Assembly (NCBI GenBank): GCA_002868855.1
Contig: PKUM01000244.1
Coordinates: 1-48,889, forward strand
DNA length: 48,889 nucleotides
Source: Chromatiales bacterium
GTDB lineage: Bacteria; Pseudomonadota; Gammaproteobacteria; Steroidobacterales; BM003
Reading direction: 5' to 3'
Numbering within the stretch: the first letter of the stretch is position 1; the number at the start of each line of letters is the position of its first letter. Made by a program: the position numbers and the translations under genes. Below are positions 1 to 48,889 of the stretch, one piece after another. The notes beneath the pieces are model-generated. The model was not told the origin of the DNA and did not search any database. It was given only the letters and a program-made list of their open reading frames with translations.

Positions 1-570
1 GGTGTGGCCGAGTGCATCGCCGAGTCAGACCAGCTTTTGCAGACATTCAATGCGCTGTTGCGAATCGCACGCATCGAATCACATGGACCGACGAAATCGG
101 CTTCCGTCGCGCTCGACCAGATTGCCGGCGACGTGGTCGACATGTATCAGGCCGTTGCCGAGGAGAAGAACGTCGCACTGGAGGCGGACGTGGTCCCGGT
201 GACAGTCGCGGGCGACCGCGACCTGTTGTTTCAGGCGCTGGTCAACCTGGTCGATAACGGCATCAAGTACACGCCGCCGGGTGGCTCGGTAACGCTGGCT
301 GTCGCCGTCGATGGCGATGACTGTTGCGTGGAAGTTCGCGACACGGGGCCGGGGATTGCGGATGCACACAAGGAAAAGGTGACCCGGCGTTTCTACCGCA
401 TTGATGGCGCGCGTGGCGAGAAGGGCAACGGGCTGGGTCTCAGCCTGGTTGCAGCAGTGGCGCAACGCCACGATGCGCTGCTCGAATTCGCAGACGCGAA
501 TCCGGGACTCGTCGTGCGTTTGTGCCTTCCCTGTGCCGTACAAACGGCGCCAACCAACCGAGCCCACTAG
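1..570 (+). CDS. Sensor histidine kinase, C-terminal part (5' truncated by window edge)
   Basis: HATPase motifs: N-box NLVDNGIKYTPPGG, G1 VRDTGPGIADAHKEKVTRRFYRID, G2 GNGLGLSLVAAV; frame open to the window start. Confidence 0.85.
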   Translation, partial: GVAECIAESDQLLQTFNALLRIARIESHGPTKSASVALDQIAGDVVDMYQAVAEEKNVALEADVVPVTVAGDRDLLFQALVNLVDNGIKYTPPGGSVTLAVAVDGDDCCVEVRDTGPGIADAHKEKVTRRFYRIDGARGEKGNGLGLSLVAAVAQRHDALLEFADANPGLVVRLCLPCAVQTAPTNRAH

Positions 571-658
571 CGTCGTTTGCCAGTTTGCGGCCCGAGCAGT
601 GATATGCGGAAACGTTGCTTCAACGGGCCAGGGTACGGCCAGACCGGCGGGCAGCCGA

Positions 659-958
659 TCAGATCCAGCTTCGAAACTCGGCCTCGATGCCGTTTGTCTC
701 AAGCCACTGGCGAAATGCCGTGTCGTCTGAAAAGCGCTCCTGCAGCAACTGCATCAATACCTCGGGCACGTGCTGCGCCTTGACCCGCCGCCAATACTCG
801 TAGTCAGAGTCGCCCCAAACCTCCCTGACCGATACGCCGGGATCGTAACCCGCGAGTACGAGGTCGCCATTGTCGTCAATATAAGCCTCGAGCAGGCCGA
901 CCTAGCAATCGCTCGACCGCACTTCCATCAATGTGATGCTGTGTTTGCGCCGCGTCAT
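659..958 (-). pseudogene. Short ORF (about 99 codons) interrupted by an in-frame TAG at codon 19
   Basis: Manual minus-strand translation: MTRRKHSITLMEVRSSDC*VGLLEAYIDDNGDLVLAGYDPGVSVREVWGDSDYEYWRRVKAQHVPEVLMQLLQERFSDDTAFRQWLETNGIEAEFRSWI*; amber at 902-904; coding-like codon usage on both sides. Confidence 0.55.
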
Positions 959-981
959 CGATCCTGGATTATCGGCCGCGG

Positions 982-2658
982 TTAGCGCTTGCCAAATTTG
1001 TCGCCGAAAAAGTCGCCCTCGTTCCAGGTCGGGCGAGCGGCGGCATCTGCGATCTCCTGGCCGATTCGCACGTTCGCGCGGGCAAACCTGAGCGCTGAAT
1101 CCCAGTCGAACGGGCGGGAAAGATCGTCGCTTGGCCGGTGATAGTGTTTGGCGAGATGGTCGCGAAACAGTGCCTGACCGTCGATCCCGGGATCGGTGGA
1201 AGTGAACCCGGGCACCAGAAACACCGATGGAATGCCCTGGCGCACGAACGAGTACTGGTCGCTGCGAATGAACAGCACCTCCTCCGGTATCGGATCAGGC
1301 GTCAGCGCGAAACCCTCCGCCGCAACTGCCTTCTCGATCGGCGCTTGCATTGACGAGTGCTGCGCGCCGAATGCGATGACGTCGGCCAACGGGTATAGCA
1401 GCAACGGCATGTCGAGATTGATATTGGCGACGATGGAATTCGACGGCACCGTCGGATAATGGGCGAAGTAGTCAGAGCCGAGCAGGCCGCGTTCCTCACC
1501 GGTGACCGCCACGATCAGTATCGAACGCCGCGGCCGCTTGTCCATGGTCGCGAATGCCCGTGCCGCCTCGATCAACAACGACACGCCGACAGCGTTATCG
1601 TAAAACCCGTTGTAGATATCGTCGCCATTGACCGGCGTGCCGATGCCGACATGATCGAGATGCGCGGAATAAACCACATACTCGTCGGCAAGTTCGGGAT
1701 CGCTGCCGCGGATAATTCCGATGACATTGGGGCTGGTGACCTCGGTGTGATCGCTCTTCTGGCTCAGCGTCACCTCGATACCGAGAGGTGTCGACATGGG
1801 TTTGCCCGAGTCCGCCGCGTCCAGCGCCTCTTCGAAACTGATAGGCGTGAGTTCGAAGATGTCCGGAGCGACCATTTCACTGATCGCCGCGCTTCCTTCG
1901 AGTTCGGGATGGTGATCCGCCGCCTTTCCGGAAAGATTGATCCACGACATGCCGGCAGTGACCCCGGCATTCAGCGTTACCACCTCCCACTCATAGCGTT
2001 TCTGGTCGGTCCGCGAACGCATCGAGATATAACCGACCGCGCCACGCTCAACCATCTCGTCGCGTTTGGTCCGGCCCGACGAATAAAACGCACGCTGGTT
2101 GTGCGGAAAGGTGGCCGGTGCGCCGCCAAAGATCGCGACGATTTTGCCGTTGACATCGATATCATCGTAGTCCGAGTAGCCAAGTTCCGGCGCATGCACG
2201 CCGAAGCCCGCGTAGACGACTTCGGCTCTTACGCTGGTTTCGTCGCGGACCGGGTCGCCGCCCATGACGAAGTCTTTTTTCCATTCGAGATTACCATCGC
2301 CGAGATCGCCGTGGACCGTGACCGCCGCGCTTTCGATATCGATGCGCCGTGTCAGTAACGGCACCGGTTGAAACCAGCCGTCGCGTCCTCCCGGTTCCAG
2401 TCCGAGCGCCTCGAATTGGGCGGCCACATATTCAGCTGCCTGGTCGTAACCCGGTTCGCCGCTCATCCGGCCTTTGCGGGCGTCGTCAGCAAGAAAATTC
2501 AGATGGGCCTGGAGATTCTCCCGGTTGATTGCGGCGAGGCCGCCGTCAATGGCATCGGCGGCCGGGGGCAAGGTGGCCTGGCTCGACGGTTCATCCGCCG
2601 GATTGCCACATCCGGCAATGCTCGAACACAAAATAGATAGCGCAATTAGACGTTTCAA
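982..2658 (-). CDS. M28 family zinc metallopeptidase with PA domain, predicted lipoprotein
   Basis: Lipobox-like SSIAGC; YSAHLDHVG, YNGFYDNAVGVSLLIEAA, TGEERGLLGSDYFA metal/catalytic motifs. Confidence 0.88.
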   Translation of the reverse strand: MKRLIALSILCSSIAGCGNPADEPSSQATLPPAADAIDGGLAAINRENLQAHLNFLADDARKGRMSGEPGYDQAAEYVAAQFEALGLEPGGRDGWFQPVPLLTRRIDIESAAVTVHGDLGDGNLEWKKDFVMGGDPVRDETSVRAEVVYAGFGVHAPELGYSDYDDIDVNGKIVAIFGGAPATFPHNQRAFYSSGRTKRDEMVERGAVGYISMRSRTDQKRYEWEVVTLNAGVTAGMSWINLSGKAADHHPELEGSAAISEMVAPDIFELTPISFEEALDAADSGKPMSTPLGIEVTLSQKSDHTEVTSPNVIGIIRGSDPELADEYVVYSAHLDHVGIGTPVNGDDIYNGFYDNAVGVSLLIEAARAFATMDKRPRRSILIVAVTGEERGLLGSDYFAHYPTVPSNSIVANINLDMPLLLYPLADVIAFGAQHSSMQAPIEKAVAAEGFALTPDPIPEEVLFIRSDQYSFVRQGIPSVFLVPGFTSTDPGIDGQALFRDHLAKHYHRPSDDLSRPFDWDSALRFARANVRIGQEIADAAARPTWNEGDFFGDKFGKR

Positions 2659-3078
2659 AAGTTGATACCTGATTCGGTGATCCGGGAAAGGCGCCGATCA
2701 TATCATCGAACCTGCCCGTGATAGCCAGGCTGAATTAACCTCGATTTCGATTTTCTGCCCGGAAATTCTGCGCCATGCCGGTCGATGCGATGGCCTCCGC
2801 GAACGGAAATTGCGTGCCGCCGATATTGAACGAAATGCATCGGATCGGGGCGGGCCGTGGAACATCAGGGATCTGTGATCGAGACTTGGCGGCTACGGGC
2901 CGCGAGTCTGAACCATCGCGGCCACGGCGTGCCCGATGTTCGCGAAATGTCGAATCCCGCCGCCGGATATGACTTCCGGGGTTTACAATGACGACCGGTG
3001 AGCGCTCGCCAATTAGTGTAAATGGCTGGTCGTTGCCGGGTCGGGCAGACCCGCCGGAAAACGTAAGGGGTTCGTTTA

Positions 3079-4869
3079 ATGAGTTATATCGCCAAGAGAT
3101 TCTCGCGGTTCAGGGCCGGTCGCGCATTCTGGGTTCTGGCCATTGGCCTGGTGGCCGCAACCGCTATTGGCGCTGAGACCGGGGAAGTCGCGGAAATCGA
3201 CTGGTTCACTCTGCTGATGAGTCTGTTTGGCGGATTGGCGCTTTTTCTCTTCGGAATCGACCAGATGTCCGAAGGGCTGAAAGCGGTTGCCGGTCAGCGC
3301 ATGGCTGGACTTCTCGGCGGCATGACCCGGAATCGTTTTCTCGGCGCGCTGACCGGTGCGATCGTCACCGCCGTGCTCAACTCATCTTCCGTGACCACGG
3401 TCCTCGTCGTGAGCTTTATTACCGCCGGGATTATGAGCTTGCAGCAGTCAATCGGCGTGATCATGGGGGCGAATATCGGCAGTACCATGACGGCACAAAT
3501 CGTCGCCTTCAATGTCACCCAGTACGCTTTGATCCCGGTAACGATCGGGTTTGCGATGATTTTTTTCGGCAAAACCGATCGCATGAAGCATTCGGGGGAA
3601 ATGTTGTTCGGTCTCGGCCTGCTGTTCGGCGGGATGGGCATCATGAGCGAGGGCATGTACCCGCTGCGCAGCTATCAGCCATTCCTCGACCTGATGGCGA
3701 GAATGGAAAACCCGGTGCTGGGCATCCTGGTGGGCGCAGCTTTTACCGCGCTCGTGCAGTCATCCGCGGCCACTACCGGTATCGCCATCGTGATGGCTGC
3801 GGAAGGACTCCTGTCGCTTCCCGCGGGTATTGCGCTTGCGCTCGGCGCCAATATTGGTACCTGCATGACGGCGGTGCTCGCGGCGATCGGCAAACCGGTC
3901 GCGGCGCGCCGGGCAGCGGCGGCGCATGTCTTATTCAATGTCCTCGGTGTGTTGATCTGGATACCGTTTATCGGCCTGCTGGCCGGAATAGTCGTCGATA
4001 TCTCGCCCGCGGCGCCGCAGCTCGAGGGTGCCGCGCGGATGGCGGCCGAGGTGCCGCGGCAGATTGCAAATGCCCACACCACTTTCAATGTGATCAATAC
4101 CGTCCTTTTCATCGGCTTCGCCGGGTGGTTTGCGAAGGCGGTGGAGCGTATCGTTCCCGAGCAACCTGAGACAATGAAAGAGATTATTCGACCGAAGTAC
4201 ATCGAGGAGGCGTTGCTCGATACGCCGACGCTCGCGTTGAATGCGGCGCGTATGGAGGTCCAGCATCTCGGCGAGATCGCGATGCAGATGGTGCACCAGG
4301 TAGGGCCCGCGATCCGCAATCGCAGCAACGAAGAGCTCGAAGTGCTCGAGCGTCTCGGCGACCAGGTGGACTTATTGCACGCACACATTATCGACTATCT
4401 CGGTGAGGTCCGGCGGCATGAGCTCACTGACGGGCAGAGGGACGCATTCCTGCGCCTGATGCGAGGTGCGGATGAAGTAGAGCGCATCGGTGAGGTCGTC
4501 GAGGCCGAGATTATTCCGGTCGGTCGGGCTTTGATCGCAAGCGACCTCAAGGCCAGCGAAACGACCCGCCACACGCTCGATGCGCTTTACCGGCGGGTTT
4601 GCGATTCGGTCGAGGAAGCGATAACCGCGATTGCCGAACTCGACGCCGGCCGGGCAAACAACGTGATCAACATGAAGGGCGAGATAAACGGGTTGATAGA
4701 CGACGCGCTGAATTACCAGGCGGAGCGGGTGTCGCCGACGGATCCGGATCTGATCAGGGCATTTCGCCTCGAGGACGAAGTCATCGATGCGCTCAAGCGT
4801 ATTTATTCGCTGTCGAAACGTATTTCAAAGCTGCTGTTGCCGGTTGCGGTGGCAGCCAAGGCAGCCTGA
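3079..4869 (+). CDS. Na+/phosphate cotransporter family protein with C-terminal PhoU-like domain
   Basis: Repeated NSSSVTTVLVVSF / QSSAATTGIAIV and GANIGSTMTA / GANIGTCMTA motifs of Na/Pi cotransporters; helical PhoU-like tail; SD AAGGGG upstream. Confidence 0.9.
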   Translation: MSYIAKRFSRFRAGRAFWVLAIGLVAATAIGAETGEVAEIDWFTLLMSLFGGLALFLFGIDQMSEGLKAVAGQRMAGLLGGMTRNRFLGALTGAIVTAVLNSSSVTTVLVVSFITAGIMSLQQSIGVIMGANIGSTMTAQIVAFNVTQYALIPVTIGFAMIFFGKTDRMKHSGEMLFGLGLLFGGMGIMSEGMYPLRSYQPFLDLMARMENPVLGILVGAAFTALVQSSAATTGIAIVMAAEGLLSLPAGIALALGANIGTCMTAVLAAIGKPVAARRAAAAHVLFNVLGVLIWIPFIGLLAGIVVDISPAAPQLEGAARMAAEVPRQIANAHTTFNVINTVLFIGFAGWFAKAVERIVPEQPETMKEIIRPKYIEEALLDTPTLALNAARMEVQHLGEIAMQMVHQVGPAIRNRSNEELEVLERLGDQVDLLHAHIIDYLGEVRRHELTDGQRDAFLRLMRGADEVERIGEVVEAEIIPVGRALIASDLKASETTRHTLDALYRRVCDSVEEAITAIAELDAGRANNVINMKGEINGLIDDALNYQAERVSPTDPDLIRAFRLEDEVIDALKRIYSLSKRISKLLLPVAVAAKAA

Positions 4870-4902
4870 TACGTGGCGAGCGGGGACGGCGGCGCGCCTT
4901 AC

Positions 4903-5289
4903 TCAAGGGTTTTTTCCCTCGACGAAGCAGACCCCGGCCTCGCAGCGTTTCAGATAACGGCCGCGGCTGAGGCGGCGGTAAATGCGATCGAATGGCGCGG
5001 ACAGCCTGAGCGTTCTTATCAACCATGCGATGCGGCGGTAGCCAGGTAATTCGTCCCACAGTGTTAGAAACGCATAGCCACCGGCGTGGAGGCGGCCACG
5101 GCGGTCACGCACATGCAGATGCTCCATTGCATCGGCAAATGAAACGCCCTCGTCAGCAAGCGCATCCGGATTGGCCATCAGGTCGGACCATGCGAGTCGC
5201 CGCGCCCAGTCTACCCTCCGGTAATGACGGACACCGCGCATGCAGACGGGGCAACCGCTGTCGTAGTACATCGTCGTTTTCATATGCAT
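4903..5289 (-). CDS. Thiol-disulfide oxidoreductase DCC family protein (DUF393)
   Basis: YYDSGCPVCMRGVRHYRRVD N-terminal DCC signature. Confidence 0.85.
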   Translation of the reverse strand: MHMKTTMYYDSGCPVCMRGVRHYRRVDWARRLAWSDLMANPDALADEGVSFADAMEHLHVRDRRGRLHAGGYAFLTLWDELPGYRRIAWLIRTLRLSAPFDRIYRRLSRGRYLKRCEAGVCFVEGKNP

Positions 5290-5376
5290 AGGTTCGTCCG
5301 CATGGCGCGAGCGGACGCACTAAGGCAGCGCCGCGAGCGGATCCTATTGTAAACTGGCGCGTTGCGGAGGTAGTGC

Positions 5377-6108
5377 GTGGCAAATTTGTCCAAAACATTT
5401 GGCGAGCGAGAGGTCGCACCACCCGAACGCGAGGCGCTGGTGCGCAGCGTATTCCGGCGGGTAGCCGATCGCTATGACCTGATGAACGATCTGATGAGCT
5501 TTGGCATCCATCGGCTGTGGAAGCGCAGCCTTGCCTGGGCCGTGGACCCGCGTCCGGGGCAGCTAATCGTCGATCTCGCGGGCGGCACTGGCGACGTGGC
5601 GCGGCTGGTGATGGGTGCCGACCGGCGGGTCGTCGTGATCGATCCGAGCGTAGAGATGATGCAGGCGGGTCGGGGCAGTCGCAAATCACTTGTGGACTGG
5701 TCCGCCGGCACAGCTGAATCGATGCCGCTTCCGGATGCCTGCGTCGACACTCTGACGATTTCGTTCGGGATTCGCAATGTTACCGACATCGATACCGCAC
5801 TGGCTGAAATCTGGCGAGTGCTGAAACCGGGCGGGCGTCTGCTTTGTCTCGAGTTTTCGACACCGGCGGCGCCGTTGCGGCCTTTTTACGAGGCTTACAA
5901 TCGCCATGTAATACCGCGTCTCGGCGCGATGGTCGCACGCCATCCCGATGCGTATCACTACCTCATCGAATCGATTCGCCGGTTCCCCGACCAGGAGGAG
6001 ATGAAGCGACTGCTTGAGGCGCAGCGTTTCACTGACGTGTATTACCGCAACTACAGTTTTGGCATTGCGTGTCTTCATGTTGCCTCCAGACCGGGCAATG
6101 CCGGTTGA
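5377..6108 (+). CDS. ubiE: Demethylmenaquinone/2-polyprenyl-6-methoxy-benzoquinol methyltransferase UbiE/MenG
   Basis: VFRRVADRYDLMNDLMSFGIHRLWKR, DLAGGTGDVA, LCLEFSTP; GTG start; next to menE. Confidence 0.93.
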   Translation: MANLSKTFGEREVAPPEREALVRSVFRRVADRYDLMNDLMSFGIHRLWKRSLAWAVDPRPGQLIVDLAGGTGDVARLVMGADRRVVVIDPSVEMMQAGRGSRKSLVDWSAGTAESMPLPDACVDTLTISFGIRNVTDIDTALAEIWRVLKPGGRLLCLEFSTPAAPLRPFYEAYNRHVIPRLGAMVARHPDAYHYLIESIRRFPDQEEMKRLLEAQRFTDVYYRNYSFGIACLHVASRPGNAG

Positions 6109-7528
6109 GACCACCTCTCTCGCGGAATTGATCGGGGCGGCCGCACCCTCGGCCACGGCGCTGGACGATGGGCAGAAGGTCCTTCGCTATGCCGATCTGC
6201 GCTTGCGTATGCGCCACCTGACCAGCAGACTCGCCGCGCTGCCAGGTCTGGAACACGGCCCTGTCGCAATAGTCAGCCGCGACCCATTGAAAAGTGCATT
6301 GACGGTCTGGCTGGGTGCGGCCAGCGGCCGCGATGTCGCAATTCTCGATTCCACCCGGGGTGACCTTGAGACGGTTCTGCAGACTATTGCGCCCGCGCTG
6401 GTCATTGGCGACCGGGTTGAAGGCCATGAGCCATGGGCGACAGTGCCATCCGCGTGGCTCGACGACGCGGGTGCGGAGGTTGGGCAACGGCGCCTGACAC
6501 AGGGGGCCGAAACGGGCGGATGGCTGGTGGCGAGCAGTGGAACAGAAGGGCCGGCCCGGATCGCGCGACTCTCACAAGCCGCCATTCTCGCTCATGCACG
6601 TGCGAGCAACGCAGCGACCGGGCTTGGTCAGGGTGATGCCTGGCTCACCCCTGTCTCGCTGCAACATATTGGTGGTCTCGCCGTCCTGTCACGCTGCGCC
6701 CTTGCCGGTGCCTGCGCGCTGTTGCATGAGACCTTCAATCCGCATCGCATTGTCGAGGCAGTGATGGCGGAGGAGGTTTCACATCTGTCGCTGGTACCCG
6801 CGATGCTCGATCGGGTTTTGGAGTGTGCGGGCGGCCGGGCACCGCCGTCGCGACTGCGGCGCGTGCTGATCGGCGGCGCGGCTCTGCATCCCGCAATCGC
6901 CGAGCGAGCGCGTGCCGCGGGCTGGCCGTTATGGGTTGCCTACGGTATGACCGAAACCGGTTCACATGTGACCGTCGAGGCGATCGAAGAGGGGTGGGAA
7001 GCGGGACGAGTCGGCAAACCGTTGCGGGACATTCGCATTGCCGTCGATAGCGAAGCCGGCGCTGGCATTGCCGGTACCGGACCAATACGCATTGAAGGTC
7101 CGGTCGTGATGGATGGATACCTGCAGGCGTCCGGCGCAACAGCAAGTATCGACGGAGTTTTCGAGAGTGGCGATCTCGGCCGCATAGATGGCGCGGGCAA
7201 TCTGCACGTGCTTGGACGAGCGGACGACGTATTGATCAGTGGCGGCGTGAATCTCCACCCCGCGAGCATCGAGCGTTTACTCGGCGAATGCCCGGGAGTT
7301 ACCGATATCGCCGTCACCGCAGTTGACGATCCGCGCTGGGGGGATCTGCTGGTCGCGATCTTCTGTGGTGACATCGACGAGCCGCAATTCGAGAAATGGT
7401 GCCGCGATCACCTTGAATCGAGACAAAGACCGCGCCGCTTCCTGCGCGTGGCGCTGTTGCCGCGTAATGCGGGCGGCAAGATCGATCGCGAAATCCTACG
7501 GCGCCTCGCCGCCAATAGCAGTAACTGA
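6098..7528 (+). CDS. menE: o-Succinylbenzoate-CoA ligase MenE
   Basis: AMP-binding motifs VASSGTEGPARIARLS, AYGMTETGSHVT, GRADDVLISGGVNLHP, GGKIDR; start reassigned to ATG 6098 (MPVETTSLAEL), overlapping the ubiE end by 11 nt. Confidence 0.88.
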   Translation: MPVETTSLAELIGAAAPSATALDDGQKVLRYADLRLRMRHLTSRLAALPGLEHGPVAIVSRDPLKSALTVWLGAASGRDVAILDSTRGDLETVLQTIAPALVIGDRVEGHEPWATVPSAWLDDAGAEVGQRRLTQGAETGGWLVASSGTEGPARIARLSQAAILAHARASNAATGLGQGDAWLTPVSLQHIGGLAVLSRCALAGACALLHETFNPHRIVEAVMAEEVSHLSLVPAMLDRVLECAGGRAPPSRLRRVLIGGAALHPAIAERARAAGWPLWVAYGMTETGSHVTVEAIEEGWEAGRVGKPLRDIRIAVDSEAGAGIAGTGPIRIEGPVVMDGYLQASGATASIDGVFESGDLGRIDGAGNLHVLGRADDVLISGGVNLHPASIERLLGECPGVTDIAVTAVDDPRWGDLLVAIFCGDIDEPQFEKWCRDHLESRQRPRRFLRVALLPRNAGGKIDREILRRLAANSSN

Positions 7529-8581
7529 AACATGAGGCGTCCGGCTGAAATCTAGCCCGAGCCCCGCTGCCGCCGGCAAATGCAACAATCCGCGGGAGAT
7601 CGGCAGCGGCGGCGCAAAATCGGTCTGTAGCCAGTCGCTGGTCGCCAGGCCGTGTGCAAGATCGTTTCCGAGCGCAGCAGCGACATGGCATGCCGCGCGC
7701 ACGCCGATCGCCGAGTCGACACTGGTAGTGACGACAGTCTCACGCCCGTTGCCGGCCGCAAGCGCCAGGATCGGCAGCAGCCCACCCGCCGCCATCGGTT
7801 TTAGAACCTGGCGTCTGACCGGCAGCGACTCCATGCTGTCAGTGTGCAGCGATTCGTCGAGCGCGATTGCGAACGGAACCGCCGCCTGGAGCGCACGCAA
7901 TTGATCGTTGCTGGCGTCACAGGCCGGTTCCTCGACTGCTTCGATCCGGGTACCGTCGAGGCCGGGCAGAATTTCGCGCGCGGTAGCCAGCGACCAGCCG
8001 CGATTGACATCGAGCCGCAGCCGCACGTTCGCGGGCAGCTCCGCCAGCAGCGAGCGCAGCGCGGCCAGTTCCGTCGCGGGCGCGGCGGTGCCGACTTTGA
8101 GTTTCATCACTGTAAAACCGGAATCGATCGCACGTCGCGCAAGGACAGGCCAGTCGCGGTATGCGCCGATCATGGCGTTGACCCGAACTTGCGGACTGCT
8201 GTCAGGCGCCAGCAGTGAGTGCAGCGGTAAATCGCGTGCGCGGGCCTGGAGGTCGAGCAATGCAGTTTCACAGGCGCAGCGCACAGCGGGGGTCGGGGAG
8301 GGCGCGTCCGGCAATGATTCAAACGCGGCTATGAGCGGTTTTCCGCGGATCCTGGCGGCCGCGTCGTCGAGTGCCCGTTTTGCCGCATCGTCGGTTTCGG
8401 TTCCGGCGCCGGGCAGCGGCGCACAGTCGCCAAGCCCGAGCCTGCCACGATCGTCGCGCAGCCGCAGTAACCAGCCGTTGCGCTCCGAGGTGATGCCGCG
8501 CGCCGAGGTCCAGGGCTGACGCAGCGTCAAAGTGTAAGCGTGCCAGCTGGCATCGAGTATCACTGTCTGTCGCTCAGGCAA
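7496..8581 (-). CDS. menC: o-Succinylbenzoate synthase MenC
   Basis: Enolase-superfamily motifs MKLKVG, RLDVNRGW, AVEEP, LDES, LKPM, TTSVDSAIGV; flanked by menE and menA. Confidence 0.88.
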   Translation of the reverse strand: MPERQTVILDASWHAYTLTLRQPWTSARGITSERNGWLLRLRDDRGRLGLGDCAPLPGAGTETDDAAKRALDDAAARIRGKPLIAAFESLPDAPSPTPAVRCACETALLDLQARARDLPLHSLLAPDSSPQVRVNAMIGAYRDWPVLARRAIDSGFTVMKLKVGTAAPATELAALRSLLAELPANVRLRLDVNRGWSLATAREILPGLDGTRIEAVEEPACDASNDQLRALQAAVPFAIALDESLHTDSMESLPVRRQVLKPMAAGGLLPILALAAGNGRETVVTTSVDSAIGVRAACHVAAALGNDLAHGLATSDWLQTDFAPPLPISRGLLHLPAAAGLGLDFSRTPHVSVTAIGGEAP

Positions 8582-9464
8582 CCGGATTGGCCCCCGCGGT
8601 TACCGCCGCGCCGACCAGCGCGCTCAGGGCCAGCTGGAATTTTGCGGTGCTGGCAAGCAGTACGTTGAATCGCGGCCCGGGCTCATCGCTCCAAAACCGC
8701 CGCACCAGCAGCAGCGCCCAGGGCAGCACAGCGAACGGCAACCAGCCCCAGACTGATGACAATGTTGCGAGCGCCGGCAGCGCAACGAATGGAAGCAGCA
8801 TCAGCAGCGCATATTCGATACAACTGGCCCTGCGCCCGAACGCCACGGCAAATGTCGATCTCCCGACACTCCGGTCATTGTCGAGATCGCGATAGTTGTT
8901 GACTGCGAGAACCGCAGCCGCGGGTAGCCCCAGGATCGCGCCGGCAATAACAGCGCGCGGTGTAAGATCCAGAGCGTGAAGGTAATAACTGCCCGCAACC
9001 GCGACCACGCCGAAGAACAGCCACACGAACAGTTCGCCCAGCGGCGTGTAGGAGATCGGGCGCGGGCCACCGCTGTAGGAATATCCCGCGACGATCGACA
9101 ACACGCCGACCACCAGGATTGGCCAGCCTCCGGTGAAGACCAGATAGGCCCCGCACAGCGCCGCCAGGGAAAAACTCAGTCGCGCTGCGCTACGTACAGC
9201 CGCCGGCGCCAGCCACCCTTCGGCAGTCGCGCGCCTCGGTCCGAGGCGGGTCGACGGGTCGTCTCCGCCGCGTTCGAAGTCGGCCACATCATTGTGCAGG
9301 TTCGTGCCAATCTGGATCGTGGTCGCCGCGAGCATTGCCGCGAGCATTACCGCGAGCGAAATCGCATAGCCGTCGGCCCATGCCAGGCAGGTACCTACAA
9401 TTACCGGTGCCACTGCGACCGGCAGCGTGCGTGGCCGAACCGCGGCGATCCAGTGTTGCAGCAC
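8574..9464 (-). CDS. menA: 1,4-Dihydroxy-2-naphthoate polyprenyltransferase MenA
   Basis: UbiA-type NLHNDVADFERGGDDPSTRLGPRR and NNYRDLDNDRSVGRSTFAV aspartate-rich motifs; multiple TM segments. Confidence 0.92.
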   Translation of the reverse strand: MLQHWIAAVRPRTLPVAVAPVIVGTCLAWADGYAISLAVMLAAMLAATTIQIGTNLHNDVADFERGGDDPSTRLGPRRATAEGWLAPAAVRSAARLSFSLAALCGAYLVFTGGWPILVVGVLSIVAGYSYSGGPRPISYTPLGELFVWLFFGVVAVAGSYYLHALDLTPRAVIAGAILGLPAAAVLAVNNYRDLDNDRSVGRSTFAVAFGRRASCIEYALLMLLPFVALPALATLSSVWGWLPFAVLPWALLLVRRFWSDEPGPRFNVLLASTAKFQLALSALVGAAVTAGANPVA

Positions 9465-9481
9465 TCGTTGGGGTCTCCGGT

Positions 9482-10303
9482 TCAGGAGCGGCGCGGGAAC
9501 TTGCCAAAATCGGGTCGACGTTTCTCCATAAACGCGTTGCGGCCCTCGCGCGCCTCGTCGCTAAGGTAGAACAGACCGGTTGCATTGCCGGCCAGTTCCT
9601 GGATGCCCGCGAGTCCGTCGGTGTCGGCATTGAAAGCAGACTTCAGGCAGCGCAGGGCCATCGGGCTCAATTCGAGCATTCGTTGACACCATTCGATAGT
9701 TTCCGCCTCGAGCTTGGCAAGCGGTACGACTTTGTTGACCAGCCCCATGTGCAGTGCCTCATCGGCGCCATACTGGCGACACAGGAACCAGATTTCCTTC
9801 GCTTTTTTCATTCCTACCGTGCGCGCGAGCAGCCCGGAGCCGAGTCCGGCGTCGAAACTGCCGACCATGGGACCGGTCTGGCCAAACACCGCATTGTCCG
9901 CGGCGATAGTGAGGTCGCAAACAAGATGCAGCACATGACCGCCGCCAATTGCGTATCCGGCAACCATAGCAATCACCGGTTTTGGCAGGCGCCGGATCTG
10001 CATTTGCAGATCCAGAACATTGAGGTGATTCACGCCACTCTTGTCGGCGTAGCCGCCGTCTTCACCGCGTACTCGCTGATCGCCGCCGGAGCAGAAGGCT
10101 TTGTCCCCGGCCCCGGTAAGAATGATCGCACCAATGTCCTGGGCCATATGAGCGTGGTGGAAAGCCTCGCGTAGTTCCACGATGGTCTCAGGGGTAAAGG
10201 CATTGCGAACCTCGGGCCTGTTTATCGTAATTCGGGCGATTCCTCCGGCATGGTCGTAGAGGATTTCCTCAAAGTTCTTGTTCGGCACTGGCTTGAACTG
10301 CAT
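9482..10303 (-). CDS. menB: 1,4-Dihydroxy-2-naphthoyl-CoA synthase MenB
   Basis: Crotonase fold; [67 protein letters not shown]. Confidence 0.95.
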
Positions 10304-10333
10304 CGGGAGGTCTCCGGCGAAAGGGCGGAGCTA

Positions 10334-10361
10334 TTGTACGCGCGCGTTTGCCCGCATCAAC
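10334..10361 (-). promoter_or_regulatory. Candidate sigma70-type promoter for menB (TTGATG-N16-TACAAT on minus)
   Basis: Minus-strand hexamers read in the menB/menF divergent gap. Confidence 0.45.
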
Positions 10362-10396
10362 CGCAGTGACCGAGCCGGGCGATCCGGGCTGCCTGC

Positions 10397-11818
10397 GTGA
10401 TACACTTCGGAAGTGCAGTTTCCCTCAGGCGATTAGTGACCCCGCACCCAGCCAAACGTCCCGTGTTCAACCATTTTCTTGACCAGTTGCCGGCCCGACT
10501 GGAGGCTGCGCTCGCGTCGACCGAACGGGGCTACCTGACGAGCGTTACTCTTGATGTGCCGATGCCGGATTTTCCGACGCCCGTCGAGCTGCCGGACGAA
10601 TCGATTTTCTGGTCGCGCCCTGCCCAGGGCCACTTCCGGCTAGGAGTGGGGCGAGCGCTGCGGCTTGCGTTCGCAGGTGTCGACCGATTCGAACAGCTCG
10701 ACCAGCGATTGCGCGAACTCGAGTCGGACTGGTCGCGCGGCGACGATGTTCCCGGGGTATTTCTGGGGTTTGCCTTCAGCCCGGTCCAGGAGGTGCAACG
10801 CGACTGGGCCCCGCTTGCGAATACGCTGGCGCTGGTGCCGCGGGTCGTTATCGATCGCGGGCCGCTCGGTTGCCGCCTGACTTTCTCCTGCCGTGCCGAC
10901 GAAGACCGCGACGATGTGATGGCCCACTGGCTTGACGGCGCGGGAGCCATCGTCCGCGCATTCGATCCGGATACAGTTATTGCCAATTCGGCTCCGATCG
11001 TGCTGCGCGAAATTCCGGGTGCCGAGGCGGACTGGCTCGCGCGGGTCAGAAGAGCGTTGGACGAAATTCGCAGCGGCAAGTTAGACAAGCTCGTTTTGAC
11101 CCGTCGAATCACGATGCTGACTTCGCGACCATTGCGCCCGGGCGCAGTGCTGGCGTGGCTGGGCGACCGCTACAACGACTGCACATTGTTTTCTTTCCGC
11201 GAGTCCGACATGGCGCTGGTCGGGGTTTCGCCGGAGCGTTTGCTGAGTATTCGCGATGGCGCGGTACTGGCGGATGCGCTGGCCGGTTCGGCGCCGCGAC
11301 TGACCCCGCCGGAAGAGGACCGCATCGCCGGCGAAATGCTGCTCAAAGAGATCAAGGCCCAACACGAACATGCAGTGGTTGTAGACGACATTATCGGCGC
11401 GCTTCGGCCGGATTGCGTAAGCGTCAGCGCATGCCAGGCGCCAAGCCTGCTAAAGCTCCCAACCGTGCAACACCTTTGGAGCCAGGTGCACGGTCAGTTG
11501 CGCGAGGGTGTGCGGCCGCTGGCGCTGATTTCCCGCCTGCACCCGACGCCCGCAGTGGGCGGTATGCCGCGCGAACAGGCTCTGACGTGGTTGCAAGACC
11601 ACGGTGAAACCCGATGGGGCTGGTACACTGGCGGGGTTGGCTGGCTCGATGGAAACGGTGCCGAGGTTTCGGTGGTGTTGCGCTGCGGTCTTCTCAATGG
11701 CGCCACCGCCGATCTGTTTGCGGGTGCGGGAATTGTCGCGGGGTCGGTGCCGGAGACCGAGTTGGACGAGACGCGCTGGAAGCTGGATGCATTGCGTGAG
11801 GCGCTAGCCATTGGCTGA
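10397..11818 (+). CDS. menF: Isochorismate synthase MenF (start uncertain; GTG at 10464 possible)
   Basis: Chorismate-binding fold: KLDKLVLTRRITM, LVGVSPERLLSI, LHPTPAVGGMPREQALTWL, GWYTGGVGWLDGNG. Confidence 0.9.
   Translation: MIHFGSAVSLRRLVTPHPAKRPVFNHFLDQLPARLEAALASTERGYLTSVTLDVPMPDFPTPVELPDESIFWSRPAQGHFRLGVGRALRLAFAGVDRFEQLDQRLRELESDWSRGDDVPGVFLGFAFSPVQEVQRDWAPLANTLALVPRVVIDRGPLGCRLTFSCRADEDRDDVMAHWLDGAGAIVRAFDPDTVIANSAPIVLREIPGAEADWLARVRRALDEIRSGKLDKLVLTRRITMLTSRPLRPGAVLAWLGDRYNDCTLFSFRESDMALVGVSPERLLSIRDGAVLADALAGSAPRLTPPEEDRIAGEMLLKEIKAQHEHAVVVDDIIGALRPDCVSVSACQAPSLLKLPTVQHLWSQVHGQLREGVRPLALISRLHPTPAVGGMPREQALTWLQDHGETRWGWYTGGVGWLDGNGAEVSVVLRCGLLNGATADLFAGAGIVAGSVPETELDETRWKLDALREALAIG
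10398..10406 (+). promoter_or_regulatory. Candidate extended -10 element (TGATACACT) for menF
   Basis: TGnTACACT in the menB/menF divergent gap; implies the menF start lies downstream of 10397. Confidence 0.35.
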
Positions 11819-13517
11819 CGATCAGGCGCTCGCGGGGCTGGCTCAGGCGCGGTCGCTGATTTCGGGCCTTGTGCAGGGCGGGGTAAAGCGGGCTGTGATA
11901 TCGCCCGGCTCGCGCTCGACTCCGCTGGCACTGGCGTGCCTGCGCCATGAACGGCTCGAGACCGAGGTTGTCATCGACGAGCGCTCGGCCGCGTTTTTCG
12001 CGCTTGGCCTTGCCCGTAAAACGCGCCGGCCGGTTGTCGTGATTGCAACATCCGGTTCTGCACCGGCCAACTGGTATCCGGCCCTGATCGAAGCGCACGA
12101 AGACAGGGTTCCACTCATTTTCGTCAGTGCCGACCGCCCGCCGGAGCTGCTCGATTGCGGTGCCAACCAGACCACGAGTCAGAGCGCATTGTTCGGCGAG
12201 CGGGTTCGTGGATTTCTGGCGCTCGGGCCGGCCAGCGGCCTGGCTGTTGACTTTGCACATGCCGGCAGTGCCGGTGCGCGTGCCGCAGACCTTGCGCAAT
12301 GGCCATGTCCCGGGCCGGTGCATGTAAATGTGCCTTTCCGCGAACCGTTGCTCGCAGGCGGCGCCCGGGTTGCGGATGCCGAGGTGCCTGGGGCGGCGGA
12401 GCCGGTCAGGGTCGCGCGGCCCGTTCTCGAACCCGATGAGTGGGCGCTCGGTCAGATAGACGAAGTAGTGTCGCGCGGACGCGGCATTATCGTTTGCGGT
12501 CCCTGCCACAGTGGCGAAATCGATCCGCCCGCGTTAGTCAGGCTGGCCGAAAAGTGCGATGCGCCGATCCTGGCCGACCCATTGTCCGGGCTGCGCTGCG
12601 GGCCTTGGCCGAAACGCTTTGTTGTCAGCGGGTACGATGCTTTCCTGCGTGGTCAGGCACCGGCGTATCCCGACTGGGTATTGCAGTTCGGCGGTACGCC
12701 TGTCTCGGCTACTTTGCAGCGCTGGCTGGCGCAGCCGCGGATGCCGCGCCCGATGGTCGTCGCAGCCTGTGCGCCGTGGCCCGATCCGGCGTTGCGGGCC
12801 AGCCTGGTCGTGCATGCCGATCCCGGACGCGTTATCGCAATGCTATGCGACATAGTCTCAGCCGTATCGCATGCAGACTGGACGGATACCTGGCGCCACA
12901 GTGACGACGAGACGCATTGCGCGGATACGACCATACTTCCACGCGAGGCTGCATTAATGCAGGCAGCCAGCGCCGCGATTGCCGAAAACGGCTCGCTGTT
13001 TCTTGGGAACTCAATGGTCATCCGCGATGCGGATTCGTTTCTGAGCGGTTGCGATAAGGCGCTTGCAATTTTCGGTAATCGCGGCGTCAGCGGGGTCGAC
13101 GGCAATGTCTCCACCGCCGCTGGAATTGCCGCCGGCGGGACCGACGCGACGATCGCGATCGTGGGCGATGTGGCGCTGTTTCACGATTTGAACGGATTGA
13201 CACTTGCGGCCCGGCATGGATTGAAACTGCTCGTAGTGAATAACGGTGGCGGGGCAATTTTCGGTTACCTGGCACAGCGCCAGTTGCCCGAGTTCGAACA
13301 GGGCTGGCTCACGCCGCCCGGGCTGAATCTGGGCGCGGTTGCGGAAGCGTTCGGGCTCGACTATCAGCGAATCGACAGCGCTGACGATCCATTCGCCGTG
13401 CTCGAGAGCGCCCTGTGCAGGCCTGGTCCAATGTTGATCGAGATGCTCGTCGCGCGCGAAGCCAGCGCTGTCGCCCATCAACAGTGGTGGCGTGCGATTG
13501 CTCCCGGCGACCGTTGA
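11811..13517 (+). CDS. menD: 2-Succinyl-5-enolpyruvyl-6-hydroxy-3-cyclohexene-1-carboxylate synthase MenD
   Basis: ISPGSRSTPLALAC, DERSAAFFALGLAR, TSGSAPANWYPALIEA, ThDP motif GDVALFHDLNGL..NNGGGAIF; TTG start overlapping the menF stop. Confidence 0.94.
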   Translation: MADDQALAGLAQARSLISGLVQGGVKRAVISPGSRSTPLALACLRHERLETEVVIDERSAAFFALGLARKTRRPVVVIATSGSAPANWYPALIEAHEDRVPLIFVSADRPPELLDCGANQTTSQSALFGERVRGFLALGPASGLAVDFAHAGSAGARAADLAQWPCPGPVHVNVPFREPLLAGGARVADAEVPGAAEPVRVARPVLEPDEWALGQIDEVVSRGRGIIVCGPCHSGEIDPPALVRLAEKCDAPILADPLSGLRCGPWPKRFVVSGYDAFLRGQAPAYPDWVLQFGGTPVSATLQRWLAQPRMPRPMVVAACAPWPDPALRASLVVHADPGRVIAMLCDIVSAVSHADWTDTWRHSDDETHCADTTILPREAALMQAASAAIAENGSLFLGNSMVIRDADSFLSGCDKALAIFGNRGVSGVDGNVSTAAGIAAGGTDATIAIVGDVALFHDLNGLTLAARHGLKLLVVNNGGGAIFGYLAQRQLPEFEQGWLTPPGLNLGAVAEAFGLDYQRIDSADDPFAVLESALCRPGPMLIEMLVAREASAVAHQQWWRAIAPGDR

Positions 13518-13524
13518 CGTAAAC

Positions 13525-13833
13525 ATGAATTGCGCGAAGGCAGCACCCAATCCATTGCGCGCCATGGCGAGGGCCGCAGTGTTCGCCACGTTGCTGGTTA
13601 TCGCCGTTCTGATCTATACGATCACCGCGGGATTTGATCGGCCGCTGGCAATGTCGGCCTATGTTGCGTTGCAGGCATATGCCTGCGCTGGTGTGACGGG
13701 ATATTTCATGCGTGAGGTCGGCCGCCAGTCATGGCTGCGTATCGGCCTGGTCTGGTGTGGCACGTTTCTGCTGTGGCGCGTCGTCAGCGTCCTCGCCGGG
13801 TATGCGAATTCATTCGGTTCGAGCCAGGGGTGA
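13525..13833 (+). CDS. Small predicted membrane protein of unknown function
   Basis: About 102 aa with three hydrophobic stretches (AVFATLLVIAVLIYTITAGF, YVALQAYACAGVTGYF, IGLVWCGTFLLWRVVSVLAGY); directly after menD. Confidence 0.55.
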   Translation: MNCAKAAPNPLRAMARAAVFATLLVIAVLIYTITAGFDRPLAMSAYVALQAYACAGVTGYFMREVGRQSWLRIGLVWCGTFLLWRVVSVLAGYANSFGSSQG

Positions 13834-13845
13834 GTCAGGCGCGAC

Positions 13846-14514
13846 TTAAGTGCTGGTCGGTCCCATGCTGCGAACCCCGTTGTCGGCGCCTATCAACAAC
13901 AAGTCCGCTGGACGTTGTGCAAAGATTCCGACACTGACGACCCCGGCGATCTGGTTCAGTCTCGTTTCCATGGCCGCGGCGTCGCTGAGCCGCAAGTTGT
14001 GGACATCGATGATCTGGTTGCCGTTGTCGGTAACGAACCCAGTGCGCAGTTCGGGCTGGCCTCCCGCTGCGACCAGCTGGCGCCCGACATAGCTACGCGC
14101 CATTGGAATGACCTCGACGGGTAGCGGGAATTGGCCGAGCACATCGACCAGCTTGCTGTCATCGATGATGCAGACGAATTTCTGCGATGCGGCCGCGACT
14201 ATTTTCTCCCGCGTCAACGCACCACCGCCGCCTTTTATCAGGTGCAGGTTGGGATCTGCCTCATCGGCGCCGTCGACATATATGTCCAGTGTGCCGGCAT
14301 CGTTCAGTTCGACGACTTCGATTCCCAGCCCTGCAAGACGGCTGGTCGAGGCCTCGGAGCTGGATACGGCGCCGCGAATGCTCCGTTTCATCGCCCCCAG
14401 CGCATCGATAAAGAAATTCACTGTCGACCCGGTGCCGACTCCAATCAACATGCCTTCCTCCACATGATCGATTGCTGCCGTGGCCGCGAGCCGCTTCTTT
14501 TCGTTCTGGTCCAT
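13846..14514 (-). CDS. rpiA: Ribose-5-phosphate isomerase A
   Basis: [42 protein letters not shown]. Confidence 0.95.
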
Positions 14515-14599
14515 TCGCTCCCCCGTTCGCCGGTTGTGTTGCACTGCAGCGGCAACAATAGCCCGAGATTACTCCTGACTCCAGTGCCAGACGGCAGGC

Positions 14600-14630
14600 A
14601 AAAAAAAGTGCCCGTCGATGCGGGCACTTT
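14600..14630 (-). terminator. Intrinsic terminator downstream of the histone-like gene
   Basis: Minus strand AAAGTGCCCG-CATCGA-CGGGCACTTT followed by a T run; perfect 10-bp stem. Confidence 0.88.
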
Positions 14631-14677
14631 CGGTGCGCGGGTTGGGGCTCTGCCCCGACTCGCGAAGCGAAAAGGTA

Positions 14678-15142
14678 TCAGCGCTTCTTGGAAACAGCTC
14701 GCTTTTTGCTTGCAGCGCGTTTCTTGGCGCTCGCAACTTTCTTCCGGGCCGTTGTTTTCTTCCGGGCCGCGGCCTTCTTGGCAACCTTCTTTTTCACTTT
14801 ACGCTTGGCGACTTTCTTCTTCACCTTGCGTTTGGCAGCGGCAGCTTTCTTTTTGACTTTACGCTTGGCGACTTTCTTCTTCACCTTGCGTTTTGCGACT
14901 TTCTTCTTCACCTTGCGTTTGGCAGCGGCAGCTTTCTTTTTGACCTTACGCTTGGCGACTTTCTTCTTCACTTTGCGCTTGGCAGTTGCCGCTTTTTTCT
15001 TCACTACTCTTTTCTTAGCGACTTTGCGTGCAACGGCTCTTTTCTTAGTTGCAACTTTTTTCTTGGTCGTGCGCTTCTTCGCAGTGGTCTTTCGTTTCGT
15101 CGAAGCTTTCTTCTTCGAAACGGCTTTCTTTCTCGTAGCCAT
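14678..15142 (-). CDS. Lysine/alanine-rich histone H1-like DNA-binding protein
   Basis: MATRKKAVSKKKASTKRK... with repeated KRKVKKKVA / AAAAKRKVKKK units; start reassigned to ATG 15142. Confidence 0.85.
   Translation of the reverse strand: MATRKKAVSKKKASTKRKTTAKKRTTKKKVATKKRAVARKVAKKRVVKKKAATAKRKVKKKVAKRKVKKKAAAAKRKVKKKVAKRKVKKKVAKRKVKKKAAAAKRKVKKKVAKRKVKKKVAKKAAARKKTTARKKVASAKKRAASKKRAVSKKR
14780..14990 (-). repeat. In-frame 27/30-nt tandem repeats inside the histone-like gene
   Basis: Units like gcgactttcttcttcaccttgcgttt and ggcagcggcagctttctttttgactttacg recur in tandem. Confidence 0.8.
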
Positions 15143-15358
15143 GTGTGTCTCCGTGTCAGGGTGTCCGCGAACGAGTATATACAAGAGTATTCAAAATTCC
15201 AGCAACTACTTTAGACACAAGGGTTTTTTGCGATGCACGTCACATCGTTGCATGCATCTTGGCGTCGCGTGGACACTAGCATTTGTGTCTTCATGTTGAA
15301 ACGCACAGCACATACGGGTTTAAAGTGAATGATGTCTAAACACTATAAATAAAGGGTT

Positions 15359-15820
15359 TTACTTTGCCAGTCCAAGTATGAACTCCCACTGCGCAGGAGT
15401 GACTGGCATGATGGACAATCGATTGCCTCTGCGTAGAAGTGCAAGGTCCCTTAGTTCAGTCTCTGTGTATTCGCGCATTGTTCTTAGCGTTACCGGTTGT
15501 TTGAATTTGCGCACGTAACCGACATCGACCATGAACCAGCGCGGATTATCAGGATCACTTTTAGGATCGTAGTGCTTGTCATCGGGGTCGAATGCAGTGT
15601 GGTCCGGATATGCCTCGCGTTTGATACGCATCACGCCGTAAACGCCGGGCTCGTCGCAATTTGAATGGTAGAAAAACACTTTGTCGCCTTTCTTCATTTC
15701 GTCGCGCATCATGTTTCGTGCCTGGTAGTTACGCACGCCATCCCAGGGTTCTGTACGAACACGTTTCAGATCTTCAATGCCGAATTCTTCGGGTTCGGAT
15801 TTCATAAGCCAGAATTTCAC
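15359..15820 (-). CDS. EVE domain-containing protein
   Basis: MKFWLMKSEPEEFGIEDL, WDGVRNYQARN, GDKVFFYHSN. Confidence 0.92.
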   Translation of the reverse strand: MKFWLMKSEPEEFGIEDLKRVRTEPWDGVRNYQARNMMRDEMKKGDKVFFYHSNCDEPGVYGVMRIKREAYPDHTAFDPDDKHYDPKSDPDNPRWFMVDVGYVRKFKQPVTLRTMREYTETELRDLALLRRGNRLSIMPVTPAQWEFILGLAK

Positions 15821-16440
15821 TTGTCACTCCCTGGTTGGTCGTTGCTACGATTTGGCGCGCACGATACGAGACCGGTTTCCGTTGCCACTGCGTGCAAGGG
15901 TATGTCCCAGGCTGACGGCTGTAACGCCGGAACCTGCTGAACATCGAATGCGAATCCGACCAGTCTCGGTTTGATCCACTTGCGCCGGTGCGCCAAAAAC
16001 TGAAACGTCCGATCGTAAAAACCCGATCCCATCCCCAGGCGGTTGCCTGCAACGTCGAACGCAACCAGTGGAACTATGACGAGGTCGAGCCAGCGTGGCT
16101 CGATCAGCTGGGCATGGGTCGGGTCGGGTTCCGGGATCCCGTATCGATTTATCCGCAACTCGGTTTTGGCGTCGAGGCGCGCGAAGCGCAGCGGTTGCGG
16201 TTTGCGGCTACCCACGAGCGGCAAAAATACGTTCTTGCCGTCGGCCAATGCCTGCGCTACCAGTGGTTCGGGGCTGGCTTCTCCGTCAAAAGGAACGTAG
16301 CACGCAATATTTGTCGCTCGCCGGTAGAAGCGACTGCCTCGGGCGAACTCGCAGCAGCGCGCAGACAGTTCAACGCGGGTGGCTTCGTCCAGCGCCCGGC
16401 GGGTCCGGCGCAAGCGCTGCCGCAACTCGGATTTGTCCAT
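15817..16440 (-). CDS. ygfA: 5-Formyltetrahydrofolate cyclo-ligase
   Basis: LRRTRRALDE, YVPFDGEASPEPLVAQAL, DLVIVPLVAFDVAGNRLGMGSGFYDRTF. Confidence 0.9.
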   Translation of the reverse strand: MDKSELRQRLRRTRRALDEATRVELSARCCEFARGSRFYRRATNIACYVPFDGEASPEPLVAQALADGKNVFLPLVGSRKPQPLRFARLDAKTELRINRYGIPEPDPTHAQLIEPRWLDLVIVPLVAFDVAGNRLGMGSGFYDRTFQFLAHRRKWIKPRLVGFAFDVQQVPALQPSAWDIPLHAVATETGLVSCAPNRSNDQPGSDK

Positions 16441-16467
16441 GGGATCAACGATCAGATATTAGAAGGA

Positions 16468-16656
16468 GGCGCTTCCCGCCTGTGCCGGTGCAGATCATCG
16501 CTCTCGAACCAGAGCGATAGGTGGGACGCGGCGGTTAGTCTCAGGCTACCCGCCAAAAGCGGGTTTGCTCAACGACCCACGCGGCCGTAATGTCCCGATG
16601 TTACAGATTAGGCTCGAAGGGATCCCGATCTGCTGCCGAACACCGCAGGAAGCGCC
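16468..16656 (-). ncRNA. ssrS: 6S RNA
   Basis: Located between zapA and ygfA on the same strand as in other gammaproteobacteria; terminal arms GGCGCUUCC / GGGAAGCGCC pair; ggtgTTCGgcag near the 5' end; 3'-half hairpin ATCGCTCT-GGTTCG-AGAGCGAT. Confidence 0.85.
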
Positions 16657-16699
16657 AGTCTTATTTGTACTCAGTATACGTGAGCACGCGTGCGGCCGC

Positions 16700-17017
16700 T
16701 CAGAATTCGAGTTGCTGGCCGTGTTCCAGTGCCGTCTCGACTCGCTCGCGCATGTTTTTCAGGCGCTGGCCGAAAGAACCGTCAATTTCCCCGCCACCGC
16801 CGCCACCGGAATTTATTACTTCATGGGCAAGATTGAGGGCGGCCATGACCGCTATCCGGTCGAGGCCGACGATTCGACCGCTGTCGCGAATCTCGCGCAT
16901 CTTGCTATTCAGCAGGTCAGCCGAATCGAGCAAAGCCTGTTTTTCATCAGCTGGACAGGAGATTTGGTACTCCTTTTCCAGGATGCGGATGGTGACACGA
17001 ACTACCTCTGAGGACAT
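16700..17017 (-). CDS. zapA: Cell division protein ZapA
   Basis: MSSEVVRVTIRILEKEYQISCPADEKQALLDSADLLNSKMREIRDSGRIVGLDRIAVMAALNLAHEVI; next to 6S RNA. Confidence 0.9.
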   Translation of the reverse strand: MSSEVVRVTIRILEKEYQISCPADEKQALLDSADLLNSKMREIRDSGRIVGLDRIAVMAALNLAHEVINSGGGGGGEIDGSFGQRLKNMRERVETALEHGQQLEF

Positions 17018-17247
17018 TAGCCGTTCTCCATGGCTTTGAGTCGGCTGATCATTGCCTCTACACGGGCTCTGACCTGCTCGTTCTTTTGCAGAAGGGATGC
17101 GCGATCGGCGGTCAGGGCGTCCTGCCGTTGTTTTAGCGATCGATTCTCTTCCTTGAGTTGCGAGCAAATATCGACCAGATCGTCGAGGCGGCTCTCGAGA
17201 CGTTTTAGTTCGATCTCGAATTCATGCTGGGGGCTGGTATCAGTCAT
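17017..17247 (-). CDS. Small coiled-coil protein (ZapB-like / TIGR02449-type)
   Basis: 76-aa predicted coiled coil EIELKRLESRLDDLVDICSQLKEENRSLKQRQDAL directly upstream of zapA. Confidence 0.75.
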   Translation of the reverse strand: MTDTSPQHEFEIELKRLESRLDDLVDICSQLKEENRSLKQRQDALTADRASLLQKNEQVRARVEAMISRLKAMENG

Positions 17248-17347
17248 TGCGCAACTATAGAACCCGCCTGTGAGACGGTCAATCGGTCAGGATCTGACGT
17301 CTGGGTTAAGCTGATATCGAGTGTTAGCATAAGCACCCGCCTGGAGC

Positions 17348-17920
17348 ATGGGTCATCCCATGGAATTACCCGATTACAGCGAAATTGTCGCGCTCCTCCA
17401 AAACGCCGGCGCCGAGGCCAGCCCCGCCGAGCTGCATGGCGTGGTGGTCGGCCTTGTATGCGGCGGCGTCGAGAATCGATTTCATTGTTTGCTCGATTAT
17501 CTTTACCCGTCGGGCGAGCGCAACGCAGGCGACGATCGTCTTCACAACCTGCTTGCGGGCCTTGACCGCGATGCCGGCAGGGATCTTGAATCGGGGCAAT
17601 TGGCGTTTCGATTGCTGTTACCCGACGACGATTGGGAGGAGTATCTTCAGGTCGAGGCGCTCGCACAGTGGTGCGAGGGTTTCCTGCACGGCCTCGGCCG
17701 TGGCCAATTGGCCGCCGACAAGCCGTTGCCGGACGATGTGCGTGAGTTGCTGAACGATTTTGCCGAGATTACCCGTGCGGATCCGGACAGTGCCGGCGAT
17801 GAAGACGAAGCGGACGCGGCGCTGACGGAAATTGTCGAGTATGTGCGCGTCGGTGTGCAGACAATCTATGAGGGTATGGACTCCGGCCGGCTCGGTTTGT
17901 CGCCCGGCCGTTTGCATTGA
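17348..17920 (+). CDS. ygfB: UPF0149 family protein YgfB
   Basis: AELHGVVVGLVCGG, WCEGFLHGLG; precedes pepP-ubiH-ubiI as in E. coli. Confidence 0.85.
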   Translation: MGHPMELPDYSEIVALLQNAGAEASPAELHGVVVGLVCGGVENRFHCLLDYLYPSGERNAGDDRLHNLLAGLDRDAGRDLESGQLAFRLLLPDDDWEEYLQVEALAQWCEGFLHGLGRGQLAADKPLPDDVRELLNDFAEITRADPDSAGDEDEADAALTEIVEYVRVGVQTIYEGMDSGRLGLSPGRLH

Positions 17921-17929
17921 GGATCGGAC

Positions 17930-19234
17930 TTGAACATTAAGGAATTTGCCAGGAGACGGCGTCAGATCATGCGCATGATGGGGCCGGGAGGAATCGCGGT
18001 CCTGCCGGCGGCGCCGGTCAAACTGCGTAACCGCGATGTCGAGTACGGCTACCGGCAGGACAGTGATTTTTACTACCTGACCGGTTTCGCCGAGCCGGAG
18101 GCGGTTGCGGTGCTGGTTCCCGGGCGCAAACAGGCCGAGTACATCCTGTTTTGCCGCGAACGCAACCCGGAGCGCGAAACCTGGGACGGCGTTCGCGCCG
18201 GACCGGATGGCGCGGTAGCCGATTTCGGTGCCGACGACGCGTTTCCTATTTCGGACATGGATGAGATCCTGCCCGGACTGATCGAGCAATCCGATCGCAT
18301 TTATCACACACTCGGTGTACATCCCGACTTCGATCAGCAGGTACTCGGATGGGTAAGGCAACTGCGCTCCCAGTCGCTGAAGGGTATGCACACTCCGCAC
18401 GAGTTTGTCGCTTTGGATCATCTTCTGCATGACATGCGCCTCTACAAGAGTCGCGCCGAGGTCGCCGCCATGCGCCGGGCGGCGCGTATTGCGGCCAACG
18501 GCCACCGCCGCGCGATGCGGGCCTGCCGCCCCGGCATGAAGGAGTTTGAAGTCGAGGCCGAACTGATTCACGAATTTCGCCGTCACGGAACCGATATCTC
18601 TTACGCACCGATCGTCGGTGGCGGGCGCAATGCCTGTACGCTGCATTACACGAGCAACGATGCCGAGCTGCAGGCGGGCGAGTTGCTGCTGATCGACGCC
18701 GGTTGCGAGTACGACTACTACGCCTCCGACATAACCCGTACGTTTCCTGTTGGCGGGAAATTCTCGAAGGAGCAACGCTTGATTTACGATATCGTTCTCG
18801 AAGCTCAGCTTGCTGCTATCGAACAGGTCCGGGTCGGTAATCACTGGAACGATCCGCACGACGCGGCGGTTCGGGTAATCACGAAGGGTTTGAAAAAGCT
18901 GGGAATTCTCAAGGGGACACCGGCGCAACTCATTCGTGACGGGAAATATCGCGAATTTTTCATGCATCGCACCGGACACTGGCTCGGCATGGATGTCCAC
19001 GATGTCGGCGATTACAAAGTCGGCGATGAATGGCGGGTTCTCGAGCCGGGCATGGTGTTGACGGTGGAGCCGGGTATTTATATTGCGGGTGGGCGAAAAA
19101 ATATTGCGCGCAAATGGTGGGACATCGGAGTCCGGATCGAGGACGACGTGCTGGTGACTGCGAAAGGGCCCGACGTATTGAGCCGGGATGTTCCCAAAAC
19201 CGCTGCAGAAATCGAGGCGCTAATGGCGGCGTGA
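17930..19234 (+). CDS. pepP: Xaa-Pro aminopeptidase
   Basis: YRQDSDFYYLTGFAEPEAV, LLIDAGCEYDYYASDITRTFPVGGKFS, FMHRTGHWLGMDVHDVG, EPGMVLTVEPGIYI. Confidence 0.94.
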   Translation: MNIKEFARRRRQIMRMMGPGGIAVLPAAPVKLRNRDVEYGYRQDSDFYYLTGFAEPEAVAVLVPGRKQAEYILFCRERNPERETWDGVRAGPDGAVADFGADDAFPISDMDEILPGLIEQSDRIYHTLGVHPDFDQQVLGWVRQLRSQSLKGMHTPHEFVALDHLLHDMRLYKSRAEVAAMRRAARIAANGHRRAMRACRPGMKEFEVEAELIHEFRRHGTDISYAPIVGGGRNACTLHYTSNDAELQAGELLLIDAGCEYDYYASDITRTFPVGGKFSKEQRLIYDIVLEAQLAAIEQVRVGNHWNDPHDAAVRVITKGLKKLGILKGTPAQLIRDGKYREFFMHRTGHWLGMDVHDVGDYKVGDEWRVLEPGMVLTVEPGIYIAGGRKNIARKWWDIGVRIEDDVLVTAKGPDVLSRDVPKTAAEIEALMAA

Positions 19235-19241
19235 TGCAGGT

Positions 19242-20456
19242 ATGAGTTGGGATTACGACTTGGTTATTGCCGGCGGCGGCATGGTCGGCGCCAGTCTCGC
19301 TGCGGCGCTGGCACCGCTGGATCTGCGAATAGCCGTGGTCGAAACTCACCTGCCGGACGCGGCCGAACAGCCGAGTTTCGACGAGCGCTCTACGGCTGTC
19401 GCCTATGGCAGCCGGGTCATTCTGGAAACGATCGGGTGCTGGGAGGCGATCTCGCCCCACGCAACTCCGATTGACACGATTCATATCTCGGAACGCGGGC
19501 GCCCCGGTATTTCGCGTATTGCGGCGCGCGAGCAGGGCGTGCCGGCTCTCGGTTACGTCGTGCCAAATCGGGTGATCGGTCACGCTGTTTGGCCGTTGCT
19601 AGAAAGTGCCTCGAATATCGAATTGCTGACGCCGGCTTCGGTAGAAGGTGTCGAGATCGATGCAGGCGAGGCCGTGCTTTCCGTTGCAATTGGCGATGGT
19701 ATAAGGCGTATTACCGCGGGCCTGCTGATCGCGGCAGACGGAGCCCGGTCGCGTTTACGTGAGGCACTGGGAGTGGACGCGAGTGTCTCCGATTACCGCC
19801 AGAATGCTGTGGTGACGACGATTGCGACGGCGCGGCCGCATCGCAACACTGCTTACGAACGCTTCACCGACACCGGGCCGCTTGCGGTGCTGCCGCTGGA
19901 CGACGATCGTTGCAGTGTGGTCTGGACCGTGGCGCGCGAAACCTGCGATACCGTGCTTGGCTGGGACGACGACGCTTTCATGGCAAAGCTGCAGGAACAG
20001 TTCGGGTTTCGCCTCGGCGAGATCGAGCGTGTTGCCCGGCGTGCCGCATACCCGTTGTACCTGGTGCAGGCGCAACAACAAACCCGCCCGCGCGCGGTGC
20101 TGCTCGGGAATGCGGCACACGGTTTACACCCGGTCGCAGGCCAGGGGTTCAATCTCAGTTTGCGTGATGTGGCGGCGTTGGCTGAGACGCTTGCGGAGCA
20201 TGTCGACGATCCCGGCGGCCCGAGAATGCTCGCCCAATACGACGACTGGCGCCGCGCCGATCAGAAAAAGGTGATCGCGTTTACCGATGGACTGGTGCGT
20301 CTTTTCACCAATCCGCTGGCACCCGTACGCGGCGCCCGCAATGCCGGTTTGATCATGTTCGAGCTCTTGCCCGGAGCGAAACGTTTGTTTGCGCGTCACA
20401 CAATGGGGCGTGCGGGGAAGCTGCCGCGGCTGGCACGCGGGGTCCCGCTGGTATGA
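19242..20456 (+). CDS. ubiH: 2-Octaprenyl-6-methoxyphenyl hydroxylase UbiH
   Basis: FAD motif DLVIAGGGMVGASLAAAL, DGARSRLR, LLGNAAHGLHPVAGQGFNLSLRD; position after pepP. Confidence 0.85.
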   Translation: MSWDYDLVIAGGGMVGASLAAALAPLDLRIAVVETHLPDAAEQPSFDERSTAVAYGSRVILETIGCWEAISPHATPIDTIHISERGRPGISRIAAREQGVPALGYVVPNRVIGHAVWPLLESASNIELLTPASVEGVEIDAGEAVLSVAIGDGIRRITAGLLIAADGARSRLREALGVDASVSDYRQNAVVTTIATARPHRNTAYERFTDTGPLAVLPLDDDRCSVVWTVARETCDTVLGWDDDAFMAKLQEQFGFRLGEIERVARRAAYPLYLVQAQQQTRPRAVLLGNAAHGLHPVAGQGFNLSLRDVAALAETLAEHVDDPGGPRMLAQYDDWRRADQKKVIAFTDGLVRLFTNPLAPVRGARNAGLIMFELLPGAKRLFARHTMGRAGKLPRLARGVPLV

Positions 20457-21730
20457 GTGACTATGATGCCGTCATAGCTGGTGGAGGCATGGTTGGCGCC
20501 ACGCTCGCCAACCTGCTTGCGGTTGCACTACCCGAACTCAGAGTTGCCGTGGTAGAGGGCCGCCAACCCGAGTCAATGCCCGCCGCCGATGCCGAATGGA
20601 GTAACAGGGTATCCGCCGTATCCGGTGCATCGCGCCACATTTTGCATGCAGCCGGGGCTTGGCAGGGCATTGACCCCGCACGCCTGTCACCGTACCGGCG
20701 AATGGTGGTGTGGGATTCTTCGGGCGCTGCGGACAGTGAGTCGTCGTTGCGATTCGACAGTGCCGAGCTGGGAGTTTCGGAGCTCGGGCATATTGTCGAG
20801 AATCGTTCGATTCAGGCCGGATTGTTTGGCGCGCTGGCCCGCTGTTCGCAGATTGAATGGCTGTGTCCCGACAGGGTCGAGGCTTTCGATGCCGAAGCGA
20901 GCCAGGTCATAGTGTCGCTGTCACGTAACAACACAATCTCGACACGGTTGCTGGTCGGTGCGGATGGGGCGAACTCATCCGTACGCCGGATCGCCGGAAT
21001 CGAGGTCCGGCACCGCGACTATCACCAGCATGCGCTCGTTGCCACCGTCGCCACCGAGCGTGACCATGGGCAAACCGCGTGGCAGCGGTTTTTGCCCGAG
21101 GGTCCGCTCGCGTTCTTGCCGCTCGCGGACGGTCGGTGCTCGATCGTCTGGTCGACAACGCCGGCGGCGGCGGAAAGCCTGCTGCAATGTTCCGAGGAGG
21201 AATTTATTGCTGCGCTGCAAAAGGCAAGCGATAGCATTCTTGGATCGATTGTCGGTGTCTCCAACCGCGCCAGTTTTCCGCTTCGCGCTCTACATGCGCG
21301 TCGCTACACCGGCAAGCGTCTGGCCCTGATCGGCGACGCGGCGCACGCAGTGCACCCGATGGCGGGACAGGGCGTAAATCTGGGTTTTCTTGATGCCGCT
21401 GCGCTGGCCGAGGTGTTGGCGGAGTCGCTTGAGCGCGGCGGCGACCCGGGCGACAGTCGGCCCTTACGCCGCTACGAGCGGTGGCGCAAGGGTGAAAATC
21501 TGGCGATGGCCGGTTCGATCGATTTGCTGCACCGGTTGTTTTCGGCGCAGGCCAAGCCGTTGGGTCGCCTGCGCGCAACAGGGCTTGGGCTGGTCGACAA
21601 GAGCGCGTTGATCAAACGGTTTTTTATGCTGCGAGCGACAGGCGTGGGGGGCGATCTGCCACGCTGGGCGCGCAATGACCCGGGAGCCAATGACCAGGTA
21701 CGCAACGGTCGCGGCAACGGCGTAAACTAG
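20453..21730 (+). CDS. ubiI: UbiH/UbiF/VisC family FAD hydroxylase, probable UbiI
   Basis: DAVIAGGGMVGATLANLLA, GADGANSSVRRIAGI, LIGDAAHAVHPMAGQGVNLGFLD; follows ubiH. Confidence 0.82.
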   Translation: MSDYDAVIAGGGMVGATLANLLAVALPELRVAVVEGRQPESMPAADAEWSNRVSAVSGASRHILHAAGAWQGIDPARLSPYRRMVVWDSSGAADSESSLRFDSAELGVSELGHIVENRSIQAGLFGALARCSQIEWLCPDRVEAFDAEASQVIVSLSRNNTISTRLLVGADGANSSVRRIAGIEVRHRDYHQHALVATVATERDHGQTAWQRFLPEGPLAFLPLADGRCSIVWSTTPAAAESLLQCSEEEFIAALQKASDSILGSIVGVSNRASFPLRALHARRYTGKRLALIGDAAHAVHPMAGQGVNLGFLDAAALAEVLAESLERGGDPGDSRPLRRYERWRKGENLAMAGSIDLLHRLFSAQAKPLGRLRATGLGLVDKSALIKRFFMLRATGVGGDLPRWARNDPGANDQVRNGRGNGVN

Positions 21731-21766
21731 TCCCTGACCGATTATCAAAGCCGAAGTGGAGAGACG

Positions 21767-22033
21767 ATGCCGCGGACCAGACTCGAAGAACTGCTTGCGG
21801 AACTTGACCAGCAGATTGCCGGCGCCGACAGCCTGGACGGCGATCTGAAACAAAGGCTGGAGCAATTGCAAACCACCATCGAGTCGCGCCTCGGTGAGGC
21901 CGAAACGCAATCCGGTCCGGGCAGCCTGGTCGAACCCGTGCGCCAGGCCATCGACGAATTCGAAGATTCCCACCCGACGCTGACGCTGACGCTCGGTCGC
22001 ATCATGGATGTCCTGAACAAACTCGGGATCTGA
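21767..22033 (+). CDS. DUF4404 family protein
   Basis: 88-aa helical protein LEELLAELDQQIAGADSLDGDLKQRLEQLQTTIESRL..HPTLTLTLGRIMDVLNKLGI. Confidence 0.7.
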   Translation: MPRTRLEELLAELDQQIAGADSLDGDLKQRLEQLQTTIESRLGEAETQSGPGSLVEPVRQAIDEFEDSHPTLTLTLGRIMDVLNKLGI

Positions 22034-22040
22034 CCCGGAT

Positions 22041-22586
22041 ATGCCGAGGCGTTGGCTGCCGCTGCTGGCGTTGTTGTTGTGCGCCGGTACCGGCCCTGGC
22101 CCCGCACATGCGGCCGACACGGTCGAAACGTCCGGTGACATCCTGCGAGTCGCCCTGCCGCTGGCGGCGTGGGGCATGACCTTTCAGCGCGACGATCAGC
22201 CGGGGCGCCTGCAGTTTTACAAGGCGTTTGGGGCAACGGTGGCCGGAACACTCATGCTGAAGACGGTCATCGACAAGGAACGTCCCGACGACGATGGCGA
22301 GGACGATGCGTTTCCCTCGGGGCATGCAGCCACTGCTTTTTCCGGTGCATCTTTCATCCAGCGCCGCTACGGTTGGCGCATGGGTGCGCCGGCTTATGCC
22401 GTTGCCGGCTATGTCGGCTGGACCCGGATCGATGCCGACAAACACGATGGTTGGGATGTACTGGCAGGCGCCGCCCTCGCGACCGCGCTGACTCACGCGT
22501 TCGTGACGCCGCACATCGGCAATGTCGACGTGACTGCGAAAATTGCCGCCGACGGCTGGTATTTCGGCCTGACGGCGCGCTGGTGA
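22041..22586 (+). CDS. PAP2 family phosphatase
   Basis: KERPDDD, FPSGHAATAFSGASF, GWTRIDADKHDGWDVLAGAA phosphatase motifs; signal peptide. Confidence 0.85.
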   Translation: MPRRWLPLLALLLCAGTGPGPAHAADTVETSGDILRVALPLAAWGMTFQRDDQPGRLQFYKAFGATVAGTLMLKTVIDKERPDDDGEDDAFPSGHAATAFSGASFIQRRYGWRMGAPAYAVAGYVGWTRIDADKHDGWDVLAGAALATALTHAFVTPHIGNVDVTAKIAADGWYFGLTARW

Positions 22587-22595
22587 CGGGCTGAC

Positions 22596-22931
22596 TCAGG
22601 CGCCGAGCGCGTCTATTTTGGCGGCGCAGATAAAATCGTTCTCGGACAGTCCGGAAATGGCATGGGTGGTGTAGCGCACAAAACAGCGGCCGTAGCCCAG
22701 TTCCAGATCCGGGTGATGGTCTTCGCCGTGGGCGATCCAGGCCACTGCATTGACGAAAGCCATCGTGCGGTGAAAGTCGCTGAATCGAAACTCCTTCTCG
22801 ATGGCTTTTCCTGCCGCGTCAATCGTCCAACCGTTGGCCAATTTGTCCAGATAGTCCTCGGCCTGGGGCCGTTCCAATGGTTCGACGCCGCCCTCACAGG
22901 GTTTGCATCGCTTGTCTCTGAAATCGGTCAT
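22596..22931 (-). CDS. phhB: Pterin-4-alpha-carbinolamine dehydratase
   Basis: CKPCEGGVEPL, FRTM-like FHRTMAFVNAVAWIAHGEDHHPDLELGYGRCFVRYTTHAISGLSENDFICAAKID. Confidence 0.93.
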   Translation of the reverse strand: MTDFRDKRCKPCEGGVEPLERPQAEDYLDKLANGWTIDAAGKAIEKEFRFSDFHRTMAFVNAVAWIAHGEDHHPDLELGYGRCFVRYTTHAISGLSENDFICAAKIDALGA

Positions 22932-22982
22932 GATTTTTCTCCCGGCGCGGCCGGCGGCAGGCAACGCAGATTGCCGTAGGCG

Positions 22983-24203
22983 TCAGGATTCACGCCGCGG
23001 GTAGCGTCTGACGACATAGTCCTCTACCAGTTGCTGGAACTGATCTGCGATACCCTGACCCTTCAAAGTTACCGTCTTTTTGCCATCCTCGTACACCGGC
23101 GCGACCGGAACCTCGCCGGTTCCCGGCAGGCTTATGCCGAGGTTTGCGTGTTTACTTTCTCCCGGGCCGTTCACCACACAGCCCATGACCGCGACGGTCA
23201 TCTCCTCGACGCCACGGTATTCGCGCCGCCATTGCGGCATCCGCTCGCGCACATGAGTCTGAATGTCGCGCGCCAGTTCCTGAAAATACGTGCTGGTGGT
23301 TCGCCCGCAGCCGGGGCAGGCGATGACCATCGGCGTGAACGCGCGCAATCCCATCGTCTGCAGTATTTCCTGAGCAACTATGACTTCGCGGCTGCGGTCG
23401 CCGCCCGGTTCCGGGGTCAATGAGATGCGAATCGTATCGCCTATCCCCTGTTGCAACAGCACGGCAAGTGCTGCGGTCGAGGCGACGATTCCCTTGGAGC
23501 CCATGCCGGCCTCGGTCAGGCCGAGGTGCAACGCATAGTCGCAGCGCTGCGCCAGTTCCGTGTAAACGCTAATAAGGTCCTGCACTCCGCTCATCTTGCA
23601 GGAGAGGACAATCCGGTCGGCGCCAAGTCCCAGCTGACGCGCCCGATCCGCGCTGGCGACGGCAGATTGGATCATCGCCTCGTGGACGATGGCCCGGGCC
23701 TCGCGCGGTGTCGGCAATTCCGAATTCCGGTCCATGAGCCGGGTCAACAGTTCCTGGTCGAGGCTGCCCCAGTTGACCCCGATTCTGATGGGTTTGTCGT
23801 GGCGGCAGGCGACTTCGATCATCGCGCCATATTGCGAGTCGCGTTTGCTGCCGCGTCCGACATTGCCGGGATTGATCCGGTATTTTGCCAGCGCTTCCGC
23901 GCATTCGGGGAAGCGGGTAAGCAGTTTGTGGCCGTTGAAATGGAAGTCGCCGACCAGCGGAACATCGACGCCCTCGCGTGCCAGCAGGTCGCGGATATGC
24001 GGTACCTGTCGGGCGGCGTCCTCGTTGTTGACCGTGATCCGGACGAGTTCGGAACCGGCTCTGGCGAGGCTTGCGACCTGGTCAGCTGTGGCCCGCGCAT
24101 CGGCGGTGTCGGTATTGGTCATCGATTGAACAACGATCGGAGCGCCGCCGCCGATTACGACGGCGCCGACGGGAACCGCGGTCGTGTTGCGTCTATTAGT
24201 CAC
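22983..24203 (-). CDS. ispG: 4-Hydroxy-3-methylbut-2-enyl diphosphate synthase IspG
   Basis: [57 protein letters not shown]. Confidence 0.95.
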
Positions 24204-24231
24204 TTCGCTCCCTGGTTCATCCTCGCTCGCG

Positions 24232-26007
24232 TCATTGGGTCGCGGCGCGAGTGTCCATTATCCATTTGCCGACATTTGACTCGAGTACGTCCAGCGGCAC
24301 AGCGCCGCTGCCGAGCACGGTGTCATGGAACGCCTTGATGTCGAAGTGTTCGCCGAGCCTGAGTTCACTGCGTTCGCGCAGTTCCAGGATTTTCAGCTGG
24401 CCGATTTTGTAAGCCAGCGCCTGGCCCGGCCAGGCAATGTAACGGTCGATTTCATTGATGATGTCATGTTCGGTTTTTGCCGCATTGCTGCGGAAAAAGT
24501 CGATCGCCTGGTCGCGGCTCCAACCGCGAAAATGAATGCCGGTGTCGACGACCAGGCGGACCGCGCGCCACATGTCATAGGTAAGCTGGCCGAATCGCGA
24601 ATAGGGATCCTGATACAAGCCCAGTTCGGGGCCGAGACTCTCGCTGTACAGGGCCCAGCCTTCGACAAACGCGGTGAAACCCGAATAGCGGCGAAAATTC
24701 GGCAGGTCGCCGAGTTCCTGCGCGAGTGCTATTTGCAGATGATGGCCGGGCATCGCCTCGTGCACGGTCAGGACTTCGATTTCGTATTTCGGTCGAACCT
24801 CGGGCCGGTACAGGTTTACGTAATAGAAGCCCGCGCGACTGCCGTCCGCGGCCGGACGACTGTAATAGCCACTCGTCGTGTCCGGCGCCGAGGCCGCTGG
24901 AATCGGCTTTACCCCATATGGCATACGCGGAAGCCGGCCAAACAACCTGACCAGTTCGGGGTCGATGCGTTTGCTCGTCGCACGGTAAGCCTGTAGCAGA
25001 TCATCCGGGTCGTCGAAGTAAAACTGGCTGTCGGTGCGAAGAAACTGCAGGAATTCATCGAAGCTGCCCGAAAATCCGACCTCCTCGATCACCGCCAGCA
25101 TTTCTTCTCGGATTCGCTGGACTTCGGCCACGCCGATTTCGTGAATCTCATCGGGGGTCAACGCGGTGGTCGTGTAGGAACGGGCCCGAAACTCGTAGAA
25201 TTCCCGGCCTGCCGGCAAGTCCCACGCGCCTACGGTTTCGCGGCAGGCCGGTAAATAGGTATCCGTAAAAAAGGTGTAAAGCCGCTGATAGGCAGGCACC
25301 ACCACCTCGCGGATGGTGCGCGCACCGAGTTCGCTCAACCGCTCACGATCCTGCTCCCCGATCGAGTCGGGGAAATTCCGGAATGGCTCGAAAAACGGAC
25401 TGTCCTCAGCCGTCCCGACCAGCTGACTTTCGATCTGTGCGGGCACCCGTTCCATGATGACGCGTGGATGGGTCATGCCACGGCTGATCCCCTGGCGCAG
25501 CAATTCGATCGTCTGGTCAACGTAGAGGCCGAGCGACGCGAGCCGCGCAATCCAGTCCGCATAGTCTTCGAGAGAATCAAAAGTCAGTGCCTGGGAGACT
25601 TCGTTCGCCGTCTGGACGCCACCACGCTGGTTGAGTGGCTGCAGGTACGTCATGTACTTGAAGGACTCGAGACGTTCCTGGTACTCGCGCTTGAAAAGCT
25701 CGTAGTTGAGCTTCTCTGCCTCGGGCAAATCACTGAAACTGATTTCAGACAGCCTCACCAGGACTTCGCCGTCCTCGAGATATTGGCGTTCGAGTTCCTC
25801 CAGGCGTAAGTCCGGCCAGCGGTCGTTATAACGACTGTCGCCGAGATAACTCGCGTACAACGGGTTGTTTTCCAGATCGAGTTCCCACGCGTCCGCAAAC
25901 AGCGCGTGAAGTTCGGCGACGGCAGTGGCTTCGTCGGCGCGGGCCGGCGCGGGAACGAGGCCGGCAAGGACGACCAGGAACAGGGGGGCAAGGCGGATCG
26001 GATTCAT
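24232..26007 (-). CDS. DUF885 family secreted protein (predicted peptidase-like)
   Basis: Signal peptide [41 protein letters not shown] and [11 protein letters not shown] motifs. Confidence 0.88.
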
Positions 26008-26101
26008 TCTCCGAATACTCCGGATTTTGAAGGCGCACAATTGTCGCCGCCAAATAGCAGGGCCGCAAGCATGTTGGTTGGAGGCGGGCCGGACGATCGG
26101 C

Positions 26102-26107
26102 TATTAT
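26102..26107 (+). promoter_or_regulatory. Candidate -10 box (TATTAT) for the gcv operon
   Basis: TATTAT shortly upstream of the glycine riboswitch; weak -35 TTGGAG 18 nt upstream. Confidence 0.4.
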
Positions 26108-26124
26108 CTGTCGCTCCAACCTAT

Positions 26125-26314
26125 AGCCTCCCCTGGGAGAGACCCCGGAACGACCGACCGGGGCGCCGAAGGCGCAACCCGCCCGGAAACGCTCAGGCAA
26201 ACGGACCGGGAGAGGCTGGTTGGCTCTGGAGAGCGGCCGCAAAAGCGGTCCACCGAAGGGGCCGGATGGCGCTGACGCAGCATCCAATCTCTCAGGTTTC
26301 AGGACAGAGGGGCG
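26125..26314 (+). ncRNA. Tandem glycine riboswitch (two gcvT-type aptamers)
   Basis: Aptamer 1 CTGGGAGAGACC...GCGCCGAAGGCGCAA...CGCTCAGGCAAACGGACCGGGAGAGG; aptamer 2 CTCTGGAGAGCGG...CACCGAAGGGGC...AATCTCTCAGGTTTCAGGACAGAGG; immediately upstream of gcvT. Confidence 0.94.
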
Positions 26315-26378
26315 GCGGGTGTTGACCTGCCACCTGTATTCGTCCGACGCAGACCTGCCATAAAAGAGCGAGGCCAGC

Positions 26379-27467
26379 ATGCAACAGCGTACTCCACTAT
26401 ATGAATGTCACGTCGCCGCCAATGCGCGCATTGTCGATTTCGGTGGCTGGGACATGCCGCTGCATTACGGGTCGCAGATCGATGAGCATCATGCCGTCCG
26501 TCGCGATGCCGGTATGTTTGATGTCTCGCACATGACGGTTGTCGATCTCGAGGGTGCCGGCGCGCTGCCGTATTTGCAGAATCTGCTGGCCAATGACGTT
26601 GCCAAGCTGAAAACGCCGGGTCGTGCACTCTACACTTGCATGCTGAACGACGCGGGCGGGATCATCGATGACCTGATCGTCTACTTTCTCGGGCCCGGGA
26701 GATTCCGTGCGGTGGTCAATGCGGCCACGCGGGACAAGGATCTGGCCTGGATGCGGCAGCATAGCGCCGGTTTCGATGTGGCGCTGACCGAACGCGCAGA
26801 ACTGGCGATGATTGCGGTTCAGGGTCCGACGGCGCGCGAGCGGGCGGCGCAGGTGCTGCCCGAAGATGCGCGTGAGGCCGCACTCGCGGCGAAACCGTTT
26901 CATGCGCTCGAAGTCGGCGACTGGCTGGTTGCGCGAACCGGCTACACCGGCGAAGACGGCTGGGAGATTACATTGCCGGGAGATGCGGCAGCGGATGCGT
27001 GGCGACGGCTGGTTGAGCACGGCGTGCGTCCCTGCGGTCTCGGCGCCCGTGACACCTTGCGCCTCGAGGCGGGGATGAACCTTTACGGTACCGACATGGA
27101 TGAGACCACCAGCCCGCTGGAGTCCGGCCTCGACTGGACCGTAGCCTGGGAGCCGGCCGAGCGGTCCTTTATCGGGCGCGCGGCACTCGACGCGCAGCGC
27201 GAACACGGCGTCCCGAGAAAATTCGTCGGGCTGTTGCTGGAGGGCCGCGGTGTCGTGCGCGGTCATCAGAAGATCCTGTTCGGCGGACACGAAGGCGAAG
27301 TGACAAGCGGTACTTTTTCGCCGACGCTCGGACGTGCGATAGGCATGGGGCGGGTTCCGGCCGCGGCCAGTGGCGAATGCCATATCGAGATACGAGGCAA
27401 GAAATTGCCCGCAAAAATCGTGGCACCGCCATTTGTACGCAACGGAAAGATCCGCATTGAACTGTAA
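26379..27467 (+). CDS. gcvT: Glycine cleavage system T protein (aminomethyltransferase)
   Basis: TPLYECHVAANARIVDFGGWDMPLHYGSQIDEHHAVRRDAGMFDVSHM, RTGYTGEDGWEI, LEAGMNLYGTDMDE. Confidence 0.96.
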   Translation: MQQRTPLYECHVAANARIVDFGGWDMPLHYGSQIDEHHAVRRDAGMFDVSHMTVVDLEGAGALPYLQNLLANDVAKLKTPGRALYTCMLNDAGGIIDDLIVYFLGPGRFRAVVNAATRDKDLAWMRQHSAGFDVALTERAELAMIAVQGPTARERAAQVLPEDAREAALAAKPFHALEVGDWLVARTGYTGEDGWEITLPGDAAADAWRRLVEHGVRPCGLGARDTLRLEAGMNLYGTDMDETTSPLESGLDWTVAWEPAERSFIGRAALDAQREHGVPRKFVGLLLEGRGVVRGHQKILFGGHEGEVTSGTFSPTLGRAIGMGRVPAAASGECHIEIRGKKLPAKIVAPPFVRNGKIRIEL

Positions 27468-27512
27468 TGGCGTCAGGGCTTTACTGATTCTATCTATCTG
27501 GAGTAGTTGATC

Positions 27513-27905
27513 ATGAGCGAATTGCCGGGCGATCTGAAATACACGAAGGACCACGAATGGGCGCGTGTCGAGGACGATGGCACCGTGAAAATCGGTATTA
27601 CCGATCACGCGCAGACGGCGCTGGGCGACCTGGTCTATATCGAGCCGCCGGAAATTGGCAGCACGGTGGCCGCGGGCGACAGCTGTGCCGTGGTCGAGTC
27701 GGTGAAGGCGGCCTCGGACGTTTACAGCCCGATCGGTGGCGAGATCACCGCTGCCAATGAATTGCTGGCCGACGCCCCGGAAACGGTCAATCAGGATCCG
27801 TATGGCGACGGATGGTTGTTCGCGGTGCGGCCTGACGACAACGCGGAACTGGACGCGTTGATGGATGCCGATGCCTACCAGGCACTGCTGGACGAAGAGG
27901 GCTGA
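27513..27905 (+). CDS. gcvH: Glycine cleavage system H protein
   Basis: [40 protein letters not shown], lipoylation site [19 protein letters not shown]. Confidence 0.96.
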
Positions 27906-27925
27906 CGAGCCCGGGGAGAGAGGGT

Positions 27926-29299
27926 ATGGCATTCATACCACACACCGAAGAAGACATCGCGCAGATGCTCGCCGAGATTGGCGTCGATGACATCGAGGAC
28001 CTGTTCAGTGAAATACCGGCCGGCCTCAAGGCGGCTGCGCTGGAGGGTGTTCCCGCGGCGGTACCCGAGATGGCAATCACCCGGACGATGCGCCAACTGG
28101 CCGCGCGCGATGGCAGTCCGTTGAGCTTTCTTGGCGGCGGCGCCTATGAGCACCATATCCCGGCGGCGGTCTGGGAGGTAACCACCCGTGGTGAGTTTTA
28201 CTCCGCTTACACGCCCTACCAGGCGGAGGCGAGCCAGGGGACGCTGCAGCTGATCTACGAGTTCCAGAGCATGATCACTGCGCTAACCGCGCTCGATGTG
28301 TCGAACGCGTCGCTCTACGACGGTGCGTCGGCACTGGCGGAGGCGAGCCTGATGGCGATTCGCGCCAACCGCAAATCCAAGTCCGCTACGGTTCTGGTGC
28401 CGCGGTCGGTCAACCCGCGCTACCTCCGGGTTGCCGAGAGCATTGCGGGCAATCAGGGAGTGACCTTTGCACCAATAGATTTCGACCCCGAAACCGGCAC
28501 GACACCTCTCTCCGCGCTGGCATCCTGGGCGGACAAGGACGTGACCGCCCTGGTAGTTCCGCAACCGAATTTCTTTGGCCGTTACGAAGATGTCGATGGG
28601 TTGACCGATTGGGCGCATGCGCATGGCGCGCTGGCGATCGGGCTGGTCAATCCGACTTCGCTGGCTCTGCTCAAACCCCCGGGCGAATGGGGCGGCCAGG
28701 GGGCCGATATCGCCTGTGGCGAAGGTCAACCGCTCGGTGTGCCGCTGTCTTCCGGCGGGCCCTATCTCGGGTTCATGGCCTGCAAGAAAGCCTTTGTGAG
28801 ACAGATGCCTGGACGCATCGTCGGCCGCACTGTCGATCTCGATGGGAAATCCGGATTTACGCTGACGCTGCAGGCGCGCGAGCAACACATTCGCCGTTCC
28901 AAGGCGACATCCAATATCTGCACCAACCAGGGCCTGGTGATGACGGCGGCGACTATCTATATGAGTCTGCTGGGCGCCAGCGGGCTGGCGCGGGTCGCCG
29001 CGGCGAGTTGTTCCAACACCAGTGCACTGGTTGACGCGTTGTCCGCGCTGGACGGCGTCGAGTCCGTGTTTAGCGGTGCCGGCTTCCATGAGGCGGTATT
29101 GCGCCTCGACCGGCCGGTACAGCCGGTGCTGGATGCGTTGGCGCAACGCGACATTCTCGGTGGAATAGATCTCGGCCCGGAGTTTCCGGAACTGGGTCAC
29201 TGCATGCTGATTTGCGCGACCGAAACCAAAACCGACGAGGATATCCGGCACTATGCCCGGGCGCTGGCCGATATCCTGCAACAAGCGCAAGTAGCCTGA
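27926..29299 (+). CDS. gcvPA: Glycine dehydrogenase (decarboxylating) subunit 1
   Basis: [58 protein letters not shown]. Confidence 0.95.
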
Positions 29300-29319
29300 A
29301 GAGGCTGGAGAAAAAACCG

Positions 29320-29820
29320 ATGGCAGGAATCACCTTCAAGGGTCAACCGACGCGCACCGCCGGCTCGCTGCCGGCGATCGGCAGTAAGGCGCCAGATTTC
29401 GAATTGACCGGTACAGATCTCGCTCAGTACACGCTTGGGCAATGGTCGGGTCAGCGCAAGTTGTTGAATATTTTTCCGAGTGTCGATACCCCGGTTTGCG
29501 CCGCGTCAGCGCGCAGGTTCAACGAGGAAGCGAGCCGGTACGCCGACACAGTGATGCTGAACGTGTCAGCGGATCTGCCTTTTGCCCAGAATCGTTATTG
29601 CGCGTCGGAGGGCCTTGCAGACGTCAGGAATCTCTCGACGTTTCGGGCGCCCGAGTTCGGGGTCAACTACGGTGTGCGGATCGAAGAAGGTCCGCTGCGC
29701 GGATTGTGCGCCCGGGCAATCGTCGTGATAGACGAGCATGACACCGTGGTACATACACAACTCGTCGCCGAGATCGGTGACGAACCCGATTATGAAGCGG
29801 CACTGAAGGCGCTTGGCTAG
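29320..29820 (+). CDS. tpx: Thiol peroxidase Tpx (atypical 2-Cys peroxiredoxin)
   Basis: [20 protein letters not shown] (peroxidatic Cys) and [15 protein letters not shown] (resolving Cys); start reassigned to ATG 29320. Confidence 0.93.
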
Positions 29821-29851
29821 ACGTTGGTCGGACGATCAGGATGCAAATGAG

Positions 29852-31318
29852 ATGAGTGACGCGAAACTGATTTTCGAATACTCGCGCGAGGGCCGAAGTG
29901 CCCACGCGCAGGCTCCGCTGACGCTTGCCGAGGCGGACGTGCCGGTGCACCTGAGGCGCCAGACGCCCCCGGCATTGCCTGCTGTTTCCGAGTTGCAGGC
30001 GGTGCGTCACTACACCCGCGTATCGCAAAAAAACTTCTCCATCGACACCCATTTTTATCCGCTTGGGTCCTGTACGATGAAGTACAACCCGCGTGCCTGT
30101 AACACGCTGGCAATGCTGCCGGAGTTCCTGTCGCGCCATCCGCTCGGGCCCTCGAGCCACGGCCAGGGCTTTATGCAGATCCTGTGGGAGTTGCAGGAAA
30201 TGCTGAAGGACGTCACCGGCATGCGCGGCGTCTCTCTTACGCCGATGGCGGGTGCCCAGGGCGAATTCGCCGGGGTTGCGATGATCAAGGCCTATCATCA
30301 TGCTCGCGGCGATCATGAGCGTGACGAGATACTGGTTCCGGAAGCGGCGCACGGCACCAACCCCGCGACGGCGGTAATGTGTGGCTGCAAGGTCAAGGAG
30401 TTGCCGACGCTGGCGGACGGCGACGTCGATCTCGACGCCCTGCGGGCGGCGGTCGGACCGCGTACCGCCGGAATCATGCTGACCAATCCGTCGACTCTCG
30501 GCGTTTTCGAGCGGCACATCGTCGAGGTTTCCGAAATCGTCCATGACGCCGGGGGACTGCTCTATTACGACGGCGCCAATCTCAATGCGATTCTCGGCAA
30601 GGCCAGGCCCGGCGACATGGGGTTCGATGTCATTCATATGAACCTGCACAAGACTTTTTCCACCCCGCACGGCGGCGGCGGTCCGGGCTCTGGCGCGGTC
30701 GGCGTCGGTGAACGTCTGTTGCCGTATTTGCCGGTCCCGATTGTCGGGCGTGACGATGACGGCTTCCACTGGCTTACTGAATCCGAGCGTCCCGATAGTA
30801 TCGGTCCGCTTTCGGCGTTCATGGGTAACGCCGGCGTGCTGCTGCGAGCCTATGTCTACATGCGCATGCTCGGGCGTGACGGGATGCGCCGCGTTGGTGA
30901 GTTTGCGACGCTCAATGCCAACTACCTGGCCAGGCGGCTGGAGAGAGCCGGTTTCACTCTGGCCGTACCCGAGCGTCGCGCCAGTCACGAGTTCATTGTC
31001 ACGCTAAAAAGCGAGGCGCGCGAACTCGGAGTCACGGCGATGGACTTTGCGAAACGGCTGCTCGACTATGGCTATCATGCTCCGACGACGTATTTCCCGC
31101 TGTTGATTCCCGAGTGCCTGCTGATAGAACCAACAGAGACCGAAGCCAAAGAAGACCTGGACGGTTTCGTTGCCGCTTTGACGGCGATACGAGAAGAGGC
31201 GAGCACCGATCCCGACCTCGTAAAGGGTGCGCCGTACTCGACCCCGGTGCGCCGTCTCGATGATGTCCGGGCGGCACGCCACCTGGACCTGGCATGGGGC
31301 CCACAGGCTGAACAGTGA
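29852..31318 (+). CDS. gcvPB: Glycine dehydrogenase (decarboxylating) subunit 2
   Basis: [33 protein letters not shown] lysine region [20 protein letters not shown]. Confidence 0.95.
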
Positions 31319-31683
31319 GGCCGGTCCCCCATAATCGCCGGGGTATGTCGCGGCTGGTCTCGGCGACCCGCAATTCGGTGCGCGGGTTGAAAGCGATATT
31401 TCGCAGCGAGGAGGCTTTCCGGATGGAAGCGATCGCTTCGATGATCCTGATACCGCTGGCGTTCTGGCTCGATGTCAGCAAGGTCGAGCGGGCGTTGCTG
31501 ATATCCAGTTTGCTGCTACTTCTTATCGTCGAAATGCTCAATACTGCAATCGAGGTGGTAGTCGATCGCATCGGCACGGAAATCGATCCTTTGTCAGGCC
31601 TGGCGAAAGATGTTGCGTCGACGTCGGTGATGTTTGCCGCGATCCTCGCCGGATCGGTCTGGGCCATCATCGTTCTGTTCTAG
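31315..31683 (+). CDS. dgkA: Diacylglycerol kinase DgkA
   Basis: [46 protein letters not shown] signature; GTG start overlapping the gcvPB stop. Confidence 0.93.
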
Positions 31684-31704
31684 TCTCACCTGAGAGTAAC
31701 TCCA

Positions 31705-32643
31705 ATGACGGCACTAATCTGCGGCTCCGTCGCATATGACACGATCATGGTTTTCCCCGGGCGCTTCAGCGAGCACATCCTTGCGGACAAGATTCACATG
31801 CTGAATGTCGCGTTCCTCGTTCCCAAAATGCGGCGCGAGTTCGGCGGATGTGCCGGAAACATTGCGTACAACCTGAAACAGTTGGGCGGCGACTGCTACC
31901 CGATGGCGACCGTGGGCAAGGACTTTTCGAGCTACGCGGACTGGATGAAAAGTTGCGGCGTGGATCGCAGGTACATTCGCAGGTTCGACGACGAATATAC
32001 CGCCCAGGCTTACATCACGACGGATCTGGATGACAACCAGATCACGGCCTTTCATCCGGGCGCGATGAATCGGTCCGAACTGAACCATGTTCCCACCGAC
32101 GCCGGCATCAGAATCGGACTGATATCGCCGGATGGCCGTGACGGCATGCTTGCGCACGCCGAGGAATTCGCGGACGCCCGGATCCCGTTTATGTTCGATC
32201 CCGGCCAGGGCCTGCCGATGTTCGACGGTCCGGAACTGCGTCGATTCATCGAGCTCGCGACGTGGGTCACAGTAAACGACTATGAGGGCGAACTATTGTC
32301 ACAACGCACCGGGTTGGCACCGGCGCAAATCTCGGAACGGGTTGAAGCGTTGCTGATTACCCGAGGTCACAAGGGTTCGGTCGTGTATTTGCAGGGTAAC
32401 CGCCATGACATACCGGTTGCCCCCATCGCGGAAGCGCTGGATCCGACCGGGTGCGGTGATGCGTACCGGGCGGGCCTGTTATTCGGACTGATGAACGACT
32501 GCGACTGGGAGACGACCGGGCGCATCGCGTCGTTGATGGGTGCGATAAAGATAGAGTCGCACGGGACGCAAAACCACAAATTCACCTTTGAGGCATTCCG
32601 CGAACGTTACCGGGAGAGCTTTGCCAGGGAACTGCACATATGA
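31705..32643 (+). CDS. PfkB family carbohydrate/nucleoside kinase (adenosine kinase-like)
   Basis: EFGGCAGNIAYNLKQLGG and DPTGCGDAYRAGLLFGL. Confidence 0.87.
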   Translation: MTALICGSVAYDTIMVFPGRFSEHILADKIHMLNVAFLVPKMRREFGGCAGNIAYNLKQLGGDCYPMATVGKDFSSYADWMKSCGVDRRYIRRFDDEYTAQAYITTDLDDNQITAFHPGAMNRSELNHVPTDAGIRIGLISPDGRDGMLAHAEEFADARIPFMFDPGQGLPMFDGPELRRFIELATWVTVNDYEGELLSQRTGLAPAQISERVEALLITRGHKGSVVYLQGNRHDIPVAPIAEALDPTGCGDAYRAGLLFGLMNDCDWETTGRIASLMGAIKIESHGTQNHKFTFEAFRERYRESFARELHI

Positions 32644-35504
32644 TTCTGACTCAAAGGGACATGATGCGTCCGATTGTCACGATTTTTCTGCTGCTGTTCA
32701 CCACTGCGGGCTTCGCCGAGGAAACCGGTGCCTGGCGCCGTACGCTCGAGGAAATCTCGACCGGCGTTGTCTCCATCAAAGTAGACGGTGTCCGCGCCTT
32801 CGACACCGAGTGGAACCAGACGACCCAGGCGACCGGTTTCGTGGTCGACCGCGAGCGCGGCCTTATTCTGACCAATCGCCATGTCGTGACCTCGGGTCCG
32901 GTGACCGCCCAGGCGGTGTTCCTGAATAACGAAGAGGTCGATCTGAAGCCGGTCTATCGCGATCCCGTGCACGACTTCGGGTTGTATCGCTTCGATCCGT
33001 CTGCGCTGCGGTTTATCGAACCCTACGAGTTTCCACTGCGGCCCGATCGCGCCCAGGTCGGGCGGGAAATCCGGGTGGTCGGCAACGATGCCGGCGAGCA
33101 GCTTTCGATCCTGGCCGGAACGATTGCCAAACTCGATCGCAGCGCGCCCAACTACGGACGTGGAAAATACAACGATTTCAATACCTTTTACATTCAGGCG
33201 GCATCCGGAACGTCCGGTGGCTCGTCGGGGTCGCCAGTGGTCGATGCCGACGGTAATGCCGTGGCGCTGAACGCCGGTGGCAGTGCGCAGGCAGCCTCGA
33301 GCTTTTTCCTGCCGCTGGAGCGGGTGCGGCGCGTGGTGGACATCATTCGCGGCGACGGATTGGTTACCCGCGGTACGCTGATGACGATATTCGCGCATAC
33401 CTCGTACGGCGAATTGCGCCGTCTCGGTCTGACCGAGGACATAGAGGCGCGGGCGCGCGCGGCACAGCCCGACCAGACCGGTATGCTCGTGGTGCAACAG
33501 GTCGTTCCCGGCTCGCCGGCACAGAACAAGCTCGAACCCGGCGATATCCTGATAGCGGTCAACGGCGGATTGATCACCCGGTTCGCCGCGCTCGAGGCGC
33601 TGCTCGACGATGCTGTCGGCGACAACGTGACGGTCGAAGTGCAGCGCGGCGGGGAGCGCTTCGGTTTTACTCTCGACGTCATCGATTTGCATGCGATCAC
33701 GCCGGCGGCCTTTCTCGAAATCAGCGATGCGGTTCTGCACACCGTTTCCTACCAGCAGGCGCGGCACCTGAATATGCCGGTCATGGGTGTTTTCGTTGCC
33801 AATCCCGGTTACATGTTCAGCGCTTCCGGGATCCCACGCGGCGCGGTAATCGCTCAGTTGAATGGCCGGCCGGTTCCCGACCTGGACACATTTGTCGGCA
33901 AAATTCGGGAGCTTGCCGACGGCCAACAGGCAACGATCCGCTATTTCACATTCGACGATCCGCAAACCACGAAACTGCGCAGCGTAAACATCGACCGGCG
34001 CTGGTATCCGGCTCGTCACTGCCGCCGCGATGACACCCTCGGTTACTGGCCATGTGAGCCGCTTCCGGAAGTGGGAAGCGCGGCTCCGCCGGCGCCGGCC
34101 TCGACCGAATTTGTCACCAATGGCGACTCGCGGGCGCGCAAGATTGCGCCGTCGCTGGTGCTGGTGAATTTCGATATGCCGTACATTATTTCCGGTGTCT
34201 CCGAGCGTCACTACCACGGAACCGGACTCGTGGTCGATGCGGAGCGCGGGCTGATCGTTACCGACCGCAACACCGTGCCGGTCGCGATGGGAGACGTGAA
34301 AATCACGTTTGCCGGAACGGTAGAAGTTCCGGGACGGGTCGAATATATCCATCCGTTGCACAACCTCGCCGTTATTTCCTATAACCCGGAACTGGTGGGC
34401 GATACGCCGGTCCGATCGGCAGTTTTCAGTCCGCAAGTTGCCGAGGAAGGCGACGAGATATGGGTGGCGGGGCTGAAGGGCAACAGCAATCCGTTCATCC
34501 AGAAAAGCCAGGTCGCAGCGGTCGATGCGGTCGGTTTTCCGTTGTCGAGAACTCTGCGCTTCCGCGATACCAACCTCGAGACAATCGCGGTCGTAAATGC
34601 GCCCGGCAACGTCGATGGCGTGCTGCTCGATTCCAAGGGACGGGTAATGGCGACGTGGTCGAGTTTTGCGTTCGAAGGGGCCAATAAGAAACTCGAGCAG
34701 GTGACATTCGGAATTGCCGGAGACCTCGTCGAGGAGATGGTCGGTTTCGTACGGGAGGGCCGCGACCTGCACTCGCTCGAAACTGAATTGCGTCTGCTGC
34801 CGCTGGCGACTGCACGGGACCTCGGCCTGCCTGCCGAGCGGATAAAGGGCCTCGAGAAACACAGTCCGCAGCGGCGCCAGGCCTTACAGGTAGTTCGCAC
34901 TGTGGCGGGTTCCCCGGCGGCAGGCGTATTGCGCCCCGGGGATCTTCTGCTCGCCATCGACGGTGAGCTGGTGAATACGTACCGCGAGGTGGAACGCCGT
35001 GTGCAACAGGACGAGGTCAGCGTGACCTTGTGGCGTAACGGCGAAGAACTCACCGAGACCTTGCGGACCCAGACGCTTACCGGTCATGGCGTTGACCGCA
35101 TTGTGTACTGGGCGGGGGCGGTACTGCAAACGCCGCACCGCGCGCTGCCGGCGCAACGCGGGATCCTGCCGGAAGGCGTCTATGTCGCGTATTTCGCTTA
35201 CGGATCGCCGGCCAGTCGCTACAGTCTTTGGGCCGGACGCCGGATCATTGAAATTGACGGTCTGCCAACTCCCGACCTCGATACGTTTGTTGCCGCGGTA
35301 GCGAACAAGTCGGATCGCGAATCCGTGCGCATCAAAACCGTCACCTGGAACGATCAGGTAGAAGTGCTGACGCTAAAGACCGACCACAGATATTGGCCTG
35401 CCTACGAATTGCGCCGGGTCGATGACCAATGGCGACGCAGTCCGATCGGGCCGGCTCCGGCCGTTGCCGGCGGTGTCATCGACTACCGCGGCGATGCGCC
35501 TTAG
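32640..35504 (+). CDS. Tandem HtrA-like serine protease/pseudoprotease with four PDZ-like regions (Nma111/Deg7-type architecture)
   Basis: First half: TNRHVV, HDFGLY, TSGGSSGSPVV triad motifs plus PDZ. Second half: TDRNTV, HNLAVI and no Ser motif, plus PDZ. Probable signal peptide from Met at 32661. Confidence 0.85.
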   Translation: MILTQRDMMRPIVTIFLLLFTTAGFAEETGAWRRTLEEISTGVVSIKVDGVRAFDTEWNQTTQATGFVVDRERGLILTNRHVVTSGPVTAQAVFLNNEEVDLKPVYRDPVHDFGLYRFDPSALRFIEPYEFPLRPDRAQVGREIRVVGNDAGEQLSILAGTIAKLDRSAPNYGRGKYNDFNTFYIQAASGTSGGSSGSPVVDADGNAVALNAGGSAQAASSFFLPLERVRRVVDIIRGDGLVTRGTLMTIFAHTSYGELRRLGLTEDIEARARAAQPDQTGMLVVQQVVPGSPAQNKLEPGDILIAVNGGLITRFAALEALLDDAVGDNVTVEVQRGGERFGFTLDVIDLHAITPAAFLEISDAVLHTVSYQQARHLNMPVMGVFVANPGYMFSASGIPRGAVIAQLNGRPVPDLDTFVGKIRELADGQQATIRYFTFDDPQTTKLRSVNIDRRWYPARHCRRDDTLGYWPCEPLPEVGSAAPPAPASTEFVTNGDSRARKIAPSLVLVNFDMPYIISGVSERHYHGTGLVVDAERGLIVTDRNTVPVAMGDVKITFAGTVEVPGRVEYIHPLHNLAVISYNPELVGDTPVRSAVFSPQVAEEGDEIWVAGLKGNSNPFIQKSQVAAVDAVGFPLSRTLRFRDTNLETIAVVNAPGNVDGVLLDSKGRVMATWSSFAFEGANKKLEQVTFGIAGDLVEEMVGFVREGRDLHSLETELRLLPLATARDLGLPAERIKGLEKHSPQRRQALQVVRTVAGSPAAGVLRPGDLLLAIDGELVNTYREVERRVQQDEVSVTLWRNGEELTETLRTQTLTGHGVDRIVYWAGAVLQTPHRALPAQRGILPEGVYVAYFAYGSPASRYSLWAGRRIIEIDGLPTPDLDTFVAAVANKSDRESVRIKTVTWNDQVEVLTLKTDHRYWPAYELRRVDDQWRRSPIGPAPAVAGGVIDYRGDAP

Positions 35505-35541
35505 GGTGGCCGCTGGTTCCTGAGATCGAGGACAGGCGCGG

Positions 35542-36024
35542 ATGAGCGCGAAGCCGGCTGCCGTGCACGGACTGCCGGCCGGCAAGGGCAGTTATCTTGT
35601 CTGGTTCCGCGTCGCCGAACCTCTCGAGTTCGACTGCGGTGCGCTCGGAACGCGGCGACTCGACACAGGCTGGACCGGTTACGCCGGCAGCGCGTTCGGG
35701 GCTGGTGGTCTGGCGGCTCGGTTGCGTCGTCATCTAGGCTCGGGTGGGCGGGCGCACTGGCACATCGACTATCTGCGCAGCCACATTGCGATAACCGAGT
35801 TCTGGTTCAGTCATGATCCGCAACGGCGCGAGCACCTCTGGGCCGAGGTCGCGGCCGAATTGCCCGGTGCGAAGCGCCCGGTGCGGGGATTCGGGTCGAG
35901 TGACTGTAGTTGCGAGAGTCATCTCGTACACTTGCCGGCACGCCCGGTTTTCAGCCGTTTCGTTGGCGCTGTCGCTGCCCATGCGCCGGAGCATTTGCGA
36001 ATATCGCGCCGCCGCCGGCGCTAA
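35542..36024 (+). CDS. GIY-YIG-like / DUF123 (Uri superfamily) protein
   Basis: GSYLVWFRV, WTGYAGSAFGAGGLAARLRRHL, HWHIDYLR, GFGSSDCSCESHLVHL. Confidence 0.82.
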   Translation: MSAKPAAVHGLPAGKGSYLVWFRVAEPLEFDCGALGTRRLDTGWTGYAGSAFGAGGLAARLRRHLGSGGRAHWHIDYLRSHIAITEFWFSHDPQRREHLWAEVAAELPGAKRPVRGFGSSDCSCESHLVHLPARPVFSRFVGAVAAHAPEHLRISRRRRR

Positions 36025-36494
36025 ACTGCGGACCGGTCTTCAGTGCTTCCCGCTTTCGCGTCTGCCAGCAACGAGGCAGCTTTTGCCACCGCATCGCGCG
36101 GAATCATAAAGCCTGCCTCGCACTCGGCAAATAACGTGCCGTCATTCGCATCCTCGATTCGTCCCTGCATCGTAATCAGTTGTCCGCGTTGTTGCAGCGC
36201 CCGGCCGACCAGCGCGAGTGTGCCGCCTACCCGGGCCGGTTTCCGGAAACGCAAATCGCAACGCGCCGTGTAGCCGTGCAGTCCTTGCAGGTACAACCAG
36301 TTGGCCATGACATCGTCGAGTGCGGCGAACAGGATTCCACCATGCACCACGGTGTCCCAGCCGGTGTGGTTCTGATCCGGGGTGAACTCGGCGCGGCACA
36401 AACCGTTGACAAGACGAAATTTGATCCCCAGCCCGATTGGGTTGCGGCTGCCGCAGACAAAGCAGTTCTCCGACTCAGCGCCGGGCGTGGTCAC
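36021..36494 (-). CDS. Hotdog-fold PaaI-like thioesterase
   Basis: NCFVCGSRNPIGLG, HTGWDTVVHGGILFAALDDVMANWL. Confidence 0.82.
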   Translation of the reverse strand: MTTPGAESENCFVCGSRNPIGLGIKFRLVNGLCRAEFTPDQNHTGWDTVVHGGILFAALDDVMANWLYLQGLHGYTARCDLRFRKPARVGGTLALVGRALQQRGQLITMQGRIEDANDGTLFAECEAGFMIPRDAVAKAASLLADAKAGSTEDRSAV

Positions 36495-37807
36495 AAACCT
36501 GCCTCCTTCTGTGCCTGGCGCAGTTGCTCGAGTCTTCCCTGCAGAATCGCCAGTTGCAGATCGCCGGGGGCGCCAGGCGAGACGCGTGCTGCGATGCTGT
36601 CGGCGGCGCTGCGAGCCGCAAGGTCGTCGTATTCCTCGCGAACGCGACGGTAGGCTTCGCGAAACGGAACCCCCGAGGCAGTCATCTCGATCGCCCGGTC
36701 GGTGGCGTGCATCGATGGCTCTGTCGCGGCTTCGAGGCGTTCGGCCACAAATTGCGTTCCGCGTACCAGATCCGGCATCAGCGCCATCGCATCGAGACCA
36801 TGGACCAGCGCGCGAATCAGCGGTCCTTTCGTGTTCTGCAAATCCCGGTGATAGCCGGAGGGCAGGGACAACAGGCTTTGTAGTTCGGTCATGGCGCCCT
36901 GCACTGTGGGATAGCTGGCCCTTAGTAGTTCCACAAGATCGGGATTGCGCTTGTTGGGCATGATTGAAGACCCGGTCGTAAACGCATCCGGCAGGCTGAC
37001 GAAACCGAATTCGGCCGTCGTGAACAGCGAAAGATCCCAGGCATAACGCCGCACATCGAGCAATGCCTGGGCCACCGCGGTCAGTGCCTGTAGTTCGAAT
37101 TTTCCGCGGCTGTTCTGGGCATAGATCGGGTTGAGCTGGATTCGCGAAAACCCGAGCTCGGAGGTGGCATAAGCGCGATCGAGCGGCAGATTGACTCCGA
37201 ATCCCGCAGCGGTGCCAAGTGGGTTGGCGTCGATCCAGCGCGCGCTGCTGAGAGCCAGTTCGCCGTTATCGACAAAACTCTCGGCAAACGCAGCGAACCA
37301 GGTGGCAACCGATGAGACGACCGCGCGCTGCAGATGGGTATAGCCTGGCATCGGTGTATCGCCACATGCATGTGCTTGCTCGAGACAGGCGGCGGCGGTT
37401 TGTTCGCACAAGTCGACGAGCGTCGCGAGGCTGTCGCGCAGCAGTAGTCGGCTGGCGACAAGCACCTGGTCGTTGCGACTGCGTCCCGTATGCACCTTTT
37501 TGCCGACTTCGCCGAGGCGCTCGGTCAACCATGCCTCGATGGCTGAGTGGCCATCCTCGTAGCGCTGATCGAGCACAAAGGTGCCGTCCTGGAATCCCAG
37601 CGCGAGCCGATCGAGTTCCGCGCAAATCGCGTTGGCCTCGGCCTCGCTCAGGACGCCGATTCTTGCCAGCCCGGCGCTGTGCACGCGCGAGGCCCGAATA
37701 TCGTACAGAAAAAGATGACGATCGAGTTCCACGTCGGCGCCGGCCATGAAGCGCATGATCCGTTCGTCGACGTGAGTGCCAGGCTTCTGCCAAAGGAAAT
37801 CAGGCAT
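36491..37807 (-). CDS. argH: Argininosuccinate lyase
   Basis: EDGHSAIEAWLTERLG, HTGRSRNDQV, PMPGYTHLQRAV, GSSIMPNKRNPDLVEL. Confidence 0.95.
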   Translation of the reverse strand: MPDFLWQKPGTHVDERIMRFMAGADVELDRHLFLYDIRASRVHSAGLARIGVLSEAEANAICAELDRLALGFQDGTFVLDQRYEDGHSAIEAWLTERLGEVGKKVHTGRSRNDQVLVASRLLLRDSLATLVDLCEQTAAACLEQAHACGDTPMPGYTHLQRAVVSSVATWFAAFAESFVDNGELALSSARWIDANPLGTAAGFGVNLPLDRAYATSELGFSRIQLNPIYAQNSRGKFELQALTAVAQALLDVRRYAWDLSLFTTAEFGFVSLPDAFTTGSSIMPNKRNPDLVELLRASYPTVQGAMTELQSLLSLPSGYHRDLQNTKGPLIRALVHGLDAMALMPDLVRGTQFVAERLEAATEPSMHATDRAIEMTASGVPFREAYRRVREEYDDLAARSAADSIAARVSPGAPGDLQLAILQGRLEQLRQAQKEAGL

Positions 37808-38753
37808 GAGGGATTCCTTCGAGTTCCGCGTAACCACAAGTCAGGTTCAGGTTTTGCAGCGCTTGTGTTGCGGCACCCTTCAACAGATTATCGAGCGTGG
37901 CAAAAGCCACCAGATAACGGCCGGCCGCATCGAGTTGAAAGCCGCCGACACAGGCATGATGGTGCCCCGCATTGGCGGCGACTTCCGGAATTTCCGTCGA
38001 CACTAGCAGCAATGGCACCCCGGCGTAGGCTTCTTCGTATTTCTGTACGATTGCCGCGAGTTCGTAACTGCTGTCGAGTTCCATGCCAACCGTCATCGAA
38101 ATGCCGCGAAAAAAGGCGGCGACATGCGGGGTAAAACGGACCGCGGTCGGCAACTGGAAACTGACTTCGCGTTCATGTAAGTGCCCGATGGGCTGGTAAG
38201 GCATCAGGTTGTCTTGCAGGCGAGCCGGGTCGTTTCGCGGCGATGGTGTCGTGCCTGCGCCACTGTATCCGGAAACGCCAAAACAGTGCGGCGGGCTGGC
38301 GATGATGCCCGCCACCGGTGCGATTGCCAGTTGCATTGCCGTTGCATAGCAACCGGGATTCGCTATCCGGGTTGTTCCTGGCGGAGTAGGGCGCAGTTCG
38401 GGCAAGCCGTAATGCCAGCCCGGGTCGAAGCGGTAGTCTGCGGAGACGTCGACTATCACGGTTTGTGGCCGCCGGGCGGCAATTTCCCCGACCCACGCAT
38501 CCGCCAGACCGTTGGGTAATGCCAGGATACAGGCGTCGGGTTCGCGTTCTGCCACCTGTGCCGCCGTGGCTGCCTCGAAATGCAGACCGTCGGGCGCGCC
38601 GGCGACGTGCCTGGCAACTGCCTCCCCGGCATATTCCCGCGAGCTGACCAGAACCAGATCGAAACCGCGATGGGCGAACAACAGGCGCATTAGCTCCGCG
38701 CCCACATGGCCGCGGGCGCCGATCAGCGCAACGGTTTTCTGCCTTTCGCTCAT
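37800..38753 (-). CDS. argC: N-acetyl-gamma-glutamyl-phosphate reductase
   Basis: VALIGARGHVGAELMRLL, VDVSADYRFD, ANPGCYATAMQLA, GVSGYSGAGTTPSPRND. Confidence 0.92.
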   Translation of the reverse strand: MSERQKTVALIGARGHVGAELMRLLFAHRGFDLVLVSSREYAGEAVARHVAGAPDGLHFEAATAAQVAEREPDACILALPNGLADAWVGEIAARRPQTVIVDVSADYRFDPGWHYGLPELRPTPPGTTRIANPGCYATAMQLAIAPVAGIIASPPHCFGVSGYSGAGTTPSPRNDPARLQDNLMPYQPIGHLHEREVSFQLPTAVRFTPHVAAFFRGISMTVGMELDSSYELAAIVQKYEEAYAGVPLLLVSTEIPEVAANAGHHHACVGGFQLDAAGRYLVAFATLDNLLKGAATQALQNLNLTCGYAELEGIPHA

Positions 38754-38757
38754 AGGG

Positions 38758-40071
38758 TCACCTCAGAGTTGCGCGTGCTCGCATTGCCGTTTCGACACAT
38801 TGGCTGATCTGCCCGAAGTCATCGATACCGCACCAGAACACGTGCCACTCATCGCCCTTGATGCATCCGTCAGCGTGTTGGAAGTAGAAAGTATTGACCG
38901 GATTATTCGGGCGCGCCCGCCAGAAAATGCTGGGATAGTCCTGGCGGAACCGGTTCCATACCGCACGCCCCAGACCCTCACCCTGCGCTTCTTCGGTGAC
39001 CGCAAATTTGTCGAGATAGGCCACTTCTCCGATTCGGGTGATGACTGCGCCGGCCCGGTAGCTGTCGCTGATGTAGACAGCCTCGACGGCGGCGTTTGCG
39101 AAATAGTCCTGACTCAAGGTTTTCTGGAAGCTCGTCTCGAGCAACTGTTTCAGCCGTCCCAGATCGACTTCATCCCAGTTGCGATGCATGTGAATGCTCT
39201 CGCCGAAGCGCACCAGCGTTCCCGAGCCACGGTAGGTAAACAACTCTTTGGCCAGAAGTGTCGGTTTGGTTATTGATATCGAGGTCGACAACGGCAGGTC
39301 TTTCAACAGGTCGTGGATTTGCTCGAGCTTCAGCCGCATACCCGAATGCAGCCAGTCCTGCTCCATCAGCATTTTGTAGTCGGTGCTCAGGTTTATCGAA
39401 GAGATGACGCCACCCTCGCGGTCGAGAATTCCGCCGGTACCAGTCAGAAAAATGATTTTGAACGGCTGAACCGAGCGAACCAGTTCGTTGGTCGCAACAT
39501 CCGCGTTGATGTTCAGTATCTGCCCGTCCGCGGTCTCTCCGAATGGCGATATCACCGGGATGATGTTCGAGCGTAGCGAGGCTCGAACTGCCTCGAGGTG
39601 GACCTGCCGGACCGCGCCGACAAGCCCCAGCCGGTCGCGATCCAGTAATTCCGCCTCGAACACGCCATTGGTGATGGATGTCGCGCGGGTCCCGGTTTCG
39701 CGCAACGCTTCGACCAGGCGCAGATTTTCGCGTTGAAACACCTTTCTCGCGATTTTCAGGACCGCTGGTGGCGTTACCCGCAATCCGTCCGCCCGTTCGG
39801 TTTCAATTCCTTCCGCCTCAAGCGCCAGGTCGAGTTGTGGCCCGCCGCCGTGGACGACGATTGGTGTGAGCCCGACCTGCTGCAGGAATGCGAGCGACGA
39901 ACTGAGTCCGCCAAGCTGCTTGTGCAGCGTTGCGCCGCCGACTTTTACCACGGCAAATTTCTCGCTCTCGATGCTGGAGAACCTGCGCAGGTACTGCTGG
40001 ATTTCCTTTTGGCTGCCGAAGTTGCCAAGAAGTCGAACGATTATTTGTCTGGTTTGCTTATCTGTTGTCAT
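38758..40071 (-). CDS. argB: Bifunctional N-acetylglutamate kinase/synthase (argB-NAT fusion, Xanthomonas type)
   Basis: N-terminal amino acid kinase VVKVGGATL, VVHGGGPQLD, NINADVATNELV; C-terminal GNAT-like VEAVYISDSYRAGAVITRIGEVAYLDKFAVTEEAQGEGLGRAVWNRFRQDYPSIFWRARPNNPVNTFYF. Confidence 0.92.
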   Translation of the reverse strand: MTTDKQTRQIIVRLLGNFGSQKEIQQYLRRFSSIESEKFAVVKVGGATLHKQLGGLSSSLAFLQQVGLTPIVVHGGGPQLDLALEAEGIETERADGLRVTPPAVLKIARKVFQRENLRLVEALRETGTRATSITNGVFEAELLDRDRLGLVGAVRQVHLEAVRASLRSNIIPVISPFGETADGQILNINADVATNELVRSVQPFKIIFLTGTGGILDREGGVISSINLSTDYKMLMEQDWLHSGMRLKLEQIHDLLKDLPLSTSISITKPTLLAKELFTYRGSGTLVRFGESIHMHRNWDEVDLGRLKQLLETSFQKTLSQDYFANAAVEAVYISDSYRAGAVITRIGEVAYLDKFAVTEEAQGEGLGRAVWNRFRQDYPSIFWRARPNNPVNTFYFQHADGCIKGDEWHVFWCGIDDFGQISQCVETAMRARATLR

Positions 40072-41149
40072 GATCGATTAGCCTGATGTAATGCTGTGTG
40101 ACCGCGTCCAGTTGCTCGAGCGCAACCCATTCGTTGGCGCAGTGTGCCTGTTCGATATCGCCCGGCCCGAACACCAGTGCCGCAAGTCCGGCCGCCGAAA
40201 AAAGCGACGCTTCGGTCCAGAAGTTCACTGCATCGGTTGTCGGAAGCGCGTAGTGCTCGGCGAGTCGGTGTGCCGCGCGCTCGCGGTCCACGCCGGGCCC
40301 TGGCAGGGCCGGTCCGACAAATCCCTCTTGCCATCCGGCAACGTGCGCATCGGGCGCGAGTTGCCGTAGTTGTTCCAGCAGCCGCCGTCCGTCCTGGTCC
40401 GGCAATGGTCTTATGCCGAATCGCACTACGGCCTCGGCTGCGATTACGTTGGGTTTTACTCCGCCAGCGATAGTCCCGATGTTAAGCGGGATGCCTTTCA
40501 GCCCTTCGTATTCCCTGTGCTGCCGCTGTTGCGCGAACTCCAGCGCGCGCGTGCCCCAGCGGATGGCGCGGTGGATCGCGTTGTCCTCGAGAGCGCGAGC
40601 GGCTGAAGCGTGCCCCGCAATACCGCCGAAACCGATCGTTGCCGTAGCGATTCCGCGATGGGCCAGTACCGCTTTGGCGCCGGTGGGTTCCGCGACAATA
40701 GCGTTTTTAAAGCCATGGCTGGTGCCGAGGAAGCGGCGGATGCATCGGCTGTTCCCGGCTTCCTCGTCGGACGTGAAAAGCAGGGCAAGCGGCCCCCCTC
40801 GCTGCGCCGCTGCCGAGAGCATGCAAGCCGCCGCCCCCTTTATGTCGCAGGCACCGAGTCCGTATGCCCGATCCGGGGTGACCCGCAGTGCCAACGGATC
40901 ATCGCGCCAGCCGTCGGCGGCCGGAACCGTATCGACATGGAAATTGAAGACCGTGTCAGGCGAGCCGCGCGAGGCCAGCAGGCTGATACACCCATCGCCG
41001 TGATCCTCGCTGTGAAAATCGAATCCGCTCAGATTGTCACGCAGGTATGCGAAAAGGCCGCCCTCGTCGATGGAACGCGGCGGATTCCGCGTGTCGAATC
41101 CGACCAGAGCCTCGAGATGGTCGATGGTCTGCCGTTGCAGTTTGTTCAT
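40058..41149 (-). CDS. argE: M20 family deacetylase, probable N-acetylcitrulline/acetylornithine deacetylase
   Basis: [63 protein letters not shown]; start reassigned to ATG 41149 (ATGA overlap with argG). Confidence 0.88.
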
Positions 41150-42363
41150 CTGTTCGGATTGTCCCCGGGTTGCGGATTCACGGCTGTCCACAGCGAGGAA
41201 CTCTGGCCGAATAACTTGATGAACCCTTCGGCCTCGGTAACCGACCAGTCAGCCGATTGCGCGTAGGTCGCCCCGGCGGAACGCAGAATATGCGGCGAAT
41301 CGATAGCCACCGCATCGACGCTGCCGCCGGTGGACTGTAGCGTAACCTCGCCGTTGACCACGCGCTGCGACGATGACAGGTACGCTTCCAGATCAGTTTT
41401 CAGCGGTTCGTAGAAAAATCCCTGATACAGCAATTCGACCCATTTCATCGCCGCAATCGGTTTGAACCCGTTCTGGTGGCGCGTCGAAACCGCTTCCTCG
41501 AGCGCGCGATGAGCGACGTGTAATGCTGTCAGCGCGGGAGCTTCAAATACGATCCGGCCTTTCAGCCCGATGACTGTATCGCCGGTGTACATGCCACGGC
41601 CCACGCCGTATGCGCCGAAGCGCTTGTTCAACACGGCGAGAATCTGCGGCCCCCCGAGTGTCTCCCCGTCTACGGAAACCGGCACGCCCTGTTTGAAACC
41701 GATTCGAACCTGCAATGGCTCGTCGGGCCATTGCGCCGCCGGACTCGTCAGTTGCCATGTGGCCGGGCCAGGCGTCTCCCATCGATCCACTTCCGAGCCC
41801 GATATTGTCACGCCCAGCAGATTTTCGTTCATCGTGTAGGTAGAGGTCTTGGCGCGAACGGAATACCCGTTTTTTTCCAGGTACGACTGCTCGTAGTCCC
41901 GGACATTGCTCTCCAGTTGCTGGATTTCGCGAATCGGAGCGATGATGTTGTAGTCCCCGAGTCCGCGCACGGTCAGATCGAACCGTACCTGGTCGTTACC
42001 CATCCCGGTGCAGCCATGGGCGAAATTTCGTGTACCGAGCTGGTCACATAGCTGCAGTGCTTTTTTCACTATCACATAACGATCGGAGCACAGGAGCGGG
42101 TACTGGTGCTGGTAAAAACAGCCACCCCAGAGCATTGGCAATACCACCTCGTCCCATACCTCGGCACCCGCATCGGCAACCTCGTGACGAAACGCTCCGA
42201 GTTCGTTCGCGCGGGCAGCGATATATGCGCGCTCCTTGGCCGTGACGCCGCCGGTATCGACAAACAACGTTGTAACCCGATAACCCTGTTCGGTCAGCCA
42301 CGGTACGCAGAAACTGGTGTCCAGACCGCCGGAGAATGCGAGCACGACCTGTTTATTACTCAT
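41146..42363 (-). CDS. argG: Argininosuccinate synthase
   Basis: [35 protein letters not shown]. Confidence 0.93.
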
Positions 42364-42381
42364 CTTTTTACCTTCGTCGGA

Positions 42382-43392
42382 TTAATTCGAGGGCGCCTGG
42401 CCGACCAGCGTCGCCATGAGGGCCTTCTGTACATGAAGCCGGTTCTCGGCTTCGTCGATGGCGATGCAGTAGTCTGCATCCATGACCCCATCGGTGACCT
42501 TCACGTTGCGCCGGCATGGCAGGCAATGGCTGAAGCGGGCATTGTTTGTGAGGTCCATTTTCCGCTCATCGACAATGAAATGGCGATGACGGTCGCGGAT
42601 CGGTTGCTCCTGGTCCCAGCGGCCGAAAAACGGCAAGGCGCCCCAGCTTTTTGCATAAACGAAGTCGGCGCCGGTATAAGCCGACTCGATGTCGTGGCTC
42701 AACGATACACTGCCGCCCGCGGCAGTTGCGTTTGCCTCCGCGGCCTGGATGTATCGTGGATCGAGGATATAGTCGGTGTTGGGGCATAGCAACGTGACGT
42801 CGAAGCCGAATTTGCTGGCAATCAGCAAGGCGGAATTGGCTACCGCGGTGTTGAGCGGGCGTGGATGGTAGGTCCAGGTAAGCACGAACTTGCGACCCGC
42901 CGCGGCGCCGAGATGCTCCTGTAAGGTCAGCATCAGCGCAAGTTCCTGGCACGGATGGGTAATTGTCTCCATGTTGATGACCGGGACCTCGGCGTGCTCG
43001 GCGAAGGCGCGGATCAGTCGATCCTCGCGATCTATCGACCAGTCCTGAAATTTGGGGAACGCCCGGATTGCGATCAGATCGCAGTACCTCGACAGCACCC
43101 TGGCCGCCTCGCGCACATGCTCCTCGGCCTCACCGTCCATAATTGCGCCGGTTTCGAACTCCAGTGGCCAGGCATCCCGCCCCGGTGCCAGCACTATCGC
43201 GTGCCCGCCAAGCTGGCGGGCGCCGATTTCGAACGATGACCGGGTCCGCAACGAGGGGTTGAAGAACATTAGCGCAATTGTCTTTCCGGCGAGGGCACTG
43301 CTGACCCTCCCGCTTTTGAGCGCGGCGGCATCGTCGAGCATTTGTTGCAGCTCGTCGCGACTCCAGTCCTCTGTGGTCAGGAAATGTCTCAC
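42382..43392 (-). CDS. argF': N-acetylornithine carbamoyltransferase (argF'-type AOTCase)
   Basis: FFNPSLRTRSSFEIGARQLGGHAIVL, MDGEAEEHVREAARVLSRYCDLI, INMETITHPCQELA, LTWTYHPRPLNTAVANSALLIA, AKSWGALPFFGRW, HCLPCRRNVKVTDGVMD, IDEAENRLHVQKALMA; closely matches the Xanthomonas enzyme from memory. Start proposed at GTG 43392 (SD AAGAGGG, 8-nt spacing); ORF extends to ATG 43419. Confidence 0.92.
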   Translation of the reverse strand: MRHFLTTEDWSRDELQQMLDDAAALKSGRVSSALAGKTIALMFFNPSLRTRSSFEIGARQLGGHAIVLAPGRDAWPLEFETGAIMDGEAEEHVREAARVLSRYCDLIAIRAFPKFQDWSIDREDRLIRAFAEHAEVPVINMETITHPCQELALMLTLQEHLGAAAGRKFVLTWTYHPRPLNTAVANSALLIASKFGFDVTLLCPNTDYILDPRYIQAAEANATAAGGSVSLSHDIESAYTGADFVYAKSWGALPFFGRWDQEQPIRDRHRHFIVDERKMDLTNNARFSHCLPCRRNVKVTDGVMDADYCIAIDEAENRLHVQKALMATLVGQAPSN

Positions 43393-43426
43393 GCCAATCG
43401 CCCTCTTATCTGGTTTCATGCTTCTT

Positions 43427-43459
43427 AAAACGAAAAAACCCAGCCTGTCGGGCCGGGTT
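43427..43459 (-). terminator. Intrinsic terminator in the argF' operon leader (attenuator)
   Basis: Minus strand AACCCGGCC-CGACA-GGCTGGGTT-TTTTCGTTTT; 9-bp stem with one G-U, followed by a T-rich tract, 35 nt upstream of the proposed argF' start. Confidence 0.85.
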
Positions 43460-43498
43460 GTCGGATATTTCTCAGGTGTTCCGTACGCGACCCAGCCT
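43451..43498 (-). promoter_or_regulatory. Candidate antiterminator: GGCTGGGT (43497-43490) pairing with ACCCGGCC (43458-43451)
   Basis: AGGCTGGGT at 43490-43498 exactly repeats the terminator 3' arm (43438-43446) and competes for the same 5' arm. Confidence 0.7.
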
Positions 43499-43502
43499 CA
43501 GG

Positions 43503-43568
43503 TTATTCCCTGCGGCGTCGGCGAAGTGTCTTGCCGGAACAAATAGGTTGTAGTATTGCGGCGCTCAT
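43503..43568 (-). CDS. Arginine leader peptide MSAAILQPICSGKTLRRRRRE (attenuation peptide)
   Basis: ATG AGC GCC GCA ATA CTA CAA CCT ATT TGT TCC GGC AAG ACA CTT CGC CGA CGC CGC AGG GAA TAA; five consecutive Arg codons at 43509-43523, just upstream of terminator/antiterminator elements. Confidence 0.82.
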   Translation of the reverse strand: MSAAILQPICSGKTLRRRRRE

Positions 43569-43663
43569 TCAGGTGCGTGACCGTATTTCGATGCTGTGCG
43601 GCTGCGCGTTAGTTAACACCATGCCCGCTGGGCACGCAAGCCCGGATTTCCGCAGAGGGTTCG

Positions 43664-44317
43664 ATGCAAATGACGGCAGTTATATTCGATCTCGACGGAA
43701 CCCTGCTCGACACTCTCGAGGATATCGCCGTCAGCGCCAACTCCGTGCTGCGCTCGCTGGATTACGAGGGCCATTCGGTGGCCGCGTTCAGGTCGTTCAT
43801 TGGCTCGGGCGTGGATGTGCTTTTCGAGCGTGCATTACCGCCTGCTGCCGCGGCCGACCGCCGCCTGATCGATCTGGCGGTCGAGCGTTTCCGCGTGGTG
43901 TACGCCGATGGCTGGCATATCAACAGCCGACCGTATGCCGGCATTGCCGCGCTTCTGGACAAGCTATGTGAGCGCGATGTGGCGTTGGCGGTGCTGACTA
44001 ACAAGCCGCACGAATTCGCCGTACAGTGCGTCGCCCACCTGCTGGGCGACTGGCATTTCGAAATCGTACTCGGGCACGACGCCGCATTGCCGGCAAAGCC
44101 CGATCCACAGGGTGCGCTGCGCATAGCGGCGACGCTGGGGATCGAACCGGCGACCATCAGGTTCGTCGGCGACTCGGGTATCGATATGGAAACGGCGCGG
44201 GCGGCGGGAATGCAAGGCGTTGGTGTAACGTGGGGTTTCCGCCCAGAGTCAGAGCTGCGTAGAAGCGGAGCAACCTGGCTTATCGACCGGCCCGAGCAAC
44301 TTCTGGCGCTACTTTAA
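43664..44317 (+). CDS. gph: HAD-family phosphoglycolate phosphatase
   Basis: VIFDLDGTLLDTLEDIA, VLTNKPHEFA, KPDPQGALRIA, FVGDSGIDMETARAAGM. Confidence 0.9.
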   Translation: MQMTAVIFDLDGTLLDTLEDIAVSANSVLRSLDYEGHSVAAFRSFIGSGVDVLFERALPPAAAADRRLIDLAVERFRVVYADGWHINSRPYAGIAALLDKLCERDVALAVLTNKPHEFAVQCVAHLLGDWHFEIVLGHDAALPAKPDPQGALRIAATLGIEPATIRFVGDSGIDMETARAAGMQGVGVTWGFRPESELRRSGATWLIDRPEQLLALL

Positions 44318-44398
44318 GCGCCCGGGTTTTCGGCGCGGCGTACTCAGGCCCGAATGCTCCCCTCGGCGGTGCTACAATGCCGCGCGCGGAATGACAGC

Positions 44399-44764
44399 AT
44401 GGATATTTACAAAAAATTTCATATCGAGGCAGCGCATCGGCTGCCGAATGTGCCGGAAGGCCACAAGTGTGCACGCCTGCACGGTCATTCGTATGCCCTG
44501 GAGATCCACGTCAGCGGTGAATTGCACCCGGAACTGGGCTGGGTGACCGATTTTGCCGATATCAAGAGCGCGTTTCAGCCACTTTTCGAGCAATTGGATC
44601 ATCGCTATCTCAATGACGTAGCCGGTCTGGAGAATCCGACCGCAGAAAACATCGCGCGCTGGCTCTGGGAGCGTTTGATCGATGCGCTGCCCGGACTGTC
44701 GCGGATTGTCATTCACGAGACCTGTACGTCCGGTGTTGTCTATCGCGGTCCGAATCGCGACTGA
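44399..44764 (+). CDS. queD: 6-Carboxytetrahydropterin synthase QueD / 6-pyruvoyltetrahydropterin synthase-like
   Basis: FHIEAAHRLPNVPEGHKCARLHGHSYALEI, GWVTDFADIK, LDHRYLND, NPTAENIARWLWERL, VIHET. Confidence 0.93.
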   Translation: MDIYKKFHIEAAHRLPNVPEGHKCARLHGHSYALEIHVSGELHPELGWVTDFADIKSAFQPLFEQLDHRYLNDVAGLENPTAENIARWLWERLIDALPGLSRIVIHETCTSGVVYRGPNRD

Positions 44765-44785
44765 GACCGGCACGGCGCGGCAATG

Positions 44786-44826
44786 CCCGGCTCGGGCGAC
44801 GGCCGCGTTGCCGGAGCCGGGTTTTT
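44786..44826 (+). terminator. Intrinsic terminator after queD
   Basis: CCCGGCTC-GGGCGAC-GGCCGC-GTTGCC-GGAGCCGGG-TTTTT; two stacked stems then a T run. Confidence 0.85.
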
Positions 44827-44860
44827 CGCCATTCAGGGATCTGGATCGTGGCGCCCATTG

Positions 44861-45412
44861 ATGTATCCTGATGCGGCCGTGGTGCCAAGGGGCTACTTGA
44901 TCGACGTGCATCTGATAACAAAAATCGTCACCGGGGGACAGACCGGCGTAGACCGCGGAGCGTTGGACGCAGCGCTCAAGATCGGATTTGCCTGCGGCGG
45001 CTGGTGTCCGGATGGGCGCAAGGCCGAAGACGGTGTCATCCCGACCATCTATCCACTGCAGCCGTTGCCCGGGGCCGGTTACAGCGGACGAACGCTGCGC
45101 AATGTCATCGACAGCGACGGTACGGCGATTTTGCATTTCGGCTTGTTGACCGGAGGCAGCCACCTGACTGCAGCCTGCTGCCGCAAGGCAGACAAGCCGT
45201 ATTTGCTCGTAGACTGCGATCGGCATTCGCGTGAGCAGACCGCCGCGCTCGTTGCCGAGTTTGCCGATGAGCATTCGGTCAGTGTGCTCAACATTGCCGG
45301 TCCGCGGGAAAGTCAGGCGCCGCGCGCGTATTCATTTGCCTTTGATGTCGTTACCCGCCTGCTGCTGGACTTTCAGCGCGAAAGGACGGTACCCGAGGCC
45401 GGCGCCGGGTAA
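44861..45412 (+). CDS. Putative molybdenum carrier (SLOG/Rossmann) family protein
   Basis: KIVTGGQTGVDRGALDAALKIGFACGGWCPDGRKAEDG, HFGLLTGGSHLTAACCRKADKPYLLVD; start placed after the queD terminator (ATG 44861 or later). Confidence 0.8.
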   Translation: MYPDAAVVPRGYLIDVHLITKIVTGGQTGVDRGALDAALKIGFACGGWCPDGRKAEDGVIPTIYPLQPLPGAGYSGRTLRNVIDSDGTAILHFGLLTGGSHLTAACCRKADKPYLLVDCDRHSREQTAALVAEFADEHSVSVLNIAGPRESQAPRAYSFAFDVVTRLLLDFQRERTVPEAGAG

Positions 45413-45424
45413 CGGTTCGTGCGG

Positions 45425-47500
45425 TCAGGCCGGCTCGGCAAGCTCGGCCGCCAACTCTTCCAGATTTGTGACCGGCGCCGAGCAATCGGTGCCGCGGCAA
45501 ATGTAGGCGACCGGCTCCGGGCGCGCAGCGCGTTGCGCAATCTCGGTCGGCAGTCCGGCCGCATCTTGCGGAATCGAAAACACCATGCGGCGAGGCGAGT
45601 AGAGCATATCGGCCACCGCGCGCCAGTCCGAGAGTTGTAACGGGTCGCCGCGCAGGATCACGGTTTCACCGGGTTGCAAGAGTTCTTCCAGGGCATTGAG
45701 GAGCGCGCAGTGGGCATGCGGATAGCGCTCCAGGGCCGCCCATGCCGCACGCAGGCTACGTTCAGCCGCCATCAGGTAGTCGCTGCGGGCGAGAAGATGG
45801 CCGAGGCGCACCAGCACGCGCGTCGCAATTCCCGCCCCCGCGGGCGTGGCGTCGTCGCTGAAGCTCTTTGGCCGGTGCACCAGTTTCTCGTGATCGTCGG
45901 CGGTGAAAAAGAAACCGCCATGGGTTTTGTCTTCGAAGTGTTCGAGCAGGCAGTCCGCAAGCTCGCACGCCCACTCGAGATCTTCGCTGCGCCACTCGGT
46001 CTGCAGCAGCTCGAGCAATCCGTCGGCCAGAAATGCATAGTCATCCAGATAGGCCGGAAAGCGGGCCCGGTCATCCTTGTGCACGGCCAGCAGGCGGCCA
46101 TCGCGCCATAGATTTTGGCGCAGGAAATCGCTGGCGTGACGCGCGGACTCGGCGAGTTCCGGACGATCCAGCGCGCGCGCTGCAATGGCCATGCCACGAA
46201 TCATCAGGCCGTTCCAGCCGGTCAGGACCTTTTCGTCGCGGCCCGGGTGAATCCGCTGGGCACGCGCTTGCAGCAGACACTTACGCGCGGCCTCCAGTTG
46301 CTCTTTTACCTGGCGCTCGGTCAGTTCTTTGACTCGCGCCAGTTCTTCGGTATCGATGGCCTGGTACAAGTGCCAGGCACCCTCGAAATTGGGAGCAGCG
46401 TTAAGACCATAGCGGGCAGCGAACAACGGGTATTGGTCGGCAGTCAGCAACTCAGCCACTTCCTCTTTGCGCCAGACGTAGAATTTTCCTTCCTCACCCT
46501 CTGAGTCGGCATCCAGCGTTGCATAGTAGCCGCCGTCCGCGCCCTGCATTTCCCTGATGATCCAGTCGGCTGTGGCGCCTGCAATCTCCCGGTAGAATTC
46601 ATCGCCGCTGGCGCGCCAAGCCTGCGCATAAAGTGCCAGCAGCGGTCCATTGTCATACAGCATTTTCTCGAAATGCGGGATCATCCAGCGCGAGTCGACC
46701 GAGTAGCGGCAAAATCCGCCGCCGAGCTGATCGTAAAGACCGCCTTTTGCCATGCTTTGCAACGTGTAAGTCGCCATGAACAGCGCCTGCACATCGGGAT
46801 TGTCAGTTCCCGCGCTGGCGCGCCAGTGCCGCAACAGGCGTTCGATACTGGTTGGATGGGGGAATTTCGGGGCATCGCCGAAGCCGCCATGGGTGCGATC
46901 GAAATCGCGTTCCAGCGCGGCCCGCGCGTTGCTGAGAACCGAACCGTCGAGTTCTTGTTCCGCCGCGGCAGGTGGCGGCACCAGTTTATCGTAGGTCGCG
47001 CGGATGGCGCTGGCGTGGTGCAGGATTTCGCTACGGTGTTCGCTGTAGTACTCGGCTACCCGCTGCAGCACCTCGGCAAACGCGGGGAGACCATGACGCG
47101 GTTGCGGCGGGAAGTAGGTGCCGCCGAAAAACGGCGTCTGGTCGTCGGGCGTCAGAAACATCGTCAGCGGCCAGCCGCCGGTTCTCTGGGCGAGGAACTG
47201 GTGCGCGGTCTGGTAGATCTTGTCGAGATCGGGGCGCTCTTCGCGATCGACCTTGACGTTGATGAACAAGTCATTCATCAATGCCGCGGTTGCCGGGTCT
47301 TCGAAAGACTCGTGGGCCATCACGTGGCACCAGTGGCATGCCGAGTAGCCGACCGAGAGCAGGATTGGCTTGTCCGCGGCGCGAGCCAGTTCGAGCGTCT
47401 CTTCGTTCCATGCCAGCCAGTGCACCGGGTTGTCTGCATGCTGCCGGAGATACGGGCTTGTTTCTTCGCCCAGGCGATTTTGTGAAACAGGCGTATCCAT
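45425..47500 (-). CDS. Thioredoxin domain-containing protein YyaL-like (DUF255)
   Basis: NRLGEETSPYLRQHADNPVHWLAWNEETL, GYSACHWCHVMAHESFEDPATAALMNDLFINVKVDREERPDLDKIYQ. Confidence 0.94.
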   Translation of the reverse strand: MDTPVSQNRLGEETSPYLRQHADNPVHWLAWNEETLELARAADKPILLSVGYSACHWCHVMAHESFEDPATAALMNDLFINVKVDREERPDLDKIYQTAHQFLAQRTGGWPLTMFLTPDDQTPFFGGTYFPPQPRHGLPAFAEVLQRVAEYYSEHRSEILHHASAIRATYDKLVPPPAAAEQELDGSVLSNARAALERDFDRTHGGFGDAPKFPHPTSIERLLRHWRASAGTDNPDVQALFMATYTLQSMAKGGLYDQLGGGFCRYSVDSRWMIPHFEKMLYDNGPLLALYAQAWRASGDEFYREIAGATADWIIREMQGADGGYYATLDADSEGEEGKFYVWRKEEVAELLTADQYPLFAARYGLNAAPNFEGAWHLYQAIDTEELARVKELTERQVKEQLEAARKCLLQARAQRIHPGRDEKVLTGWNGLMIRGMAIAARALDRPELAESARHASDFLRQNLWRDGRLLAVHKDDRARFPAYLDDYAFLADGLLELLQTEWRSEDLEWACELADCLLEHFEDKTHGGFFFTADDHEKLVHRPKSFSDDATPAGAGIATRVLVRLGHLLARSDYLMAAERSLRAAWAALERYPHAHCALLNALEELLQPGETVILRGDPLQLSDWRAVADMLYSPRRMVFSIPQDAAGLPTEIAQRAARPEPVAYICRGTDCSAPVTNLEELAAELAEPA

Positions 47501-47588
47501 ACCAAAAATATCCTTGCTCGACCGCGCTGAAGATTACAATGGCAACACTATACCGAAGCCGGTCGGTGGCCGCCGTGGTGACCAGAAT

Positions 47589-48803
47589 ATGAGCGAGACA
47601 ATAATTGATAGCACAAGCCGGTTTCCGGAATTGCGCCTGAAACGGCGCGAAGAGAAGCGGCTCAAGGCCGGACATCTGTGGGTGTTCAGTAACGAGATCG
47701 ATACGGCTACGACCCCTTTGCAGGGCATGGAGCCGGGTTCCGTTGTGACGCTGACGACGGCGAGTGGCCAGTTTCTTGCCTACGCCTACGCCAACCCATC
47801 GACGCTTATTTGTGCCCGGATTCTGTCACGCCGCAAGGAGCATGAGCCCGGACCCGGGCTTTTCGTGACCCGGATCCGTGCCGCGCTGGAGCTGCGCGAG
47901 CGGCTGTTTGCGGCTCCCTTTTACCGCCTGGTTCATGGTGAGTCGGATGGCCTGCCCGGTCTGATCGTTGACCGGTACGGCGATTACCTGGTCGTGCAGA
48001 TGCACACCGCGGGTATCGAGCGCTTTGGTAGCGAGATACTCGGGGCGCTCGAGAAGGAGCTGCGTCCGCGTGGGATCCTGCTGCGCAACGACGCCGCGTC
48101 GCGCGAGCTCGAGGGCTTGGCGCGCGAGGTGAAAGTAGCGGTCGGAGAAGTGCCCGACGAACTCGAGATCGAGGAGGGCGGTTGCCGGTTTATTGTCCCG
48201 GTAGCAGCCGGCCAGAAAACCGGCTGGTTTTACGACCAACGGGAAAACCGCGAACGGTTGCGCGGATTGACCGCGCAACGCACGGTGCTCGATGTGTGCA
48301 GTTATATTGGCGGCTGGGCGGTACAGGCCGGCGCCGGGGGGGCGAAAGAGATATGTTGCGTTGACGATTCCGCCCGCGCGCTTTCTTATTGCGAGCGCAA
48401 CGGGGCCGCCAACGGTCTTGACCTGGAGGTGCACAAGGCGGACGCTTTTGCCGCGATGCGCCGGTTCGCCGAGGAGCGGCGGCGCTTCGATGTCGTGGTA
48501 ATCGACCCCCCCGCCTTCGTCAAGCGGCGCAAGGACCTCGCCAAGGGCCGGGCCGGGTATCGAAAGCTCAACGAGCTTGCGGTCAGACTGCTGGCGCGTG
48601 ACGGTGTTCTGGTGAGTTGTTCCTGTTCGTATCACTTTCCCGAGCACGAATTGCTGGGCGTATTGCGCGATGCTGGCCGTCATCTCGGTCGCAACATCCA
48701 GATTTTCGCTTTCGGCTCGCAGGCATCGGATCACCCGGTCCACCCGGCGATCCCGGAAACCCGTTACCTGAAGTCGCTGTTCTGCCGGGTGACCGAATCA
48801 TGA
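47589..48803 (+). CDS. rlmI: Class I SAM-dependent 23S rRNA (cytosine) methyltransferase RlmI-like
   Basis: PUA-like KRLKAGHLWVFSNEI, GQKTGWFYDQRENRERL, DPPAFVKRRKDL, LVSCSCSYHF; start reassigned to ATG 47589. Confidence 0.9.
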   Translation: MSETIIDSTSRFPELRLKRREEKRLKAGHLWVFSNEIDTATTPLQGMEPGSVVTLTTASGQFLAYAYANPSTLICARILSRRKEHEPGPGLFVTRIRAALELRERLFAAPFYRLVHGESDGLPGLIVDRYGDYLVVQMHTAGIERFGSEILGALEKELRPRGILLRNDAASRELEGLAREVKVAVGEVPDELEIEEGGCRFIVPVAAGQKTGWFYDQRENRERLRGLTAQRTVLDVCSYIGGWAVQAGAGGAKEICCVDDSARALSYCERNGAANGLDLEVHKADAFAAMRRFAEERRRFDVVVIDPPAFVKRRKDLAKGRAGYRKLNELAVRLLARDGVLVSCSCSYHFPEHELLGVLRDAGRHLGRNIQIFAFGSQASDHPVHPAIPETRYLKSLFCRVTES

Positions 48804-48835
48804 CACCGGCGACAGCGGTGATAAACTAGCGCGCC

Positions 48836-48889
48836 ATGCTGAAATATCCCGAGATCGACCCGGTCGCCGTCGCGCTGGGGCCGCTGAAA
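48836..48889 (+). CDS. lgt: Prolipoprotein diacylglyceryl transferase, N-terminus (3' truncated by window edge)
   Basis: MLKYPEIDPVAVALGPLK matches the Lgt N-terminal signature. Confidence 0.7.
   Translation, partial: MLKYPEIDPVAVALGPLK

Follow-up and report, generated by a model that had tools for sequence, protein, structure and literature searches.

The locus examined here raises the question of how arginine synthesis is controlled in a gammaproteobacterial genome that lacks the ArgR repressor. It lies on the minus strand of the 48,889-nucleotide stretch of DNA that was analysed (henceforth the window), ahead of an operon whose first gene, argF' (42382..43419, ATG at 43419), encodes N-acetylornithine carbamoyltransferase (AOTCase; NF003384, 567.5 bits against a cut-off of 288). 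It is followed on the same strand by argG, for argininosuccinate synthase (41146..42363; NF003385), an argE-like gene for an acetylornithine/acetylcitrulline deacetylase (40058..41191; NF006439), a fused acetylglutamate kinase-synthase, argB/A (38758..40071; NF003387, with the Pfam AA_kinase and NAT domains), argC (37800..38753; TIGR01850) and argH (36491..37837; TIGR00838), all scoring over the cut-offs of the respective models. A survey of regulons treats ArgR as the gammaproteobacterial regulator of arginine metabolism (PMC5343134), and the first-pass annotation of this DNA had likewise noted that arginine genes are usually thought of as ArgR-repressed. That generalisation fails for the window's genome: argR is absent by both of its domains, PF02863 and PF01316, and an ArgR-controlled operon is thereby ruled out.

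The DNA immediately upstream of argF' shows a compact architecture. A short leader ORF encoding the peptide MSAAILQPICSGKTLRRRRRE (21 codons; minus strand, 43503..43568, stop included) runs from an ATG at 43568, its start being bounded by an in-frame TGA directly 5' of the ATG, to a TAA at 43505-43503, and contains five consecutive Arg codons, CGC CGA CGC CGC AGG (43509..43523). Beyond the stop lies the segment GGCTGGGT (43490..43497), which repeats the 3' arm of a downstream hairpin and can therefore pair over 8 bp with its 5' arm as an antiterminator strand, one that is conserved in relatives. The hairpin itself, AACCCGGCC-CGACA-GGCTGGGTT (43437..43459; 9 bp, loop CGACA, -14.7 kcal/mol), is followed by the T-rich tail TTTTCGTTTT (43427..43436) and has the form of an intrinsic terminator, located after the leader ORF and ahead of argF'. 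The earlier coordinates of the ORF, the five-Arg run, GGCTGGGT and the 9-bp terminator proved exact to the base. The amino acid of the codon cluster, arginine, is the end product of the operon.

We propose, at a probability of roughly 0.88, that the argF' leader is a ribosome-mediated transcription attenuator that senses the supply of arginyl-tRNA. The basis for this reading is the anatomy of the site, its conservation, the geometry between codons and antiterminator, coding constraint, the absence of ArgR and the transcription of the leader in Xanthomonas; from these we infer that the ribosome stalls, that the RNA switches between folds and that it responds to arginine or arginyl-tRNA. RNA polymerase would start upstream of the leader ORF and transcribe the leader. 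When arginine is scarce, the leading ribosome would stall at the Arg codons, which lie 13-25 nt ahead of GGCTGGGT. That segment would remain accessible and would pair with the 5' arm AACCCGGCC immediately after that arm is transcribed, so that no terminator would form and argF'-argG-argE'-argB/A-argC-argH would be transcribed. With ample arginine, the ribosome would reach the stop codon, its footprint would cover GGCTGGGT, and the terminator would form and end transcription before argF'. Such a device would stand in for the ArgR repressor missing from the window's genome.

The spacing and the computed folding agree with this proposed geometry. Counted from the A-site codon, the five Arg codons of the window lie 25, 22, 19, 16 and 13 nt before the antiterminator. 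The antiterminator hairpin folds at -19.3 against -14.7 kcal/mol for the terminator; when a ribosome is stalled at the Arg codons and the 3' arm is still unmade, the RNA outside the ribosome folds into the antiterminator at -19.3 to -21.3 kcal/mol, and when the ribosome is placed on the stop codon, the terminator forms in place of the antiterminator. Thus, pairing, spacing and energies computationally define an antiterminator that is mutually exclusive with the terminator, free upon an Arg stall and covered at the stop. For the full-length RNA at equilibrium, the terminator is favoured in every case, from which it follows that the switch must act during transcription, as known attenuators do. 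Plain minimum-free-energy folding of the region is unremarkable (z = -0.65), a measure that is uninformative here since the element is a switch; the weight of the evidence lies in the layout and its conservation and not in such folding.

The same geometry recurs in relatives. The Arg codons lie 29, 23 and 20 nt before the antiterminator in almost all Xanthomonadales and 13-37 nt upstream of it in nearly every leader, while the stop codon falls, again in nearly every leader, between 7 nt upstream and about 25 nt downstream of the antiterminator's first base. Mostly it sits within the antiterminator, as GCC GGG TAG or GGC TGG GTAG. One exception to the spacing is L042, where the antiterminator picked by the automated procedure lies at another place.

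GC-rich DNA often contains Arg-rich ORFs, and the site might accordingly be read as an ordinary intergenic terminator preceded by such an ORF through chance. As a control, we considered 99 other terminators from about 0.8 Mb of the window's genome and three related AOTCase genomes, scoring an upstream ORF with at least 3 Arg codons in 5 and a 7-bp antiterminator. An Arg-cluster ORF preceded 11 of the 99 and a 7-bp antiterminator accompanied 13, but the two were combined in none (0/99), as against 75 of the 91 annotatable AOTCase upstream regions; on the same scale the window site has 5 Arg codons and 8 bp. The co-occurrence of Arg cluster and antiterminator at the window site is not due to chance. 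Moreover, the gene next upstream of the leader is divergent, and hence the terminator ends no other gene on the minus strand and has no same-strand upstream gene to serve. With the device conserved at more than 90 loci, a coincidence of this kind is already refuted by conservation, and we give it a negligible probability.

This conservation emerges from a survey of 196 relatives, of which 21 (the window's genome counted) have a true AOTCase, with 58-100% identity, the rest having an OTCase or nothing. All 21 AOTCase genomes, which belong to the same order, have, ahead of the AOTCase gene, a short ORF in which Arg codons cluster and, after it, an antiterminator and a terminator; the weakest examples, L019 (RR) and L020 (RNRR), have only two or three Arg codons. 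Outside the order, the leader precedes AOTCase at 71 loci of Xanthomonadales (Rhodanobacter, Dyella, Frateuria, Luteibacter, Xanthomonas and others), where it has the core SARMAAGMTSRARRP, typically ...AG and then the stop, and where GCC GGG TAG is itself the antiterminator strand. It also occurs in a MAG of Kangiellaceae, with the leader MNINFSNINLVIRRRRRSLNAGCDNVCV containing RRRRR. The Arg-rich leader and the alternative helices are thus present at virtually every AOTCase locus examined in gammaproteobacteria, and neither of the computable outcomes that had been named in advance as counting against the proposal, namely an unconserved Arg-rich ORF or unconserved alternative helices, was encountered.

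No such leader was found at the OTCase loci of order-mates (L022-L030), where OTCase directly follows the upstream gene, and no leader or terminator at the AOTCase loci beyond Gammaproteobacteria or of unclear origin (Lujinxingia L080, the Myxococcales MAGs L095 and L100, and L081). At one further locus, from a MAG labelled Alphaproteobacteria (L083), there is a terminator-like hairpin about 20 nt upstream of AOTCase and, nearby, a short ORF with one Arg codon, which are possibly a degenerate or a different leader. Divergent transcarbamylases above the AOTCase-model cut-off, a cut-off that also passes two OTCase-like genes (G008 and G012), adjoin argR in three genomes (G234:C11, G312:C15 and G427:C68); the first of these was rejected as an AOTCase leader locus, there being no leader and the gene directly following its upstream neighbour. 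The leader of one Dyella sequence (ASV24, NZ_JAELTQ010000184.1) begins with ATGTGTATAAGAGACAG, which resembles a sequencing-adapter remnant, and this contig is thus probably chimeric at the start of the leader. Within the window's genome, inspection of 330 nt upstream of carA and of the two best argD candidates revealed no like device.

The distribution of ArgR shows the converse pattern. The PF02863 domain is found in 0 of the 21 AOTCase genomes versus 156 of the 175 relatives without AOTCase (Fisher p about 1e-17, in a test that ignores phylogeny), and ArgR is likewise absent from 12 named genomes with AOTCase. Since ArgR is patchy across the class (23 of 274 genomes), lack of it is not diagnostic by itself. 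Two AOTCase genomes (G136 and G153) sit in a family, f6, made up mostly of members with OTCase and ArgR, from which it appears that the association of ArgR loss with AOTCase probably arose more than once. In the OTCase relatives the same pathway is controlled by a DNA-binding repressor in the form of the ArgR regulon (PMC5343134), which is absent from the AOTCase genomes tested.

Translation of the leader is indicated by sequence in Xanthomonadales. Over 46 distinct core sequences the summed entropies by codon position are 2.26/1.83/10.75, which indicates that the leader is maintained as a protein, i.e. translated, a result that applies to this orthologue rather than to the window's own sequence. 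In the Xanthomonadales leaders (L031-L110) conservation of the core extends beyond Arg, and at some codons (GCC, TCG, CGA) even the third position hardly varies. The near-invariance of the core A-R-(M/A)-A-(A/S)-G-M-T-S-R-A-R-R at the peptide level, while synonymous sites vary freely among the 46 distinct DNA sequences, would suit a nascent-chain sensor like TnaC and SpeFL, in which ribosome arrest depends on the peptide plus free arginine or ornithine and not on uncharged tRNA. This could hold for Xanthomonadales, but the leader peptides of the window's order are unrelated to one another apart from their conserved Arg run. Furthermore, were expression permitted by sensing of the product, a biosynthetic operon would be regulated in the wrong direction unless arrest favoured termination, and the spacing between codons and antiterminator fits stalling at hungry codons. 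We therefore regard a nascent-chain sensor as improbable and retain attenuation by arginyl-tRNA supply as the preferred reading.

The antiterminator helix is kept in 60 of 60 aligned Xanthomonadales sequences, with a C-G to U-A exchange in Xanthomonas and in L108. In the other group each pair of the helix is kept in 19-22 of 22 sequences, one position varying between C-G, U-A and U-G and one showing a C-A mismatch. Covariation is modest, the observed value being reached by 27 of 1000 shuffles in a test that ignores phylogeny, and the significance is only modest because the helix arms are nearly invariant. The choice of control codons is itself skewed: CGA makes up 25% of the leader Arg codons in the window's group versus 12% in AOTCase coding sequence, and 31% versus 3% in Xanthomonadales. 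The leaders thus constitute a natural series for studying control-codon choice.

For transcription of the window's leader, a putative -35 element TTGCGT (43634..43639) and a putative -10 element TTAACT with a weak match to consensus (43611..43616) are separated by a spacer of 17, the latter lying 42 nt upstream of the leader ATG. The promoter had at first been only guessed; this candidate, TTGCGT-N17-TTAACT (43639-43611), is still a prediction, now backed by relatives, most of whose leader ORFs have a TTG(C) hexamer with a spacing of 16-18 nt upstream (62 of 66 Xanthomonadales leaders begin it with TTGC). No Shine-Dalgarno sequence is evident for the window's leader, in line with the earlier caveat. 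Elsewhere (L003, L004, L013-L020, L094 and L106) a -10-like hexamer ends 6-10 nt before the leader ATG, positions which suggest nearly leaderless leader transcripts.

No known riboswitch or RNA family was found in Rfam at the window site up to E = 5; other parts of the window carry a 6S RNA (16469-16654, minus strand; RF00013, 72.9 bits) and a glycine riboswitch aptamer (26124-26218, plus strand; RF00504, 62.1 bits). Three leader peptides gave no Pfam match at E <= 1, nor was there a match to known leader-peptide protein families in Pfam and NCBIfam. By contrast, the Xanthomonas leader is a full-length match to the Rfam family Xoo5 (RF02242; 143.9 bits, L106:2242-2365), which also matches two more Xanthomonas-type leaders (126.2 and 119.2 bits; L111:1250-1373 and L112:1223-1346), whereas neither the window nor the Rhodanobacteraceae loci tested reach its gathering threshold of 50 bits. 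sRNA-Xoo5 of Xanthomonas oryzae is a 124-nt, Northern-verified transcript with a 5' end determined by RACE, which lies between PXO_00354 and PXO_00353, the latter encoding N-acetylornithine carbamoyltransferase; it gives Northern bands of about 130 and about 100 nt, in a pattern that shifts with growth phase (PMC3039613). Placed on L106 through the Rfam model, its 5' end falls 2 nt ahead of the leader's ATG, a position consistent with a -10 hexamer found 9 nt upstream of that codon. The Xanthomonas leader transcript is thus real and nearly leaderless, which bears on the missing Shine-Dalgarno sequences of several relatives.

The cloned 3' end of Xoo5 lies about 6 nt short of the terminator hairpin, and an RNA terminated at the U-run would measure roughly 160 nt, more than the Northern sizes; processing or truncation during cloning must therefore be assumed. 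Xoo5 accordingly supports a short leader transcript but not, by itself, termination at the hairpin. It was published as an sRNA (PMC3039613) and has the Rfam type 'Gene; sRNA', and the short transcript could on that account be primarily an independent, trans-acting sRNA with its own terminator, the Arg-rich ORF being incidental or a small protein. We consider this very improbable: the element lies immediately 5' of AOTCase, in the same orientation, in nearly all AOTCase-bearing gammaproteobacteria examined, the 3' arm of the terminator is duplicated at the leader stop, the Arg codons keep a fixed distance and the coding constraint is strong. Rather, Xoo5 is the Xanthomonas version of the argF' leader, found in the same place before AOTCase and annotated as an sRNA. 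A catalogued sRNA of unassigned function is thereby reassigned to a cis-regulatory leader.

The leaders of trp, his, leu, thr, ilv and pheA share an ORF with codons for the end product, an alternative antiterminator and an intrinsic terminator before the first gene. The first-pass annotation had drawn the analogy to the his/trp/thr/leu leaders, and it stands for the layout of leader ORF, antiterminator and terminator but not for a 1:2 protector helix. A plausible 1:2 pairing (GCCgCAGG/CCUGaGGC) exists in the window, but across 87 loci the leader-antiterminator pairing is no stronger than in synonymous-codon randomisations, being in fact slightly weaker, and a his/trp-like protector helix is accordingly not supported as a conserved feature. 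We therefore do not file the leader under the trp/his subtype; the switch looks two-state, and loss of leader translation is predicted to raise, not lower, expression, unlike in his and trp. Relative to leaders of the trp/his type, the argF' leader differs in the amino acid, arginine, in the placement of its stop codon in or beside the antiterminator and in having no supported 1:2 helix. Another point of comparison is orf34/speFL of enterobacterial speF, where Arg codons in a short upstream ORF likewise allow arginine to be sensed through ribosome pausing (PMC6386406). The speF leaders act through Rho, RNase G and masking of the ribosome-binding site, and thus control ornithine decarboxylase by Rho-dependent termination (PMC6386406), whereas the argF' leader has an intrinsic terminator and precedes an arginine biosynthesis operon. 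The leader peptide shows no match to the SpeFL/orf34 family PF10940.

The suggestion that such a device may be undescribed needs qualification: neither an arginine attenuator on AOTCase operons nor such a role for Xoo5 was found in the open literature (subscription papers may hold earlier predictions), but the Xanthomonas form had already been detected as sRNA-Xoo5, unrecognised as an attenuator. A fuller evolutionary scenario is possible but doubtful: ArgR loss and the AOTCase pathway may have gone along with a dedicated arginine attenuator in gammaproteobacteria, to which the conserved core SARMAAGMTSRARRP evolved in Xanthomonadales then added an arrest specific to the peptide, some members having a nearly leaderless transcript, and the released leader (sRNA Xoo5) may have a role of its own. 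The argF' leaders appear to constitute a widespread family of arginine attenuators that stand where ArgR is missing, using a mechanism, classical leader-peptide attenuation, that is itself known. As such, they would extend the range of classical attenuators in proteobacteria to the sensing of arginine. Further, they would offer a concrete and conserved answer, of which we found no account in the openly available literature, to the question of how the ArgR-less AOTCase lineage, Xanthomonas included, regulates arginine synthesis.
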